The notes under the pieces: generated by a model
Databases searched by the model: none
What the model was told of the DNA's origin: nothing
Seen by the model: only the letters and a program-made list of their open reading frames with translations
Assembly: GCF_031181385.1 (NCBI RefSeq)
Contig: NZ_JAPSKV010000015.1
Span: forward strand, 1 to 64,000
Direction: 5' to 3'
DNA: 64,000 bases
From: Fredinandcohnia onubensis
GTDB taxonomy: Bacteria > Bacillota > Bacilli > Bacillales > Bacillaceae_L
Part shown: positions 1 to 64,000 of the stretch, piece by piece
Position numbering within the stretch: the first letter of the stretch is position 1
Layout: every line of letters starts with the position of its first letter
Translations under genes and position numbers: made by a program

Positions 1-203
<203 letters not shown>

Positions 204-285
204 AGTATTGATTGCTCAATAGTTTTTGTTACTTTAGAATTAAACGTTGACGCTTGTATTATGTTTAGTTTTCAAAGAACTAATT

Positions 286-359
286 TGGAGCGGGTGATGA
301 GAATCGAACTCACGACATCAGCTTGGAAGGCTGAGGTTTTACCATTAAACTACACCCGC
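286..359 (-). tRNA. tRNA-Gly (anticodon TCC)
   Basis: Full cloverleaf of 74 nt on the reverse strand with a 7-bp acceptor stem (GCGGGTG), GTTCGATTC T-arm, anticodon TCC and an encoded CCA. It is the last tRNA before 16S. Confidence 0.96.
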
Positions 360-375
360 ATATATTAATTTCGTC

Positions 376-452
376 TGGTCGGGAAGACAGGATTCGAACC
401 TGCGACCCCTTGGTCCCAAACCAAGTGCTCTACCAAGCTGAGCTACTTCCCG
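376..452 (-). tRNA. tRNA-Pro (anticodon TGG)
   Basis: 77-nt cloverleaf, acceptor CGGGAAG, anticodon TGG, T-arm GGTTCGAATCC, encoded CCA. Confidence 0.96.
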
Positions 453-460
453 ATATAAAA

Positions 461-537
<77 letters not shown>

Positions 538-623
538 ATATTAATCAGTGATTTGAAATCAGCGACTTTCCTATAGTAGCATCTTGCAAACCTAATTGCA
601 AGTACTTTTTTAAAAACTTTTTT

Positions 624-710
<87 letters not shown>

Positions 711-727
711 GAATACATTATACACAG

Positions 728-808
728 TGCGGGTGAAGGGACTCGAACCCCCACGTCAAAGACACTAGATCCTAAGTCTAGCGCGTCTGCCAATTCCGCC
801 ACACCCGC
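728..808 (-). tRNA. tRNA-Leu (anticodon TAG)
   Basis: Class II tRNA with long variable arm, acceptor GCGGGTG, anticodon TAG. CCA is not encoded: the discriminator A at 728 is followed by CTG, so nucleotidyltransferase must add it. Confidence 0.94.
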
Positions 809-823
809 ATTTATTGATATAAA

Positions 824-899
824 TGGTGAGCCATGAAGGACTCGAACCTTCGACCCTCTGATTAAAAGTCAGATGCTCTACCAACTGAGCTAATGGCTC
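824..899 (-). tRNA. tRNA-Lys (anticodon TTT)
   Basis: 76-nt cloverleaf, acceptor GAGCCAT, anticodon TTT, encoded CCA. Confidence 0.96.
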
Positions 900-934
900 G
901 TGCAATGTTTATTGATAATTGCTGTTAATGAAAA

Positions 935-1009
935 TGGCTGGGCTAGCAGGATTCGAACCTACGAATGACGGAGTCAAAGTCCGTTGCCTTACCGCTTGGC
1001 TATAGCCCA
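935..1009 (-). tRNA. tRNA-Gln (anticodon TTG)
   Basis: 75-nt cloverleaf beginning TGGGCTATAGCCAAGCGG, the usual Bacillus Gln tRNA start; anticodon TTG; encoded CCA. Confidence 0.96.
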
Positions 1010-1152
1010 TTGATTAACTTCATGAATCCTCTTCTTCGAATACACTTCATGAACTTTCACCGCAAGAGGACATTTTGGGTTATTTCAGTAGGAAATAACA
1101 CGAAATATCATCGACATTACTAATGTAATGATCATAACTTAAATAATGGTGG

Positions 1153-1228
1153 TGGTGGAGGATGACGGGATCGAACCGCCGACCCCCTGCTTGTAAGGCA
1201 GGTGCTCTCCCAGCTGAGCTAATCCTCC
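1153..1228 (-). tRNA. tRNA-Val (anticodon TAC)
   Basis: 76-nt cloverleaf, acceptor GGAGGAT, anticodon TAC, encoded CCA. It is separated from tRNA-Gln by about 140 bp, the largest gap in the array; no gene or clear promoter is visible in the gap. Confidence 0.96.
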
Positions 1229-1287
1229 ATGTTTTAGAGATAGAAATGGGAGGTAAGATTTTTTCAATCCTACATCCCATCATTGTA

Positions 1288-1359
1288 TGACCCGTACGGG
1301 ATTCGAACCCGTGTTACCGCCGTGAAAGGGCGGTGTCTTAACCGCTTGACCAACGGGCC
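1288..1359 (-). tRNA. tRNA-Glu (anticodon TTC)
   Basis: 72-nt cloverleaf, acceptor GGCCCGT, anticodon TTC, no encoded CCA. Confidence 0.95.
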
Positions 1360-1369
1360 ATTTTAAATC

Positions 1370-1460
1370 TGGCGGAGAAGGAGGGATTTGAACCCTCGCG
1401 CCGCTTACGCGACCTACACCCTTAGCAGGGGCGCCTCTTCAGCCACTTGAGTACTTCCCC
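1370..1460 (-). tRNA. tRNA-Ser (anticodon GCT)
   Basis: 91-nt class II tRNA with a long variable arm, anticodon GCT, encoded CCA. Confidence 0.95.
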
Positions 1461-1462
1461 AT

Positions 1463-1537
1463 TGGCTCCGCAGGTAGGACTCGAACCTACGACCGATCGG
1501 TTAACAGCCGATAGCTCTACCACTGAGCTACTGCGGA
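1463..1537 (-). tRNA. tRNA-Asn (anticodon GTT)
   Basis: 75-nt cloverleaf beginning TCCGCAGTAGCTCAGTGG, anticodon GTT, encoded CCA. It is the first tRNA of the array and lies 21 bp after the -10 box at 1558-1563. The Asn-Ser-Glu start matches the trnS array that follows sprT (ydcK) in B. subtilis. Confidence 0.96.
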
Positions 1538-1557
1538 ATAATGTGACGACATTACTT

Positions 1558-1586
1558 ATTATAAAAAGATACTTACTTGTTGTCAA
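1558..1586 (-). promoter_or_regulatory. SigA promoter of the tRNA/rRNA array
   Basis: On the reverse strand TTGACA (1581-1586), a 17-bp spacer and TATAAT (1558-1563) give a full-consensus sigma-A promoter just upstream of tRNA-Asn. It is the only clear promoter for the eleven tRNAs and may also drive the 16S gene. Confidence 0.9.
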
Positions 1587-1657
1587 GAGTATCTATTTTT
1601 TCTTGTTCAACCGTTTTTGCGGCGACTTTTATAATTTATCACATGATTAAACCTGAG

Positions 1658-2119
1658 TCAAACTTTTTTTGCTTCCATTAATTTCCCTGAGCATTTTCCA
1701 CAAACGTACCGTTTTGTGTCGATCCTTCTTTTCCTAACATATCCTAGCCCACAGCTTGTACATGTATACAAGTATTGCTTTGACATTTTTCTTCTTGTGA
1801 CAGATTCTAATGGTTTACAGAATCGGGGAGCGTCCACAGCCTTTAAGAGATTCCGAAAGTCCCGATCACGATGCTGATATCCTTTTCCCTCTATATGCAA
1901 ATGATAATGACACAGTTCATGCTTAATAATCCCGACTAATTCTTCGATTCCACGTTCTTGATAATATTTTGGATTCAGTTCAATATTGTGAGATTTTAGA
2001 AGATACCTGCCACCTGTAGTTTGTAATCGATTGTTAAAAGTGGCTTTGTGAAGAAATGGTTTACCGAACAATTCTAAAGAAACCTCTTCCACTATTTTTT
2101 GTAGTTCAAACTGTTCCAT
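1658..2119 (-). CDS. sprT: SprT-like zinc metalloprotease-fold protein
   Basis: 153-aa protein of the SprT-like family (YdcK in B. subtilis). It has the zinc motif HELCH in the first half and a C-terminal zinc ribbon with two Cys pairs (CTSC and CGKC). The fold is a minimal metalloprotease core; the biological role in Bacillus is unknown. The longer reading to 2185 lacks a ribosome binding site. The chosen ATG at 2119 has AGGAGG six to eight bases upstream and gives the family length. Its place between tex/cmpA and the tRNA array matches B. subtilis. Confidence 0.92.
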
Positions 2120-2269
2120 GTTTTTCCTCCTTTCTATCCTTTTCGAACAGGACGTACTGTATCTGCATACACTATATATACTCAAACCTATAGTTTGGTA
2201 ACTTCATCACTATAGTATCATTTTTTTATTTTTTGGAGGTAAAAGTTTATTAACGAGGAGGTTTAGCCT

Positions 2270-2383
2270 ATGCCTACTTGGCTTCAAAACCAAATGAAAC
2301 GCGCCTACTATGAGAAAAATCGATACCAAATTAAATTATTGAATCAATGCTGGTATTTTTATAGAAAAAAACACTGCTCGTGA
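2270..2383 (+). CDS. cmpA: Cortex morphogenetic protein CmpA
   Basis: 37-aa ORF beginning MPTWLQNQM and ending WYFYRKKHCS. I recognise it as CmpA, a small sporulation protein made in the mother cell that acts with the ClpXP adaptor pathway to couple spore coat (SpoIVA) and cortex assembly. It has AGGAGG at 2256-2261, nine bases before the ATG. It is read toward tex, and its stop codon lies inside the loop region of the shared terminator. Position beside tex and sprT fits the B. subtilis order. It is short enough to be missed by most gene callers. Confidence 0.93.
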   Translation: MPTWLQNQMKRAYYEKNRYQIKLLNQCWYFYRKKHCS

Positions 2384-2396
2384 GCAGTGTTTTTAG
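2365..2396. terminator. Bidirectional terminator, cmpA/tex
   Basis: Stem AAACACTGCTC with loop GT and an exact complement, flanked by A-run and T-run on either side. It can end both cmpA (plus) and tex (minus). The cmpA stop codon TGA (2381-2383) is part of the hairpin. Confidence 0.9.
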
Positions 2397-2401
2397 ATTT
2401 A

Positions 2402-4579
2402 TTAGTTTTGTGGCGGCAGCATTGTTAATGCCACTCTTCCTTTTTTAACATCGACGTCATCTATCCATACCGTTACAACATCTCCGACTGATACTACATC
2501 AAGTGGATGTTTTACGAAGTTATTGCTTAGTTTTGAGATATGGACTAAGCCATCCTGCTTAACTCCAATGTCAACAAACGCTCCAAAATCTACAACATTT
2601 CGAACAGTTCCTTCAAGCTCCATTCCTTTCGCAAGGTCTTCAAGCTTAAGGATGTCTTTTTTAAGTAATGGTTTTGCCAGTTCATCACGTGGATCACGTT
2701 CAGGGCTTACTAACGCTTCTGTAATATCGTGAATGGTGATTTCACCAATTCCCATTTCAGCAGCAACTTCCTCTGCCACGATAGATGAGATGGCTTCTTT
2801 TAAATTATCTGTACCAAGGTCATTACTCGTTAAACCATATTTCGCAAGAAGTTTTTTAACTTCCTTATAGTTTTCCGGGTGAATTCCTGTACGGTCTAAT
2901 GGTTCATTACCATCAACGATACGAAGGAAACCGATACATTGCTCATATGTTTTTGCACCTAGGCGCGGAATGTTCTTTAATTCGCTTCTGTTCGTGAACT
3001 TCCCTTGTTCTTCGCGTTTTTTGACGATGTTGTTTGCGACAGCTTTGGATAGACCAGCTACATATTGTAATAAGGATGGGGATGCTGTATTTACATTTAC
3101 ACCAACCTTGTTAACTACCGTTTCAACGACGAAGGTTAGCTGGTCATTTAATTTTTTCTGTGAAACATCATGCTGGTATTGACCTACTCCCACTGACTTC
3201 GGATCAATTTTCACTAGTTCTGCCAATGGATCTTGAAGTCTTCTTGCAATGGAGACCGCACTTCTTTCTTCAACTTGGAAATCAGGAAACTCTTCTCGCG
3301 CTATATCGGATGCTGAGTACACACTTGCACCCGCTTCATTCACGATAATATAGAAGATTTCTTGATTTACTTCTTTTAAAACATCAGCGACAAATTGCTC
3401 TGTTTCCCTTGAGGCCGTACCATTTCCGACAGCCACCATTTCGACCTTAAATTCTTGTAGAATAGATTTGATTTTCTTTACCGCTTCTTCCTTTTTATTC
3501 ACTGGCGGGTGCGGATAAATAACATCTATTTTTAGAACTTTCCCTGTTTCATCGACAGCAGCTAGTTTACATCCTGTACGATAAGCGGGGTCAACCCCTA
3601 GAACAACCTTACCTTTTAGTGGTGGCTGTAAGAGTAGATTACGAAGGTTTTCTGAGAAAATGTGAATGGCTCTGTCTTCTGCCTTTTCCGTTAACTCTTT
3701 TCGAATTTCTCTTTCAATCGAAGGCTGAATCAAGCGTTTATAGCTATCTTCAATTGTTTCTACGATATATGGAGTTACCGGTGAATTTTCCTTCTTTACG
3801 ATTTTCCGATGTAAGAAGGTTACAATTCGGTCAAGAGGTGGTTCAATTGATACACGTAAGATTTCCTCTTTTTCACCGCGATTCATCGCTAGCACACGAT
3901 GTGGAACTACTTTATGAATAGGCTCCTTGTATTCATAGTACATTTCGTAGACATTTTTTTCGTCTTTTTCTTGATCCTTTACCGCTGTTTCAATTGTGCC
4001 TTGTTTGAAGGTTTCATTGCGGATCCATTGACGAAAAGTCGCGTCATCAGAAATCCACTCAGCGATAATATCTTTAGCCCCCTGGATAGCATCTCCAGCA
4101 CTGAGTACTTCTTTTTCCTCTGAAATGAACCCGGTAGCATATTGTATAACATCTACATTCATTGGGAAGGTATATAACCATTCTGCCAATGGCTCGAGTC
4201 CCTTTTCTTTAGCCACGGTCGCTTTTGTACGACGCTTTTGCTTATATGGTCTATATAAATCCTCAACCTGCTGTAGCTTGGTCGATTTCATAATTTCTGC
4301 TTGAAGCTCATCAGTTAACTTCCCTTGTTCAGAAATAAGTCGAATGACTTCCTCTTTTCGTGTCTCAAGGTTCTGTAAATACGTCCATTTTTCTTGTACA
4401 TCTTTAATTTGTACTTCATCTAAAGAACCTGTCAGTTCTTTACGGTAACGCGCGATAAAAGGTACGGTATTGCCTTCATCTAAGAGGTTAATCACACTAT
4501 ACACTTGCTTTATTGTAATTCCAATTTCTCTGGCGATGGTTTTTACCATCATTTCATTTGTTTGCAATGTTTGTGTCAA
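2402..4579 (-). CDS. tex: Tex family RNA-binding transcription accessory protein
   Basis: 725-aa cytoplasmic protein of the Tex/Spt6-core family (YdcI). The N-terminal helical region leads into a YqgF/RNase-H-like domain in the middle (VVLGVDPAYRTGCK), then a helix-hairpin-helix segment (ASPSLLQYVAGLS and following) and a C-terminal S1 RNA-binding domain (GMELEGTVRNVVDFGAFVDIG). Length is normal for the family. Tex binds nucleic acids and is linked to transcription and RNA turnover; its exact task in Bacillus is open. It sits directly downstream of sigB (55 bp) and could be co-transcribed with it. Confidence 0.96.
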   Translation of the reverse strand: MTQTLQTNEMMVKTIAREIGITIKQVYSVINLLDEGNTVPFIARYRKELTGSLDEVQIKDVQEKWTYLQNLETRKEEVIRLISEQGKLTDELQAEIMKSTKLQQVEDLYRPYKQKRRTKATVAKEKGLEPLAEWLYTFPMNVDVIQYATGFISEEKEVLSAGDAIQGAKDIIAEWISDDATFRQWIRNETFKQGTIETAVKDQEKDEKNVYEMYYEYKEPIHKVVPHRVLAMNRGEKEEILRVSIEPPLDRIVTFLHRKIVKKENSPVTPYIVETIEDSYKRLIQPSIEREIRKELTEKAEDRAIHIFSENLRNLLLQPPLKGKVVLGVDPAYRTGCKLAAVDETGKVLKIDVIYPHPPVNKKEEAVKKIKSILQEFKVEMVAVGNGTASRETEQFVADVLKEVNQEIFYIIVNEAGASVYSASDIAREEFPDFQVEERSAVSIARRLQDPLAELVKIDPKSVGVGQYQHDVSQKKLNDQLTFVVETVVNKVGVNVNTASPSLLQYVAGLSKAVANNIVKKREEQGKFTNRSELKNIPRLGAKTYEQCIGFLRIVDGNEPLDRTGIHPENYKEVKKLLAKYGLTSNDLGTDNLKEAISSIVAEEVAAEMGIGEITIHDITEALVSPERDPRDELAKPLLKKDILKLEDLAKGMELEGTVRNVVDFGAFVDIGVKQDGLVHISKLSNNFVKHPLDVVSVGDVVTVWIDDVDVKKGRVALTMLPPQN

Positions 4580-4634
4580 AACTGTTTTCCTCCTACTTTC
4601 ACTTCTAACCCTTATCTATTCTACCAAAATTAGC

Positions 4635-5390
4635 TCATCCACGTACTGCTTCTCGAAGCTTTTTAATGGCATTTCGTTGGATGCGGGACACATGCATTTG
4701 TGAAACCCCAACTATTCTTCCTGTCTCTCTTTGACTCTTCTCTTGAATATACGTGTAGTAAAGAATTCTCTTTTCACGTTTAGAAAGAACATGGAGAGCA
4801 TTTTTTACATCCAACCTTTTCAATACTTTCTCGTAAGCTCTATCCTTCTTGCCTACTGTTTCTAATATTGATTTGCCTTCAGACTCTTGGTCAATCGGCA
4901 TTTCAATTGACTTTGAATAATAAGCTTGTCCAAGTTCCATTGCTTCTAGGACTTCCTTTTTATCTGCATGAAGATGATTTGCGATTTCATGAACCTCTGG
5001 TGTCCTTTGTAAGGCTACTGTAAGTTCTTCTTTTTCCTTATTTATTTTAATTCCGAGTTCCTTAGCCCCTCTTGGCACATGTACACTCCATGTTTTATCT
5101 CGTAAATAATGTTTAATTACACCAATAATTGTTGGTACAGCAAAGCTATTAAAGCTCTTTCCGACCGTTTGGTCGAATCTTCTTATCGCACCTAAAAGTC
5201 CAATTCTCCCTACTTGGACAATATCTTCGTGAAACGCTCTGCCTTTAGAGTATTTCCAAGCAATTGAATGAATCAGATTTTCATACTTCTCAACGATTTC
5301 CCTTTCTATTGCTTTTGAGCCAGTTTTTTGGAAGTCCTGTACCAGCCTTTCTACTTCGTCTCGTTTCGGTTTTGTAGATTGCCTTTTCAT
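4635..5390 (-). CDS. sigB: RNA polymerase sigma factor SigB
   Basis: 251-aa sigma-70 family protein with region 2 (WKYSKGRAFHEDIVQVGRIG), region 3 (SVHVPRGAKELG) and a region 4 HTH at the C-terminus (SQMHVSRIQRNAIKKLRE). The KTWSVHVPR segment and length fit the general stress factor SigB rather than SigF or SigG. In B. subtilis sigB lies in an eight-gene operon with rsbR, S, T, U, V, W and X. Here ndoA and sigB are only 259 bp apart, and no anti-sigma factor (RsbW), antagonist (RsbV) or phosphatase gene is present on either side. Control must come from genes elsewhere, or differ. No clear SigB-type promoter was found upstream. Confidence 0.9.
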   Translation of the reverse strand: MKRQSTKPKRDEVERLVQDFQKTGSKAIEREIVEKYENLIHSIAWKYSKGRAFHEDIVQVGRIGLLGAIRRFDQTVGKSFNSFAVPTIIGVIKHYLRDKTWSVHVPRGAKELGIKINKEKEELTVALQRTPEVHEIANHLHADKKEVLEAMELGQAYYSKSIEMPIDQESEGKSILETVGKKDRAYEKVLKRLDVKNALHVLSKREKRILYYTYIQEKSQRETGRIVGVSQMHVSRIQRNAIKKLREAVRG

Positions 5391-5540
5391 TCTTTTCCAC
5401 CGCTCTCTTTTTATTTTTTTCGAAAGGTATTTAAGGATAATCCCTTATTATGTACTTCGATGGAAAAGACGTGATATCCTTCACATTTCAGGATTTGTTA
5501 CATAAGTAAAATGTTTTTGTAATATATCATGTAGCCGGTA

Positions 5541-5579
5541 TTTATAGGATCAAAGACTAAAAACGCCACATCCTGTGGA
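5541..5579 (+). repeat. Fragment of the interspersed hairpin repeat
   Basis: TTTAT at 5541-5545 is followed by a 29-bp run (5551-5579) matching the shared repeat module at 23399, 24095 and 42878: CAAAGACTAA, then CGCCAC, a TCCT loop and GTGG. The rest of the module is missing. It lies between sigB and ndoA. Confidence 0.75.
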
Positions 5580-5596
5580 CTAATAAATAAAATAAA

Positions 5597-5620
5597 AGAA
5601 GTTACCACGGGGTAACTTCT
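5597..5620 (-). terminator. Terminator after ndoA
   Basis: Perfect 10-bp stem AGAAGTTACC with a 4-base loop, followed on the reverse strand by TTTTATT. It lies 30 bp beyond the ndoA stop and separates the toxin operon from sigB. Confidence 0.85.
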
Positions 5621-5649
5621 CATAGACGAATCACATATAAATAAATGAA

Positions 5650-6000
5650 TTAAAAATCGATGAGTCCTAAACTAATTTGTAAGGCATCATCCACTCTGTC
5701 CATCATCTCTTCATCGAGATGTGTTATCTTATCGGTTAGACGCTGCTTATCGATTGTACGAATTTGTTCTAACAGAATAACTGAATCGCGCTCAAATCCA
5801 TAACGCTCCGCATCGATCTCAACATGGGTTGGGAGCTTCGCTTTTTGAATTTGTGCAGTTATGGCTGCGACAATGACTGTGGGACTAAACCGATTCCCGA
5901 TATCGTTTTGGATGACAAGAACAGGACGAACGCCTCCTTGCTCTGAGCCAACAACTGGGGAGAGGTCTGCAAAATAAACGTCGCCACGTTTTACAATCAA
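5650..6000 (-). CDS. ndoA: mRNA endoribonuclease EndoA (MazF-type toxin)
   Basis: 116-aa MazF/PemK family toxin, the same length as B. subtilis EndoA, which cuts mRNA at UACAU. The catalytic pair Arg25 (QGGVRPV) and Thr48 (AAITAQ) is present. It starts 4 bp after the antitoxin gene, the normal translational coupling of the pair. Its product is neutralised by EndoAI encoded just upstream. Confidence 0.97.
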
Positions 6001-6004
6001 ATGA

Positions 6005-6286
6005 TTACCCCCCGCTAACTAAGCGTTCTACGGTGTGGTCAGCCTCAGATTCAGCTAAAAAAGCCTCCGATGCAATAGTAAGGTTGATTTTTGCCATTTC
6101 CATGTAACCGCGTCTCATAGATTCTGTAATTTGACGCTTCTTTCTTTCACGTAGATACATTTTTGTAGCTTGATAAATCAGTTCATTACGGTTACCGTTT
6201 TCTTGTTTCACTAGGCCATCCAACTCACTAATTAGGTTTTGTGGTAATCGTACTAGAATTTCTGTTGTTGCGCTGGATTCAGACAC
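6005..6286 (-). CDS. ndoAI: Antitoxin EndoAI (ribbon-helix-helix)
   Basis: 93-aa CopG/ribbon-helix-helix antitoxin with the motif [15 protein letters not shown] at the N-terminus and the conserved C-terminal tail [15 protein letters not shown]. An ATG lies at 6292, but a GTG at 6286 is better spaced (9 bases) from the GGAGG and gives exactly the N-terminus (M-SESSATTE) and length of the B. subtilis protein. It should repress its own operon together with EndoA. Confidence 0.93.
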
Positions 6287-6509
6287 AAACATACACCTCC
6301 ACCAACTTGCCACCAATATTCTACTCCAATCTTAATAATACCATTATTATGATTAGATGCAAAGCTTAATCCATTAATTCTTAATTATTATCGACATATA
6401 CAATTGGTTTTTATGCATAGGTTTTACAAGGTTTCCAAAACCTGCATTTATTTTCGTGCATAAAAAAAGAAGTCATCCAACGTGTACAACCATTGTACTA
6501 TTTTCTCTA

Positions 6510-7673
6510 CTAGTAATGTCTTAATAACGGATTTCTCACTTCAATTATTCTCTTATTTCTTAAAAAAATACGCGGAACTCGAAAACTTATCGTACATGTA
6601 ACCTCGTAGTTGATCGTTTCAAGAGCGCTTGCCACATCGTCTACACTAATAAATTTGTTATTTTGCTCCCCGATTAAAGTGACTTTTGTGCCTACCGGAA
6701 GTTTATTTGGAAGTCGGACCATAAATTGGTCCATGCAGACACGGCCAATAATTTGACAGAGTTCCCCGTCAATTAAAACGTTCGTATTTTGTAGTTTCCG
6801 AATCCAACCATCGGCGTAGCCGACTGGAACTGTCCCGACCCACATATCTTCATCTGCTGTAAAAGTTGCCCCATAGCTAACTTTTTCGCCTTTTGATATT
6901 CGTTTTACATGGACGAGCTTGCTATGGAAAGAAAAGGCTTGCTCGAGCTCGTATGGTAGCTGATCTTTTATTTCCGGTGATGGGGTCATTCCATACATCC
7001 CAATTCCCAGTCTTACCACATTAAATACTTTATCGGGAAAACGATAGCCAGTTGCACTATTTCCACAATGAATTAGTTTCGGTTTGTTTGGAATCCACTC
7101 AAGCATTTCCAAGAAATTTTGATATTGATGTTCAAAATAAGATGTATCAATTTCGTCTGCTGTTGCAAAGTGAGTAAAAACACCATCGAGTTGAAGTTGA
7201 GGATTTTGCTTAACTTTCTTAAGAATCGTTTGTAATTCCTCTTTTTCCTTAACTCCAAGGCGTCCCATTCCTGTATCAAGTTTTAAGTGAAGAGTAAGTG
7301 GAGAACTACCTTGATAGTTTTCTAATACCTCATCAAGCCACTCCCCGCTGTAAATAGTGAGCGAGATATTGTGTTCTGCTGCAATCGCTACGTCAGTTGG
7401 ACGTGATGCTCCAAGTACAAGAATCGGTGCATCTATTCCTCCATGGCGTAGAGAAATCGCTTCATCGATAAATGCAACTGCAAGATAGGTAGCCCCCGCT
7501 TCAAGCGCAGTTTTTGCAACCTCCACGTCTCCGTGTCCATACGCATTTGCCTTAACGACCGCCATTACGTCCACTTGTTCTGGTAAAAACCCTTTCATGT
7601 TTTTTACATTCTCAAAAATGCAATCTAAATCCACTTCAACCCAAGTATCACGATAAAAATGGGTAGAGTCCAT
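6510..7673 (-). CDS. alr: Alanine racemase (PLP-dependent)
   Basis: 387-aa fold-type III racemase that interconverts L- and D-alanine for peptidoglycan. The PLP-binding lysine is Lys41 (VVKANAYGHGD) and the second catalytic residue is the Tyr in VSYGATF. The chosen start (MDSTHFYRDTW) has AAGGTG upstream and aligns with other Alr proteins; the 22 extra codons to 7739 lack a binding site. It supplies D-Ala to Ddl, encoded further along the same block. The next downstream gene is ndoAI, about 220 bp away. Confidence 0.97.
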   Translation of the reverse strand: MDSTHFYRDTWVEVDLDCIFENVKNMKGFLPEQVDVMAVVKANAYGHGDVEVAKTALEAGATYLAVAFIDEAISLRHGGIDAPILVLGASRPTDVAIAAEHNISLTIYSGEWLDEVLENYQGSSPLTLHLKLDTGMGRLGVKEKEELQTILKKVKQNPQLQLDGVFTHFATADEIDTSYFEHQYQNFLEMLEWIPNKPKLIHCGNSATGYRFPDKVFNVVRLGIGMYGMTPSPEIKDQLPYELEQAFSFHSKLVHVKRISKGEKVSYGATFTADEDMWVGTVPVGYADGWIRKLQNTNVLIDGELCQIIGRVCMDQFMVRLPNKLPVGTKVTLIGEQNNKFISVDDVASALETINYEVTCTISFRVPRIFLRNKRIIEVRNPLLRHY

Positions 7674-7823
7674 GAATAAACACCTTCTTAGATTATTAAC
7701 TACTATATGAATTCGATTATTAAACTTAGTTGTGTCCATGTCAATGGTAGTTTTTCATCATACCCATCTTAACATATGACGAAAAAAAGAAAATATGTTG
7801 AAGAAAAACTAAAATGCAGGCCA

Positions 7824-7853
7824 AAGACCCCTTTGGGTGGTCAAAGGGGTCTT
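7824..7853 (-). terminator. Hairpin after the inhA-like gene
   Basis: 12-bp perfect stem AAGACCCCTTTG with loop GGTGGT, 9 bp beyond the protease stop codon. The reverse-strand tail is not a clean U-run, so termination is likely but not certain. Confidence 0.65.
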
Positions 7854-7861
7854 AAAAATTT

Positions 7862-10243
7862 TTATTTAAAAATTAACACCTTACCTACTGTACCATCAGC
7901 ACTTTGGCCAACAACACGGAATTTCAGACCGTATTCAGGAATATTACGTCCTGCGTCGACTAAGCCTGGGTTACTATAGTCGGCACTATCATCAAATAAA
8001 GGTGTGCGTTGTGTGAAGTTGTCTTTCATTGTAAATTGACCTGGGTAATCTAAGAACATTTTTTCTGATTTATCTATGCTAAAAGCCGCATCATGAAGCT
8101 GATAACGAGAAGATCCAACAGCTTTGTCACTCCAGTAGTTTGTGTGCTGGTCAGCATCGACTACTCCTAAGAAACCATCACCAGGATGTGCCCCAGTCCA
8201 GTTATTGTCATAGCTTTCATCCACATACCAAACCACTAGACCTGGGTCGTATGACATTAGGCTAGCTCCACGGCGGATGTTCTTTAAGCCTTCATCGACA
8301 CCATTGTGAGATCTCCATTCTAGTAAATAGTAGTGGTCTGTTGTATATTTCCCATCATGTTTTTCAAAACCATCTAATGTAAACAGCGGTTCTCCTTCTG
8401 CTCCATCAGTGAACACTTCAGATCCATCTGCCGTTACTGTTACATTATCCGCAAAAAATCCATCAAGATTTGTTGCCCAGTCTGTCATTGAACGGAATTG
8501 GAGTTGAATTTCTTGACCAGCATACTTGTTTAAGTTAATTGATTCATGGACCCAGCCGTTACTTGAACCAGTGTATCCTGGTAGGTTTTCTTTAATTGCT
8601 GGATAGCCACCTGGATCGATAGTGCTTGTAGTTCTACTACTTGATAGGGACTCCCAAGTTGCACCATCATCAGTTGAGATCTGAACCATTGCATAATCCC
8701 AATCTTTTTCGATGTTATACCAAGCATCAAAGTCTAAGGTTACTGTTGTAGCCCCTGTTAAGTCGACTGATGTCACCATTTTATGGTCTACTTCGTCTCC
8801 TTTTCCACCAAAATACTCAAAATCACCTTCAGCTGGTGTATTCAATACATTGGTTTTTTTAGGAAGATCTACCCTTACAGCATCATTATTGGTCCCTTTT
8901 GTTACACCTTCATCTAGAAGGATAGTCTTACCTTCACTTGTGATTTCATTTGCTTCAAGTGTTGTACCACTTAACCAATTTCCACCATGCCATGCCTGTA
9001 GTTGTTCCTTCGCATATGCACTCATACCCGGTGGTTCTGTTCCCGGAATGTCTCCAGCCCAGCTACCACTTGCCATTACCGACCAATAAGCAACAGCCTC
9101 ACCTGCTCCACTATACACAGTGTCATACTCATCTGGAAGACCAAGGTCATGACCAAATTCATGGATGAAAACACCTGCAGCTCCATCTTCAGGTTCAATT
9201 GTGTAATCATAGGCACCTAATAGTCCGCCAAAACGGTCACTATTTGACGTTCCTCCAGGCACTGCAACTAATCCACCAAGGTTCCAACGGTGTGACCAAA
9301 TTGCTTCTCCACCAAGAGAGCCTCCTCCTGCTTCTTCACCTACACCTGCATGAATAATCATAAGATGGTCAATAATTCCGTCTGGCTCATTATATACGCC
9401 GTCTTCGTCATAATCGTCGCGATCCCAAACATCATATTCACTTAAGTCTACATTTGGGTCTGCTCCGGCTTTTGTTAATGCTTCATACACTAATGTGCGT
9501 GGACGAGCATCGCTACCGTCTGCCGTTGGATAATTCCCGCCATAATAAGTCGCTGGATGGTCTGCAGTATACCAACCTGCTACGGTTCCATCAACAGTAT
9601 AACTTCCACCTGACTGTTGTTCATAATATTGCTTCATGGATATTAAATCTTCACCGTTTGGTCCTTCATATCCATTCTCACCAAAAATCATGTTTTGGAA
9701 ATGTTCATGGCTATAGTCCTCATACCACATTTCTGTTTCTTCTTTTGTAATTGAGCTTTTTTCATAATCTGGGAAGTCAATTGCTAGGACCAAAACTTTG
9801 TCGCTGCGAACCCCACCATCATATTTTTCTACTTTCACAGGTTCTACTTCATTTTTCTTAGCCTGTCCAAGCTTGTTCCCCTTTCCATTTTTCAAACCAT
9901 TGTCATTTGCTTTTAATGAAGACTTAAGATTTGCATCAAGCCCCTTTGGTAGCTTGTCCTTTGTTTGACCAGAGTTTAATGCTTTTGCCTGTAAGAACTT
10001 TTTCAACACCTTCTCCGCTTCTGCTGGTGAAGCGTCTTTTGCGATTTTGCCATTTTTCTTGAGCATTTCAATGAGTTTTTCATCGTTTGCGATTCCTAAG
10101 TCGATTGGTGAGCCTTGTGAAGCTAGTTTTGAGGATACGTCTGTTGCGCTAGCGTTTGGTGACATGGCTGGACCTGCTAATAGTCCAACGCTTAATGATA
10201 AAGCAAGTGCTGTGGAAAAAATCTTTTTTTTCTTCAATTTCAT
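7862..10243 (-). CDS. Immune inhibitor A-like secreted metalloprotease (M6)
   Basis: 793-aa secreted protease of peptidase family M6. The N-terminus (MKLKKKK, then a hydrophobic stretch ending ASA) is a Sec signal peptide with a likely pro-region to about residue 140. The zinc motif is HEFGH at 361-365, followed by the Asp/Glu-rich LPDEYD. Beyond about residue 500 come beta-sandwich segments with Asp-rich loops. Known relatives (InhA of B. cereus and B. thuringiensis, Vpr-type neighbours) degrade host or environmental proteins. The start at 10243 has GGAGGGG directly upstream. The gene is placed between ydcC and alr, which are adjacent in B. subtilis, so it is an insertion in an otherwise conserved block. 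Confidence 0.93.
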   Translation of the reverse strand: MKLKKKKIFSTALALSLSVGLLAGPAMSPNASATDVSSKLASQGSPIDLGIANDEKLIEMLKKNGKIAKDASPAEAEKVLKKFLQAKALNSGQTKDKLPKGLDANLKSSLKANDNGLKNGKGNKLGQAKKNEVEPVKVEKYDGGVRSDKVLVLAIDFPDYEKSSITKEETEMWYEDYSHEHFQNMIFGENGYEGPNGEDLISMKQYYEQQSGGSYTVDGTVAGWYTADHPATYYGGNYPTADGSDARPRTLVYEALTKAGADPNVDLSEYDVWDRDDYDEDGVYNEPDGIIDHLMIIHAGVGEEAGGGSLGGEAIWSHRWNLGGLVAVPGGTSNSDRFGGLLGAYDYTIEPEDGAAGVFIHEFGHDLGLPDEYDTVYSGAGEAVAYWSVMASGSWAGDIPGTEPPGMSAYAKEQLQAWHGGNWLSGTTLEANEITSEGKTILLDEGVTKGTNNDAVRVDLPKKTNVLNTPAEGDFEYFGGKGDEVDHKMVTSVDLTGATTVTLDFDAWYNIEKDWDYAMVQISTDDGATWESLSSSRTTSTIDPGGYPAIKENLPGYTGSSNGWVHESINLNKYAGQEIQLQFRSMTDWATNLDGFFADNVTVTADGSEVFTDGAEGEPLFTLDGFEKHDGKYTTDHYYLLEWRSHNGVDEGLKNIRRGASLMSYDPGLVVWYVDESYDNNWTGAHPGDGFLGVVDADQHTNYWSDKAVGSSRYQLHDAAFSIDKSEKMFLDYPGQFTMKDNFTQRTPLFDDSADYSNPGLVDAGRNIPEYGLKFRVVGQSADGTVGKVLIFK

Positions 10244-10487
10244 ACCCCTCCAAATATCTGTTTTGAGTTCCGTACACTTTGTCCTAAGTTTCTTACAATC
10301 CCAGCTCCCTTCCATACTTGGACATGTCTCGCTTAAATAATGTAACAGAGTCTTTTAGAAAAATTTGTAGAAATTCTATAGCTAGAACTTTTTTCGTTCG
10401 TTAAATTCTTTGTTCTGTCAACCACATCCGACAACTTCCTTCGGTTTCTGAAATAAATCATAAAGGATGCTGTCGATATTTAGAGAC

Positions 10488-10515
10488 AAAAAAACAGACC
10501 CGATTATTCGGGCCT
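10488..10515 (-). terminator. Terminator after ydcC
   Basis: Stem AGACCCGA / TCGGGCCT with one mismatch and loop TTAT, followed on the reverse strand by a seven-T run. Confidence 0.85.
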
Positions 10516-10526
10516 GGGTTCGGAGT

Positions 10527-11543
10527 TTATTTTACAGCCTTGCCTTGTACTGTACGTGCAACTGAGATTAACTCTTCTTGAGTTAGATCGTCTGATGCAA
10601 TCATAAATTCTGCACCATTGTGTGTCCATGAGATCGCCTTATCTGTAAGAGTACCCACTGTGAATCCAAGGTCAACAGGCTCACCGCTTAATGAAATTGT
10701 TGTAGCAACCTCAGCTACTCGGGCTGTTTCTTGGATCAATGTGAAGGTTTTCTCTCCACCGAAAGTCATAATAACACGTGTTCCATTTTCCGTTTCGATT
10801 TTCTTTTCTTCTTTTAATTCAACACCAGCAAGCGCATCCTCTGAAGGATATAGAACCTCAAGTGGCTGCTTATCAACCTCACCCATAACTGGGATTTCAC
10901 CTATATTGGCAGAAGACATATTCTTCTCAACATCAAATGCCGATTTATCGAAGCTTGCGTCAAATTCAACCTTAGTGAACTCAACTAACAATAACACTTT
11001 ACGATCAGGGTCCATTACCTTAACAGATACTGGAGCTAAGTCCTTTTTGCTAAATGTAATTTCTTGTTTTGGCAGCATATTATTATTTTTGTAATTTGTT
11101 TTTGTTTCAAAAATGTATTGATCCTTTGTAGCTGTAAATTTCGCTTCTGGATCTTCCTGCACATCATGTACTAAAGATTCAAAAAGATACGCTTGGCTGC
11201 TGTTTTCAGGCCAATCGCTTTGGAAGCGGAAGCTTTTGTTAAGAGCAGGTGTCAGAACAAATACTCCTTCTTCATTACGTAAAATCATCTGGCTTTGATC
11301 TTTTTCTGCATTCTTAAGGTTTACACGATAGAATGTCGGCTCCTTGTGCCAAATTTCCACTTCGTATACTTGTGGATCATTGCCTGTTTGAAGCGTCATC
11401 TTCGCATCTGCCTTATAGCCAGTCATTTTTTGGACCTTTGCATCTAATGCACTAACCACATCTTCCTGTGATTTTTCCCCACATGCTGCGAGTACAAGGG
11501 CAATGAGTAGCCCTAATAACAACAAAAATACTTTTTTCTTCAT
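10527..11543 (-). CDS. ydcC: Sporulation-associated LolA-like lipoprotein YdcC
   Basis: 338-aa lipoprotein with signal peptide and lipobox LAAC (Cys21). It is closely similar to B. subtilis YdcC as I remember it (for example the runs KMTLQTGNDPQVYEVEIW and EGVFVLTPALNKSFRFQSDW). The body resembles the LolA/LppX beta-fold. YdcC is transcribed in the mother cell under SigE in B. subtilis; its function is not known. It follows acpS as in B. subtilis, but the next gene is the inserted protease, not alr. Confidence 0.93.
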   Translation of the reverse strand: MKKKVFLLLLGLLIALVLAACGEKSQEDVVSALDAKVQKMTGYKADAKMTLQTGNDPQVYEVEIWHKEPTFYRVNLKNAEKDQSQMILRNEEGVFVLTPALNKSFRFQSDWPENSSQAYLFESLVHDVQEDPEAKFTATKDQYIFETKTNYKNNNMLPKQEITFSKKDLAPVSVKVMDPDRKVLLLVEFTKVEFDASFDKSAFDVEKNMSSANIGEIPVMGEVDKQPLEVLYPSEDALAGVELKEEKKIETENGTRVIMTFGGEKTFTLIQETARVAEVATTISLSGEPVDLGFTVGTLTDKAISWTHNGAEFMIASDDLTQEELISVARTVQGKAVK

Positions 11544-11795
11544 TTCCTCTTCAACCCCTTTGCCTCTTATCGCCTATTGGTTGAGACAAAGTGTATTATG
11601 TGACGAACAGGTAAGGAATCATTTCCGTGCGTATTAGGACCCCATCATTTTCCTAGTGTTCTTTCCGACTCAACTTTGCAGACTACTAACTAAAACTTGT
11701 AAACTAAGTGAAAATCACACCGTTCATCATATTCATACACCTTGTCTCACCTACCGCACTAAAAATATATGAGGCAAAGTTGTGTAATATGCAGA

Positions 11796-12155
11796 CTAGC
11801 TTGACAAGCTTTCAAGAATTACTTGCGCAACGGCATAATCTTTACTGTGCGTAATGGATAAATGGGCCTTTTGATTCATTGGTTTTGTAAGGACCGGCTT
11901 ACCCTTTTCATCTGATAAAACCTCAATATCCAAAAAACTCAAATTCTCACCAATTCCAGTTCCAACAGCCTTTGAATATGCTTCCTTTACAGCAAACCGA
12001 CCTGCAAGAAACTCAACCTTGCGGGACTCAGAAAGACGAAAAAATTTTTCTTTCTCGGCATTTGTTAATATCCGATCTACGAACTTTTTCTGTCTATGTA
12101 AAATTTTTTTGATTCTCTCAAGCTCCACAATATCAATACCTGTTCCAATGATCAT
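11796..12155 (-). CDS. acpS: Holo-[acyl-carrier-protein] synthase
   Basis: 119-aa phosphopantetheinyl transferase that moves the 4'-phosphopantetheine arm from CoA to ACP in fatty acid synthesis. The start [15 protein letters not shown] contains the magnesium-binding Asp8, and [10 protein letters not shown] carries the second metal ligand Glu. Length is typical. It is divergent from the rhomboid gene, with about 120 bp between them. Confidence 0.97.
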
Positions 12156-12276
12156 TTCAAAATCCTTTCTTCTATATAAAAGCTTTCAATCATAAGATGG
12201 TACAAACCGTTAGAGGATGTTCGCCATCCTTTGAAGAATATAGTACGATAAGATGACAACAAAAAGGAGTAATAAG

Positions 12277-12996
12277 ATGTTTATAAGAACTGAAAGCTTT
12301 CGTCAATTTTTACGATTATATCCTATTATATCAATATTAATCGGGATTCATATTTTTCTTTGGTTGTTGATTTTTTTATCTCTTCCATTTGGAACAACTC
12401 TTATGCAGCACATGATTGGGTTTAATTTCTTAATTTCTGAAGGCGAGTATTGGAGATTAGTCACTCCCATTTTTGTCCATAGTGGGTTTGGCCATATGTT
12501 GTTTAATTCATTTTCACTTGTCTTATTTGGGCCTGCGTTAGAAAGCATGTTAGGTAAATTCAAATTTATCGTTGCCTATCTCTTAACGGGAGTAGCTGCA
12601 AACCTAGCAACCTTTTATATAGAACCACTCGAGTTTGCCCATGTTGGTTCTTCAGGGGCTATCTTTGGATTGTTTGGTATTTACTTATATATGGTCTTGT
12701 TCCGTAAAGACTTAATTAATCAAATGAATTCGCAGCTCATCATGACGATTTTAATTATTGGTTTGGTCATGACATTTATAAATTCAAATGTCAATATTAT
12801 CGCCCATATCTTCGGGTTCCTTGCTGGCGCTATTATCGCTCCACTCGTATTACCGAAAACCTCAGGTCAGCCACAAGTCATCATGGCAGGAAATTCGTCT
12901 TACAGACCACGAATGAGGATTCCTAGACAATTTTCTACCAAACACATTATTTGGTTGATTATTATTATCTTAGTGATTCTTGGAATATTTCTCTAA
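12277..12996 (+). CDS. ydcA: Rhomboid family intramembrane serine protease
   Basis: 239-aa multi-pass membrane protein. The catalytic serine is in GSSGAIFG and the catalytic histidine in AHIFGFLAG near the C-terminal membrane helix; HXXXN-type residues are in VHSGFGHMLFNSFS. The start at 12277 (MFIRTESF) is preceded by AAAAGGAG and matches the B. subtilis YdcA N-terminus; the reading to 12253 has no binding site. Substrates are unknown. Confidence 0.93.
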   Translation: MFIRTESFRQFLRLYPIISILIGIHIFLWLLIFLSLPFGTTLMQHMIGFNFLISEGEYWRLVTPIFVHSGFGHMLFNSFSLVLFGPALESMLGKFKFIVAYLLTGVAANLATFYIEPLEFAHVGSSGAIFGLFGIYLYMVLFRKDLINQMNSQLIMTILIIGLVMTFINSNVNIIAHIFGFLAGAIIAPLVLPKTSGQPQVIMAGNSSYRPRMRIPRQFSTKHIIWLIIIILVILGIFL

Positions 12997-13003
12997 AAAA
13001 TTC

Positions 13004-13035
13004 AAGAGCTAAAGCGGATTGGCTTTAGCTCTTTT
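13004..13035. terminator. Bidirectional terminator, ydcA/ydbT
   Basis: 12-bp stem AAGAGCTAAAGC between two convergent genes, with T-rich tails on both strands. Confidence 0.88.
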
Positions 13036-13038
13036 TAT

Positions 13039-14496
13039 TCATTCATCGATATCTTCTGTTATTGTCTTGTTTCGTTTTCTGTACCATTCCCAAATGATCC
13101 AGCAGTCGGAAATCTGCAGATCCTTTACTTCAAACCCTTTGCCTGCGACAGCTGATTTAATAAAGGTTTTAACTGAACCAAGGTCTTTTTTCCTTTGGAA
13201 GTGGGATTGTTTCTTGTCCAAGGATTGAATTCGCTTTTTATGATGAAGAACGGTTACTTTGCTAAAAAAGCGAAACTGTAAGGTCAACTGGTCCTCTTCG
13301 ATCTTCCATCCGGCCACTTTATAGCGGCTATAGCCAAGCATTGCCCCAATTGGTAAAAGAAGCAGACCTAGATAGCCCCATGAACTAAAGACATTGGACA
13401 ACATGACAATTGCCGGGACAAGTGCTAGAAAAGGCAACATCCCCCTAAACATATATCTCCACTTTGCATTGGAAGGTGCGTAATTTTCAATTTCTTGCAT
13501 CTGATAGTCAGGAACAAAATGTTGTAACAAATGATTGATGGCATTTTTCTTTACTAAAGGAAATAGCACGGTTGAGAAATCTTCTCCTTTATTAATCGAG
13601 CCACCAGCACTTTCAATATACACCGTTGCATAGCCTAAAGGCTGCCTTATCAAATTCTCACCAATACGTATCGCCTGTATCCGTGTTAACGGAATGGTTG
13701 TCTGCTTTTTTTCAATCAATCCTCTCGTTATAAAAAGCTCATCTTCTCGTTTTAAGACTGTAAAATTGGCGTACCGAAGGGTCATAATTAAAATCCCAAC
13801 TAACCACGCAATCAATAAGAACAAAGCAATTAGTGCGATGATATAGATTAAAATCGATAGACTGACATATTTTTCAATCGTATTATAAAGTTTTTCAAAT
13901 GGTAAGTATTCTGCAAACTGACTCAGAAATGCGAGTACACCGGAAATAACAATCCCGATTCCCCCTGAGGTGGACGCAAGGACAAGCAATTCCTTTGGTG
14001 TAATTTGATATGTAAATCTCACTTTTTGCGTTTCGGTTTCTTCTTCCTGATGCTTTTTCGAACGAGATAAGATTTCACGCAATTCATTGGCTTCTTCTTC
14101 TTTAATAGCTGTTAGAACAGCCTCAGCCTGCATGCCCCCACCGGCTGTCTCCACCTGTAGTTTTACCAACCCAAAAATTCGTTGAATAATACCAGCGGAT
14201 ACATCTATCGTTTGAATTCGCTCTATGGGTATATAGCGTTTTTTACGGATAATCACACCATATTCAATTCGTAACTCTCCATTTTCAATCCGATAAGTGT
14301 AACGATACCAATGCAAGATTCCATAGATCAACATCAATACAATAAAAGCAAAAGCACCTAAAAAATAATATTTTTCAAAATCATCCCCCGGTCCTACAAA
14401 AAAGAGGAAAATTAAAGGGAGTATCATTTCCTTTAGCTGTTTAAGGAAACTTAGTAAGCCAGCAACCGGATGCATTCGGCGTGATTCAAACATCAT
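13039..14496 (-). CDS. ydbT: PH-domain membrane protein YdbT
   Basis: Protein of about 485 aa with several membrane helices and three bacterial PH (bPH2/YdbS-like, DUF304) domains, at roughly 65-145, 255-330 and 400-480; each contains the pattern P-hydrophobic-x-R-I-Q (PIERIQTID, PLTRIQAIR, HHKKRIQSL). In B. subtilis YdbS and YdbT together protect against bacteriocins and related stress; the mechanism is not known. Start: the first ATG (14502) abuts the GGGTGG, so the second ATG at 14496, six bases away, is preferred. It overlaps ydbS by about 10 bp, so the two are translationally coupled. Confidence 0.9.
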   Translation of the reverse strand: MMFESRRMHPVAGLLSFLKQLKEMILPLIFLFFVGPGDDFEKYYFLGAFAFIVLMLIYGILHWYRYTYRIENGELRIEYGVIIRKKRYIPIERIQTIDVSAGIIQRIFGLVKLQVETAGGGMQAEAVLTAIKEEEANELREILSRSKKHQEEETETQKVRFTYQITPKELLVLASTSGGIGIVISGVLAFLSQFAEYLPFEKLYNTIEKYVSLSILIYIIALIALFLLIAWLVGILIMTLRYANFTVLKREDELFITRGLIEKKQTTIPLTRIQAIRIGENLIRQPLGYATVYIESAGGSINKGEDFSTVLFPLVKKNAINHLLQHFVPDYQMQEIENYAPSNAKWRYMFRGMLPFLALVPAIVMLSNVFSSWGYLGLLLLPIGAMLGYSRYKVAGWKIEEDQLTLQFRFFSKVTVLHHKKRIQSLDKKQSHFQRKKDLGSVKTFIKSAVAGKGFEVKDLQISDCWIIWEWYRKRNKTITEDIDE

Positions 14497-14965
14497 CTTC
14501 ATCCACCCTTGCTAATCTTGAGATTGAGTCACGCAACTGGTCTGCTTCCTCCAAATCAAGCGCTGGTATTTCATGGACTGTTGCCGCTGTCGAAATGGTA
14601 ACAGTAGCTAAATGATGTTTACGCAACAACGGACCTTGCTGGGTATCAACGTGTTGGACGCGGTTCATTGGGATAATTGTTCTTTTTACAATGAAAACGC
14701 CACGTTGAAGGTCAATTTCATGTTCATGTACCTCATATCTCCAGCGCTTCCACTTTAGCTTCGGTAAAATGAAAATCGTTAAAATTGACTCAATAATGCA
14801 AAGTATAAGCAGGCCTGTTAAAATCCAGTACGTCCAATCAAAAATAATCGTAAGGACTAAGACCGTAATTGCTAAAGTCCAACCAATCATAGACGAAATG
14901 AGTGCAGATGTTTTCCATACTGTTAAGGCACGTGTACTAATCCGATTTTTTGGGATGTCCCTCAT
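14486..14965 (-). CDS. ydbS: PH-domain membrane protein YdbS
   Basis: 159-aa protein with two membrane helices near the N-terminus and one bacterial PH domain (VHEHEIDLQRG, PMNRVQHVDTQQGP, ISTAATVHEIPAL). Starting at MRDIPKN (14965) gives the same length as B. subtilis YdbS; the 26 extra codons to 15043 are not conserved. It is the partner of YdbT, encoded in overlap just downstream. Confidence 0.93.
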   Translation of the reverse strand: MRDIPKNRISTRALTVWKTSALISSMIGWTLAITVLVLTIIFDWTYWILTGLLILCIIESILTIFILPKLKWKRWRYEVHEHEIDLQRGVFIVKRTIIPMNRVQHVDTQQGPLLRKHHLATVTISTAATVHEIPALDLEEADQLRDSISRLARVDEDDV

Positions 14966-15044
14966 AATCAACAAACCCTTCCCAATTGGAATATTATTCT
15001 TACCAACCTTTTCAGTATAAATGATTTTGAGAAAATTTGACATA

Positions 15045-15075
15045 AGAAAAAACAGTGCACGAGCTGTGCACTGTT
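15045..15075 (-). terminator. Terminator after cshA
   Basis: Perfect 10-bp stem AACAGTGCAC with 5-base loop and a T-rich tail on the reverse strand. It implies that ydbST are mostly expressed from a separate promoter or by read-through. Confidence 0.88.
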
Positions 15076-15085
15076 TGGTTATTAA

Positions 15086-16591
15086 TTATTCTTCGTTTTT
15101 ACGGAAGTTGCCGCGACGATTGCTACTTGAAGAGTAACGATTTCCGCCTGATCCTTGACGACCACCTGAACCTTGTCGTCCACCATTTCCTCGTCCGCGA
15201 TCACGTCCACCTTTATAACGACCACGGTCACGTCCACCACCACGGTTATTATCTCGGTTGTCTCTCTTTACACGAAGAGGTGCTTCCTCAGTTAGTTTAA
15301 TTGGAGTTGCATCCGGCTCTTTAGTCATTAACTTAATTGCAGCTGCAACAACAGAAACTGAATCATGCTCCTCTAAAAGCTCTTCAGCGATACGAGTATA
15401 GTATGATAAATTATTGGCCTCGATCATCGATACGATTTTTTCCATCGTGATCTTTTGTTGACCTTCTAAAGCCTCATCCAATGTAGGTGGCTTCATTTTG
15501 TCCATTTTACGTTTTGTTGTATTTTCCACATTTTTAAGTTGGCCGATTTCTCGTGGTGTTACGAAAGTCATCGCCATACCATGTTTTCCTGCTCTACCTG
15601 TACGTCCAATTCGGTGTACATAGCTTTCAGGGTCTTGTGGAATATCAAAATTATATACATGTGTAACACCGGAAATATCTAGTCCACGTGCTGCAACATC
15701 TGTCGCAACTAGTACTTCGATAGATCCTTCTTTGAATTTGCGCAAAACAGATATACGTTTTGCCTGACTTAGGTCACCATGGATTCCCTCTGCCGCATAA
15801 CCTCTTAAAGTTAATGCTTCTGAAAGTTCATCAACACGACGCTTCGTACGTCCAAAGATAATCGCTAATTCTGGTGATTGGATATCTAATAAACGAGTTA
15901 GGACATCGAATTTTTTCTTTTCCTGAACTTCTAGATAGTATTGTTGAATATTTGGTACTGTTACTTCTTTTGCTTTTACTTTCACAATTTGTGGGTCTTT
16001 CATGAAACGTTCAGCAATGCGTTGGATTGGACCTGGCATCGTTGCAGAGAAAAGCAAAGTTTGACGTTCATCGGGAACACCTTTTAAGATTGCCTCAATA
16101 TCCTCAATAAAGCCCATGTTTAACATTTCATCTGCTTCATCTAGGACAACCGTTTTTACATTTTGAAGCTTAAGCGTTTTACGATTAATATGGTCAATCA
16201 CACGTCCCGGCGTACCAACAATGATATGAGGGTGTTTCTTCAGTGAACGAATCTGGCGAGAGATATCCTGACCACCATAGATTGGTAAAATTCGAACGCG
16301 GTTGAAGTGCCCGATTTTATGAAGTTCTTCTGATACCTGGATCGCAAGTTCACGAGTTGGTGCAATGACAATTCCTTGGATGTTGTCGTCTTTCACATCG
16401 ACGTTCTCGATAAGAGGAATTCCAAATGCTGCTGTTTTTCCTGTTCCTGTTTGAGCTTGACCAATTACGTCATGCCCTTTTAATGCTAATGGAATCGTTT
16501 GTGCTTGAATCGGAGTTGCCTCTTCAAACCCCATTTTACTGATTGATTTCATTAAGTCTTGACTAATCCCTAGTTCGTTAAATACTGCCAA
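15086..16591 (-). CDS. cshA: DEAD-box ATP-dependent RNA helicase CshA
   Basis: 501-aa helicase with all standard motifs: Q motif ([12 protein letters not shown]), [37 protein letters not shown] and [10 protein letters not shown]. The C-terminus from about residue 440 is a basic Arg/Gly-rich tail ([18 protein letters not shown] and more) that binds RNA. In B. subtilis CshA is part of the RNA degradosome and acts in ribosome assembly and cold growth. Start: the ATG at 16600 is one base from the AAGGAG, so the TTG at 16591 (spacing 10) is preferred. It yields an N-terminus of the same length as other Bacillus CshA proteins. Confidence 0.95.
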
Positions 16592-16814
16592 TTTTTTCAT
16601 ACTCCTTTTTGCTAATCTATTTGTACAATGACAAAATTGACTATTTAGACGGGAAATCTGTATAGACACTGGGCTTTTCGCCTCGAATAATACGATTTTA
16701 AGCTGGATACAACAATAGGCTGCATCATGATCGCAAAACCTACACATGAAGATAAGTGCGCGGTAGGTAGGCAACTGCCTAGTATTTATAGTAGATCAGA
16801 ATCTAATTCTGCTT

Positions 16815-16870
16815 AAAAAAAGGACATTTTCCGTGAAATAACGGAAGTAATGCCCTCAGGGTTCACGTCC
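16815..16870 (-). ncRNA. Candidate structured leader/terminator upstream of cshA
   Basis: The 395-bp gap between cshA and the hydrolase gene holds one clear structure, read on the reverse strand. An outer GGAC/GTCC stem encloses two small hairpins (CCCT-GAGGG and CCGT-TATTTC-ACGG) and is followed by seven Ts. It may terminate the hydrolase transcript or act as an attenuator in front of cshA. The rest of the gap is AT-rich with no ORF or other structure that I could identify. Confidence 0.5.
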
Positions 16871-16986
16871 AAAAAGTTAATAAAAGGGTGTTACCAATGA
16901 GTTAATAAGCTATGCCCTTTTTAACACTGTATTTGTAATCTTACCACTACCCCTTTAGAAATGCAATAAAGCTGAATTTTCAATGA

Positions 16987-17697
16987 TTAGTATATACACT
17001 CTTTTGTTGTTTCATGTAAGAATGAATCTACCTCTTTAAATAGTGTTTCCTGGTCCCCGCCATAACAAACATGATGCTTTGCACATGGTAAAAAAAGGAG
17101 TCTTTTTTGTGTAGATGAGATGACTTGATTTAAGTAATGCGCACTTTTAACTGGAACAATCCCGTCACATTCTCCTTGCACAATTAAGGTAGGCACATTG
17201 ATTTGGTTTAGCAATGGCCTAATCTTTCGCACAAGCTTTCGAAATTCAATTGTTGCGGACAGAGGAGTGTCCACGATTTTCTTTTTATACCTTAAATAGA
17301 GTTCGTTATTATGAAGATTTTTGTTTAGACCATCACGAAGCATGAGTTTTATATCGGAAACGAGTTGCTTTGGGTTGATATAGTAAGCAGCAGCACTTAG
17401 TAGGACGAGTTTTTGAATTGGAAAACGAGTTGCTAAGTAACCAGCGATGATTCCTCCCATCGAAAAACCGATGACAAAAACCTGATCACAAGTATGAAGG
17501 AGCTCAACTAGTTCTTTTTCCGCATATTCAATCCATTCTGAGTAATGGGTTCCTTTTAAATTCAAGTTCTCGCCATGCCCGGGCAAGGTTGGCGTTCGGA
17601 CGACCCAATCCGTTGAATGGCGGATATGCTCTGCAAGTGGCTCAACCTCATATGGAGCCCCAGTAAAACCATGTATAAACAAACAGCCAATCACCAA
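16987..17697 (-). CDS. Alpha/beta hydrolase (carboxylesterase-like)
   Basis: 236-aa soluble alpha/beta-hydrolase. Visible features are the oxyanion motif HGFTGAP near the N-terminus, the nucleophile elbow GFSMGG at about 97-102, an acid residue near QGECDGIVP and the catalytic His in AKHHVCYG. It resembles the bacterial carboxylesterase/monoacylglycerol lipase group (Est30-like). The substrate cannot be told from sequence. It lies between murF and cshA. Confidence 0.85.
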   Translation of the reverse strand: MVIGCLFIHGFTGAPYEVEPLAEHIRHSTDWVVRTPTLPGHGENLNLKGTHYSEWIEYAEKELVELLHTCDQVFVIGFSMGGIIAGYLATRFPIQKLVLLSAAAYYINPKQLVSDIKLMLRDGLNKNLHNNELYLRYKKKIVDTPLSATIEFRKLVRKIRPLLNQINVPTLIVQGECDGIVPVKSAHYLNQVISSTQKRLLFLPCAKHHVCYGGDQETLFKEVDSFLHETTKECIY

Positions 17698-17802
17698 AAT
17701 TACTCCTCTCTAAAATGTTTTTGAAATAATTGTAATGTTTTTGTAACATTTATCGTTTTCAAACGTACTAATAAGTAAGAATCATTTTTGGGAGGGTTTT
17801 AA

Positions 17803-17907
17803 ATGGACAAGCTATTCAATGAAAACTCAGATTTTATGAAAGAATTATTATCATATTCCTTAGGAATCTTACTGACTATTCTAATTATACTACCATTTAT
17901 AAACTAG
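17803..17907 (+). CDS. Small hydrophobic membrane peptide (34 aa)
   Basis: ORF of 34 codons with GGAGGG seven bases before its ATG and a strong terminator immediately after its stop. The N-terminal 14 residues are polar (MDKLFNENSDFMKE); the rest is one membrane helix (LLSYSLGILLTILIILPFIN). It is divergent from the hydrolase gene. The good binding site and dedicated terminator support a real gene. I do not recognise the product; short membrane peptides of this kind often modulate membrane complexes, but no function can be assigned. Confidence 0.75.
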   Translation: MDKLFNENSDFMKELLSYSLGILLTILIILPFIN

Positions 17908-17937
17908 AAAAGCTCGGCAGGTGCACGCCGAGCTTTT
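17908..17937. terminator. Bidirectional terminator, small ORF/murF
   Basis: 11-bp stem AAAAGCTCGGC with complement GCCGAGCTTTT, loop of 8 bases, directly after the small ORF stop and 3 bp from the murF stop. Confidence 0.92.
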
Positions 17938-17939
17938 TC

Positions 17940-19313
17940 TTATTTTTTGAAAGCAAAAATGACTTCTTCGAGCTTCATCCCTCTTGAACCTTTTACTAAA
18001 AGGATATCCCCTTCTGATAATAGGCTCCGTAATGCTTCTATTAGTTTTTCTTTATCTTGGAACGCAGAAACACGTTCTTCAGGAAAATGTTCTTTAGCCC
18101 CATTGGCGATATACTCACCTAATGTACCGTATGTGAATACATAATCAACCTTATCAGGCAGAATGAAGCGCCCCACTTCTTCGTGGTATTCATTTTCTTT
18201 GTCTCCAAGCTCTAACATGTCACCCAATACAACTATTTTTTTGCCAGAGGTCTTTAAATCATGAATTAGGTTGATGGCAGCTTTCATGGATAGTGGGCTT
18301 GCATTGTAAGCATCATTAATTAGTTTGGTCCCGTTGACTCCCTCAATTAGCTCGAGCCTCATATTCGTAATCTTTATTTGTTTCAAGCCACTTTCGATTT
18401 GATCCCAGGATAATCCAAAATGACGAGCAACTTCAATTGCAGCCATCGCATTATTAACATTATGTTTACCTAAAACGGGCACATAAAACTCCTTATTTTC
18501 CTGCTCATTAATGGAAAAATAGGTACCCTCATTTTCTTGTTTAATGCTTAATGGATACAGATCATTTTTCGTTGACTCACCAAAGGTTGTCGTATTGATA
18601 TCCATTGCTTTAACCCGCTCTGTTAAAAGTGGTTCATCTCCATGATAAATAAGCAAGCCATCCTTAGCTAACCCATCAACAATTTCAAGCTTCGCCTTGG
18701 CAATTCCTTCACGAGAACCGAGATCCATCATATGGGATTCACCAATATTGGTTATAACTGCCACATCAGGTCGAGCTAATAAAGTAAGGAATTCAATTTC
18801 TCCAAAAGCGCTCATTCCCATTTCAAGTACAGCAACTTCCGTATCCTCTTTTAATCGTAAAAGAGTTAAAGGCAAGCCGATATGATTATTGAAATTTCCT
18901 TCTGTTTTTTGAACGCGCATTTTCGTTGATAAAACAGCTGTGACCATATCTTTTGTTGTTGTTTTTCCATTGCTGCCTGTAATCCCAACGACTTTTATCG
19001 ATAACTCATCACGATAGTTTTTTGATAGAGTTTGAAGTGCTTCTAATGTGTCTTTTACAAAGATAACAGGTATTTGCTTTGGTGGATCGGGCTGGTCACT
19101 TCCCCATAGTACAGATACTGCACCATTATCTATCGCGGACTCCACAAATTGATGACCATTAAAAGTTTCTCCAATGATTGGTATGTACAAATTTCCAGGT
19201 GAAATCGTTCTTGTGTCAATGGATACACCTTCTATCACGACATTTTGGAATTGTGGATCAAGCTTTTCACCGTTTGCCATCTGTGCGATTTGTGCTAACG
19301 TCTTTTTTATCAT
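17940..19313 (-). CDS. murF: UDP-MurNAc-tripeptide-D-Ala-D-Ala ligase MurF
   Basis: 457-aa Mur ligase that adds D-Ala-D-Ala to UDP-MurNAc-tripeptide, the last cytoplasmic peptide step. The P-loop is TGSNGKTTTKD at about 113. The substrate region GNFNNHIGLPLT and the C-terminal domain motif LINDAYNASPLSM are intact. The ATG at 19313 with AAAGGAGAG upstream gives the same length as B. subtilis MurF; a further ATG at 19331 overlaps the binding site. It follows ddl, which makes its substrate, with a stable hairpin in between. Confidence 0.97.
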   Translation of the reverse strand: MIKKTLAQIAQMANGEKLDPQFQNVVIEGVSIDTRTISPGNLYIPIIGETFNGHQFVESAIDNGAVSVLWGSDQPDPPKQIPVIFVKDTLEALQTLSKNYRDELSIKVVGITGSNGKTTTKDMVTAVLSTKMRVQKTEGNFNNHIGLPLTLLRLKEDTEVAVLEMGMSAFGEIEFLTLLARPDVAVITNIGESHMMDLGSREGIAKAKLEIVDGLAKDGLLIYHGDEPLLTERVKAMDINTTTFGESTKNDLYPLSIKQENEGTYFSINEQENKEFYVPVLGKHNVNNAMAAIEVARHFGLSWDQIESGLKQIKITNMRLELIEGVNGTKLINDAYNASPLSMKAAINLIHDLKTSGKKIVVLGDMLELGDKENEYHEEVGRFILPDKVDYVFTYGTLGEYIANGAKEHFPEERVSAFQDKEKLIEALRSLLSEGDILLVKGSRGMKLEEVIFAFKK

Positions 19314-19334
19314 GGAAATCTCTCCTTTCATAAA

Positions 19335-19366
19335 GAAACACTATTCAGAAGGAAGAATAGTGTTTC
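19335..19366. other. Intercistronic hairpin between ddl and murF
   Basis: A 13-bp stem (AGAAACACTATTC / GAATAGTGTTTCT) with a 7-base loop. The T-run is on the plus strand, so for the leftward ddl-murF transcript it is not a clean terminator. It may protect or process the mRNA, or partially attenuate murF. Confidence 0.7.
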
Positions 19367-19372
19367 TGTTTT

Positions 19373-20464
19373 TTAGATGGTGTATTTAATCGTTTGTTTT
19401 TCGTTATGGCGCTCGATTCCAAGTTCAACTAATTTTTCAATAAGTTCTGGATAGCTCACACCAGCTTCCTGCCAAAGTAACGGGAACATACTGAACGGTG
19501 TAAATCCAGGCATCGTGTTTACTTCATTAATGATGACTTTTCCTTCTTTCGTTAGGAAGAAGTCCGCTCTAACTAATCCTGAGCAATCAAGTGCTTTGAA
19601 CGCTTTAATTGCCTCTGTCTTTACATTTTCATATTCCTCATCTGTAATATCAGCAGGAATGATGAGAGCTGTATCGCCATCTTCATATTTTGCTTTATAG
19701 TCGTAAAAATCTTTCTTTGGTACGATTTCTCCAACAACTGAACAGCTTGGATTGTCGTTTCCAAGGACACCGATTTCAATTTCGCGGCCAATGATCGCCT
19801 CTTCAATAATAACCTTACGGTCAAACATGAAAGCTTCTTCGAACGCTTTTTCAAGACTTTCACGGTCTGTTGCTTTGCTAATACCAACGCTTGAACCAAG
19901 GTTTGCTGGTTTTACAAAGCAAGGGTAGCCAAGTTCTTCTTCAACTTTAGCGTACGCATCTTCCGGATTTTTCTTCCATTCGCTACGAATATACGATGCA
20001 TATTTTGCTTGAAGTAGCCCAGCTTGGCCAAAGATGTTTTTCATAATGACTTTATCCATACCTGCTGATGAAGCAAGTACGCCATTGCCAACGTACGGGA
20101 TATTCATAAGCTCAAGCAGTCCCTGAACCGTTCCATCCTCACCGTTTGGTCCATGTAACAATGGAAACACAACATCGATTGACCCATTCTGATTCTGAGT
20201 AAATTGCTGCGCAGGAAAAAGTTCTGCGTTTAATGAAACAGGTGAAATGGGTGTTCCAGCCTCTTTTAATACTAATTTCTTTACGTCATCAACTGGACCT
20301 GTCAATTGATTCCCACGAATCCATTCGCCTTGTTCTGATATATAAATGGGATGAATATCATATTTTGAGTGATCTAATGCTTTGATTACAGCTAATGCTG
20401 TTTGTAAGGAAACCTTATGTTCAGCTGATTTCCCTCCGTATAGCAAGCCTAGTTTTACCTTCAT
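19373..20464 (-). CDS. ddl: D-alanine--D-alanine ligase
   Basis: 363-aa ATP-grasp enzyme that joins two D-Ala. N-terminal motif [16 protein letters not shown]-grasp segments [17 protein letters not shown] and the C-terminal metal/ATP site [17 protein letters not shown] are present. The length fits DdlA/VanA-like enzymes of Bacillus. It heads the ddl-murF operon; about 260 bp of intergenic DNA upstream contains a 7-bp inverted repeat (GTGGAAT/ATTCCAC, 20618-20641). Confidence 0.97.
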
Positions 20465-20687
20465 TAAGCTTCCTCCTAAAAATTCGTATACCCTTTATTT
20501 TAACATTAACGCTTTTATATTATATAACAATTACATAACATTTCTATAATTTATTACATGTGACTAGAAATGTGTCTGTCTAGGCTTGAACCTAATTTTA
20601 TAAATGATGAGTTGTGTGGAATTGCGCGTTATTCCACATAATTGCGTTTAACCAGAAAAATCATATTTTACCAAATTTAGCCCATAT

Positions 20688-20721
20688 AAAAAGCCTCGAC
20701 GAAAAAATCGTCAAGGCTTTT
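20688..20721 (-). terminator. Terminator after the CNNM/CorC gene
   Basis: 14-bp stem AAAAGCCTCGACGA with one mismatch, just beyond the stop at 20726, with T-rich tail on the reverse strand. Confidence 0.9.
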
Positions 20722-20725
20722 GCAT

Positions 20726-22069
20726 CTATTCTAATGCACTGGCGCTTTGGCCAATGGTGTAGACATGTTCTTGTTGAATTATTTTTTTGATTTCGAGTGA
20801 TTTGATATGGTGACCATCCATTTCGATAATTCTAAATTCATAATCCCCGAACGGAATTTTGTCACCAGGGTGGATATCAATTTGCTCTGTTAATATCCAA
20901 CCACTAATCGTATCTACATCTGTATCATCAATTTGTAATCCAAACAAATCGTTAACTTCACCGATTAAGACCTTACCATCTAAGATGGTAGTCGTATCGT
21001 TAATTTTTTGAACGGCTGGTTTTTCATCTGTATCGAATTCATCACGGATTTCCCCAACAATTTCTTCGATGATATCTTCAACCGTAACCAAACCTGAAGT
21101 TCCACCATATTCATCTATTAAAATCGCCATGTGTACTCGTTCTCTTTGCATTTTTGCTAATAATTCCTGAATTGGAATTGATTCGATCACATGGATAATC
21201 GGTCTCGTATAATCTTCAATTGTTTTTCCATCTGCACCTGTACCTGTCACAACATCGGTGAGTAGTTCCTTAAGGTTAACCAATCCAATGATATGGTCCT
21301 TATCCCCGTCAACGACTGGATAACGTGTATACTTTTCACTCGTCATTATCGTTAAAATTTCTTGGACAGTTTTGTCGTTTTCAAGTGCGATGATTTCGGT
21401 TCGAGGCACCATGATTTCTTTGGCTACACGATCATCAAATTCAAAGATATTATTCACATATTTATATTCAGACTGGTTAATTTCACCATTTTTATAACTT
21501 TCAGACAAAATAAGTCTCAATTCCTCTTCGGTATGGGCAATGTCGTGTTCTGAAATTCGTTTGAAGCCGAATAATCCAGTTAACAAACGAGCAGAGCCGT
21601 TTAATACCCAAATGAACGGAAACATCAATTTATAAAAAAAGATTAATGGTCTAGCAAAAAACAAGGTAATTCTCTCTGCTTTTTGAATCGCAATTGTTTT
21701 TGGAGCGAGCTCCCCGACAACTACATGTAAAAACGTAATGGTCAAGAAGGCCAATGCGATTGACAAAACAGATGAAAACGAATCCGGTATATTTAAAATA
21801 CCGAATAATGGATGAAGTAAAGCCTCCACAGTTGATTCTCCAAGAAAACCAAGTCCTAGAGCTGTTACTGTTATACCTAATTGACATGCAGACAGGTATT
21901 CATCCAGGTTTGAGATGACAGTCTTAGCAGCAGTTGCGCTTTTCCTCCCTTCTGCTACGAGCTGGTCGATGCGAGTGCTTCTTACTTTTACAATCGCAAA
22001 CTCCGACGCTACGAAAAAGGCAGTTAACGCAATTAAAATTGCAACCATGACCAAATTAAATATCTCCAA
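20726..22069 (-). CDS. CNNM/HlyC-CorC family membrane protein
   Basis: 447-aa protein with a CNNM (DUF21) membrane domain of about 190 residues with three to four helices, two CBS domains (about 205-330, with [19 protein letters not shown] and [15 protein letters not shown]), and a C-terminal CorC_HlyC domain. Relatives include B. subtilis YhdP and YrkA, linked to Mg2+ or other cation efflux; the term hemolysin is historical. It starts with TTG at 22069. The AAGG of its binding site lies in one arm of a hairpin (CCTTAC/GTAAGG, 22077-22101), which could mask translation initiation. Confidence 0.9.
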
Positions 22070-22076
22070 ATAGTTT

Positions 22077-22101
22077 CCTTACACGTCCGAAACGAGTAAG
22101 G
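22077..22101 (-). promoter_or_regulatory. Hairpin covering the ribosome binding site
   Basis: On the reverse strand CCTTAC and GTAAGG pair around a 13-base loop; the second arm is the likely Shine-Dalgarno sequence of the TTG-started CNNM gene. Pairing would hide the site. Confidence 0.5.
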
Positions 22102-22267
22102 ATTACACCTCCTAAATAGGTAAGTTTTTAGATTTTTAGTTTCTTTACTATTTTTTAAATTAAATTACAAAGAATGTTGTTTATATAAAGTATTTATGAC
22201 AATGATTTTTTATTCTCTTAGAATGAATTTTTATTCTGTAAGTTTCATAACTATATGATTCTTTAAC

Positions 22268-22695
22268 TCAAGTAAACAGAACCATAATTAATTTTGCAAG
22301 TGCCATGCTTTGTGAAGACATCTTATTCAATACCGATTTTTGTTGCTCTGCGGATAATCCCTCAAGCATCGGCTTTATTTCTTTAAGTTCAGTTTCTAGG
22401 TATTCCATTCGCTTTGATAAATCCTGTGTATATTTCAAGACTTTCTCTTGCTCTATACGATTGGTTTTAAGTAGCTCTACCTTTTCCTTGATTTCAAGTA
22501 AAGGAATGTTTAACTCCTTATACTGTGCTACAAGATGGAGGGTTTCCATAGCCTCATCACCATAGAATCGATAGTTAGAGTCTGAGCGTTCAGGCGTTAA
22601 AATACCAAGTTGTGTGTAATAATCAATCGTACGCTTTGATACATTTGCTTCTTTTGCGAATTCTCCAATTCGGTATAACTTCCCAACGGCTTCAC
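22268..22695 (-). pseudogene. MerR family regulator with frameshifted start
   Basis: An open frame from about 22681 encodes a complete MerR N-terminal HTH (KLYRIGEFAKEANVSKRT, then IDYYTQLGIL and YRFYGDEAM) running into a coiled-coil effector part that ends at 22268. No ATG, GTG, TTG or CTG exists in that frame before the HTH, and a TAG stop lies upstream. A TTG (22686) and a GTG (22695) with a well-placed AAGGGGTG are one base out of frame at a run of three G. One extra G would give MGKLYRIGEF, a normal MerR start. A consensus promoter is present upstream, so the gene looks recently broken, or the base is a sequencing error. Starting at the internal ATG (22549) would lose the DNA-binding domain. 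Confidence 0.7.
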
Positions 22696-22721
22696 CCCTT
22701 CTATCAGTCTTCTACTCTTCT

Positions 22722-22750
22722 ATTATATGTATAATAAACCGTACAGTCAA
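22722..22750 (-). promoter_or_regulatory. SigA promoter of the merR-like gene
   Basis: TTGACT (22745-22750), 17-bp spacer and TATAAT (22722-22727) on the reverse strand. An inverted repeat (AACCGTAC/GTACGGTT) brackets the -35 region and may be an autoregulatory operator. Confidence 0.85.
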
Positions 22751-22784
22751 ACGTGATGGTTTTTCGGTACGGTTTGGCCCAATG

Positions 22785-23189
22785 TTACTTTATCCTCTCC
22801 CTTGGTGTTGCTTTTGTTTTCAGGCTATAGAGTCCTCCTTTGATATGTGCAAGAGGCAGGTTCTTATGTCTTCTTCTTAAGACTTTGGCTGCTTGTTTAC
22901 TGCGTATCCCTGTTTGGCAATATAAAATAATGTCTTTATCGGTTGGAATCTCAACTTTCTTTCGTTTAATTTTATTTAATGGGAGATTAATGGCACCTTT
23001 AATATGATTTGTTTGGTATTCATAAGGGTTTCTCACATCAATGATTGCAATATCCTTTGACTTTTTCATTTTTTCTTTAAAATCAGCTTCCGATAATTGT
23101 TTGAGGTCCTTTACCGGTCTAAAGGTATCGTAAACTAAAATAATGAAGATAATTCCTAAACCTATTTGAAGCACTGTAATCGTATCCAT
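22785..23189 (-). CDS. Membrane-anchored rhodanese-like protein
   Basis: 134-aa protein with one N-terminal membrane helix (ITVLQIGLGIIFIILVY) and a single rhodanese domain (AIIDVRNPYEYQTNHIKGAINLP). The active-site loop is CQTGIRS with the catalytic Cys, so sulfur transfer is possible. It resembles B. subtilis YqhL. AAAGGATG precedes the ATG. It is not closely tied to its neighbours. Confidence 0.88.
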   Translation of the reverse strand: MDTITVLQIGLGIIFIILVYDTFRPVKDLKQLSEADFKEKMKKSKDIAIIDVRNPYEYQTNHIKGAINLPLNKIKRKKVEIPTDKDIILYCQTGIRSKQAAKVLRRRHKNLPLAHIKGGLYSLKTKATPRERIK

Positions 23190-23299
23190 TTTCCAACATC
23201 CTTTTCATAAGTTAATCCTATTATAAGCGAAAAATAATAGAAACGAAAAACCCATGTGACATCGTACTCTTTTTGCGTTATTGTAAGATGAGGTAATAG

Positions 23300-23497
23300 T
23301 TTAACTTTATTCAGTCGCGGTTTTACACCCCGACTGAATAAAGTTAAAGCCTCCGGCGGATGCCACGATTTTTCAAAGGAAATTTTTCGAGTAGTAAGAT
23401 CAAAGACTAAATACGCCACTTCCTGTGGCAACGTCTTTATGACCTACTTCCTGTAGGCCTAAAAATCGGGCGCAAATACGCCAAGGCGCATTTGATA
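23300..23497 (+). repeat. Interspersed repeat, family 2, copy A (composite)
   Basis: 198-bp element between the rhodanese and vanZ genes. One end is an inverted repeat AACTTTATTCAGTCG / CGACTGAATAAAGTT. Then comes AAAGCCTCCGGCGGATGCCAC, a T-rich stretch and, at the other end, the imperfect palindrome CAAATACGCCAAGGCGCATTTG. The same order occurs, inverted, at 52298-52430. Copy A carries an extra segment of about 62 bp (23399-23460) with two hairpins (GCCAC-TTCCT-GTGGC and CCTAC-TTCCT-GTAGG). That segment is shared with the family 1 elements at 24095 and 42878. Confidence 0.85.
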
Positions 23498-23516
23498 AGA
23501 ATGGAGTTTTATTCAA

Positions 23517-23945
23517 TTGGGGCACGCAACGAAACGGTTTTTGGCTGGTACAGTGTTTATCACTTATTCATTATTTCTTCTATATTGGATGTTTTTTGCA
23601 TTTTCCCGGACAGAAGGAGGGGAATTCAGGTATAATCTCACACCCTTTTCAACAATCAAAAATTACTTTACGTATTATGATCATTTTCCTTTTCACATTT
23701 GGATCATTAATATTGCCGGTAATATAGGTGTTTTTATACCATTTGGAATCGTGTTGCCGATTCTTTTTCCAAAGCTATCAAATTTCTTTTTATTTATCTT
23801 CGCTTTTGCCATCGGGATCACTTCTCTCGAGGTTCTACAGCTTTTTAGTATGCTCGGTAGTTTCGATGTAGATGACATTATTCTGAATACAGTTGGGGCT
23901 GTGATTGGTTATATTTTATTGCGAACACGCAAAAAAAGGAGATGA
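23517..23945 (+). CDS. VanZ family membrane protein
   Basis: 142-aa protein with four membrane helices and the VanZ pattern: FSRTEGGEFRYNLTPFSTI after helix 1, NIAGNIGVFIPFGIVLP, and SLEVLQ...DVDDIILNTVGAVIGY. VanZ relatives are associated with teicoplanin tolerance and glycopeptide response; most, like this one, have no proven role. It begins with TTG at 23517, ten bases after GGAG. Its upstream region is the family 2 repeat. Confidence 0.87.
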   Translation: MGHATKRFLAGTVFITYSLFLLYWMFFAFSRTEGGEFRYNLTPFSTIKNYFTYYDHFPFHIWIINIAGNIGVFIPFGIVLPILFPKLSNFFLFIFAFAIGITSLEVLQLFSMLGSFDVDDIILNTVGAVIGYILLRTRKKRR

Positions 23946-23984
23946 GGTCAAATACGGTCATGTATTTGAAACCTCATCTCCTTT
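23941..23984 (+). terminator. Terminator after vanZ-like gene
   Basis: Near-perfect 15-bp stem GATGAGGTCAAATAC with complement, overlapping the stop codon. It abuts the TTTAT end of the repeat element at 23982. Confidence 0.85.
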
Positions 23985-24205
23985 ATCCCGCATTAACGGG
24001 CAGTATGCTCCACAATTTAAATCTTTAATATAAAACAATTATATAAAGAAATTTCTCCATAATCACTGCCCGTAAAAGCCCGATTATCGAACAAAGACTA
24101 AGAGCGCCACGTCCTGTGGCAACGTCTTTGTGACACACATCCTACGTGCCTCAACTAACAATCAGCGCGGGATGAAGAACCCCACTGATTGAAGTTTCAC
24201 TTTAT
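23982..24205 (+). repeat. Interspersed repeat, family 1, copy 1 (bcr1-like)
   Basis: Element of about 220 bp bounded by TTTAT at both ends (23982-23986 and 24201-24205). It begins CCCGCATTAACGGGCAGTA and later has ACTGCCCGTAAAAGCCCGAT, which pairs with it (CGGGCAGT/ACTGCCCG). Next is a nested hairpin ACAAAGAC...GTCTTTGT enclosing GCCAC-GTCCT-GTGGC, and the end TGATTGAAGTTTCAC. The second copy is at 42776-42993. The length, TTTAT duplication and folded structure are those I recall for bcr1 of the B. cereus group; identity was not checked. The right-hand TTTAT contains the stop codon of the gene at 24202. Confidence 0.88.
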
Positions 24206-25119
24206 CGATTAACGGAAGCTGCCATTCTTATATATGTATGACGTTTTCCGCGGATAGCGATTGAATAGGTCATAATGTTTTCTGGGACAGCAATTCCATG
24301 ATACCCGGCATCTCCAATATGGTAAATATCCGCACCGGCCATTTTACTAGTTAGTGCAATTTGACGTATAGTTGCTTCATCAGCACCCTCTTGGCTGGTA
24401 CCAATTGTCAGCATAACCATCGCGCCCTTTGCATGAACAAAACGGACATTTTTCTCGGTTGCTTCAAGAGTAATTCCCGGAACCGTCCCGGGTGCTGGCA
24501 TTAAGATGACGTCCGCTCCTGCTTCAATAAAACTTTCTAAAGCTGTTTCAGAAATGATTCCGCTGCCTGATTCATTGGCAACGCCTGCACCATGCATTTT
24601 GCCAGCGATGATAAGGCCCTCACTTCCAAATACCTCACGAGCCTTCTTTATGGCAACGACAATTTCATTATTTGTAACACCTGTTTTCGGATTACCCGTT
24701 AAACAAACAAAATCGAAGCCAAGCTTTTTTGCTTCACTCAAGGACTCTTCTGTCGCCAAACGTCCTTTCGGAAGCTGGCTTAATGTTTCAAGTTGCATTG
24801 CATTTGGGTCAACTGGCTCTAAATTCAATCCAATGGGTCTGCCTGTTAACTCCTTCAATTTCTCGACAATCGATTCACCCTCTTGTGCTTGAAAACCTTC
24901 TACAAAAGGAGAAAACACATCAAAATAATTAAAGATTAACAAATCGGCACCAAATGCTGAAGCCATTTCTGCGTTCGTCACTGCTGGATACATTGGTTGG
25001 AAGGAACCAATCACTTCGGATAAAATGGTTCTTCCTTCTGAAGCTTTTATGGCTTGTTTTATGTCCTGGCCGTTCATTTTTTTGAAGTCTGAGGCTGTGC
25101 AATCTAATAAACGTTTCAT
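24202..25119 (-). CDS. TIM-barrel protein of unknown function in the nag operon
   Basis: 305-aa soluble protein. Motifs such as ADLLIFNYFDVFSPF, GRPIGLNLEP, GFDFVCLTGNP, EGLIIAGKMHGAGV and AGADVILMPAPGTVPGIT look like successive strands of a beta/alpha barrel. I associate it with a family variously labelled PEP phosphonomutase-like or haloacid dehalogenase-like (a DUF); no enzyme activity is known to me. It lies 16 bp downstream of nagR in the same direction, so a role in amino-sugar use is inferred only from context. Its stop codon is inside the TTTAT end of the adjacent repeat. Confidence 0.8.
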   Translation of the reverse strand: MKRLLDCTASDFKKMNGQDIKQAIKASEGRTILSEVIGSFQPMYPAVTNAEMASAFGADLLIFNYFDVFSPFVEGFQAQEGESIVEKLKELTGRPIGLNLEPVDPNAMQLETLSQLPKGRLATEESLSEAKKLGFDFVCLTGNPKTGVTNNEIVVAIKKAREVFGSEGLIIAGKMHGAGVANESGSGIISETALESFIEAGADVILMPAPGTVPGITLEATEKNVRFVHAKGAMVMLTIGTSQEGADEATIRQIALTSKMAGADIYHIGDAGYHGIAVPENIMTYSIAIRGKRHTYIRMAASVNR

Positions 25120-25135
25120 GATGTTACCTCCTAAT

Positions 25136-25861
25136 TTATGTTCGAACCATTTCGACTTTGTATTTATATCGGTCAGCTCTATAATAGGATTTTACAAATT
25201 CGAGCGGCTGTTGACCTTCTAGGTATGTAATTTGTTGAATGTAAAGAACAGGTGCTCCTACCTTTATGCCTAAAGCAGACGCCTCTAGCTTGTGGGCAGT
25301 GGTTGCTTCTAGTTCCTGGACCCCAGAAGTAAGATGTAACCCAATTTCACTTTCTACATATTGATAGATAGAGTGACCTGCCACTTCCCTTGTTAAGCCA
25401 GGTACCAGATCTTCTGACATGTAAAATACCTCAAACGCAATCGGCTGCTGGTCGGCTAGTCGCAATCGTTCTATTTGGTAGACCTTAGCCCCTTCTTCTA
25501 TCTGTAGGCTAGAGGCAATTAGTGGATCTGCTTCAATTATTATGAAATCTAAAACTTGTGTTCCTGGCTCGAGCCCTCGAGAGCGCATATCCTCAGAGAA
25601 GCTCGTTAATCCCCGTACATTCTTTTCAAATTTCTTAACTGCTACGAAGGTCCCTTTTCCTCGTTCCCTTTGTAGGTAACCTTCATTCACAAGATTAGTA
25701 ATGGCTTGTCTTACAGTCATTCGACTAATTTGGTACTTCTCCGCAAATTCTCTTTCAGATGGGATCATTTCACCAGGCTTAAGCTCTTTTTTATCGATTT
25801 TCTCACGAATATGTTGCTCAATCTGAAAGTAAATAGGTACGGGTGAATTCTTCTTTATCAT
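25136..25861 (-). CDS. nagR: GntR-family repressor NagR
   Basis: 241-aa regulator (YvoA). N-terminal winged helix of GntR type (MIPSEREFAEKYQISRMTVRQAI) and C-terminal UTRA effector domain (about 95-235). NagR of B. subtilis represses nagP and nagAB and is released by glucosamine-6-P or GlcNAc-6-P. The ATG at 25861 is eight bases after GAGGGG and overlaps the 3' end of nagB by 44 bp, so the two are translationally coupled. The two matching operators at 27838 and 29566 are its probable sites. Confidence 0.95.
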   Translation of the reverse strand: MIKKNSPVPIYFQIEQHIREKIDKKELKPGEMIPSEREFAEKYQISRMTVRQAITNLVNEGYLQRERGKGTFVAVKKFEKNVRGLTSFSEDMRSRGLEPGTQVLDFIIIEADPLIASSLQIEEGAKVYQIERLRLADQQPIAFEVFYMSEDLVPGLTREVAGHSIYQYVESEIGLHLTSGVQELEATTAHKLEASALGIKVGAPVLYIQQITYLEGQQPLEFVKSYYRADRYKYKVEMVRT

Positions 25862-26615
25862 GAGCAAAGCCCCTCTTCACTTCATCATCCACCAATGAAA
25901 GCGCCTCTTCGTCCGCAATAATCGTTACGTCAGGGTGATTCTTTAGAACGGTTGCAGGAATCGTTTCAGTAACTCCCTCGTTGATTACCTTTTCGAGAAT
26001 CTCTGCTTTTGTTTTTCCTGATACGAGTAAAAGGATTTTCTTACTTTTCATTATCGTGGAAATTCCCATTGTAATTGCATGTGTTGGTACTTCATCAATA
26101 CTATTAAAAAATCGTAAATTTGCTTGGCGTGTTGATTCCTCAAGCTCAACAACATGTGTTTCTGAATTGAAAGGTGTTCCAGGTTCATTAAAACCAATAT
26201 GACCATTAACTCCAATTCCAAGCAATTGAAGATCGACCCCACCTAAATCCGAAATCACCTTTTCATACGCCTTACTTTCTTGTTCGTAATCCTTTGCCAA
26301 TCCGTTTGGAATATGAATATTGTCTTGATGAATATTAATATGTGAAAAAAGGTTCTCCATCATAAAATGGTGATAACTATTAGGATGGTTCTTTTCAATC
26401 CCTAAATATTCATCGAGGTTGACCGTATGAATATTCTCATAGGATGTCTTATTTTGCCCATGGTCCTTAATTAACTCTTTATACGTTCCAACTACGGTCC
26501 CTCCAGTAGCAAGACCTAAAACCGAGTTTGGTTTTTCATTTACTTGATGTGAAATTATAGCCGCAGCATATTGGCTCATTTCATCAAAATTCTTAACTGC
26601 TACAACTTTCATCAA
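25818..26615 (-). CDS. nagB: Glucosamine-6-phosphate deaminase
   Basis: 265-aa enzyme converting glucosamine-6-P to fructose-6-P and ammonia. Diagnostic stretches are GLATGGTVVGTYKEL, VNLDEYLG with the catalytic Asp, and LGIGVNGHIGFNEPG. It is about 20 residues longer than B. subtilis NagB at the C-terminus. That extension overlaps nagR, so it may be a late run-on. It acts after NagA and starts just behind it. Confidence 0.97.
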   Translation of the reverse strand: MMKVVAVKNFDEMSQYAAAIISHQVNEKPNSVLGLATGGTVVGTYKELIKDHGQNKTSYENIHTVNLDEYLGIEKNHPNSYHHFMMENLFSHINIHQDNIHIPNGLAKDYEQESKAYEKVISDLGGVDLQLLGIGVNGHIGFNEPGTPFNSETHVVELEESTRQANLRFFNSIDEVPTHAITMGISTIMKSKKILLLVSGKTKAEILEKVINEGVTETIPATVLKNHPDVTIIADEEALSLVDDEVKRGFAHDKEEFTRTYLLSD

Positions 26616-27785
26616 TTATCCCTCCCTATTTGAATATGCTAGTTTTCCACGACAAAAAGTCATGATTACCTCTAATTGATCATTCACGATTACAACATCT
26701 GCATCCTTACCAGCCTTAATACTTCCTTTTCGATCAAACACATTAATTTGCTTTGCTGGGTTAACAGCAGTCATTTGTGTAATGTCTTGTAGAGAGCAAT
26801 CTGCAAATTTCATCATGTTTCGAACTGCATCATTCAATTTTAAGATACTTCCCGCTAAGGTTCCATCTTTTAATACGGCACGTTCGCCATTTACGATTAC
26901 CTCTTGACCCCCTAGGTCATACGTGCCTGCACCAAGACATTTTGCACGCATAGCGTCGGTTACAAGAATGGAGCCTTTACGCCCTTTAACTTTATAGGCA
27001 AACTTCACCATTTTTGGCGCTATATGAATCCCATCTACGATCATTTCACATTTTACTTCATCATGTAAAAGAACAGCACCAGCTACACCTGGTTCACGGT
27101 GATGGATTCCGCGCATACCGTTAAATAAATGTGTAGCATGAGAAACCCCAGCTTTTATCGCAGCCTCAACCTCATCGTATACAGCATCGGAATGACCAAT
27201 GGAAGCAACAACACCTGTATTTTTCAAATGTGCTGTTAACTCTAGTCCCCCTGGCTCTTCTGGAGCCAATGTAACAAGACGTATATTGTTACCTGACAAG
27301 GTTTGCCATTGTCTGAACAGTTCAACATCGGGGTTAATAATATTATCTGGGTGCTGTGCTCCCGCTCTTTTTGGAGATAAAAATGGTCCCTCTAGATGAG
27401 CTCCTAAAATTTCTGCATGACCCGTGTTTTGTTTCGGTATAAAATTAGCAATATTGCCTATTGCATGTTCAATATCTTCCTTCGACTTCGTCATCGTTGT
27501 TGCAAGAAAGCTTGTTGTACCTTCCTTAGGTAATGTTGTTACCATTGTTTCTAATGCATCAGGGGTTGCATCCATAACATCTGCCCCGCTTGCCCCGTGA
27601 ATATGTAAATCAATCATACCTGGAATTAAAGAGTAAGATTCATCAAAGTTGATCACTTCGTCTTTATCACTTGCTTGGAAGTCAGCCATTGGCGCTACTC
27701 TCTTAATCTTCTCCCCATCGATTTCAATAAACCCTTTTTCGATGATTCCGTCTTCTGTGTATATAGTTAGGTTTGTAATAAACAT
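26616..27785 (-). CDS. nagA: N-acetylglucosamine-6-phosphate deacetylase
   Basis: 389-aa amidohydrolase that deacetylates GlcNAc-6-P. Metal ligands are visible in IDLHIHGASG, GAHLEGPF, SIGHSDA and THLFNGM, and the catalytic Asp in LVTDAM. Its stop codon is adjacent to the nagB start, showing an operon nagA-nagB-nagR. The promoter at 27818-27848 is overlapped by a NagR-type operator. Confidence 0.97.
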   Translation of the reverse strand: MFITNLTIYTEDGIIEKGFIEIDGEKIKRVAPMADFQASDKDEVINFDESYSLIPGMIDLHIHGASGADVMDATPDALETMVTTLPKEGTTSFLATTMTKSKEDIEHAIGNIANFIPKQNTGHAEILGAHLEGPFLSPKRAGAQHPDNIINPDVELFRQWQTLSGNNIRLVTLAPEEPGGLELTAHLKNTGVVASIGHSDAVYDEVEAAIKAGVSHATHLFNGMRGIHHREPGVAGAVLLHDEVKCEMIVDGIHIAPKMVKFAYKVKGRKGSILVTDAMRAKCLGAGTYDLGGQEVIVNGERAVLKDGTLAGSILKLNDAVRNMMKFADCSLQDITQMTAVNPAKQINVFDRKGSIKAGKDADVVIVNDQLEVIMTFCRGKLAYSNREG

Positions 27786-27817
27786 GTCTAGGACTCCTTT
27801 TATGTTTCATCTCATTC

Positions 27818-27847
27818 ATTATATCTCGAGCAAAAGCTAGTTGTCTA
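27818..27847 (-). promoter_or_regulatory. Promoter of nagA-nagB-nagR
   Basis: TATAAT at 27818-27823 and a -35-like TAGACA 18 bp upstream on the reverse strand. The -35 hexamer is part of the NagR-type operator, so repressor binding would block the polymerase. Confidence 0.75.
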
Positions 27848-27855
27848 TACCACTT
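27838..27855. promoter_or_regulatory. NagR-type operator, nagA promoter
   Basis: TAGTTGTCTATACCACTT, identical over 18 bp to the site at 29566-29583 in front of nagP. It has the TGGTATAGACA form I recall for NagR/YvoA sites (dre) and overlaps the -35 box. Confidence 0.85.
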
Positions 27856-27924
27856 AACACTTTGTTATTTTTACCTTACTTTTCCCCTCTTATCATAAAA
27901 TTATTGTGTTTTTCACTAAATAAA

Positions 27925-27953
27925 AGGGCCGTCCTACTTGGGACAGCCCTCTT
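27925..27953 (-). terminator. Terminator after nagP
   Basis: Stem AGGGC-TGTCC with one bulge and TTTTATT on the reverse strand, just downstream of the nagP stop. Confidence 0.85.
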
Positions 27954-27961
27954 TATCGTAC

Positions 27962-29407
27962 TTATTTCTCTTTACGAATCTTATTGACTTCATCTGCAAC
28001 GAATTGTACGTTTGTTCCGACAATAACTTGAATGCTGTTTTTACCAACAATATTTATTCCAGGAACCCCTGTTGCTTTAATTTTTTGTTGATCGACTTTA
28101 TCCATGTCTTTAACTTCTAAACGTAAACGTGTTACACAGTTATCAACTGATGTTACGTTCTCATCTCCACCTAAACCTTCATAGATTTGAGCGGCCATAG
28201 CTGCGAATTTTGTTTTTCCATCCGCTTGAGTCGCTTGACCTTCCTCAACATCTTCTTCTCTACCAGGAGTTTTAATGTCAAACTTCTTGATTAAGAAGCG
28301 GAAGATAACATAGTAAAGCACGAAGAACACTAGACCTTGTAGCAATAGCATATACGGCATATTTGCTAGTGGTAATCTAGAACTTAATACAAAGTCAACT
28401 AGACCTGCACTGAATCCGAAACCTGCTGTCCACTGGAATGTTGACGCGATAAATAATGAAATACCCGTTAAAGCTGCGTGAACAACATATAATGCTGGCG
28501 CAACGAACATGAATGCAAATTCAAGTGGCTCTGTAACACCTGTGAAGAATGATGCGAAACCCGCTGCCATCATTAAAGAGGCAACTTGTTTTTTTCGAGC
28601 TGTTTTCGCAGAGTGATACATCGCAAGCGCAGCTGCTGGTAAACCAAACATCATCACTGGGAAGTATCCAGCTTGATACATACCAGTTACTCCTTTTTCC
28701 CCATTTCCTGACCAGAAATTACCGATATCATTGATTCCTGCTACATCAAACCAGAATACGGAGTTTAAAGCATGGTGTAATCCAGTTGGGATTAGTAATC
28801 TGTTAAAGAATCCGTAAAGTCCAGCACCAATTGAGCCTAAATCACTGATTCCTTTACCGAAAGATACCAATCCTGTATAAACTACTGGCCATACAAAGAA
28901 AAGAATAGCCGAAGCAACAATCATCGCTACAGACGTCATAATTGGTACTAGACGCTTACCACTAAAGAATGCTAAAGCATCCGGTAATTGTACCTCACTG
29001 AAACGATTATACATAGATGCTGCAACAAGACCAGAAATGATACCAATAAATTGGTTACCAATTTTTCCAAATGCCGCGTTTACCTCAGCTGGGTCAACCC
29101 CTTGAAGCATTGCAACTGTGTTAGTACCAAGTAGTGTAGTAATAACAAGGTATGCAACAAGACCACTCAATGCAGCAGAGCCGTCTTTATCCTTCGACAT
29201 ACCTAATGCAACACCGACAGCAAATAAAATTGACATATTGTCAATAATTGAAGATCCTGCTTTGATTAGAAATGCAGCTACTGCACTGTCAGCTCCCCAA
29301 CCAGTAGGGTCAATCCAGTAACCAATACCCATCAAGATGGCTGCTGCTGGTAACACCGCAACCGGTAACATCAAAGAACGACCAATTTTTTGTAGATATT
29401 TCATCAT
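27962..29407 (-). CDS. nagP: N-acetylglucosamine PTS transporter, EIICB
   Basis: 481-aa phosphotransferase permease. The EIIC membrane domain covers about residues 1-370 with around ten helices; the EIIB domain is at about 400-480 with the phosphorylated Cys in SVDNCVTRLR. No EIIA domain is fused, so the EIIA must be supplied by another protein. It imports and phosphorylates GlcNAc to GlcNAc-6-P for NagA and NagB. It has its own promoter with the same operator as nagA, and a CcpA site in the leader. The start follows AGGAGG. Confidence 0.94.
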   Translation of the reverse strand: MMKYLQKIGRSLMLPVAVLPAAAILMGIGYWIDPTGWGADSAVAAFLIKAGSSIIDNMSILFAVGVALGMSKDKDGSAALSGLVAYLVITTLLGTNTVAMLQGVDPAEVNAAFGKIGNQFIGIISGLVAASMYNRFSEVQLPDALAFFSGKRLVPIMTSVAMIVASAILFFVWPVVYTGLVSFGKGISDLGSIGAGLYGFFNRLLIPTGLHHALNSVFWFDVAGINDIGNFWSGNGEKGVTGMYQAGYFPVMMFGLPAAALAMYHSAKTARKKQVASLMMAAGFASFFTGVTEPLEFAFMFVAPALYVVHAALTGISLFIASTFQWTAGFGFSAGLVDFVLSSRLPLANMPYMLLLQGLVFFVLYYVIFRFLIKKFDIKTPGREEDVEEGQATQADGKTKFAAMAAQIYEGLGGDENVTSVDNCVTRLRLEVKDMDKVDQQKIKATGVPGINIVGKNSIQVIVGTNVQFVADEVNKIRKEK

Positions 29408-29489
29408 GATGAATTCCTCCTATTTTTTTGTATTTCCTTTCTATTCTCTGGTTTTAACTAGTTCAATATTTCAAGTATGATTTCAAAAT

Positions 29490-29503
29490 CGCTAACGCTT
29501 ACA
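29490..29503 (-). promoter_or_regulatory. CcpA cre site in the nagP leader
   Basis: TGTAAGCGTTAGCG on the reverse strand matches the cre consensus TGWAARCGYTWNCW at 13 of 14 positions. It lies between the nagP promoter and start codon, a roadblock position for catabolite repression. Confidence 0.85.
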
Positions 29504-29546
29504 CATTAGTGTAACCAAAGGATAGTCAGATTACTTACCGCAACCC

Positions 29547-29576
29547 ATTTTAGCACCTGGCTGTGTAGTTGTCTAT
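29547..29576 (-). promoter_or_regulatory. Promoter of nagP
   Basis: TAAAAT (29547-29552) with TAGACA about 17-18 bp upstream on the reverse strand, the -35 lying inside the operator, as at nagA. The 320-bp region 29408-29727 also holds the cre site; the rest is AT-rich with no further feature seen. Confidence 0.7.
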
Positions 29577-29583
29577 ACCACTT
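29566..29583. promoter_or_regulatory. NagR-type operator, nagP promoter
   Basis: TAGTTGTCTATACCACTT, an exact copy of the 18-bp site in front of nagA, overlapping the nagP -35 box. Confidence 0.87.
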
Positions 29584-29727
29584 TTAAATGTTGTTTTTCA
29601 TCAAATATTTCGATTATTCATATGAAAATCGGCATTTTTATCTACTTGAATATAACTAAAGGTGTATAGATGTTGGAATTTTTATATATTACACTTGGGA
29701 TAAGCATTAATTAGGAGGTAGTATTCC

Positions 29728-29877
29728 ATGAAATTGGGTGATAAAGTCGTTTATAAAAACGATTTGTATGAAGTTCTGTACGTTTATGAAAATGGAATGT
29801 ATGAGATCAAACAAATGGAATTACTATTTAAGGTAGAGCTTGTTAATCGAAATGACCTCATACTTGCTGCTTATTAA
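29728..29877 (+). CDS. Small conserved-looking protein (49 aa)
   Basis: 49-aa ORF with AGGAGG at 29713-29718, ten bases before ATG. The start KLGDKVVYKNDLYEVLYVYENGMYEI alternates charged and hydrophobic residues like a small SH3/KOW-type beta barrel; the end is VELVNRNDLILAAY. Nothing identifies its function. It lies alone between the nagP control region and the cyclase gene. The binding site and protein-like composition support a real gene. Confidence 0.75.
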   Translation: MKLGDKVVYKNDLYEVLYVYENGMYEIKQMELLFKVELVNRNDLILAAY

Positions 29878-29897
29878 AACTGATTGTTTTCCCTCCA

Positions 29898-30572
29898 TTA
29901 AGAGGTTCTAAAAGTTCCATTGTTCTTATGACAATGGATTTTCTTCGTTTCTTCTAACTTCTTCAAAACGGCACGAACAGGACTCCCATCAGCACCCTCG
30001 ATCGGAAGTGGCAACGCGATTAATTCATAATCTCCAGGGTCAACACGCTCTAAGACTATTCCCTCTAGAATATTGATTCCATGCTTATGTAATTGATGAT
30101 GGGCCTGTAAATCTTTACTATCCAATTGATCGACAGACGGTGTGTCCACTCCAATTAATCGAATTCCTTTTTCAGCCAAATATAATGCAATATCTGGATT
30201 TAAACTCGTAATGGCGGTCGGGAACCGGTTCCGGTTTTGCCATGAATTGGTACGGATTAAGAGCCGTTTAACACCAGATAAGTCAAACTTCTTTAAATCC
30301 TCAATTTCAATTTCCTTTTTTCTTGATACCTCAATAACTCTTGCTTTTCCTACATATAAGTCAAGGTCTAGTTCATGCACCTTTTTTCCTTCATTGTTAA
30401 AGTGAAAGGGAGCGTCAATATGAGTTCCAATATGAGTACTTGTTGTGATTTGTCCTACATTAACAGTTGAAGCTTCTTCTATGGACCATGTGAGAGCGTA
30501 GTTAAAAGGGGTATCATTTGGCCACTCTTGAGTTGTATGACTTAAAGGCTGGGAAATATCAATGATTTTCAT
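29898..30572 (-). CDS. Cyclase family protein (kynurenine formamidase-like)
   Basis: 224-aa protein of the metal-dependent cyclase/arylformamidase (KynB) family. The metal-binding signature is STHIGTHIDAPFHF at about residues 45-58, and a second conserved region is GVDTPSVDQLDSKDLQAH. KynB hydrolyses N-formylkynurenine, but no kynurenine genes are adjacent, so the substrate is uncertain. The ATG at 30572 follows GAGGTG; the GTG at 30581 overlaps that binding site. Confidence 0.85.
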   Translation of the reverse strand: MKIIDISQPLSHTTQEWPNDTPFNYALTWSIEEASTVNVGQITTSTHIGTHIDAPFHFNNEGKKVHELDLDLYVGKARVIEVSRKKEIEIEDLKKFDLSGVKRLLIRTNSWQNRNRFPTAITSLNPDIALYLAEKGIRLIGVDTPSVDQLDSKDLQAHHQLHKHGINILEGIVLERVDPGDYELIALPLPIEGADGSPVRAVLKKLEETKKIHCHKNNGTFRTS

Positions 30573-30753
30573 TGCTTTCACCTCATGCGTTTGTATTTAC
30601 TTTCTTCCTTTATTTTAATGGAAGTTGATACGTTCGTTAAGCTATACTATGGGTTTTTTGCCTATCTGATTCTCTTTAATTACCACCAATACTTTTAATA
30701 CCGCAGAAGCAAAATATAAAAGTAAATCGAATTATGCTAAGGAGGAATTTACA

Positions 30754-31587
30754 TTGCAAAGATTTACAAAAACAGGTATCGCGATTCTTGGTTCTGCAAT
30801 GCTTTTATTGTCCGCATGTAACAATAACGACAATGCTGCAGATGACAATAACCGTTCGGCCAATGTTGAAAATGTGAACAATGGCTATATCCTTAAACAA
30901 GACCGCCCCTATCGTACAACAACGTCGAGTGATAGATATCCGCATACAACAAGTGTGCAACATGCAAAAGGAGAAGAAAAGTATTACCGTTTTATCAATA
31001 AGAAAATCGTCGTTCGTACCCCAGACGGTACAAACGCAATTCCAAATGATTTAAATCGTTTTATAGGTGGAAATGGTAATAATGCAGCACCAGCACCAAA
31101 TAATGTGACTCCTGCGCCTAATTATCCAACAGGAGACACAGCGCCAGTTGAACAAAATCGTGAGCCTGCTACACAACAACCTGAACCTGCCCCAGCACCT
31201 GCCGCTGGAGTTAGTAATTTTGAAAAACAGGTCATTGACCTTACGAATGCACAACGTAAGAAAAACGGCTTACCTGCTCTAAAGGCAGATACAGCATTGA
31301 GCAAAGTAGCAAATACAAAATCGAATGACATGCAGCAAAAGAATTATTTCTCCCATACTAGCCCAACTTATGGATCTCCATTTGATATGATGAGGGATTT
31401 CGGTGTATCCTACAAGACAGCTGGTGAGAACATTGCAAAAGGTCAAGCATCACCTGAAGCTGTAGTAAATTCATGGATGAACAGTGAAGGACATCGTAAA
31501 AATATCTTGAGTCCAAACTTCACTCATATTGGAGTGGGCCACCAAGCGAGCGGCAACTACTGGACACAAATGTTTATTGGAAAATAA
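30754..31587 (+). CDS. CAP-domain lipoprotein (YkwD-like)
   Basis: 277-aa lipoprotein with lipobox LLSAC (Cys22). After a polar region comes a Pro/Ala/Asn-rich linker (about 108-150), then a CAP/SCP domain to the end, with LTNAQRKKNGLPALKADTALSKVA and GENIAKG and HRKNILSPNFTHIGVG. CAP proteins of this kind are common in Bacillus spores and envelopes; their action is not known. It starts with TTG, seven bases after AAGGAGG. Confidence 0.9.
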   Translation: MQRFTKTGIAILGSAMLLLSACNNNDNAADDNNRSANVENVNNGYILKQDRPYRTTTSSDRYPHTTSVQHAKGEEKYYRFINKKIVVRTPDGTNAIPNDLNRFIGGNGNNAAPAPNNVTPAPNYPTGDTAPVEQNREPATQQPEPAPAPAAGVSNFEKQVIDLTNAQRKKNGLPALKADTALSKVANTKSNDMQQKNYFSHTSPTYGSPFDMMRDFGVSYKTAGENIAKGQASPEAVVNSWMNSEGHRKNILSPNFTHIGVGHQASGNYWTQMFIGK

Positions 31588-31623
31588 AAAGAGAAGCCCC
31601 CTGATTTAACTTGGCGCTCTTGA

Positions 31624-31660
31624 AAAAAGCGGGGCTGACAATGGATTGTCACCCCGCTTT
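31624..31660. terminator. Bidirectional terminator, CAP gene/tyrS
   Basis: Stem AAAAGCGGGG and TGACAAT with complements and one bulge, between convergent genes, with T-runs outward. Confidence 0.88.
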
Positions 31661-31662
31661 TA

Positions 31663-32907
31663 TTACTTTTTAACTTTTACAAACTTACGTTTTCCAACTT
31701 GAACGATCATGTCATTTGTTACTTCAAGCTCTATATGAATATCTTCAACTTTTTCACCATTTAGTTTGACTCCACCATTTTGGATCATTTTCCGGGCTTC
31801 TCCCTTAGACTTTTGTAAATCCAATTGAACAAGTAAATCAATGATTGAGATGTTGTTTTCTCCTGACCAAGCTACTTCTGGAATGTCTTCTGGTATGACA
31901 CCTTTTTGGAAGACTGTTTTAAAATGTTCTTCCGCCTGCTGAGCAGCCTCCTCACCATGATACATTCTCACGATTGTTCTTCCAAGAAGCATTTTTGCAT
32001 CACGTGGGTGTAACGTGCCATTTTCGATTTTAGCCTTGATTTCATTCTTTTCTTCTAAAGAAAGGTCTGTCACTAAATCAAAGTATTTGGCCATCATTTC
32101 ATCCTGAATGGACATTGTTTTGCCATACATATCATTAGGTGCCTCATCCACACCAATGTAATTTCCTTTTGACTTAGACATTTTTTCAACGCCATCAAGT
32201 CCTTCTAATAGTGGAAGAAGGATCACGACCTGCTTCTCTTTACCAAAATGCTCTTGTAAATGTCTTCCCATTAACACGTTGAAATGCTGGTCATTTCCTC
32301 CAAGCTCTATATCACTCTCAAGTTCAACTGAGTCATAGCCCTGCATAAGTGGGTAGAAAAATTCATGAAGAGAGATCGGCTTTCCAGTCTCTAAACGCTC
32401 AGAGAAATCATTTCTTTCAAGTAAACGAGCAACCGTAATACTTGCCGCTAAGTTGATAATATCCTCAAAATTTAATGTAGATAGCCATTTGGAATTATAA
32501 TGAAGCTCAACCTTCTCCGTGTCTAATACTTTTCCAAACTGCTCAAAGTAAGTTTTCGCATTATGTTTAACTTCTTCATCGGTCAACTGCTTGCGGGCAA
32601 CCGATTTTCCAGTTGGATCCCCGATTTTTCCTGTAAAGTCTCCAATTAATAGCTGGACCACATGGCCATTTTCCTGAAATTGTTTCAATTTATTTAACAC
32701 CACTGTGTGTCCCAGGTGAACGTCTGGCGCTGATGGATCAAGCCCGAGTTTCACTTTTAATGGTTGGTTGGTCACAATGGACTTTGCAATTTTTTGTTTT
32801 AATTCATGTGCCGGTACAACCTCTTGTACCCCATTTGTGTAAATAGCAAACTGTCTATCCAGTTCTATTTTTTGTTCGTCTGTTAACTGTTCGATAAAGT
32901 TTTCCAT
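31663..32907 (-). CDS. tyrS: Tyrosyl-tRNA synthetase (TyrZ type)
   Basis: 414-aa class I synthetase with the HIGH-like motif HLGH ([15 protein letters not shown]), the KMSKS motif ([11 protein letters not shown]) and a C-terminal S4 RNA-binding domain ([17 protein letters not shown]...). Sequence around HLGH and GDPTGKS resembles B. subtilis TyrZ more than TyrS. The ATG at 32907 follows AGGAGG; upstream in-frame codons lie within the T-box leader. Expression is controlled by the leader at 32947-33190. Confidence 0.96.
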
Positions 32908-32946
32908 TTGGTTTGCCTCCTGTTTGTTATAGTAGAAAACACAAAA

Positions 32947-33190
32947 AACCACGCCCCTAAAAAAGGGACGTGGTTGCACGCGGTACCACCCTTGATTGAA
33001 GATATGCATCTTCCGCTTCATTCGAATAACGGCTCGTCCGTTCTTTGCTAATTTACACTAAAAGTGCGTTCACAAAGAAAGCTCAAGGAGGTAATTCACA
33101 TTTATCTTTGTTCCGGTTTTCACCAACCACCGGCTCTCTGCTACAGGGAGATAAGCTGCTACTGATTCCTATCATCACTTTTCTATTCAA
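32947..33190 (-). promoter_or_regulatory. T-box leader of tyrS (tyrosine)
   Basis: On the reverse strand the canonical T-box sequence AGGGTGGTACCGCG lies at about 32978-32991. It is followed by a terminator (CCACGTCCCT / AGGGGCGTGG plus T-run, 32947-32975). Stem I is upstream, with a likely specifier TAC (33091-33093), a tyrosine codon. Uncharged tRNA-Tyr should favour the antiterminator. The leader fills most of the 397-bp gap 32908-33304; a cre-like sequence TGTAAGCGCTTAAT lies at 33275. Confidence 0.95.
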
Positions 33191-33304
33191 TATAAAGGCT
33201 ATTTTAACGAATAATTCACGATTTAACAAGCAAAAATCCACTTCCTTTTTATACACACATTAAAAGAAGTGGATTGTAAGCGCTTAATTATATTCTCAGC
33301 ACTA

Positions 33305-33724
33305 TTACTGCAAAATTAAATTTCCTGCAAATGTGATATCTTGAATCATGACCGGAAGGCCTCCCGCTGGTGTACTCAGCAATATTTTATCGCCTACTTT
33401 ACACAATAATAATTGTCTTCCAACCGGCGATAAAAATGAGATACATCCGGCATCTGGGTCCGATTGTTTCGGCAAACATATATAATAATCCTCTGTATCG
33501 TCTTCCCCATCAAACATGACCGTTACCTTTGTTCCAATAAAAACCTTAGGTATGGGTTCTGCCGCACCATTTTCTACATAGCTTTTAAGTTCACTGACAT
33601 ACGAACTAAAGAAAGTCCGATTTCTTTCCTTAAGTGGTGTGGAGGAAGAATAGAGACTGTTTAATTCCTGCAAATGTTGGTCGATATACTGAAGCTGACC
33701 ATTAAAATAATCCTTATGGCTCAT
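33305..33724 (-). CDS. GreA/GreB C-terminal-like protein
   Basis: 139-aa protein. The N-terminal half is helical; the C-terminal half (PKVFIGTKVTVMFDGEDDTEDYYICLP, ISFLSPVGRQLLLCKVGDKILLSTPAG) matches the FKBP-like C-terminal domain of GreA/GreB factors. The long GreA coiled coil is replaced by a short helical segment, so transcript cleavage activity is doubtful. ATG at 33724 has AAGGAGG nine bases away. It is not linked by operon to its neighbours. Confidence 0.8.
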   Translation of the reverse strand: MSHKDYFNGQLQYIDQHLQELNSLYSSSTPLKERNRTFFSSYVSELKSYVENGAAEPIPKVFIGTKVTVMFDGEDDTEDYYICLPKQSDPDAGCISFLSPVGRQLLLCKVGDKILLSTPAGGLPVMIQDITFAGNLILQ

Positions 33725-33925
33725 AGTAGATATCCTCCTTGCTAGGATCAAACACTCTGCAATATTTCATTTCCACCTTCATTTTTATTTCCCCTTCCTT
33801 TTTACATATAAAAATAGAGGCCTTCCTTAAACGCAGAAAGGCCTACCATACATTTCCAATTATATCATATTCATTCCTACAAAACTAGTAACCTAGTAAT
33901 CAATAGGTGTAACTTATGTCATCCT

Positions 33926-33958
33926 AATAAAAAAGCAGCTACCCAAAGATAGCTGCTT
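33926..33958 (-). terminator. Terminator after catE-like gene
   Basis: 9-bp stem AAGCAGCTA with complement, T-run on the reverse strand, next to the stop codon at 33973. A second hairpin (AGGCCTT/AAGGCCT, 33819-33845) lies further on, also followed by Ts on the reverse strand. Confidence 0.85.
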
Positions 33959-33972
33959 AATTCCATTGTCAC

Positions 33973-34824
33973 CTATGCCACAACAAGTTTTATTTTATTG
34001 TCAGAAGGGTCTTTTGTTATCATGACTCCATCTTCTTCTTGAACATATGCGCCAATTTTCTTTAGGTTTTCAATGGTTGTTTGTAATGCACTTTCAGTTG
34101 GTAATACAACCGTAAACCTCTTAATCCCAGCACTATTTTCTGATGGTGCAGGTGCCCCAACACCATTCCATGTATTTAGACCAATATGGTGATGATATCC
34201 ACCTGTTGAGATAAACAACGCCATGCCCCCGTAACGAGTTACAACATCAAAACCAAGACCTTTGGTGTAGTATTCCTCTGTCTTTGCTAGTTCAGATACA
34301 TGCATGTGAATATGGCCCATGACCGTGGCTTCTGGTAGTCCGGTCCATTTTTCACCATTCGCCGCAGCAAGTACACCTTGCCCGTCGAGAGGTTCTGTCA
34401 CCATTTTCACTTCGCCGTTTGACCATTCCCATTCTGTGTCGGGACGGTCTGCATAAATTTCAATTCCATTTCCATCTGGATCATCTAGGTAGAGGGCTTC
34501 GCTTACTGCGTGATCGGACGCGCCAATTGGTATATTATTTTGGACTAAATGATAAAGTACTTTTCCAAGCTCTGCACGGGACGGTAATAGCAACGCAAAA
34601 TGGTAAAGCCCTGTTCGGCGTGGCTCCTTAGGCGTTATGTTTTCAGGCTGTTCAATTGATAACAATGCTGTTTTACTGTCTGCAGTTAAAAGCGCTTTTC
34701 TCTCAGATTGCTCTAATACCTTGAATCCAATTATATTTTGATAAAACGTTAAAGAACGCTGTAAGTCGGTTACCTTTAATTCTACAAGTTCTACAAATGT
34801 ATATGGTGGGCGTTGATATTTCAT
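33973..34824 (-). CDS. VOC family dioxygenase (CatE-like)
   Basis: 283-aa protein made of two vicinal-oxygen-chelate modules (about 8-125 and 168-283), with metal-ligand candidates in GHIHMHVSEL and GGYHHHIGLNTW. Length and layout fit B. subtilis CatE, a catechol-2,3-dioxygenase of the quinone/catechol stress response. It faces a divergent HxlR regulator with a conserved Cys, as do quinone-responsive catDE genes, which supports that role. Substrate was not proven from sequence. Confidence 0.87.
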   Translation of the reverse strand: MKYQRPPYTFVELVELKVTDLQRSLTFYQNIIGFKVLEQSERKALLTADSKTALLSIEQPENITPKEPRRTGLYHFALLLPSRAELGKVLYHLVQNNIPIGASDHAVSEALYLDDPDGNGIEIYADRPDTEWEWSNGEVKMVTEPLDGQGVLAAANGEKWTGLPEATVMGHIHMHVSELAKTEEYYTKGLGFDVVTRYGGMALFISTGGYHHHIGLNTWNGVGAPAPSENSAGIKRFTVVLPTESALQTTIENLKKIGAYVQEEDGVMITKDPSDNKIKLVVA

Positions 34825-34856
34825 ATTTTTATGCCTCCTAAATTTCGTGTTTATTA

Positions 34857-34873
34857 ACTTACTTTATGTAAGT
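34857..34873. promoter_or_regulatory. Inverted repeat operator for the HxlR regulator
   Basis: ACTTAC-TTTAT-GTAAGT, a perfect 6-bp inverted repeat between the divergent dioxygenase and regulator genes; further TAAGT and TAATTA half-site-like strings follow. DUF24/HxlR regulators of the YodB/CatR type bind TTAC-GTAA repeats of this sort. Confidence 0.75.
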
Positions 34874-34959
34874 AATTATATTTTCGTAATTAAATTATGT
34901 CAAGTAAGTTTATAATTTCTTACAATGCGATATAATATAGGTATAGGGGTGAAGGAAAT

Positions 34960-35277
34960 ATGGATTCAAATGTAATTTGTCCTAAATTTGAAAAAGCTAT
35001 GAGTTTACTTGGCCAACGCTGGACAGGACTCGTTATTTATCAACTTCTTTCAGGTCCACAGCGTTTCTGTACAATTGAATCATCGATTGGAATTAGTGGA
35101 AGAGTACTTTCGGAAAGACTCAAGGATCTGGAGAATCAAGGTATTGTAAAAAGGCATGTGTACCCAGAGACCCCTGTACGCATTGAATATTCGTTAACCG
35201 AAAAAGGGCTGGCCTTAAAACCTTTGATGGATGAAATTCAAAAATGGTCGCAGGACTGGGTTAAAATAGAATCGTAA
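34960..35277 (+). CDS. HxlR-family redox regulator (CatR/YodB-like)
   Basis: 105-aa winged-helix protein (LGQRWTGLVIYQLLSGPQRF, ISGRVLSERLKDLENQGIV). A Cys at residue 7 is where CatR and YodB of B. subtilis carry the residue that senses quinones and diamide. It probably represses the divergent dioxygenase gene and itself through the repeat at 34857-34873. Whether it corresponds to CatR or another DUF24 member is inferred from context. Confidence 0.88.
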   Translation: MDSNVICPKFEKAMSLLGQRWTGLVIYQLLSGPQRFCTIESSIGISGRVLSERLKDLENQGIVKRHVYPETPVRIEYSLTEKGLALKPLMDEIQKWSQDWVKIES

Positions 35278-35432
35278 ATCACCAACGTAGAGCAGATTGT
35301 ATGAAAGCAATCTGCTTTTTTTCTTTTAATACGCCTCAGGTCCTATTTGGAAATATATCGGTGGTGCGTTACTTAATTTTTATTCCTCTTTTATGATAAG
35401 GATAGAATAAATGATAAAGGCAGGTTAGAAAA

Positions 35433-36284
35433 ATGAAGAAAGTCTTAATTATATTTTTCATTCTTATTGGGGTTTATCTGGTAATGACAAACCTCTACCG
35501 AATTCCAGGGCTTCCTTTTGGAAATTCTGGAGACTCCGCTAAGGTTACGGAAAGAATTGATGAAATCAAAATTGATATAACATCCATTAGCACGACCGTT
35601 ATCCCTGAAAATCGTGATGACGTTAAAGCAGAATTAAAAGGGAAAGGTGAAGTTCATGTTTCAAAAAGCGGTGACTCAATAGAAGTCACATATGAACGTG
35701 GGTTCTTCAACTGGAACGGGTTCCCTTTCTTTGACAATACGAAACTTACCGTCTATATCCCGGAGGATTTCGACAAAGGACTTTCGCTTAGGGTCGGCTC
35801 TGGCCATTTAGAATTTGATGGGAAACCTATGAAAATGAATGAACTTTCAGCCGATGTCCATTCTGGAAATTTACGTTTGGAAAACCTTTCTGTTGAACAT
35901 TTTACACACAATGTAGCTTCGGGAAATTCTAGAATTGAGAAGCTTACAACAAAAAGTGGTGAAATTGATGTTCGTTCTGGGAATGTAACCATTGATGAGT
36001 ATGAGGGAAAACTTGAAGCTGAAGTGCGCTCTGGACGATTAAAAGCAACCATTTCGAAACTAACTGATTCCATTGAGGCAGATGTTCGATCTGGCTTACT
36101 TGACCTTGACTTACCTAATGATGCTGATTTCACATTAGACGGTAAAGCAAATAGCGGCTACATTTCGAATGATTTTTCCCTTGATGACTCCACAAGAAAT
36201 AAAGGAAGCATAGAAGGTAAACATGGTGCAGGTACCTATGATGTGAAAATTGAAGTTAATAGTGGAAAAGTAGACATCAGATAA
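35433..36284 (+). CDS. DUF4097 beta-helix protein with N-terminal anchor
   Basis: 283-aa protein with an N-terminal membrane helix (VLIIFFILIGVYLVMT). The rest is a repetitive beta-solenoid: a Ser-Gly-x step recurs about every 20 residues (VHSGNL, VASGNS, VRSGNV, VRSGRL, VRSGLL, ANSGYI, VNSGKV). This is the DUF4097 pattern, often annotated as adhesin-like. Related modules occur in LiaG/YvlB-type envelope stress proteins, but no lia genes are nearby. Function is unknown. Confidence 0.85.
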   Translation: MKKVLIIFFILIGVYLVMTNLYRIPGLPFGNSGDSAKVTERIDEIKIDITSISTTVIPENRDDVKAELKGKGEVHVSKSGDSIEVTYERGFFNWNGFPFFDNTKLTVYIPEDFDKGLSLRVGSGHLEFDGKPMKMNELSADVHSGNLRLENLSVEHFTHNVASGNSRIEKLTTKSGEIDVRSGNVTIDEYEGKLEAEVRSGRLKATISKLTDSIEADVRSGLLDLDLPNDADFTLDGKANSGYISNDFSLDDSTRNKGSIEGKHGAGTYDVKIEVNSGKVDIR

Positions 36285-36291
36285 TAAGATA

Positions 36292-36336
36292 AAAAGAATC
36301 GTAGGTTTCATTTACAATGATGCCTACGATTCTTTT
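36292..36336. terminator. Bidirectional terminator, DUF4097 gene/deacetylase
   Basis: Stem AAGAATCGTAGG with exact complement between convergent genes, T-runs on both sides. Confidence 0.9.
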
Positions 36337-37224
36337 TTATTGATAGGCTGGTAGGCCAAGCAATGTTTCTAGGTCCACTATTTCATATCCTTGCTCTTGC
36401 AATTCTTCAATGATACTTGGCAAGACCTCATATGTATCGTACTCATCGGCGTCTGTGTGCATGAGTATGATGTCACCGTTTCGAATATTTGAAAGTACAT
36501 TTGAGGATATGACATCCGTACTTCTTTGAGCCCAATCAAGTGAATCAATTGACCAGAGAATGATTGAGACATTATTTTCTTTTGCTACCTCTGCCACCAA
36601 TTCATTTGTTGAGCCGTACGGCGTTCTTACCAATGCGGGCTCTTGACCAATAATCTCTTCAATCGCAGTTCCTGCCTGCTCTATCTCATTACGAATTTCA
36701 GGTTCGGACAACTGATCTAATTGAACATGATGGTAGCTATGACTTAAAACAAGATGACCTTTTTCATAGGCTTCTTTCACTACCTCTGGATGCTTCTGGG
36801 CTTCACTTCCCAAAAAGAAGAAATTCCCCTTAACCCCGTATTGATCGAAAACTCCAATCACAGCTGATGTCACCGTACTATCTGGCCCATCATCAAACGT
36901 TAAAGCCACTTGTTTTTTATTAGGACCATTAATATACACATTTTCTTGAGTTTTTGAGAATTCAATAATCTCCTCCCGCCATTTTTGCATGGAAGTTACG
37001 GTCTTTTTTTCCAGGTAAGGAGACTCCCCCTTAATTTCAAGAATATATTCATTTTTCCAGGATTGATCAACAGAAAATCTTGCGTTTGGAATCGTTTCTT
37101 CTTTCTGTTCAATATTGTGATTCCCGTATGCAACTCCCCCAACTTCCTTCATTTCTTTAGATGAACAAGAAGCTAACAAAAAAGCCGAACATATAGTACT
37201 AAATAAAATCACCCTTTGAACCAT
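36337..37224 (-). CDS. Lipoprotein polysaccharide deacetylase (NodB fold)
   Basis: 295-aa exported lipoprotein (lipobox LLASC, Cys20) with a carbohydrate esterase family 4 domain from about residue 104. Motif 1 is TFDDGPD (109-115) with catalytic and metal Asp; motif 2 is SHSYHH with metal His162 and His166; motif 3 is RTPYG; WSIDSLDW and ILMHT follow. It should deacetylate GlcNAc or MurNAc in peptidoglycan or chitin-like polymers at the cell surface. The exact substrate is unknown. Confidence 0.92.
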   Translation of the reverse strand: MVQRVILFSTICSAFLLASCSSKEMKEVGGVAYGNHNIEQKEETIPNARFSVDQSWKNEYILEIKGESPYLEKKTVTSMQKWREEIIEFSKTQENVYINGPNKKQVALTFDDGPDSTVTSAVIGVFDQYGVKGNFFFLGSEAQKHPEVVKEAYEKGHLVLSHSYHHVQLDQLSEPEIRNEIEQAGTAIEEIIGQEPALVRTPYGSTNELVAEVAKENNVSIILWSIDSLDWAQRSTDVISSNVLSNIRNGDIILMHTDADEYDTYEVLPSIIEELQEQGYEIVDLETLLGLPAYQ

Positions 37225-37371
37225 GATAGCGAACTCCCCCTTTTCTTCATTCTAAACACACAGAACATAGATGGAAAGAATATTTAGGAATTTTAGTTAA
37301 TTTAATAATGACAAAATTTTCAATCTATTTTATTATTAGATTACTATAACTAAAACCAAGGGGGCTTTAGC

Positions 37372-38121
37372 ATGAGCATAGCGCTCATTTCCGATATACA
37401 CGGAAATATGACAGCACTTGAAGCTGTCTTGGAACATATAAAAGTTCGTGAAATCAAGACCATCATTTGTCTTGGAGACCTTGTAGGAAAAGGGCCTAAC
37501 TCAGCCGCCGCGGTTGACCGGATTCAAGAAGTGTGTGAGGTCGTGCTTTTGGGTAATTGGGATGACTTTATTCAAAATGAACATCCTGATGATGGAATCA
37601 GATGGCACCGAAATCAGCTTGGTAAAGAACGCCTTTCATACTTAGGAACCCTTCCCTTCCATTTTGATTTTTATATGAGTGGGAAATACATTCGGTTGTA
37701 CCATGCCTCCGCAAAAAGTGTCCACCACCGTGTCGTCCCCATGATTCATTCCGACGAGGAGAAAAGGGCAATGTTTAATCATTCTGAATGGATTACTCCT
37801 TTAGAGGAAAAGACACCAGACATTATTGGTTTCGGAGATATTCATGCTGCCTTGATAGAACCAATGAACACAGAGCAAACCCTTTTAAATGTAGGAAGTG
37901 TCGGCAACCCACTTGATACGACAAATGCAACCTTTGCGATACTACACGGGAACTATCAATCAAGGGAAGTCGCACCTTTTTCAATCGAAATTGTTCGTGT
38001 TCCATATGACATCGAAAAAGAATTACGTATTGCTGCCGAAATGGGGGTGCCGCACTTTGATAAGTATGCAGTAGAGCTTCGAGAAGCAGTTTATCGAGGG
38101 TCGCCAAAAAAGAAAGAATAA
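37372..38121 (+). CDS. Calcineurin-like metallophosphoesterase
   Basis: 249-aa protein of the YfcE/MJ0936 phosphodiesterase type. Metal motifs: SDIHGN (7-12), GDLVGKGPN, GNWDD and GFGDIHAAL (a GDxH in place of GHTH). It is expected to hydrolyse phosphodiesters with Mn2+ or a similar metal. Strong binding site GGGGG before ATG. Stands alone. Confidence 0.88.
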   Translation: MSIALISDIHGNMTALEAVLEHIKVREIKTIICLGDLVGKGPNSAAAVDRIQEVCEVVLLGNWDDFIQNEHPDDGIRWHRNQLGKERLSYLGTLPFHFDFYMSGKYIRLYHASAKSVHHRVVPMIHSDEEKRAMFNHSEWITPLEEKTPDIIGFGDIHAALIEPMNTEQTLLNVGSVGNPLDTTNATFAILHGNYQSREVAPFSIEIVRVPYDIEKELRIAAEMGVPHFDKYAVELREAVYRGSPKKKE

Positions 38122-38267
38122 CCAATTCGTCAAACTTGCACAAGACAAAATTTTCAAGGTAAAATAATATAAAATAATAATTTTACGCGTATAGTTTTCA
38201 TACTTATGAGATATAATGTTTTTATTTTTAAAGCCTCTAAATATAAAAACCTGAGAGGGGAATTGCC

Positions 38268-38435
38268 ATGACCACCAATAATGAATCCAAAAAAGAGATC
38301 GCGGTTAATTCAACTGTCCAGCTAAAAGGGATAGTAAAAGCAATATTTAATGATTCCATCCATGTACAAATCGGAGGAAAAATCATTACGCTTCCCGCTT
38401 CAAACCTATTAAAGCAAAACAAGCCTTTAACATAA
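38268..38435 (+). CDS. Small protein of unknown function (55 aa)
   Basis: 55-aa ORF with GAGAGGGG nine bases before ATG and a strong terminator straight after its stop. The middle (STVQLKGIVKAIFNDSIHVQIGGKIITLPASNLL) reads like a small beta barrel. It is reminiscent of the DUF2187/YkvS-type peptides, but I cannot assign it. It is convergent with the SAM-hydrolase pseudogene and shares its terminator. Confidence 0.78.
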   Translation: MTTNNESKKEIAVNSTVQLKGIVKAIFNDSIHVQIGGKIITLPASNLLKQNKPLT

Positions 38436-38443
38436 TACGTAAA

Positions 38444-38474
38444 AAAACACCGTTCATTATCTGAACGGTGTTTT
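38444..38474. terminator. Bidirectional terminator, small ORF/SAM hydrolase gene
   Basis: Perfect 13-bp stem AAAACACCGTTCA with a 5-base loop. Confidence 0.93.
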
Positions 38475-39315
38475 AGTTTGTTTTTCGGATTTTAATTATC
38501 CATTCTGCACCAGTACCAATTTTAAACTTTTCAGCAAAGGACTCCTGATTAAGAGCCACTCCGATTTTGTCTAAAGAATTTATATAGAGTAGCGGATCCC
38601 CAAGTTCGCTGTCAGCGAAGGAACGTCCATATTTCATCGTACTTTTATATATATTATGTCCTTCACGATCAATGATAACTTCGATGGTATCACCATACTT
38701 ATTACCAAGTTGATTAAAAAGGGTTCTGTCAATATTTGTCCAAAGGTTACCGAAGCGGACATCTAGGATATCAATATTCCCAAGAATCGCTCCATTATCA
38801 ACTTTCACTTCCAAAACAGGCAATTCCACCAAGGACTCTACCGGAACTGTTGGCCCGACCTCTTCATAAGTGATAACGCTAGAAGCTAGTCTAGCCCCTG
38901 TATAGGCATAAACATCTCTTCCATGAAAGGTGTATGATTCACCTGAAAAAGGTAAACGGTTTTTACTTTCATCAATCATTCTCGCTTCTTTAATTCCAAA
39001 CGAACGCTTGATATGAGTAATTGTTCCATTATCAGGTGTCACAATATATTGGTTCGTTTCTGTCTGCACCACGATGCTTAAACGATCCGTACCAACACCT
39101 GGATCCACGACAGAAACAAATACAGTCCCCTCTGGCCAATACTTTATAGTCTGAAAAAGCCGGTAGGAGCCTTCCCAAATATTAAATGGCGAGATGTCAT
39201 GGGTTAGATCAAATATCGGAAGCGCTGGGTGAACCTATAGAGCAACACCATACATTGCGCTTACAGCCCCATCACTCGTTCCAAAATCGGTCTGCAAAAC
39301 TAAATGATTACTCAT
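38473..39315 (-). pseudogene. SAM hydroxide adenosyltransferase, interrupted by a stop codon
   Basis: Reading from ATG 39315 (AGGAGG-like site upstream) gives MSNHLVLQTDFGTSDGAVS and so on, the start of the DUF62 family that hydrolyses S-adenosylmethionine to adenosine and methionine. The frame continues to 38473 (280 codons) with the family motif VSVVDPGVGTDR. Codon 27 is TAG (39235-39237) in the context GVAL-stop-VHPALP; the neighbouring family members I recall have a Gln (CAG) or similar here, so a single C-to-T change is likely. The 211-aa open part from 39108 would lack the N-terminal substrate residues. It is either a pseudogene, read-through, or sequence error. Confidence 0.85.
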
Positions 39316-39375
39316 ACCTATTCCTCCATATTTTATTGTTCTATCCTTGGAAGGCATGTTATCCAAAAACAAAAA

Positions 39376-39410
39376 ACCACGCCATTATCAAAATACGATA
39401 AGGACGTGGT
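39376..39410 (-). terminator. Hairpin between PAP2 gene and SAM hydrolase gene
   Basis: Stem ACCACG-C-TTATC with two mismatches followed by six Ts on the reverse strand. It ends the PAP2 transcript or acts as an attenuator for the SAM hydrolase gene 60 bp away. Confidence 0.7.
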
Positions 39411-39533
39411 CCCCTCTTATATCGCCGTTCACTCAGACAAGAAAATTTACACTCTATATTTCCCCTAATGCTTGTAAAATATCCGCTTTTTCTAGTCGAA
39501 AGCATCGGTAAAAATAACGAAAGTTACTCATTA

Positions 39534-40106
39534 TCAGAAGTCTTTTTCTTTTGTGTTTGGAAATTCAAGCTGGTCTTTTCGATTTCTTAATTTGAGCTTT
39601 GATACTGTCACAAATAAAAGATACGCCGAAAGCATGGCTAGAATTGCAGCTACGATAATATCTCCAGGATAATGTACTCCCACCCAAATTCGTGAAAATC
39701 CTACTAAGCATGCAAGTGTCATCCAAAGATACCTTCCAGGTTTTTTAAACAAGAAAAAAGTAAAACTAACCGCAAAAAAGATCATCGTGTGGTCACTTGG
39801 AAATGAATTATTAACTGTTTTTTCAATCAATTGATTGACATTCGGCAGTTCAGCGAAAGGCTGATTATTAGAATGAAACATTCCCGCCACTCTTCCTAGT
39901 AGTACCGCTACCCCTACAGAAAGCAAAGCACTGACCGCCATGATACGGTTTTGTGAGCCTTTAATTAAGTAAAAAACCACAGCTAGGATAAGGACATACA
40001 AGGTATAACTCGCTATATAAATCATTGGCTGATTTAAAAATGATAACTCTTCGCTAAACCCATTAATTTTGTAAAACACTTCTGTATTCATATCCATTAA
40101 ATTCAA
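39534..40106 (-). CDS. PAP2-family phosphatase (undecaprenyl-diphosphatase-like)
   Basis: 190-aa membrane protein with about five helices. Phosphatase motif 2 is SFPSDHT and motif 3 is SRIWVGVHYPGD, both intact. Motif 1 is divergent: HSNNQPF replaces the usual PRPF. The BcrC/UppP2 group recycles undecaprenyl pyrophosphate and gives bacitracin tolerance; this is the best guess. The TTG start at 40106 is 5 bases after GGGGGAG; an ATG at 40097 is the alternative. It is 110 bp downstream of cls, possibly in one transcript. Confidence 0.82.
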   Translation of the reverse strand: MNLMDMNTEVFYKINGFSEELSFLNQPMIYIASYTLYVLILAVVFYLIKGSQNRIMAVSALLSVGVAVLLGRVAGMFHSNNQPFAELPNVNQLIEKTVNNSFPSDHTMIFFAVSFTFFLFKKPGRYLWMTLACLVGFSRIWVGVHYPGDIIVAAILAMLSAYLLFVTVSKLKLRNRKDQLEFPNTKEKDF

Positions 40107-40215
40107 AGAAACTCCCCCCAAAATAAATCCTACCTTAATTTTAGACAATTTCAAATATAAAAAATCGATGCAACTTACACTTTTTTTCAGAAAAGCCACA
40201 CCAACGTTTTGTCGA

Positions 40216-41670
40216 TTATAGGATTGGGGATAGAAGTCTTGAAATGGATTCTTTGAACTTTATATTAACGCCTCTTTTTCCATACTCATCAAATGTCAGT
40301 AATTTAGAAAGCTTTATGTCTTCTTTGAAAATAGCTGTTAGTTCTTTAGAAATATTTTCATCATATAAAAACGCATTTACTTCAAAGTTTAATCTAAAAC
40401 TTCTTACGTCAATATTCGCTGTACCAACTGAAGAAATTTCCTCGTCAACAACAAGTGTTTTTGAATGAATAAAACCATTGCTATAAATATAAACATTTGC
40501 TCCAACTGGTAGCAATTCTCCGATATGCGAAATGGTCGCCCAATAAACGAAAGGGTGGTCTGGTTTATCCGGAATCATTATATTCACTTCAACCCCAGAA
40601 AGGCATGCAACCCTAAGTGCATCGAGTAAGCTTTTATCAGGGATAAAATACGGTGTCTGCATATAAATTGATTTTTTCGCTGAATAGATCATTTTAATAT
40701 ACGCATTCTTAATCTGCTCAAACTCCGAATCTGGGCCACTTGTAACAATTTGAATCCCGACATTGCCTAACCGGACATTTTCAATCGGAAATAGTTCAGG
40801 ATCATACATAATATCATAATCACGAGATGCTTGGTTCCAGTCTAAAATGAAGCGAGCCTGCATGGTGTCAACAGCATTACCCCTTATGCGTAAATGCGTA
40901 TCTCGCCAATATCCAAACCTCGTGTTCAAACCTAGATACTCGTCACCGACGTTGAATCCCCCTACATAACCTACCTTCCCATCAATAATGACCAATTTCC
41001 GATGGTTTCGAAAGTTCATCCTTAAATTTATAAACCGTAGCTTTGAAGGGAAAAAGACCTCAACTAGACCCCCTGCTTCACGAAACTCTTTAAAAAAACG
41101 TTTCGTCAATGTTCTAGAACCTAGCTCATCATAAAGAACGCGGACCATAACACCTTCTTTAACCTTCTTAGTTAAATGTGTCATTAGTTTTCGACCAAGA
41201 TTATCATTTTTAATAATATAATATTGCAAATGAATGGATTCCTTTGCTTCCTCAATATCTTGAAATAAACGTCTGAATTTTTGTTGTCCATCCGTAAAAA
41301 CTTCCACGGTGTTGTTTTTTGTGAACAGTGCCTGGTCATTTTTAAGATTCATATAAATGAGATCTTGATTATCTTTTGTAACATGATTATTAAAGAGGAA
41401 TTTTTGTGTACGTATCAGTTCTTTTTGTTTTTCTATAACTTCTTCAATCCCGCTCTTCTTTAAATCATCCCATGAAAAGAGATGGTCGCGTGTTAAATTT
41501 CGACCTAATAGCAAATACAAAATGAAGCCGGCTACTGGTATAAAGAAAAGTACTAATAACCATGCCCAAGTCGAACTGGCATCTCTTCTTTCACGAAAGA
41601 TAACAACTACGGCGAAAACAATGTTTAAGACCATAACCAACCCTAATAACAACGAAGAGATATTCACCAT
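40216..41670 (-). CDS. cls: Cardiolipin synthase
   Basis: 484-aa phospholipase-D family enzyme. Two N-terminal membrane helices (about 1-60) precede two HKD motifs: NHRKLVIIDGKVGYVGG and HSKTLVVDEEISSVGTAN. It condenses two phosphatidylglycerol molecules to cardiolipin at the membrane. Length is typical of Bacillus ClsA/YwnE. The ATG at 41670 follows GAGGGG; a GTG six codons upstream overlaps the binding site. Confidence 0.95.
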   Translation of the reverse strand: MVNISSLLLGLVMVLNIVFAVVVIFRERRDASSTWAWLLVLFFIPVAGFILYLLLGRNLTRDHLFSWDDLKKSGIEEVIEKQKELIRTQKFLFNNHVTKDNQDLIYMNLKNDQALFTKNNTVEVFTDGQQKFRRLFQDIEEAKESIHLQYYIIKNDNLGRKLMTHLTKKVKEGVMVRVLYDELGSRTLTKRFFKEFREAGGLVEVFFPSKLRFINLRMNFRNHRKLVIIDGKVGYVGGFNVGDEYLGLNTRFGYWRDTHLRIRGNAVDTMQARFILDWNQASRDYDIMYDPELFPIENVRLGNVGIQIVTSGPDSEFEQIKNAYIKMIYSAKKSIYMQTPYFIPDKSLLDALRVACLSGVEVNIMIPDKPDHPFVYWATISHIGELLPVGANVYIYSNGFIHSKTLVVDEEISSVGTANIDVRSFRLNFEVNAFLYDENISKELTAIFKEDIKLSKLLTFDEYGKRGVNIKFKESISRLLSPIL

Positions 41671-41747
41671 ATTCCCCTCTCTCACCAATCATTCTACTTT
41701 AAAATATACTATATAAAAGATTGTTTATGAAACAATTAACTTACTCC

Positions 41748-41817
41748 GGGACAGATTGGTTCCTTGTCCCACCAATTTTCACCCATGATTGGGAAAATGG
41801 ACCTGTCCCCGTGTCCA
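41748..41817. repeat. GGGACAGG-type palindromic repeat, copy 1
   Basis: Intergenic stretch with GGGACA...TTGTCCC and ACCTGTCCCC around an inner hairpin CCAATTTTC / GAAAATGG. It shares the 11-mer GGGACAGGTCC with the element at 54690. Such strings recur in Bacillus intergenic DNA; no protein is encoded. Confidence 0.6.
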
Positions 41818-41830
41818 ATCTAAGTGTAAG

Positions 41831-41859
41831 AAACCTGGCTTTTTAAGATAGCCAGGTTT
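41831..41859 (-). terminator. Terminator after MBL-fold gene
   Basis: Perfect 10-bp stem AAACCTGGCT with complement just beyond the stop at 41865. Confidence 0.8.
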
Positions 41860-41864
41860 CGTTT

Positions 41865-42722
41865 CTAATGAATATTTTTATCTACATATCGGCCATAGTC
41901 CGGAATCGCAATTTGGTCAAAATCTCTAACTAATCTTGTTAGGGATTCTTCTAACAGTTCACCAGTCATTGGCAAACCATGGCCCGTAATGGCAACAGTT
42001 GGTTTTAACTTAGCTAATGTTTCAACAGATCTCTTTGCTGCCTGCCAATCCGTTGTTAAATATCTTGGCGGACCGCTGATTTCCAGTTCTTGTGTGATCA
42101 CCTTATAAAAGGACTCTTGCTTCACTGTCACAAATGCATCACCCACGATAAGTGCGCGATCACTTTCTCGGAAAAAAGATACATGACCTGGCGCATGGCC
42201 TGGCGTATGGATCCAACGAAATTCCGGCAAATGAGGAACGGTTCCGTCAGATGGCAGCTTTTCGACATGACTTCCCAATTGGATTGGCTCGTTCGGAAAT
42301 AACGGTGACATTTTCGCCACCATTCCCCCTTCAACCGAAGAGTCTGGTTCAGGATAGCTTTCTTGCCCTGTTAAAAATGGCATTTCCAACTCATGAGCAT
42401 AGACAGGTACATTCCAGCGCTCAACTAATTCAACGATTGCACCTACATGATCAAAATGGCCATGTGTTAAAAGTATCGCCTTCGGTCTACTATCTTTGCC
42501 AAAGCGTTCCTCACATACGGCAATCATTTCCTCCGCAGAACCTGGCATTCCCGCGTCTACAATTACATAATCCGATGTACCGGGCTCGCCAACTAGCATA
42601 AAGTTTACGATTTGGATGGTATGAGAATAAATATCCGGTACTACCTGTATTCCGACTCCACTACCTATAGAGGTTGCAGGAATAAATTTATAATCACTTC
42701 CGTATTGCATGTCCTTTTCCAT
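41865..42722 (-). CDS. MBL-fold metallo-hydrolase
   Basis: 285-aa metallo-beta-lactamase fold protein. Metal motif LLTHGHFDHVGA (THxHxDH), followed by HTPGHAPGH and ITGHGLP; Asp in IVGDAF. Close in pattern to glyoxalase II/YflN-like hydrolases. The substrate is unknown. AGGAGG precedes the ATG. A family 1 repeat starts 54 bp upstream of it and could carry or disturb its promoter. Confidence 0.87.
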   Translation of the reverse strand: MEKDMQYGSDYKFIPATSIGSGVGIQVVPDIYSHTIQIVNFMLVGEPGTSDYVIVDAGMPGSAEEMIAVCEERFGKDSRPKAILLTHGHFDHVGAIVELVERWNVPVYAHELEMPFLTGQESYPEPDSSVEGGMVAKMSPLFPNEPIQLGSHVEKLPSDGTVPHLPEFRWIHTPGHAPGHVSFFRESDRALIVGDAFVTVKQESFYKVITQELEISGPPRYLTTDWQAAKRSVETLAKLKPTVAITGHGLPMTGELLEESLTRLVRDFDQIAIPDYGRYVDKNIH

Positions 42723-42775
42723 TAAAATTCCTCCTTACACTTTCACCTAGTGATAGTGTTTCACAGGACTGGTAA

Positions 42776-42993
42776 TTTATTTATCCCGCATTAACGGGCA
42801 GTATATCCACACTCAAAACTTTAGTGAAAACATAGGAGTTTAAACGGGAAAACTGCCCGTAAAAGCCCGATCATTGAACAAAGACTAAGAGCGCCACGTC
42901 CTGTGGCAACGTCTTTGTGACACACATCCTCTGTGCCTTAACTAACAATCACCGGGCCATAAAGAAACCCCGCTGATTGAAGTTTCACTTTAT
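42776..42993 (+). repeat. Interspersed repeat, family 1, copy 2 (bcr1-like)
   Basis: Same order as the copy at 23982-24205: TTTAT, CCCGCATTAACGGGCAGTAT, ACTGCCCGTAAAAGCCCGAT, the nested hairpin ACAAAGAC/GTCTTTGT with inner GCCAC-GTCCT-GTGGC, AACTAACAATCA, and TGATTGAAGTTTCAC before the second TTTAT (42989-42993). Ends and hairpin module are nearly identical to copy 1; the segment between the first two arms differs. It lies 18 bp from the stop codon of the gene at 43011. Confidence 0.88.
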
Positions 42994-43010
42994 CGAGAAG
43001 GACCTTTCCG

Positions 43011-43301
43011 CTATTCACCCAAGTTCGATAACCATTGCTTTAATTTACTCTTTGGGTAATACACTGTTCCGTTTAATACTATATGAGGAATATCAGGATG
43101 CTCCTTTATCAATTGCTTTGCATCTTCTTTGGAAACCCCAATATGATAAGCGATATCCTTTTCTTTAATCAGTTCGTATAAATCATCTTCCTCAAGCTTT
43201 TCCATTACACCCTTCGCTTCAGGATTTTTAAAGTTTTTTAAGCCATCACCGATGAAATAACCTGCAGCTGCTATTCCTATGGCCAAAAATAAAAGACCCA
43301 T
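43011..43301 (-). CDS. Membrane-anchored winged-helix-like small protein
   Basis: 96-aa protein. N-terminal membrane helix (LLFLAIGIAAAGYFIGDGL), then a charged segment and a C-terminal helix-turn-helix of excisionase/MerR-like form (DIAYHIGVSKEDAKQLIKEH, then VYYPKSKLKQWLSN). Possibly a membrane-tethered DNA-binding protein; family not identified. Confidence 0.75.
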   Translation of the reverse strand: MGLLFLAIGIAAAGYFIGDGLKNFKNPEAKGVMEKLEEDDLYELIKEKDIAYHIGVSKEDAKQLIKEHPDIPHIVLNGTVYYPKSKLKQWLSNLGE

Positions 43302-43396
43302 CTTTACACCCCACTTTGTGGTATTTTACTTAGGAACGAATCCACTATGTATGTACGATATTTCCAACAAAAAGTTTCAAATATTTTCCTGTTATA

Positions 43397-43425
43397 AAAA
43401 AAGAACCGGCTCACCGATTCTTTTT
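43397..43425 (-). terminator. Terminator after membrane protein gene
   Basis: Stem AAAAAGAACCGG / CCGATTCTTTTT with a 4-base loop overlapping the stop codon at 43424, T-run on the reverse strand. Confidence 0.85.
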
Positions 43426-43915
43426 ACGTATGTTTCTTCACTCGACTCGGATAATGAAAAATCATCCGAAGAATCGTGTAAAATAACAAAATAAATATAA
43501 TTGTATTCACAATCCAATGGGTACCAATCAGGATATTGGCAACCGCAAAAATTATAATTGGTTTTGTTAACGCAAACGCACACATCTTCCAAAGAAATTG
43601 AAATTTCAAATGGCGATGTGTAACCTTACTGACTCCTACACCCGCTCCCGCTAAAGCTGAAATCCCTGCGATTCCTAGAAACAGCATTAAAAATGGGTAA
43701 AAAAGGAGGACTTGAATGATATAAATATTCTGAGGAATACCACTGTCCTTATAGGAGTCGTCCAAAAGTAAGTTGATTTCAATTGGAAGTGCGACTATAA
43801 ACAATAATAGAAGGAGGAAAAGGATTGTATTTCTCATTTCCAACCTATTCAGTTGCTTCATTGCTGCCTTATTCGGCAATCGCAAACTATCCATAAATGT
43901 TGATATGAGTTTCAC
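43424..43915 (-). CDS. Multi-pass membrane protein of unknown function
   Basis: 163-aa protein with four or five predicted membrane helices and a short basic tail (YPSRVKKHT). The start (PNKAAMKQLNRLEMRNTILFLLLLLF) is reminiscent of the DUF1189 family, but this is a weak impression. No partner genes are adjacent. Confidence 0.7.
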   Translation of the reverse strand: MKLISTFMDSLRLPNKAAMKQLNRLEMRNTILFLLLLLFIVALPIEINLLLDDSYKDSGIPQNIYIIQVLLFYPFLMLFLGIAGISALAGAGVGVSKVTHRHLKFQFLWKMCAFALTKPIIIFAVANILIGTHWIVNTIIFILLFYTILRMIFHYPSRVKKHT

Positions 43916-43958
43916 ATAAAGCCACTCGCTTCATCTAAGAGTTATTTTAACTTAAAGA

Positions 43959-43982
43959 TACCTTTCCAAATAAGGAAAGGTA
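43959..43982 (-). terminator. Terminator after flavin reductase gene
   Basis: Stem TACCTTTCC / GGAAAGGTA with 6-base loop; T-rich tail on the reverse strand. Confidence 0.83.
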
Positions 43983-43991
43983 CCCACATGA

Positions 43992-44477
43992 TTATTTATA
44001 AAATTCATCAGGAATATTGCCGAATTTACGGTTGTGATAAAGAAGTGGTGCTTTACTATAATTTTCAATCTCTACCACTTCACCGATTAGGATTGTATGG
44101 TCACCCGCTTCAATCGTCTTATGAGTTTTACAATGTAAAACTCCCGCAGTTCCCTTAAGGATTGGAAGATTGTTATCGGACATTTCCCATTCACAATTAC
44201 CAAATCGATCTGTTCCCTTGCTTGCAAAAAGGGCACAAATATCCCCTTGGTCCCCAGCTAATACATGAACCGCAAATTTATCGGCATTTGTAAAAATATC
44301 ATAAGTGGACACTCGCTTATCAATTGACCATAAAATCAATGTTGGATCTAATGAAACAGAGGCAAATGAGTTTACTGTGAGCCCAAGTGGTACTCCATTT
44401 TCATCAGTCGTCGTTACTACGGTTACACCCGTCGGATAATTCCCCATTACGTCTTTAAAAGTCTGTACTTTATCCAA
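43992..44477 (-). CDS. Flavin reductase family protein
   Basis: 161-aa split-barrel flavoprotein of the HpaC/RutF family, which reduces FMN or FAD with NAD(P)H for a monooxygenase partner. Typical stretches are YPTGVTVVTT, GLTVNSFASVSLDPTLILWSI and DHTILIGEVVE near the C-terminus. A TTG at 44477 is eight bases from AAGGTG and gives the normal length; the ATG at 44513 lacks a binding site. No monooxygenase gene is adjacent. Confidence 0.88.
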   Translation of the reverse strand: MDKVQTFKDVMGNYPTGVTVVTTTDENGVPLGLTVNSFASVSLDPTLILWSIDKRVSTYDIFTNADKFAVHVLAGDQGDICALFASKGTDRFGNCEWEMSDNNLPILKGTAGVLHCKTHKTIEAGDHTILIGEVVEIENYSKAPLLYHNRKFGNIPDEFYK

Positions 44478-44609
44478 AGTTCCCACACCTTTCCATGCAC
44501 TGACACACTTCATTTTAGTATTTTCAAAATGTATAATTTCAGCTTACTTAAATTTATTAGTTTAACTATATCATGATTACAATGACAATTCTAATTGAAT
44601 GCATTTCGT

Positions 44610-45455
44610 TTAGTGCCTATAAATATTCTCCTGGCGAATCCATTTCGTCGCGACCCATTTTTCACCTTTAGATACAGGAATACTTGAATGAAGGGACATC
44701 CGGTCTACCTCACCCTTACTATTTCCGTACTGAAAATAAACAGCAGATCCTTTCTTCGGAACTATCGAAACGCCCGCTTTAGGAAAAACAGTCTCTCCCC
44801 CTGCAAGTACATCATTTAAATAGATGAGGAACGTTCCCACCCGCTGACCACCTTTATCAGGGTCTACCTTACTTGGTGGAAAATAGTCAAAATGACTTTT
44901 GTACTCCTCGCCAATTCCATAATTCAATACCTGGAGCCCTTCTCCATTTTCAATCGAAAACTCCGTTAATTGCGCAATTCTATTTTCTACTTTCTTAATA
45001 AACTCATTTTCTCGCAGATAAAAAGACATACCTTTGCTAGTTCGACCAGTAGCTGCTTTTTCTTCACCAGTCTTCGGATCAATGACTGTTGAGGGCTTAA
45101 GGCGGCTTCGTGACATTTCAATCAACTGGTCACATTCCTCATAACTTAAGAAGTTATCCAAATGTAAAATAAATGGCTTTTCTACTTTTGAGAGGACCTT
45201 AATTTCACGGTCACTTGTATGTAAAACACTTCCCTTTTTCGCGATTTCGGGCTGTTCATATTCATATGGAGCTTGCACACCTGGTGTGTTTATCGGTTTA
45301 TTTCCAACGATTCGAAACAGAGTGGTATATGATAGCTTAGGGTCATAGCCTTTTCGAATCATTGCATCTACAATCGCTTCAGGGTTAACGCCACTGTTTA
45401 ATGTTTTAATAATCCAATCCATGAGTGCACCTGGAATCTTATTCACTTTCTCCAT
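44610..45455 (-). CDS. 2-oxoglutarate/Fe(II) oxygenase, prolyl 4-hydroxylase-like
   Basis: 281-aa protein. A P4Hc double-stranded beta-helix domain covers about 95-276. Iron ligands are His188 and Asp190 (SHFDYFPP) and His256 (SLHSSIPV); Lys266 (GEKWVATKWIR) should bind 2-oxoglutarate. The N-terminal 60 residues are a helical extension (DWIIKTLNSGVNPEAIVDAMIRKGYDP) not present in the shorter B. anthracis enzyme I recall. It may hydroxylate prolyl residues in collagen-like or other proteins; the target is unknown. A 53-bp tandem repeat lies about 140 bp upstream. Confidence 0.9.
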   Translation of the reverse strand: MEKVNKIPGALMDWIIKTLNSGVNPEAIVDAMIRKGYDPKLSYTTLFRIVGNKPINTPGVQAPYEYEQPEIAKKGSVLHTSDREIKVLSKVEKPFILHLDNFLSYEECDQLIEMSRSRLKPSTVIDPKTGEEKAATGRTSKGMSFYLRENEFIKKVENRIAQLTEFSIENGEGLQVLNYGIGEEYKSHFDYFPPSKVDPDKGGQRVGTFLIYLNDVLAGGETVFPKAGVSIVPKKGSAVYFQYGNSKGEVDRMSLHSSIPVSKGEKWVATKWIRQENIYRH

Positions 45456-45592
45456 TTCTATCTCTCCTCATAGCCCTTGATTGAGCGATTGGACAAGTAA
45501 CCCCCATTCCTTTCGCTCTGTGTAATCCCTTACATTCTATTGTAATATAAATAAGTAAAATTGTGGTAGCAATTACTTTATTTCTAAAGTTT

Positions 45593-45870
45593 TGTCTCAA
45601 TCAGCACTGCATTCTGACTCTCTTGTGCTGATTTCCTACTCTCTCTGTCACAATCAGCACTCTATTCTGACTCTCCTCTGTTGATTTCCCACTCTCTCTG
45701 TCACAATCAGCACTCTATTCTGACTCTCATCTACTGATTTCCTACTCCCTCTGTCGCAATCAGCACTCTATTCCGACTCCCCTCTACTGATTTCCCACTC
45801 TCTCTGTCCCAATCAGCACTCTATTCCGACTCTCCTCTGCTGATTTCCCACTCTCTTTGTCGCAATCAGT
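45593..45870. repeat. 53-bp tandem repeat, five copies plus a part
   Basis: TCAGCAC recurs at 45601, 45654, 45707, 45760 and 45813, and TCAGT at 45866, always 53 bp apart. Each unit has AATCAGCA and a TGCTGATT-like arm about 18 bases away, then ACTCTCTCTGTC. In the first and fifth complete units the arms pair perfectly; in others one or two positions vary. Since 53 is not a multiple of three and stops occur, it does not code for a repeat protein. It lies in the 580-bp gap between the oxygenase and Mta-like genes; outside it I see only the terminator at 45986. Confidence 0.95.
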
Positions 45871-45985
45871 GTTTTGTTCGAATACAACACAGTTGATACC
45901 CACATCTCTGGCCAAATACACGGGACAACTCCTAGTAAAATTCCTCCAAGACCACGTACAAACTGAAATAATTCTCACTTAGAAC

Positions 45986-46019
45986 AAAAAAAGGGCAAGA
46001 TCCAAATGGTCTCACCCCT
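45986..46019 (-). terminator. Probable terminator after the Mta-like gene
   Basis: Imperfect stem GGGTGAGA...TCTTGCCC followed by seven Ts on the reverse strand, 17 bp past the stop. Confidence 0.65.
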
Positions 46020-46035
46020 AAAAAACTCATACACC

Positions 46036-46803
46036 CTATTCACTCTTTTGCCCTGTGTACGCAAATATCGCATCTCTCAAGAATTCTGCGGTTCCTGGCT
46101 GTTGCTTGTCATAATACGCTGTGAATCTCTCGTCATCGACGTACATTTGCGCCAAGCCTGCATGTGCTTCTTTACTATATTGTGGCCAAAAATACATAAT
46201 CCACTGTTTATGCAGTTCAGCCGCTTTCTGGCCGAGTTCTCCAGTTGGATTGCCAGTCTTCATCGCATCACTTAAGGTCTCCATTAATTCCTCAGAAAGA
46301 CGGGTCACCGCCTCATGGTCCTCTTTAGACATATTCATGAATTTCTCGTTTGATTGTTTAACTGTTTCATCGCCATATTTTTCACGGATTTCTTTTCCGT
46401 ATTTTTTCTCATTTTCTTCAAGGGCTTTCTTTTTAAAGCCTTCAAATTTTTCTTGATCAGACATACTAACTCTCCCTTCTTTTTGCGCAATGGTTTTTTC
46501 GACATTGGCAATGAGTAGATCGATTTGTTTTCGTTTATCAAGGAGCTGCTCTCGATGTTCCTTGAGTGCTTTAGATTCATCAAAGGCAGGATTGGTCATT
46601 ATTTGTTTGATATCTGTTAGATTGACCCCGAGCTCACGGTAAAAAAGAATTTGTTGAAGACGATTGACTTCGTCCTGGCCATAAATTCGGTAGCCCGATG
46701 AATTAATTCTTGCCGGCTTAAGAATTCCAATTTCATCGTAGTACCTTAAAGTTCTTGTGCTTACTCCTGCTAGTTTCGCTAGCCTTTGTACCGTATACTC
46801 CAT
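46036..46803 (-). CDS. MerR/TipAS-family regulator (Mta-like)
   Basis: 255-aa regulator. N-terminal MerR HTH (YTVQRLAKLAGVSTRTLRYYDEIGIL), a coiled-coil linker (about 80-115) and a C-terminal TipAS ligand-binding domain. B. subtilis Mta, which switches on multidrug efflux genes, has this layout and length. The ATG at 46803 follows GGGGGTGATGAG. It lies directly downstream of the RND pump gene but is separated by a terminator, so its targets may be elsewhere. Confidence 0.88.
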   Translation of the reverse strand: MEYTVQRLAKLAGVSTRTLRYYDEIGILKPARINSSGYRIYGQDEVNRLQQILFYRELGVNLTDIKQIMTNPAFDESKALKEHREQLLDKRKQIDLLIANVEKTIAQKEGRVSMSDQEKFEGFKKKALEENEKKYGKEIREKYGDETVKQSNEKFMNMSKEDHEAVTRLSEELMETLSDAMKTGNPTGELGQKAAELHKQWIMYFWPQYSKEAHAGLAQMYVDDERFTAYYDKQQPGTAEFLRDAIFAYTGQKSE

Positions 46804-46907
46804 CTCATCACCCCCTGATAATCTCAATTTACACCTTTACGCAACGTTAAGGTCAACACATATTCAAAAAATTTTTAGCTGAACACAAATATGACTTCCA
46901 AGACAAC

Positions 46908-46943
46908 AAAAAGCCCCACAAGATATGTATAACCTTGTAGGGC
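46908..46943 (-). terminator. Terminator after RND gene
   Basis: Stem GCCCCACAAG / CTTGTAGGGC with one mismatch and T-run on the reverse strand. Confidence 0.87.
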
Positions 46944-46951
46944 CAAAAGAA

Positions 46952-49900
46952 TTAGTTTTCTTGAATGTTTTTACGGTCTTTCTTAAAGATTTTAGACAAA
47001 ATTTCATAGACGATTGGCACAACTAGAAGTGTTAATAGAGTCGAACTTGCGAGTCCACCGATAACGGTAATACCCAGCCCTTTCGATATTAAACCTCCGC
47101 CACCTTCGCCAAATAATAACGGAATTAACGCACCCATTGTAGCAAATGCCGTCATTAAGATTGGGCGTAAACGTGTTGCGCCAGCCTCAAGAACAGCTTC
47201 ACGCATTGTTAATCCATCACGTTCCATATGAATAATTCGGTCTACTAGAACGATGGCGTTTGTAACCACTATACCGATCAACATCAACAGACCCATCATA
47301 ACCGATACCGAAATGGTTTCGTCTGCTATCAATAATCCAACAAACGAACCAATAATTGCAAATGGAAGGGAGAATAGAATCGCAAACGGTGCAACTCCTT
47401 CACCAAATGTTACAACAAGGATGAAGTACACAATGGCAATCGCTGCAAGCATTGCAAGACCTAGTTGAGTAAATGTTTCAACCATGTCAGCTTGAACACC
47501 GGCAATATCAAGTGTTACGCCTTTTGGAAGGTCTAGCTCATCAACTTCTTCTCCAACTTTAGCTGTTACTTTTGAAATATCATCGCCAATAATGGTTCCT
47601 GAAACGGAAGCATAGTACTCACCTTTACTACGAGCAAGTGTATTTAAGGCTGTACCTTCTTCAACCGTTACTAAATCAGATAGAGGCATAGTTGTACCCA
47701 CTGCTGTTGGTACTTGAGTTGCAAGAAGATCGTCTATTGATTCAGGTGTAGCTACTTCTTCCTGCTGAACAACAACCTCCAATGTATTTCCGTCTTTTTC
47801 AACAGTTGTGATAACCTCTTGTGAGCGGTCCGGATTTAGCATCATCACAATTTGGCCAGTTGTAAGTCCATATTGTAATAGTTCATCCTGCTCAACATTG
47901 AATGTGTACTCTACATATGCATCCTCAGCACTTGAAGATACATCCTCTAAGCCGTCTGCATCATTCATTACACCTTCAACCATATCAACTGCATCATAAA
48001 GCTTATCTAAATCTTCACTGTATAAAGTATAACTTACTTCATTTGTGCTCATTGACATAGAAGAGAAATTCTGGCTCTTCCACTCACCTGATTGGCCAAT
48101 ATTAAACACATACTCTTCGACTTCTTCGCGGACTTCTGCGAAGTTCTCCATTTCCGGATCAAATATGAGGTACATGAGCGCACCGTCACCGCCGCCTCCC
48201 ATCATCGCTGCCATTGGGTCGCCGCTTTCCGTAACAGAAACCTGAAGAATATCAATATCTTCTCGTTTTAATAGCTCTTCTTCTACCGTTGCAACATTAT
48301 CTAAGGTTTCATCCTTTAACTCACCAGTACCTGGCGTGTAAGTTAGATACATTACCTTTTCTTCTTCGCTACCCATAAAACTAAATCCAATGAGTGGTGT
48401 TAATGCTAAGCTACCGACTAATAATAATACGGACAGCACTGATACAATAATTTTATGATTCAGCGACCAATTTAAAATACCTTTATACCAGTTTGCAAGC
48501 TTACCTACTTCTTTATGCTTTGACTCTGTTTTTTCAACATAGAGCTGTTTCTTAAACAACGTATGTGATAAAGCAGGAACGATTGTTATCGCAACTAGTA
48601 AGGAAGCCCCTAAAGCAAAAGTCATTGTTAATGCGAACGGCATGAACAATTCCCCAACCATACCGCCTACAAAAATTAACGGTGCAAAAACCGCAACCGT
48701 AACTAACGTGGAGGAGAGGATTGGTTTGAACATTTCAAGCGTTGCTTCACGAATTAAGGCACGACCATTTAGCTTTTCTTCTTTTAAATGTAATCTTCGA
48801 TAAATATTTTCAACAACAACGATGGAGTCATCAATTACACGTCCAATTGCAACCGTAACTGCTCCTAGTGTCATTAAATTTAACGTAATATCCATCCACT
48901 TCAGTAGCAATAATGCCATAAAAATGGAAACTGGAATCGAAACAATTGAAATAATTGTTGATCTAAAATTACGAAGGAAAAGCAGGATAATTAAGACCGC
49001 GATCAAGCCACCAAATAGTGCTTTTTCTACCATTGTTGCAACTGATTTTTCAATTGGCTCTCCTTGGTCTAGTGAAACATCAATAACGAGACCTTCAACT
49101 CTTTCCTGCTCGTCATTAATAAGCTCCTTTACTTCGTTTACCACATCTACTGTGTTTGCTTGTTGTTCTTTAACAATTTGAATGGCAATAGCATCTTCTC
49201 CGTTCGTACGAGATACGGATTGAACACGTCCAACCTCTTCAATTGTAGCAATATCACCAAGCTTCACGAATGGCTGCGGATTATTTTCACTAGGTGTAAC
49301 AGGAATTAACATTTCCTTTAACTCATCTGCTGTCATGAACTTTCCGTCAATCGCAACAGCTTGTTCACCTTCTTTAAATTCAAAAAGTCCTAGTGATACT
49401 GACATATCACTTGCTTGGATCATCTGTTTGACTGAATCCTCTGTTAAGTCAAGCTCAGCCATTTTTTCACTATTATAAGTAAGTTGTACTTCCTCAATAT
49501 GCTGACCTGTGATCGTTGCAGAGCCAACCCCATCAAGCTTTTCAATCTTAGGGAGCAAAACATCTTCAACTGTTGATGTTAATTCCACAATATCTTCTGT
49601 TTTACTACTTACGCTTAATGCCACAACCGGCATCATATTCATACTAATTGCTGTTATGACAGGCTCTTGTGCAGCTTCTGGCAAAATAACTGCATCTAAG
49701 GCAGATTGTAGGGCACGCTTTGCCTCATCCATATCCTCGCCATATTCATATTCAACTTGAATATTAGCCATGTTCGAATAGGAATTTGAATAAACAGATT
49801 TAACCCCATCAAGTCCCTCAACCGCTTTTTCAATTGGCATCGAGACATCTTCCATTACCTGTTCAGGAGTTGCACCAGGATATACGTCCATAACCATTAG

Positions 49901-50035
49901 GAAAGGAATCGATATATCTGGAATCGTTTCTGTCTTCATTTGTGTACCTGAATAAATTCCAGATACCGTTATAATAATTGTTAATAACCAAACCGCAAGT
50001 TTGTTTTTTAGTACAAAATTGGCTATACCTCTCAC
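46952..50035 (-). CDS. RND-family efflux permease (SwrC/YerP-like)
   Basis: Protein of 1027 aa (from GTG 50035) with the RND duplication: N-terminal helix (KLAVWLLTIIITVSGIYSG), large periplasm-type loop, a block of helices with GAVTVAIGRVIDDSIVVVENIYR (motif A/D region), then the second half ending GLASSTLLTLLVVPIVYEIL. No adaptor or outer-membrane gene is adjacent, normal for Gram-positive SwrC, which exports surfactin and other amphiphiles. GTG 50035 has AGGTG five bases upstream and matches SwrC-type N-termini; an ATG at 50071 lacks a binding site. Divergent from a TetR gene. Confidence 0.92.
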   Translation of the reverse strand: MRGIANFVLKNKLAVWLLTIIITVSGIYSGTQMKTETIPDISIPFLMVMDVYPGATPEQVMEDVSMPIEKAVEGLDGVKSVYSNSYSNMANIQVEYEYGEDMDEAKRALQSALDAVILPEAAQEPVITAISMNMMPVVALSVSSKTEDIVELTSTVEDVLLPKIEKLDGVGSATITGQHIEEVQLTYNSEKMAELDLTEDSVKQMIQASDMSVSLGLFEFKEGEQAVAIDGKFMTADELKEMLIPVTPSENNPQPFVKLGDIATIEEVGRVQSVSRTNGEDAIAIQIVKEQQANTVDVVNEVKELINDEQERVEGLVIDVSLDQGEPIEKSVATMVEKALFGGLIAVLIILLFLRNFRSTIISIVSIPVSIFMALLLLKWMDITLNLMTLGAVTVAIGRVIDDSIVVVENIYRRLHLKEEKLNGRALIREATLEMFKPILSSTLVTVAVFAPLIFVGGMVGELFMPFALTMTFALGASLLVAITIVPALSHTLFKKQLYVEKTESKHKEVGKLANWYKGILNWSLNHKIIVSVLSVLLLVGSLALTPLIGFSFMGSEEEKVMYLTYTPGTGELKDETLDNVATVEEELLKREDIDILQVSVTESGDPMAAMMGGGGDGALMYLIFDPEMENFAEVREEVEEYVFNIGQSGEWKSQNFSSMSMSTNEVSYTLYSEDLDKLYDAVDMVEGVMNDADGLEDVSSSAEDAYVEYTFNVEQDELLQYGLTTGQIVMMLNPDRSQEVITTVEKDGNTLEVVVQQEEVATPESIDDLLATQVPTAVGTTMPLSDLVTVEEGTALNTLARSKGEYYASVSGTIIGDDISKVTAKVGEEVDELDLPKGVTLDIAGVQADMVETFTQLGLAMLAAIAIVYFILVVTFGEGVAPFAILFSLPFAIIGSFVGLLIADETISVSVMMGLLMLIGIVVTNAIVLVDRIIHMERDGLTMREAVLEAGATRLRPILMTAFATMGALIPLLFGEGGGGLISKGLGITVIGGLASSTLLTLLVVPIVYEILSKIFKKDRKNIQEN

Positions 50036-50082
50036 ACTTACACCTACCCTAGATTGACTTATTAAACCCATTTATTTATAAT

Positions 50083-50100
50083 AATGACCATTCAGTCATT
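50083..50100. promoter_or_regulatory. TetR-type operator between the RND and tetR genes
   Basis: AATGAC-CATTCA-GTCATT is a perfect 6-bp inverted repeat, a common TetR/AcrR operator form, in the 98-bp divergent region. It is the likely site of the regulator at 50134. Confidence 0.8.
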
Positions 50101-50133
50101 TGTCAATGATAGAGAACGGGAGAGAAGCGTAAA

Positions 50134-50961
50134 ATGGTAAAAAAACAACTTATAATGGAAAAGGCACTAGAGCTATTTGCAAAACAAGGTTTTGAGGCAA
50201 CATCCGTTCAACAAATTACCGAACAGTGCGGAATTTCAAAGGGTGCTTTCTACCTCTCTTTCAAGTCAAAAGATGAATTAATCATCGCCCTAATTGACCA
50301 GTTTATGGAGCAAATTTTTTCTGATATTGACCACTTAGTCAGAAACAAAAAAGATACAGAAAATCTTCTGTTTGAATATTATTATGTAAGTTTACAGTCA
50401 TTTAAAGAACACTCACATTTTGCGAATATTTTAATGAAAGAGTATACCCAGTCTCTTAACGAAAAATTAATTCTTAAAATGCATTATTATGACAAACTAG
50501 GTAATACAGTGATTCTCTTGATGATTGACCGCATTTATGGAGAAAAAGCGGAGCATATAAAATATGACCTACTCTATTGTATTAAAGGTTTTATGAGAAT
50601 GTATTCGGAGCTCTTTTTGTATCAGCTTGTTCCATTGGATATTGACCTCCTTTGTCAGTCCCTAGTGGAAAAAACAGATTTATTAGCTCATGGTATGACC
50701 CTTCCTTTTCTAAAAAAAGAGCTTATGGAATCATCTACACAGGGTGAGGTCACGAAGGAACAAATGATTTCGTTAATTGAGGAGAAAGTAAAAGAAATGG
50801 AGGATTCCATTGAAAAGGAATCCCTGCTGCTATTACAGGAACAGTTGGATGAACGAACATATAGCCCTGCAATTATAAACGGACTCTTGGAAAACATCCG
50901 GAACCATCCACATTGTAAATGGATCGCTCATTTACTAAGTACCCATTTTGAGGAACAATGA
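50134..50961 (+). CDS. TetR/AcrR-family regulator (YerO-like)
   Basis: 275-aa regulator with a TetR HTH (EKALELFAKQGFEATSVQQI, CGISKGAFYLSFKSKDELI) and a long C-terminal ligand domain, at the upper end of family length. Its position divergent from a SwrC-type pump matches YerO in B. subtilis. It probably represses the pump. Confidence 0.9.
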   Translation: MVKKQLIMEKALELFAKQGFEATSVQQITEQCGISKGAFYLSFKSKDELIIALIDQFMEQIFSDIDHLVRNKKDTENLLFEYYYVSLQSFKEHSHFANILMKEYTQSLNEKLILKMHYYDKLGNTVILLMIDRIYGEKAEHIKYDLLYCIKGFMRMYSELFLYQLVPLDIDLLCQSLVEKTDLLAHGMTLPFLKKELMESSTQGEVTKEQMISLIEEKVKEMEDSIEKESLLLLQEQLDERTYSPAIINGLLENIRNHPHCKWIAHLLSTHFEEQ

Positions 50962-50980
50962 ATTTGTCCCTTTCTTCAAA

Positions 50981-51015
50981 AAACAAGACAGGATGCTGAG
51001 CATTCTGTCTTGTTT
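50981..51015. terminator. Bidirectional terminator, tetR/proA
   Basis: Stem AAACAAGACAG-ATG with one mismatch between convergent genes. Confidence 0.9.
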
Positions 51016-51020
51016 CGTTA

Positions 51021-52283
51021 TTATCTTATTTGCCCATTTCCGGTCATTAAGAACTTTACTGTAGTTAATGCTGGTAGTCCCATTGGTCCACGTGCATGAA
51101 GCTTTTGAGTTGAAATGCCGATCTCCGCTCCAAAGCCTAGTGCTCCCCCATCTGTAAATCGAGTTGAAGCATTGTGATAAAGAGAAGATGCATCGACAAG
51201 CTTCATGAACACATCTGCTGTTTCTTGATTTTCTGTAATAATCGCTTCTGAGTGCTTTGTTCCATACTGTTCAATATGGTCAATTGCTTCGTGCACATCT
51301 TCAACAACCTTCATCGCAATGTGCAAACTTAAGTATTCATTTGCCCAATCCTCTTCACCTGCCGGGATAGCGTTTGGGATAATTGATAGTGACTGCTCAT
51401 CCCCATGCACTGTAATAGAATGATCCTGTAATGTCTTCACAAGGGCATCCTTATGCTTTAGCAACCAATCCTTATGTATAAGGACTGTTTCCGCAGCATT
51501 ACAAACAGCCGGACGATCCGTTTTTGCATTCACAAGGATAGGCAACGCCTTATTGACATCCGCTTCAGAGTCAATATAGACATGGCAGTTTCCAACACCT
51601 GTTTCAAGTACAGGAACTGTCGCTTGTTTAACAACTGTTTGAATCAAAGAGGCCCCGCCGCGTGGGATAAGCACATCAATATATTCCTTCATCGTAAATA
51701 GCTCCCCGGTAGCTTCTCGATCCGTACTTGCAATAAATTGAACAGCTTCCCTTGGTATCATCGTATGCTCTAGCGCATATTGAATCACCTCAACGATTGC
51801 CTTATTTGTGTGAATCGCTGATGAGCCACCTTTTAAAATAATCGCGTTTCCTGATTTCAACGCGAGCCCAGTTGCATCAACCGTTACATTTGGTCGTGCC
51901 TCATAAATCATCCCGATGACACCCAAAGGTACGGTTACTTTTTTCACCTGTAGGCCATTTTCTAATGTCCAATCTGAGATGACTTGGTCTGTCGGGTCCT
52001 CCAAAGCGGCAACTTGTCGAAGTCCCTCTGCAAAATCAAAAATCCGTTCCTTTGAAAGGGTAAGCCGATCCATGAATGCTGGCGTATATCTGGCTTCTTT
52101 ACCTTTTTGTAAATCAACCTTATTTGCTTCTAAAATGGTTTCAAAGTTTGCTTCCAAATGTTCAGCTAATATATATAATGCTCTGTTTTTATCGTCAGTT
52201 GATAGAATCCCCACTTGTTTGGCTGCTTTTTTTGCTTCACGTGCTTGATTTCTAATATCTACATTTACTTTTACTAAAGTCAC
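51021..52283 (-). CDS. proA: Gamma-glutamyl phosphate reductase
   Basis: 420-aa enzyme of proline synthesis, reducing gamma-glutamyl phosphate to glutamate semialdehyde with NADPH. Aldehyde dehydrogenase-like signature PLGVIGMIYEARPNVTVDATGLALKSGN is intact, with the catalytic Cys in DRPAVCNAAE. The start is GTG with AAAGGAGG nine bases away. In most bacilli proA follows proB within a few bases. Here 142 bp of repeat DNA lie between them. Confidence 0.97.
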   Translation of the reverse strand: MTLVKVNVDIRNQAREAKKAAKQVGILSTDDKNRALYILAEHLEANFETILEANKVDLQKGKEARYTPAFMDRLTLSKERIFDFAEGLRQVAALEDPTDQVISDWTLENGLQVKKVTVPLGVIGMIYEARPNVTVDATGLALKSGNAIILKGGSSAIHTNKAIVEVIQYALEHTMIPREAVQFIASTDREATGELFTMKEYIDVLIPRGGASLIQTVVKQATVPVLETGVGNCHVYIDSEADVNKALPILVNAKTDRPAVCNAAETVLIHKDWLLKHKDALVKTLQDHSITVHGDEQSLSIIPNAIPAGEEDWANEYLSLHIAMKVVEDVHEAIDHIEQYGTKHSEAIITENQETADVFMKLVDASSLYHNASTRFTDGGALGFGAEIGISTQKLHARGPMGLPALTTVKFLMTGNGQIR

Positions 52284-52297
52284 CTAATTCCTCCTTT

Positions 52298-52430
52298 TAT
52301 CAAATGCGCCTTGGCGTATTTGCTGCCCAGATTTTTTCGAGCCCGCTCGAAAAACTACCTCTAAAAATCTGTGGCATCCGCCGGAGGCTTTGACTTTATT
52401 CAGTCGGGCTACCTACTGAATAAAGTTAAA
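52298..52430 (-). repeat. Interspersed repeat, family 2, copy B
   Basis: 133-bp element filling the proB-proA gap. Read on the reverse strand it begins with the inverted repeat AACTTTATTCAG / CTGAATAAAGT, continues AAAGCCTCCGGCGGATGCCAC, then TTTTTCGAG-type hairpin, and ends with CAAATACGCCAAGGCGCATTTG. This is the order of the copy at 23300 but without its 62-bp double-hairpin module. The proB stop codon (52426-52428) is inside the terminal repeat, and the proA binding site begins right after the other end. Confidence 0.88.
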
Positions 52431-53547
52431 CCCCAATTGTGATTGGTGCATCAATATGGCAAACAAAATCTCCCATTTCCATGATGACAGTGGAATCGAT
52501 TACTTGATCTCTTTGAGACTGTAGCATCCGTTCTAAATCATCTGAAGAGATTTTCACCAAACCTCGGGCTATTTCTTCTTCATCCGAGCCCACTACACGA
52601 ACAACAGCACCTTTTTCAAACCTACCTTCGACTTGAAGAATTTCCTTTAGCCGTAGGCTCTTTCTGTTCTTTACAATTCTTTCTGTTGCATCGGCATTTA
52701 TGATTATTTCTCCCTTGGACCCCGAGTGAAAGGCAATCCACTTTTTCTTTTGATTAAGTATGGTCACAGATTTTTTACAATCAAAATACGTACCCGTCGC
52801 CTTTTCTTCCACAGCATCCACGATGATATTTTCTTTATTTGCATTTCCTAAAAAGGTGGAAATCCCAGAAGCCATTGCAATCTTCACGGCTTCAATTTTA
52901 GATTTCATGCCACCTGTACCAACAGCACTTCCAGAACCACCCGCAGCATTCTCGATTTCATCCGTAATTTCAGAAACTCGCTCAATTAGCTTAGCATCCT
53001 CATGTGCGGTCGGGTTTTTATCATATAATCCATCTATATCAGATAAAATGACCAGTTGGTCGGCATCCACTAATCCAGCTACTTTAGCCGCCAATGTATC
53101 ATTATCACCAAAGTTCAAACGCTCTGTCGAAAGCGTGTCATTTTCATTAACGATAGGAATAATCCCCCGTTCTAATAAAACGTTCAACGTGTTGCGAGCG
53201 TTTTGGTAACGTGATTCATCCAAAAAGTCGCTTCTTAAAATCAAGATTTGCGAAGCCACATATCCGTGTGATAAAAAGAGGTGGGAATAGGATTCCATTA
53301 ATAATCCTTGACCAATCGATGCAGCTGCTTGTTTTTCCGGCAATGAATCTGGGCGTTTAAGACAGCCAAGCTTTCTATATCCAGCAGCGACTGCCCCTGA
53401 TGATACAAGGACAACCTCGTGCCCTGCATCCTTCAACTCAGCAATTTCATTCGTCAGTTTTTCTAGTTTTATCTTACTAATTTCTCCGTGACGGCTCGTT
53501 AACGAGCTACTTCCGACCTTAATAACAACTCTTTTTTCTATGGACAT
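52426..53547 (-). CDS. proB: Glutamate 5-kinase
   Basis: 373-aa enzyme phosphorylating glutamate, the first step of proline synthesis and target of proline feedback. Amino-acid-kinase domain (VVIKVGSSSLTSRHG, IPIVNENDTL, GTGGMKSKIEAVKIA) at about 5-260 and a C-terminal PUA domain. It lies 91 bp downstream of proC; the gap holds a hairpin (CTTTTAC/GTAAAAG, 53594-53622). Confidence 0.97.
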   Translation of the reverse strand: MSIEKRVVIKVGSSSLTSRHGEISKIKLEKLTNEIAELKDAGHEVVLVSSGAVAAGYRKLGCLKRPDSLPEKQAAASIGQGLLMESYSHLFLSHGYVASQILILRSDFLDESRYQNARNTLNVLLERGIIPIVNENDTLSTERLNFGDNDTLAAKVAGLVDADQLVILSDIDGLYDKNPTAHEDAKLIERVSEITDEIENAAGGSGSAVGTGGMKSKIEAVKIAMASGISTFLGNANKENIIVDAVEEKATGTYFDCKKSVTILNQKKKWIAFHSGSKGEIIINADATERIVKNRKSLRLKEILQVEGRFEKGAVVRVVGSDEEEIARGLVKISSDDLERMLQSQRDQVIDSTVIMEMGDFVCHIDAPITIGV

Positions 53548-53638
53548 CCGATCAATCCTTATCTGTTTTTGTTTTTGATTGCCGGACGATAATACTTTTA
53601 CAAGCGCTTATCGCCCGTAAAAGGGTTATATGCTTATG

Positions 53639-54493
53639 TTAAACAGCTTGAACTTTTTTCTCAGTAGTACCTTCAAGCTGTGAACTGATTTCCTGGGAAC
53701 GCTTTGCCGCATGTTTAATAGCTTGTGAGATCGCCTTACCGCCACCATTTTTATCTAATGCTGCCAAACCTGCAGCTGTTGTACCATTTGGGGAAGTCAC
53801 ATTTTCTCGTAATGTGGTCGGTGTCTCATTCTGTTGCTGAATCATTTTTGCTGCCCCGACAATCGTTTGAGCAATAATATCTCTTGTCACTTTTTCTTGT
53901 AATCCTGCTTTTCTCACTGTTGCTTCCATATGCTCCATTAGGTAATATATATAGGCAGGCCCGCTACCCGCTACTCCCGTAAACACATCCATTTGGTCTT
54001 CTGGGATTTCGTAAACTTCTCCAATTGATTCAAGTAGGTCTTTTGCTAGCAACATATTTTCAGTAGTAGTCGAGGAACCAGCCGAAATTGCTGTTGCAGA
54101 CTCTCCAATCATGCTAGATGTATTCGGCATCACACGAATCACCTGTTGCCCCGCTGGTAAATGCTGCTCCATGTAGGTTGTGGTAATACCCGCTAAAACG
54201 GATAAAACGAGTTGGTTCGGTTGAAGTGAATCTTTGATGGACTGTAATGCAACTTCTGCATCCTTAGGTTTCATTGCGAGGACGATCATATCGATATTTT
54301 GCAGGTTTAGATGTTGGCTTGTTAAACCTTTAATTTTATAATTTTCTTCAAGTTGTTGTAGTCTTTCTGTATTCGATCGGTTAGTAACAAAGATCTGATT
54401 CGAAGGGACCTTTCCAGCTGCAACAATACCCGAAATCATTGCCTCTGCCATTGATCCTGCCCCTATAAAAGCGATTGTTTTTTCATGTAACAT
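53639..54493 (-). CDS. proC: Pyrroline-5-carboxylate reductase
   Basis: 284-aa enzyme (ProI type) for the last step of proline synthesis. N-terminal NAD(P) site TIAFIGAGSMAEAMISG, conserved GSGPAYIYYLMEHME and the C-terminal TSPNGTTAAGL signature are all present. The ATG at 54493 has GGGAG seven bases upstream; the 34 codons further up are not protein-like. With proB and proA downstream it forms a complete pathway from glutamate. No proline T-box is visible upstream. Confidence 0.95.
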   Translation of the reverse strand: MLHEKTIAFIGAGSMAEAMISGIVAAGKVPSNQIFVTNRSNTERLQQLEENYKIKGLTSQHLNLQNIDMIVLAMKPKDAEVALQSIKDSLQPNQLVLSVLAGITTTYMEQHLPAGQQVIRVMPNTSSMIGESATAISAGSSTTTENMLLAKDLLESIGEVYEIPEDQMDVFTGVAGSGPAYIYYLMEHMEATVRKAGLQEKVTRDIIAQTIVGAAKMIQQQNETPTTLRENVTSPNGTTAAGLAALDKNGGGKAISQAIKHAAKRSQEISSQLEGTTEKKVQAV

Positions 54494-54689
54494 CAAATGT
54501 CTCCCTTGTGGTAAAAATTTTAACAACGTATTTATCGTAACATCTTTAAAACCATTATCAAGGGTATCTCGGAAAGTCATATGCATATGATTCAATTAGC
54601 GAGTGTAAACGCTACCAAAGTAAGCTAATCATATCAAACCACCCTCTATCCGCTCAAAACATGCCTGAGCCAATAATTTGCCAGTTAGT

Positions 54690-54716
54690 GGGACAAAGGG
54701 ACAGGTCCCTCGTCCC
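54690..54716. repeat. GGGACAGG-type palindromic repeat, copy 2
   Basis: GGGAC, then the palindrome AGGGAC-AG-GTCCCT, then TCCC, in the 322-bp gap between ansA and proC. It shares GGGACAGGTCC with 41748-41817. The rest of the gap holds the ansA terminator and otherwise nothing recognisable. Confidence 0.6.
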
Positions 54717-54744
54717 AAAATGTTACAAACTACTACTAAAACTG

Positions 54745-54805
54745 ACAAAAAGGACAGGTACACTGTGTTTGCATATTTTTGCAAATAACAAATGAACCTA
54801 TCCTC
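54745..54805 (-). terminator. Long terminator-like hairpin after ansA
   Basis: Arms AGGATAGGT and ACCTGTCCT (one mismatch) enclose an inner TTTGC/GCAAA hairpin and are followed by TTTTTG on the reverse strand. Confidence 0.7.
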
Positions 54806-54815
54806 TTTCTAGAAT

Positions 54816-55793
54816 TTAATGATGAAAATGACCTTCATTAATATCTTTAATACCGGCAGCTATCAGAATCGCTAATTTAATTCGGGCCTTCTTGCTGTCA
54901 TAATCACCTGCTAATAGGGCCCCCGCATTTTGTAAGGACCAAGCACTTCCTGGGAAGTCATAAACTGTCTTTACTTCCCCTTCCTCAGCACTTGTTGTAA
55001 GAAGTACATATACTCCTTTTTCAACCGCTCTTTTTACACTCTCGAGGATGTAAGGTGGTGCATGACCCCTACCAGGGGCTTCTACGATAATTCCTTCAGC
55101 CCCATGATCAACGGCACAATCTATAAACTTACCATCTGAACCAAGTGAGGTTTTTACGAGCTCAACAGTAGGTAATGAGGTTTTCAAAGTATATGTTTCT
55201 CGCTTTACCGGTTTTTGATAGATAAATATTGTCTCTTGATCTACAATTCCTAGGTAACCGAAGCCAAAAGACGTAAATCCATCTATGTTTGAAGCGTGTT
55301 TTTTCTTGATGTATCGCCCAGAAAAAATCCGCTCATTAAATAAAGCAACCGTTCCAAGACCCCTACATTCTGGATATGCAGCTAATAGAATGGATTGGCG
55401 CAAGTTAACAAAAGCATCCGTTCCATTCACTTGAGGTCCCCGCTGTGAACCAGTGATCACAACTGGCCTCTCATCAGCAATAACTAAGTCTAAGAAATAT
55501 GCTGTTTCTTCTAATGTATCCGTCCCATGAGTGACTACGACTCCATCTATATCTGGGCTTTCAAAGACTTCTTCAATCTTTTCCTTCAATGTAATTAAAT
55601 GACCAAACGTCATATGATTACTAGGTATCTGAAAGACAGATATCACATCAACATCTATATATGAAGGGAGATCACACATTTCAGATAGTTCTTCACCGGA
55701 CATCACACCAGCTGTCAAAAGCCCCGTTTCTGGATTTCGTTTACTGGCAATTGTCCCTCCTGTACTTAACATAACGATTTTTTTCTTATCCAT
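54816..55793 (-). CDS. ansA: L-asparaginase (type I, AnsA)
   Basis: 325-aa asparaginase. The two catalytic triads are visible: Thr in MLSTGGTIAS and Thr-Asp in VVVTHGTDTLEETAYFL. It hydrolyses asparagine to aspartate and ammonia in the cytoplasm. The ATG at 55793 follows GAGGAGGG; upstream codons to 55868 are not conserved-looking. No ansB or ansR gene is adjacent. Confidence 0.93.
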   Translation of the reverse strand: MDKKKIVMLSTGGTIASKRNPETGLLTAGVMSGEELSEMCDLPSYIDVDVISVFQIPSNHMTFGHLITLKEKIEEVFESPDIDGVVVTHGTDTLEETAYFLDLVIADERPVVITGSQRGPQVNGTDAFVNLRQSILLAAYPECRGLGTVALFNERIFSGRYIKKKHASNIDGFTSFGFGYLGIVDQETIFIYQKPVKRETYTLKTSLPTVELVKTSLGSDGKFIDCAVDHGAEGIIVEAPGRGHAPPYILESVKRAVEKGVYVLLTTSAEEGEVKTVYDFPGSAWSLQNAGALLAGDYDSKKARIKLAILIAAGIKDINEGHFHH

Positions 55794-55973
55794 GGTTACC
55801 CTCCTCAATCTAAAACAACCAATACAAGCTTTTAGTTTAATAGTATAGCTCGCTACTACTTGTTTCAATAGTTTGAATTAAAAGAAATAATGAAATATAT
55901 CTCCAGTATCCATCACTTTAGCCAAAATTGGACAGATTCCTTCTATTCAACAGTGGTAAACTAAAAACTAGAG

Positions 55974-56696
55974 GTGATAACGAAAATAGAAAACCAACCA
56001 TACATAAATCAATTATTTATTGGCAAACCCAAAACGATGGGCGACCCAAATGCAAAAAAGCTCATGGATAAAGATTGGACTAGTGGTATTTTTAAAGAAC
56101 CCATTCATAATCCGGTAATGCTTAGTAAAGAAGGTTTAACCGGGGATGGTCAAGCTGATTTAATAAATCATGGTGGACCTGAAAAAGCCGTTCTTGCCTA
56201 TGCAGCAACCCATTATGAAAAATGGCAATGTGAAGTGAATAATGATCAAATTGTGGCAGGAGCAATGGGAGAAAACTTCGCTATCGTGGGTCTTGATGAA
56301 TCTAATGTTTGCATCGGGGATATTTATGAGGTTGGTGAGGCTTTGGTTCAAGTTTCACAACCACGCCAGCCGTGCTGGAAGCCTGCGCGTCGCTATAAAA
56401 TACTTGATTTTGCATTAAGGATTCAAAATAGCGGACGAACCGGATGGTACTTCCGCGTTGTCAAAGAAGGCATTGTTAAAGAGCAGGATAAAATCAAGTT
56501 AGTAGAACGCCTATACCCTGAATGGACCATTGCTCGTTGCAATGAAGTCATGCATGAAAAGAAAGAGGATATGGAGGCAGCTGCGAAACTTGCAGCCTGC
56601 AAATACCTTGCAGCGAATTGGAAAGAAACACTAGCAAAACGACTAAAGGGTGAATCAAAATCAATCGAAAGTCGTGTTTACGGACCAAATAAATAA
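55974..56696 (+). CDS. MOSC-domain protein (YiiM-like)
   Basis: 240-aa protein with the MOSC fold of molybdenum-cofactor sulfurase-like enzymes: LINHGGPEKAVLAYAATHYEKW, GAMGENFAIVGLDE and VSQPRQPCWKPARR with the conserved Cys. YiiM relatives reduce N-hydroxylated purines. The start is odd: the only in-frame GTG (55974) is itself part of the GAGGTGA binding site, while the codon at the right distance is ATA (55986). So an ATG-to-ATA change or weak GTG use is possible. No Moco genes are nearby. Confidence 0.87.
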   Translation: MITKIENQPYINQLFIGKPKTMGDPNAKKLMDKDWTSGIFKEPIHNPVMLSKEGLTGDGQADLINHGGPEKAVLAYAATHYEKWQCEVNNDQIVAGAMGENFAIVGLDESNVCIGDIYEVGEALVQVSQPRQPCWKPARRYKILDFALRIQNSGRTGWYFRVVKEGIVKEQDKIKLVERLYPEWTIARCNEVMHEKKEDMEAAAKLAACKYLAANWKETLAKRLKGESKSIESRVYGPNK

Positions 56697-56775
56697 CTTT
56701 TTTACTAATAATGTTTAAATTATCATACAATAACTCTTTTCTGATAATAGCAATAATATAATTATATAAAATATA

Positions 56776-56804
56776 TTGACAATAGTATATTCCAGATGTA
56801 TAGT
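56776..56804 (+). promoter_or_regulatory. Promoter of the metNIQ operon
   Basis: TTGACA (56776-56781), 17-bp spacer, TATAGT (56799-56804), 20 bp before the S-box leader. Confidence 0.88.
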
Positions 56805-56824
56805 TTAAAACATATTAAAAATAC

Positions 56825-56975
56825 TTCTTATCAAGAGAGGCGGAGGGACTGGCCCTGTGAAACCTCGGCAACGGACGATTCGTACCGTGCCAATTCCAGC
56901 AAGTAAGCTTGAGAGATAAGAAGAGGATACTGGAATTAACTTTCTGCCCTCTTCTGTCTGAAGAGGGCTTTTATA
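56825..56975 (+). promoter_or_regulatory. SAM-I (S-box) riboswitch with terminator
   Basis: Closing stem CTTCTTATC / GATAAGAAG (56825-56923) encloses the S-box core AGAGAGGCGGAGGGACTGGC, CCTGTGAAACCTCGGCAAC and CCAATTCCAGCAA. A strong terminator GCCCTCTTC / GAAGAGGGC plus Ts follows at 56946-56975. SAM binding should end transcription before metN. The region from 56976 to 57105 has no further structure that I recognise. Confidence 0.97.
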
Positions 56976-57105
56976 TTTTTATAATATAATATTTTTCTTA
57001 TCCAAAGAGAGGTCGACCCTTATATAGAAATATGTTTTAGAGAATTTTATCCTTCTTCTCTATGAGGAAGAACTTTTTAAGGGAAAGACGAAAGGAGATC
57101 ATAAA

Positions 57106-58137
57106 GTGATAGAGTTTCAGGATTTGATTAAGGTATATGACAGCGGCGGCAAACAAGTTCACGCTTTAAATAACGTCAATTTAAAAATTAACAAAGGGGA
57201 AATCTACGGAGTAGTCGGATATAGTGGTGCCGGCAAAAGTTCATTAATCCGTTGTGTGAATTTCCTTGAACGCCCAACCTCTGGAAAAGTGATTGTTGAT
57301 GGCCATAACCTAATGACACTCCCAGAAAAGCAGATCCGCGAGGTAAAGAAAAATATTGGGATGGTGTTCCAACACTTTAACCTTTTAAACTCAAAAACTG
57401 TATACGCAAATATCGCAATGCCTCTTATCTTAAGTAAAACACCAAAAGAGCAAATAAAAAATCGGGTTACAGAACTACTTGAATTCGTAGGATTAGGCGA
57501 TAAGGCGGATGTCTATCCGGATCAGCTTTCCGGTGGGCAAAAGCAGCGAGTTGGCATTGCCAGAGCCTTGGCAACGCAACCTTCGATTCTGCTATGCGAT
57601 GAGGCAACCTCTGCGTTGGATCCTCAGACAACCAGTTCGATTTTGCAGCTATTGAAAAAAATCAATCAAGAATACAATATTACGATTTTAATGATTACCC
57701 ATGAAATGTCAGTGATTAGAGAAATCTGTGACCGCGTAGCCGTCATGGAAGCTGGACAAGTAATTGAGGAAGGAACCGTCTTTGATGTCTTTTCCGCTCC
57801 AAAGACTAAAACTGCACAAAACTTTGTCAGCACGGTAATGCATGATCAAATTCCTCAATCTATCTTAAACATGATTAAAGATAATCAAGGATCCCAGAAT
57901 ATTTTTCGCATTAGCTTTATCGGCCAGTCAACAGGCAAGCCGTTTTTATCGCAACTTGCCAAGAAACTGGATATTGATATCAACGTGCTCTACGGTAGTA
58001 TCACAGAGCTGCAAGGAATTCCATTTGGTAACCTAATTGTAGAAATTCAGGGACCTGATGCCGAAGTCAAGCGTGCCTTAACGTATCTGCAGTCCAAACA
58101 AATCAGCTTCAAGGAAGTGACATCCCATGCTAGTTAA
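57106..58137 (+). CDS. metN: Methionine ABC transporter, ATP-binding protein
   Basis: 343-aa ABC ATPase with Walker A GYSGAGKSSLIR, signature LSGGQKQRVGIARAL, Walker B ILLCDEATSALD and a C-terminal NIL domain (about 265-343) that senses methionine in MetN proteins. Start GTG after AAAGGAG. It overlaps metI by 11 bp and is controlled by the S-box. Confidence 0.97.
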   Translation: MIEFQDLIKVYDSGGKQVHALNNVNLKINKGEIYGVVGYSGAGKSSLIRCVNFLERPTSGKVIVDGHNLMTLPEKQIREVKKNIGMVFQHFNLLNSKTVYANIAMPLILSKTPKEQIKNRVTELLEFVGLGDKADVYPDQLSGGQKQRVGIARALATQPSILLCDEATSALDPQTTSSILQLLKKINQEYNITILMITHEMSVIREICDRVAVMEAGQVIEEGTVFDVFSAPKTKTAQNFVSTVMHDQIPQSILNMIKDNQGSQNIFRISFIGQSTGKPFLSQLAKKLDIDINVLYGSITELQGIPFGNLIVEIQGPDAEVKRALTYLQSKQISFKEVTSHAS

Positions 58138-58777
58138 TTCAGATCAGATTATCGAAGCGGTCATTGAAACGATCCAAATGGTCGGGTTTTCCTTTATCTT
58201 TTCAATTGTACTCGGGCTGCCATTAGGCATTCTGCTTTTTGTCACCCGTAAAGGACAGATGCTTGAAAATCTACCCGTTTTTACCATCGTAAATGCAATT
58301 ATTAATATTTTTCGTTCCGTCCCGTTCATCATTTTACTAGTCGCAATTATTCCGGTTACCCGATTGATCGTCGGAACATCTATTGGAACACCTGCCGCGA
58401 TTGTTCCACTCGTCTTTTACGCCGGACCATATATTGCGAGATTAGTAGAAAGCTCACTACTTGAAGTGGACGAGGGTGTGCTTGAAGCAGCCAATGCGAT
58501 GGGGGCTACTCCCTTCCAAACGATTTTCCGATTCTTGCTTCCAGAAGCGCTCAGTTCATTAGTTGTAAACTTCACAATTGCAACGATCGGGCTGATTGGT
58601 GCATCTGCCATGGCTGGTACAGTCGGCGGAGGAGGCATTGGCGACCTGGCCATTAACTATGGCTATCAGCGCTTTGACACTATTACAATGATCATCACTG
58701 TTGTCATTCTGATAATAATGGTTCAAGGCTTACAATCATTCGGCAACACCTTATCAAAAAAAATACGAAGAAGATAA
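58127..58777 (+). CDS. metI: Methionine ABC transporter, permease
   Basis: 216-aa permease with five helices and the EAA loop EAANAMGATPFQTIFRFLLPEAL that contacts MetN. Overlap with metN implies coupled translation. Confidence 0.97.
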   Translation: MLVNSDQIIEAVIETIQMVGFSFIFSIVLGLPLGILLFVTRKGQMLENLPVFTIVNAIINIFRSVPFIILLVAIIPVTRLIVGTSIGTPAAIVPLVFYAGPYIARLVESSLLEVDEGVLEAANAMGATPFQTIFRFLLPEALSSLVVNFTIATIGLIGASAMAGTVGGGGIGDLAINYGYQRFDTITMIITVVILIIMVQGLQSFGNTLSKKIRRR

Positions 58778-58795
58778 TTTAGGAGGAAACACAAC

Positions 58796-59641
58796 ATGAA
58801 AAAATTTGCATTAACAATCCTACTAGTGGTATTAGTAGCATTCACAGCTGCTTGCTCTAACAATAGCGCAAGTGGAAAAGAAAAAGATTCCGAAACAAAA
58901 CACGTTAAAATCGGTATCACTGGTACAGACACTCGCACTTGGGACTTTGTAACTAAAAAAGCAGCCAAAGAAGGAATCGAGATTGAACTTGTTTCATTCA
59001 GTGACTATGTTCTCCCAAACAAAGCACTTGCTGATGGCGAATTGGATGCCAATTCATTCCAAACTGTTGCCTACTTTGACCAATTTATTGAAGAGCACAA
59101 TTTAGACCTAGTTCCAATTGCAACTACGTACCTTGCGCCAATGGCTATTTACTCTGACAAACTTAAGGATGTAAATGAAATTAAAGATGGTGCAAAAATT
59201 GCCTTACCAAACGATGTATCTAACCAAGGAAGAGCTCTTCTCTTGTTACAGGAGGCTGGACTGCTCAAACTAGTCGATGATTATGATGGTCTCGGAACGA
59301 TTGAGGAAGCTGTAATTGAAAATCCTAAAAATATTGAATTAATCCCAACGGCTCCTGCTCAAATCCCAAGAGCTTTGCCTGATGTAGATGCGGGTATCAT
59401 CAATAACGGTTTTGCAAGAGATGCTGGTTTAAATCCGGTTAATGACTCCATTTTCCATGAAAGTGAAACAGCAATTGACTACCTCAACATTATTGCAGTG
59501 AACAAAGAAGACAAAGATAATGAAACATATAAACGCATTGCTGAGCTGTTCCAGGAAGAAGATACAGCTGAATTCATCAATAAAGAATATGGAGGAGCAC
59601 TAATTCCAACATTTGTTCCATTAGAAAATATTGGATGGTAA
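58796..59641 (+). CDS. metQ: Methionine-binding lipoprotein
   Basis: 281-aa NlpA-family lipoprotein with lipobox TAAC (Cys20) and the motifs IGITGTDTRTWDFV and ADGELDANSFQTVAYFDQF. It delivers L- or D-methionine, or a related compound, to MetNI. AGGAGG before ATG, 18 bp after metI. Confidence 0.96.
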   Translation: MKKFALTILLVVLVAFTAACSNNSASGKEKDSETKHVKIGITGTDTRTWDFVTKKAAKEGIEIELVSFSDYVLPNKALADGELDANSFQTVAYFDQFIEEHNLDLVPIATTYLAPMAIYSDKLKDVNEIKDGAKIALPNDVSNQGRALLLLQEAGLLKLVDDYDGLGTIEEAVIENPKNIELIPTAPAQIPRALPDVDAGIINNGFARDAGLNPVNDSIFHESETAIDYLNIIAVNKEDKDNETYKRIAELFQEEDTAEFINKEYGGALIPTFVPLENIGW

Positions 59642-59653
59642 TAACAAGTAGCT

Positions 59654-59682
59654 GAGGGAAACGTAGGTTTCCCTCTTTTTTG
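59654..59682 (+). terminator. Terminator between metQ and the M20 gene
   Basis: 9-bp stem GAGGGAAAC / GTTTCCCTC and six Ts. Read-through would reduce but not abolish M20 expression from the S-box promoter. Confidence 0.87.
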
Positions 59683-59703
59683 TAAAAAAAGGAGGAAGGA
59701 TTC

Positions 59704-60909
59704 ATGACCAACGTCATTACAAATTTAAGCGAAACAATTAAAGCAAATATTGATACCCATAAGAAACGCTATATTGAAACAAGCCACAGTATCCACGCAA
59801 ATCCAGAGATTGGAAATGAGGAATTTTTCGCCTCTGAACAATTAACGAAGATCTTAGAAGACGAAGGATTTACCGTTGAAAAAGACGTAGCCGGTCACAA
59901 AACTGCTTTTGTCGCCAGATTCAAATCAGAAAAGCCCGGCCCTTCCATTGCCTTTTTAGCTGAATATGACGCTCTACCTGGTATAGGCCATGCTTGCGGC
60001 CATAATATTATTGGAACCTTGAGTGTTGCTGCTGCTGTCGGTTTAAGCAAGGTGATTGCGGAAACTGGCGGTGAGGCGGTCGTCTTCGGAACACCTGCCG
60101 AAGAAGGTGGGCCAAATGGAAGTGCAAAAGGAAGCTTTGTTAAGCACGGATTAACCGAAGGTATTGATGCAGCAATGATGATCCATCCGCAGGGAAAAAC
60201 AAGTCTTACCTCTCCTTCCCTAGCTGTTGATCCACTTGATTTCGAATACATCGGACAATCAGCTCATGCGGCTGCTGCACCTCATAAAGGTATTAATGCC
60301 CTCGATGCGGTTATTCAGCTATTCAACGGTATTAATGCACTTCGCCAGCATGTAACAGACGATGTCCGCATCCATGGCATCATCACACATGGCGGTGATG
60401 CTCCGAATATCGTACCTGATTATGCGAAAGCCCGATTCTTTATCCGTGCTGCTACAAGAACGAGCCTAAATGAAGTCACCCAGCGAGTGAAAGCAATTGC
60501 TGAAGGTGCGGCCCTTGCTACAGGCGCTAAGCTTAATGTCATTGCTTTTCAAAATAAAGTCGATAACTTGCTGTTAAATGATGCGTTTAACGCTGTGTTT
60601 AAAGAAGTTATTGAAGAATTAGGGGAACCTGTTGCTGGTGCAAGAGAGGGCATTGGCTCTACTGATGCCGGCAATATTAGCCAAGTTGTGCCAACCATTC
60701 ACCCGTATATTAAAATTGGAGCAGATAATCTTGTTCCTCACACCGTTCCTTTTAGAGAAGCAGCAGCATCTGAGCGAGGTGACGAGGCTCTGATCACTGG
60801 CGCTAAAGCACTTAGTCTCACAGCCTTACGCCTAATTACAGAACCACAACTGCTCGACGCAATCAAGAGTGAATTCAAACAAAGAAAAGCAGCAGAACTT
60901 GTGAAATAA
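59704..60909 (+). CDS. M20-family amidohydrolase/peptidase
   Basis: 401-aa zinc-dependent M20 enzyme. Metal ligands appear in EYDALPGIGHACGHN and in PAEEGGPNGS; the dimerisation domain lies at about 185-295, and the last ligand His is in NLVPHTVPF. It resembles aminobenzoyl-glutamate utilisation protein and N-acyl amino acid deacylases. Its position just behind S-box controlled metNIQ suggests it releases methionine or cysteine from an imported N-acyl or peptide form; this is inference. AGGAGG precedes the ATG. Confidence 0.88.
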   Translation: MTNVITNLSETIKANIDTHKKRYIETSHSIHANPEIGNEEFFASEQLTKILEDEGFTVEKDVAGHKTAFVARFKSEKPGPSIAFLAEYDALPGIGHACGHNIIGTLSVAAAVGLSKVIAETGGEAVVFGTPAEEGGPNGSAKGSFVKHGLTEGIDAAMMIHPQGKTSLTSPSLAVDPLDFEYIGQSAHAAAAPHKGINALDAVIQLFNGINALRQHVTDDVRIHGIITHGGDAPNIVPDYAKARFFIRAATRTSLNEVTQRVKAIAEGAALATGAKLNVIAFQNKVDNLLLNDAFNAVFKEVIEELGEPVAGAREGIGSTDAGNISQVVPTIHPYIKIGADNLVPHTVPFREAAASERGDEALITGAKALSLTALRLITEPQLLDAIKSEFKQRKAAELVK

Positions 60910-60947
60910 GAAACATTTATCGTCTAAAAATTTTAATTAATTAAAAC

Positions 60948-60976
60948 TTGAAATATATCAAAAAACTTGGTATCAT
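60948..60976 (+). promoter_or_regulatory. Promoter of serA
   Basis: TTGAAA, 17-bp spacer, TATCAT; it lies just ahead of the ZTP riboswitch. Confidence 0.7.
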
Positions 60977-60991
60977 AACTTACAAATCAAA

Positions 60992-61097
60992 AGGACTGTA
61001 TGTAACTGGCGCACGCGGATAACCGCGAGGGAGCATATAGTGTCGGAGCCGTTCGCCTGGGCAGAGGTAAGGGAAAGTCCCTTGCCTCTTTCTGTTT
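60992..61097 (+). promoter_or_regulatory. ZTP (pfl) riboswitch with terminator
   Basis: AACTGGCGCACGCGG...CCGCGAGGGAGC and the downstream GCCGTTCGCCTGGGCA match the conserved parts of the ZTP/ZMP (pfl) aptamer as I remember it. A terminator AGAGGTAAGGG / CCCTTGCCTCT with T-rich tail follows at 61063-61097. ZTP signals 10-formyl-THF shortage. Placing it before serA links serine, the main one-carbon donor, to folate status. Confidence 0.9.
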
Positions 61098-61199
61098 ATC
61101 GTAGGACGTTCTGTCCACCCTTAACAGATCCAGACATTCATAAATTTTTATATTAATAGTTTTTTAGTGAAAATCTTAATCAAAAGTGAGGTAGACGAG

Positions 61200-62399
61200 A
61201 TGAGCACACTTATTGAAAATCAGGTAAAAACAGTTAAAACATTAAATAATATTGCTGAAAGCGGGCTAAAGGTATTCAAAAATGACCGTTTTGTAATTGA
61301 TGATCAAAGCGAGAACCCAGATGCGATTGTTGTTCGTAGCTTCGATATGCATGACCTTGAGTTTGGCGATAACTTAAAAGCAATTGCACGCGCTGGTGTT
61401 GGTGTTAACAATATTCCAATCCAAAAATGCACGGAGAAAGGTATCGTTGTTTTTAATACACCAGGTGCCAATGCAAACGCAGTAAAAGAAATGGTATTAA
61501 CTGCATTAATGGCTACGTCCCGTAATGTTTTTTCAGGGATTGCTTGGACTAAGACATTAGAAGACAAAGGTGAGCAAATACCTCAACTTGTTGAAAAAGG
61601 TAAAAAGCAATTCGTTGGAAAAGAAATCAAAGGTAAAACCCTCGGTGTTATCGGTTTAGGTGCAATCGGTGCACTTGTTGCAAACGATGCGCTTGATTTA
61701 GATATGGATGTTATCGGGTTTGACCCATTTATCTCAGTTGATACAGCTTGGAACTTATCACGTAATGTTCAGCGCGCCATGTCACTTGAACATCTTTTTG
61801 CAGAGTCAGACTATATTACCGTTCATGTACCTTTAACTAAGGACACAAAAGAGATGTTTAATAAAGAAACTTTCAGCATTATGAAGCCAGGCGTTCACAT
61901 CATTAACTTCTCACGTGGAGAGCTTGTGAACGAAATCGATATGGCAGTGGCACTTGAAGATGGAATCGTTGGAAAGTATATGACAGACTTCCCTAATGAA
62001 AATGTGTTAAAAATGAAGAATACCATTTGCACTCCACATCTAGGTGCTTCTACAAATGAATCAGAAGAAAACTGTGCGATTATGGCAGCTCGTCAGACGA
62101 AGGAATACTTAGAAACTGGAAACATTAAAAACTCGGTTAACTTTCCAAACGCAGCTCTTCCTTATACAGGAAAAACACGCGTAACAGCTTTCCATAAAAA
62201 CGTACCAAACATGGTGGGTCAAATCACATCTGCTATCTCTAATTATGAGTTAAACATCGCAGACATGGTAAACCGTAGCCGCGGTGAATATGCCTATACG
62301 ATGATTGACATTGATAATGAAGTAAATGGCGAAATCGTTCCTAGCATATTAGAAAATATCAAGCAAATTAACGGAATCATTTCAGCACGTGTAATATAA
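61200..62399 (+). CDS. serA: D-3-phosphoglycerate dehydrogenase
   Basis: 399-aa NAD-dependent dehydrogenase: NAD-binding GVIGLGAIGALVA, catalytic Arg region NFSRGELV and the catalytic His in CTPHLGAST. A C-terminal ACT-type domain (about 320-399, FHKNVPNMVGQITSAISNYELNIADM) may bind serine. It makes 3-phosphohydroxypyruvate for serine synthesis. The ATG at 61200 has GAGGT seven bases upstream; ORF codons before it are not needed. It differs from the longer B. subtilis SerA (about 525 aa) in lacking the intervening domain. Controlled by the ZTP riboswitch. Confidence 0.93.
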   Translation: MSTLIENQVKTVKTLNNIAESGLKVFKNDRFVIDDQSENPDAIVVRSFDMHDLEFGDNLKAIARAGVGVNNIPIQKCTEKGIVVFNTPGANANAVKEMVLTALMATSRNVFSGIAWTKTLEDKGEQIPQLVEKGKKQFVGKEIKGKTLGVIGLGAIGALVANDALDLDMDVIGFDPFISVDTAWNLSRNVQRAMSLEHLFAESDYITVHVPLTKDTKEMFNKETFSIMKPGVHIINFSRGELVNEIDMAVALEDGIVGKYMTDFPNENVLKMKNTICTPHLGASTNESEENCAIMAARQTKEYLETGNIKNSVNFPNAALPYTGKTRVTAFHKNVPNMVGQITSAISNYELNIADMVNRSRGEYAYTMIDIDNEVNGEIVPSILENIKQINGIISARVI

Positions 62400-62400
62400 A

Positions 62401-62434
62401 AAGAAGCAAGGGGCGCGCCCCTTGCTTCTTTTGT
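62401..62434 (+). terminator. Terminator after serA
   Basis: Perfect 15-bp palindrome arms AAGAAGCAAGGGGCG / CGCCCCTTGCTTCTT with T-run, starting 1 bp after the stop codon. Confidence 0.92.
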
Positions 62435-62489
62435 GTGTTAATAAATAATAACTTTGAACCCTAAAGTGTGAACATAACATATACGGAAG

Positions 62490-63776
62490 CTAAAAAAGCA
62501 TATCGATGAGTTCACTACCACCAAGGTAGACAAAGAGTAAAATAATTAATACTAAAAATAGATTAGAAGCTTTTCCATTTCGATAAACAGGGTCAATTTG
62601 TTTAGAGTTTAATAAATATAATAAGCCTAATGAAAGTGCTGGCATAAATATGGATCCAAGAATGCCATAAATAAAGACCATTGCAACAGGCTCATTAAAT
62701 AACAGAAGTAACATAGGTGGGAATGTCATCCAAACAAGATACGCGCGATAAGCTGGATCTTTTTCAGAGATTGGTTCATTTAGTTTGTCATTCTTCTTTC
62801 CGCCATTTCGTACGATTCGTACAAAGTCAGCAAAAAGATAAGAAATACCTTGCCATGGCCCTAAAACCGAAGTAAATACTGCTCCATAGAAACCTAGCAA
62901 TAGAACCCAACGTGCAACATTTCCGAACCTCTCACCATAAGCATCTGCAAGCCCAAGAAGTCCCTCGTTTCCATTAATTGTTGTACCAGTACCGAATAAT
63001 AATTCAGCTGCAATTATCATTATTGCCACTGCAAAAATAGCAGTAACTGTGTAGGCCACTCCATTATCTATCCGCATTATTGGCATCCATTGTTTACCTT
63101 TCCAACCCTTTGCCTGTAACCAATATCCATAACAAGCTAATGTAATTGAACCACCTACTCCACCAATTAAACCAAGTATTGTCGGAAATGAACCTTTTGG
63201 CACAGAAGGAATTACCTGATAAGTTACATCATTTGAACTAGCCAAAATAATAATTGCCGATCCAACAACTGTAACAAACATTAAGCCAACAAAAACCATC
63301 ATGACTTTTTCTAATAATTGATATCTACCAAACCAAACTAATATAAAACCAGCGATAGAGGATACAATCGCTCCTAACCAGACAGGGGTACCAGGTAATA
63401 ATGCGGCTAAAACCATTCCACATACAGTTGGTGCTGCAACTCCATAAATAATCCCAAATATAATGGCATATCCTCCAAAATAAGAAGTAGCAATCCATCC
63501 TAAGGAATGCCAACTTTGTAGAAATGTAGTACCTGTTGCTAGATACAATCTTCCTATCCCTTCACTTAGAATAAATTTTATGAATGCTCCAACGAAGACT
63601 GCCCACAATAACATTAAACCGTAATTAACTCCTGCTATAGAAGCCATAATTAAGTCCCCTGCTCCTACACCAGTTGCAGCAACAACGATTCCTGGACCAA
63701 TAACCGATAATTTACCTTTTAGAGTTGATGGTGGATTAGCTAAGGGTTCATAGGTTCTTTCTACTTTGGTTTCCAA
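62490..63776 (-). CDS. Nramp-family transporter lacking the DPGN motif
   Basis: Membrane protein of about 428 aa with eleven helices of the LeuT-like Nramp fold, starting near the segment LETKVERTYEPLANPPSTL. In the first helix canonical Nramps have Asp-Pro-Gly-Asn; here the place reads AATGVGAGDLIMAS, without that motif. Helix 6 reads ACYGYWLQAKGW rather than the MPH pattern. It therefore belongs to a divergent Nramp-related branch and may carry Mg2+ or another substrate rather than Mn2+/Fe2+. The start is uncertain: the frame extends to 63869 through TTG codons, and no strong binding site was found. The remaining 130 bp to the window edge show nothing. Confidence 0.82.
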   Translation of the reverse strand: METKVERTYEPLANPPSTLKGKLSVIGPGIVVAATGVGAGDLIMASIAGVNYGLMLLWAVFVGAFIKFILSEGIGRLYLATGTTFLQSWHSLGWIATSYFGGYAIIFGIIYGVAAPTVCGMVLAALLPGTPVWLGAIVSSIAGFILVWFGRYQLLEKVMMVFVGLMFVTVVGSAIIILASSNDVTYQVIPSVPKGSFPTILGLIGGVGGSITLACYGYWLQAKGWKGKQWMPIMRIDNGVAYTVTAIFAVAIMIIAAELLFGTGTTINGNEGLLGLADAYGERFGNVARWVLLLGFYGAVFTSVLGPWQGISYLFADFVRIVRNGGKKNDKLNEPISEKDPAYRAYLVWMTFPPMLLLLFNEPVAMVFIYGILGSIFMPALSLGLLYLLNSKQIDPVYRNGKASNLFLVLIILLFVYLGGSELIDMLF

Positions 63777-64000
63777 ATTATCAAACACCCCATTTTTGAT
63801 TAGTTTTGTTTCAAAATACACAGCAATTCTACTTGGTAGATATGTACAAAAAACTTTTTTCAATATCAATGCATTAAATAAAATATCCCTAAATTAAGGC
63901 TATTTTTTTATATACCGTTACCACCCCTTTTCTTGTATTAATTTTCTTAATAATCTAAATATAATTAAACTTATCATGTGAGCGTTATCAATTCATTGGT

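Follow-up and report, generated by a model that had tools for sequence, protein, structure and literature searches.

How does one short, structured stretch of DNA come to lie inside two otherwise different families of small repeats? The question arises in a 64-kb window of the Fredinandcohnia onubensis genome (contig NZ_JAPSKV010000015.1, positions 1–64,000; the whole stretch of DNA analysed), where the original prediction placed a double-hairpin segment at 23399–23460, within both elements of one family (F1) and one of two elements of another (F2), and proposed that such repeats are modular and trade a conserved RNA-like unit. The segment is present as described, and covariance-model searches assign all three full copies in the window to a single Rfam family, RF01690 (Bacillaceae-1 RNA; Table 1). 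We show here that several unrelated small repeats carry this module as a cassette, at internal positions that depend on the host, and that at orthologous copies it can be present in one species and absent in its sister (ten F2 sites and one F1 site).

Identity, fold and loops of the module

The module is the Bacillaceae-1 RNA, a unit of about 70 nt in which an outer stem surrounds hairpin 1 and hairpin 2 follows, with NUCCU or NUCGU loops. Likeness to RF01690 extends in sequence and structure over all 67 model positions (1–67 in each window copy) and lies far above the gathering score of 35 bits; two hairpins, conserved NUCCU-type loops and covarying stems are all found. An AGG/CCU stem often closes the module (seen by eye, and predicted in the F2 fold). 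A repeat search of the window returns 23398–23463, 24089–24154 and 42876–42941 as one family, and GCCACNTCCTGTGGC matches exactly at 23415, 24106 and 42893 and with one mismatch at 5565; by chance 0.15 matches would be expected, and four were not reached in any of 100 shuffles. The match at 5565 marks a fragment first noticed at 5541–5579, which proves to be a module copy ending after its first hairpin; it belongs to an insert of ~50 bases that is common to G004 and G006 and absent, as judged by match length, from G003 and G001 (G000 is the F. onubensis genome and G001–G008 are its congeners).

At E ≤ 0.001 the F. onubensis genome (4.26 Mb in 39 contigs) has 35 module copies, of which 34 score above the RF01690 cut-off. 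Aligned (A1), these copies have 94.0% paired cells under the Rfam fold, falling to 28–48% when pairing partners are shifted, and 8 of the 17 pairs show changes on both sides. The covariation that had been suggested as a check is present, with 48 double-change cells in A1 versus 13.6 ± 2.7 in 500 shuffles, none of which reached 48 and all of which ignore the relatedness of the copies. Loop 1 reads NTCCT in every copy of A1 (35/35) and in 29 of 33 copies of alignment A3 (A2 was left out of this count, as its retrieval pattern itself contains loop 1); loop 2 in A1 reads NTCCT in 19 and NTCGT in 11 of the 35. Predicted folding energies are −17.7 kcal/mol (z −2.4) for 23391–23462 and −69.7 kcal/mol (z −6.5) for the complete module-bearing F2 element (23300–23500).

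Searching 23270–24220 below the Rfam cut-offs returned, beyond the module, only weak sub-threshold matches, none of which identifies the F1 or F2 host as a known riboswitch or ribozyme. Elsewhere in the window Rfam calls a T-box leader (32961–33184), a SAM riboswitch (56825–56922) and a ZTP riboswitch (60992–61069), all ordinary, and a tandem repeat with a 53-nt period (five overlapping matches) occupies 45593–45922. Distribution of the module is patchy: 24 of 40 genomes carry it, F. onubensis included, with 0 to at least 95 matches each, and within one genus a single genome has at least 95 matches and the other three have none. A search of phages and plasmids with one module query gave no match at E ≤ 0.001.

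Table 1. Host repeats and module copies located in the 64-kb window.
Feature	Position	Strand	Basis	Remarks
F2 copy A	23300–23496	+	F2 search	Module in apical loop
Bacillaceae-1 module copy 1	23391–23457	+	RF01690, 71.4 bits; own model and covariation	In F2 copy A
Module copy 1, outer stem	23401–23407/23433–23439			
Module copy 1, hairpin 1	23415–23429			Loop UUCCU
Module copy 1, hairpin 2	23443–23457			Loop UUCCU
F2 copy B	52299–52430	−	F2 search	Module-free; between two ORFs
F1 copy A	23982–24206	+	TTTAT at both ends	Carries module
Bacillaceae-1 module copy 2	24082–24148	+	RF01690, 63.2 bits	In F1 copy A
F1 copy B	42780–42994	+		Carries module; with module in G006 too
Bacillaceae-1 module copy 3	42869–42935	+	RF01690, 66.7 bits	In F1 copy B
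Truncated module (5′ part and hairpin 1)	5544–5579	+	GCCACNTCCTGTGGC match, one mismatch	In no recognised repeat

Unrelated host repeats carry the module at host-specific positions

Module copies were gathered by a pattern scan of genomes that gave at least 117 stretches, 80 of which were used (Bacillales by title, except one labelled Pseudomonas sp. ISL-84). Our own model (R1) makes 97 matches in these 80 stretches and 33 matches in 28 loci from relatives, which with the 35 F. onubensis copies gives 165 modules, 164 of them distinct. By their flanks, the 164 fall into 10 clusters and 29 singletons. Cluster 0 is F2 (37 copies, 16 from F. onubensis), cluster 1 is F1 (34 copies, 4 from F. onubensis), cluster 2 is a repeat of the form AAAAGCGGAAG ... 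GCTAGAC (by eye; 27 copies, 4 from F. onubensis), cluster 3 is a repeat mostly of Halobacillus (14 copies), cluster 5 is a repeat with the ends GTTCAAAAAG ... CTTTTTGAAC (5 copies, 4 from F. onubensis) and cluster 7 is an Amphibacillus/Oceanobacillus repeat (3 copies). Similarities between clusters exist, some of them due to neighbouring modules or repeats, and because clusters 2, 4, 6 and 9 may form one superfamily we count at least five unrelated hosts. Module-free copies are found for F2, F1 and cluster 5 (L247, L248; cluster 5 by eye), and F2 copy B is indeed without the module, as had been predicted.

The hosts F1 and F2 are mobile. The site of F2 copy A is empty in seven of eight congeners (G001–G007, as single continuous matches; the place was not found in G008). 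The site of F1 copy B is empty in G004, where TTTATC stands once, as against TTTATC at both ends of the filled site, and the locus of F1 copy A has no F1 in G004 (by eye). F. onubensis has at least 38 module-free F2 copies (the 40 places found among at most 40 scored candidates, minus two that bear the module) and 16 with the module. Looking up 36 of its F2 sites in the two close relatives G004 and G006 gives 72 cells: the site is filled in 26, empty in 45 and was not located in 1. F2 copy A is followed after 21 nt by a 142-aa ORF in the same orientation, and the ORFs flanking F2 copy B we take to be proB and proA. The 5′ end of F2 may likewise be modular: among the F. onubensis copies L005, L039, L058 and L004, the 5′ domain occurs in a short hairpin form and in a longer form with ~50–60 extra nucleotides.

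Most of the F2 carriers shown hold the module in the apical loop, and most of the F1 carriers shown hold it in the CCCGA..TCAACTAAC loop. Each host also has a second position. In L101 and L112 the module lies between the 5′ hairpin and the core of F2, whose own apical loop is intact, and in L115 it lies in the 3′ hairpin loop of F1, where the F. onubensis copy L014 has a second, decayed module. Module borders in F1 and F2 differ, which disposes of the concern that the shared segment might be part of one nested insertion. Stems formed between the flanks and enclosing the module exceed the 95% line for mismatched flanks in 40% of 35 F2 carriers, in 11% of 27 in cluster 2, 8% of 12 in cluster 3, 3% of 33 F1 carriers and two singletons, and in none of the smaller clusters; we do not claim that the module always sits in a hairpin loop.

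Bacillaceae-1 RNAs often lie near rRNA operons. In Bacillus niameyensis (L152:304–371) a module lies 6 nt past the 3′ end of a 16S rRNA gene and is followed by a AAAAGCGGAAG-type repeat, and at L225:1501–1568 and L229:523–590 modules lie inside 5S-like sequence (by eye), with an intact 5S rRNA gene at the same locus. L227:1423–1871 shows modules within modules, with five 5′ half-units of ~20 nt ahead of seven 3′ half-units that have a 43-nt period; the nested stems pair largely layer by layer, with many NUCCU hairpins in one stretch. Near the model match on the minus strand of L231 (1501–1568), incomplete module units follow one another in a lineage whose loops read ATCAC/GTCAC.

Presence and absence at orthologous copies

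The F2 sites filled both in F. onubensis and in G004 or G006 provide 26 pairs, of which 16 agree in module state (5 with the module, 11 without) and 10 differ. F2 copy B is module-free in F. onubensis and has the module in G004, its site being empty in G006; with this copy included, the state differs in 11 of 27 pairs and at 10 of 21 sites. This count rests on the drafts G000, G004 and G006 (39 to 50 contigs), with G005 and G007 used for aligned sites alone and kept outside it. F1 provides a further case, copy A having the module in G000 but lacking it in G006 (by eye).

We aligned nine differing sites plus F2 copy B. At the differing sites the 5′ hairpin, often locus-specific, is shared between species, and GCTCGA or a near variant stands in place of the module in the module-free copy; well-aligned pairs differ by little beyond the module. 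At L015 both sisters have the same locus-specific 5′ hairpin, yet the module is found in one copy alone; the right arm (AAATAAGCTA..GGCTTATTTGA), which no other F. onubensis copy compared has, recurs almost unchanged in the sister. At L010, G000, G006 and the more distant G007 (on a 4.55-Mb contig) all have the module and G004 does not, so that the loss took place in G004. Relatives carry a different F2 insertion near the same spot at L041 and L020; position alone is thus no proof, and each site rests on shared locus-specific arms. At L016 and L045 the two species' arms are several bases apart, the state at L037 was judged by length and visible module on a poor alignment, and the empty-site alignments of L024 and L040 are poor. 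Comparison of L015 with L304 (G006) reveals a compensatory G–C to A–T change in the F2 5′ hairpin, which could be due to selection or to palindrome correction.

Short-read drafts may mix the copies of a dispersed repeat such as F2, and three drafts underlie the count, so the switching might be an artefact of assembly. We hold this to be very improbable: the element spans ~130–200 bp and carries locus-specific 5′ hairpins, the states agree at 16 of the 27 pairs, and the module state at L010 is seen on the 4.55-Mb contig of G007. The idea of modular repeats trading one conserved RNA-like unit is upheld and extended, by the unit's identity as a named Rfam family, by at least five unrelated hosts and by presence or absence at orthologous copies in sister genomes.

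Proposed exchange of the cassette and known systems

Strong conservation of fold and loops could point to a functional plus-strand small RNA or leader domain, for example one whose NUCCU loops pair to Shine–Dalgarno (SD) sequences. Gene context lends this some support: with ORFs called by length alone, module-bearing F2 copies lie upstream of a same-strand gene in 33 of the 34 (of 37) that have both neighbours called. Of the 39 F2 copies located in F. onubensis, module-bearing or not, 37 have a called downstream gene, which in 30 is on the same strand and often 15–60 nt away. The downstream gene is on the same strand, however, in 16 of 30 F1 carriers and 8 of 23 cluster 2 carriers, so orientation is a property of F2 and not of the module. 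Predicted SD access shows no consistent effect of the module, having fallen with the module at L042 and reached 0.32 and 0.71 in two L010 module copies (the SD was located by a crude motif list, which missed it in some copies), and the module can be present or absent at the same copy.

Two further observations speak against a function of single copies as RNA. Lone modules decay: at the L032 site they are broken in G001, G003, G005 and G007, at the L001 site at most short remnants are left in G001, G002, G007 and G008, and at the L035 site G005 has a decayed copy in the opposite orientation (by eye). Nor are G·U pairs favoured over A·C in the module, where the 15 inner pairs of A1, A2 and A3 hold 21 G·U and 23 A·C cells (7 and 11 in A1, 9 and 8 in A2, 5 and 4 in A3; such cells are not independent events), versus 172 and 77 in terminator-like hairpins of the same sequences (Fisher p 0.009 against the module; a set from a crude script, with the strand set by the T-run). 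Host hairpins, pooled, have 8 G·U and 14 A·C (p 0.004). Over all module pairs the counts are 28 G·U and 74 A·C, with most A·C in the two outermost pairs of helix 1, which some lineages do not form and which were therefore dropped; on the same ground we set aside the counts from a freely extended hairpin 1 (0 G·U, 10 A·C). Because lone modules decay and G·U pairs are not preferred, single copies look like passengers and not like conserved sRNA genes. A discrete small RNA at every site is not supported, and we rate the functional-RNA explanation as improbable.

We give scarcely any credence to a minus-strand variant, in which CAGGA(U/A/C)G hairpin loops would form a CsrB-type site and make the module a CsrA decoy. 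That motif is described for CsrB (in the accessible text of PMC7652899), and loop 1, read as its reverse complement together with the closing pair, conforms to it in 33 of 35 copies in A1 and 28 of 33 in A3, a likeness to decoy RNA in hairpin context. Loop 2, however, fits in under half of the copies (16/35 in A1, 16/33 in A3), the F2 minus strand is antisense to the gene, and the module is neither filed in a CsrB family nor a member of one. In favour of the decoy, csrA is present in 39 of 40 genomes; at that frequency it is uninformative as a partner, being there with or without the module.

We consider it moderately probable that the module is a self-folding cassette exchanged among dispersed repeat copies by short-tract gene conversion. 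Within F2 it would move between dispersed copies in this way, since the apical carriers compared have a common junction, close to which bases peculiar to each locus are kept. New hosts would be entered by separate and less frequent insertions, which a carrier might tolerate because a domain that folds on its own within a loop should disturb it little. Single copies would be passengers without a conserved local function, the fold being kept in the copies that spread. The NUCCU loops may have a role, and this counts against the explanation: the near-invariant loop 1 suggests that something reads it, and a pure passenger needs no such reader. Gene conversion over arms of tens of bases would here be unusually frequent for bacteria, which also counts against it, and no donor copy was identified.

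The module might instead be mobile in itself, inserting into and excising from the loops of hairpin-rich DNA, with switching as insertion plus precise excision. Its lone copies (L001, L032, L035), its two positions in each of F1 and F2, the opposite orientations at the L035 site (the decayed G005 copy, by eye) and the nested modules of L227 all fit this. Against it, no target duplication is seen for the module, and aligned apical F2 carriers share their junction and replace the same GCTCGA, unlike fresh insertions; excision would have to rebuild the palindrome exactly, and L001 and L032 have no clean empty site. We regard such mobility as possible but doubtful. Similarly tentative, and in our view unlikely, is the idea that Bacillaceae-1 is a mobile element living on other mobile elements. 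Such a structural cassette would nest in itself and have an exchange route of its own (DNA derived from elements might, for example, anneal as single strands to resident copies); it would colonise the loops of unrelated repeats and keep many 5′ gene leaders switching between two states from one sister species to another.

Bacillaceae-1 has been in the literature since 2010 as an orphan Rfam family filed as a small RNA gene; here it is better read as an exchanged part of mobile repeats, and this reading changes how RF01690 matches are to be annotated and tested. Switching at 10 of 21 shared F2 sites makes a countable system for gene conversion or cassette exchange among short dispersed bacterial repeats. 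Because F2 carriers lie just upstream of genes (33/34), switching may also alter expression between sister species.

In the table of Weinberg et al. (2010; accessible text of PMC2864571) Bacillaceae-1 is certainly an RNA and probably not cis-regulatory, and Rfam files RF01690 as Gene; sRNA, whereas in the genomes compared here mobile repeats carry it as a cassette that a given copy may have in one species and lack in another. Our literature search found no paper on the sharing of Bacillaceae-1 between repeats. The F1 host is bcr1-like and TTTAT-flanked: according to the accessible text of PMC6542083, bcr repeats of the Bacillus cereus group have a TTTAT motif, one or more times, that is linked to mobility, and F1 has it at both ends and once at the empty site, a motif-based likeness; that text mentions no such module for bcr. 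REPINs and REP elements are likewise short, dispersed palindromic DNA (as far as the accessible parts of PMC3116915 and PMC3733652 describe them). By analogy, the nearest precedent is boxB of the BOX repeats in S. suis. BOX elements of streptococci are small modular repeats whose size varies between strains at one site, and in S. suis boxB lies between two different flank families, boxA/C and boxE/F (accessible text of PMC3049150). The resemblance is one of working and not of sequence: families with different flanks share an internal module, which varies from strain to strain. On that same account boxB varies in copy number within an element, whereas here one module is common to at least five unrelated hosts and switches between presence and absence.
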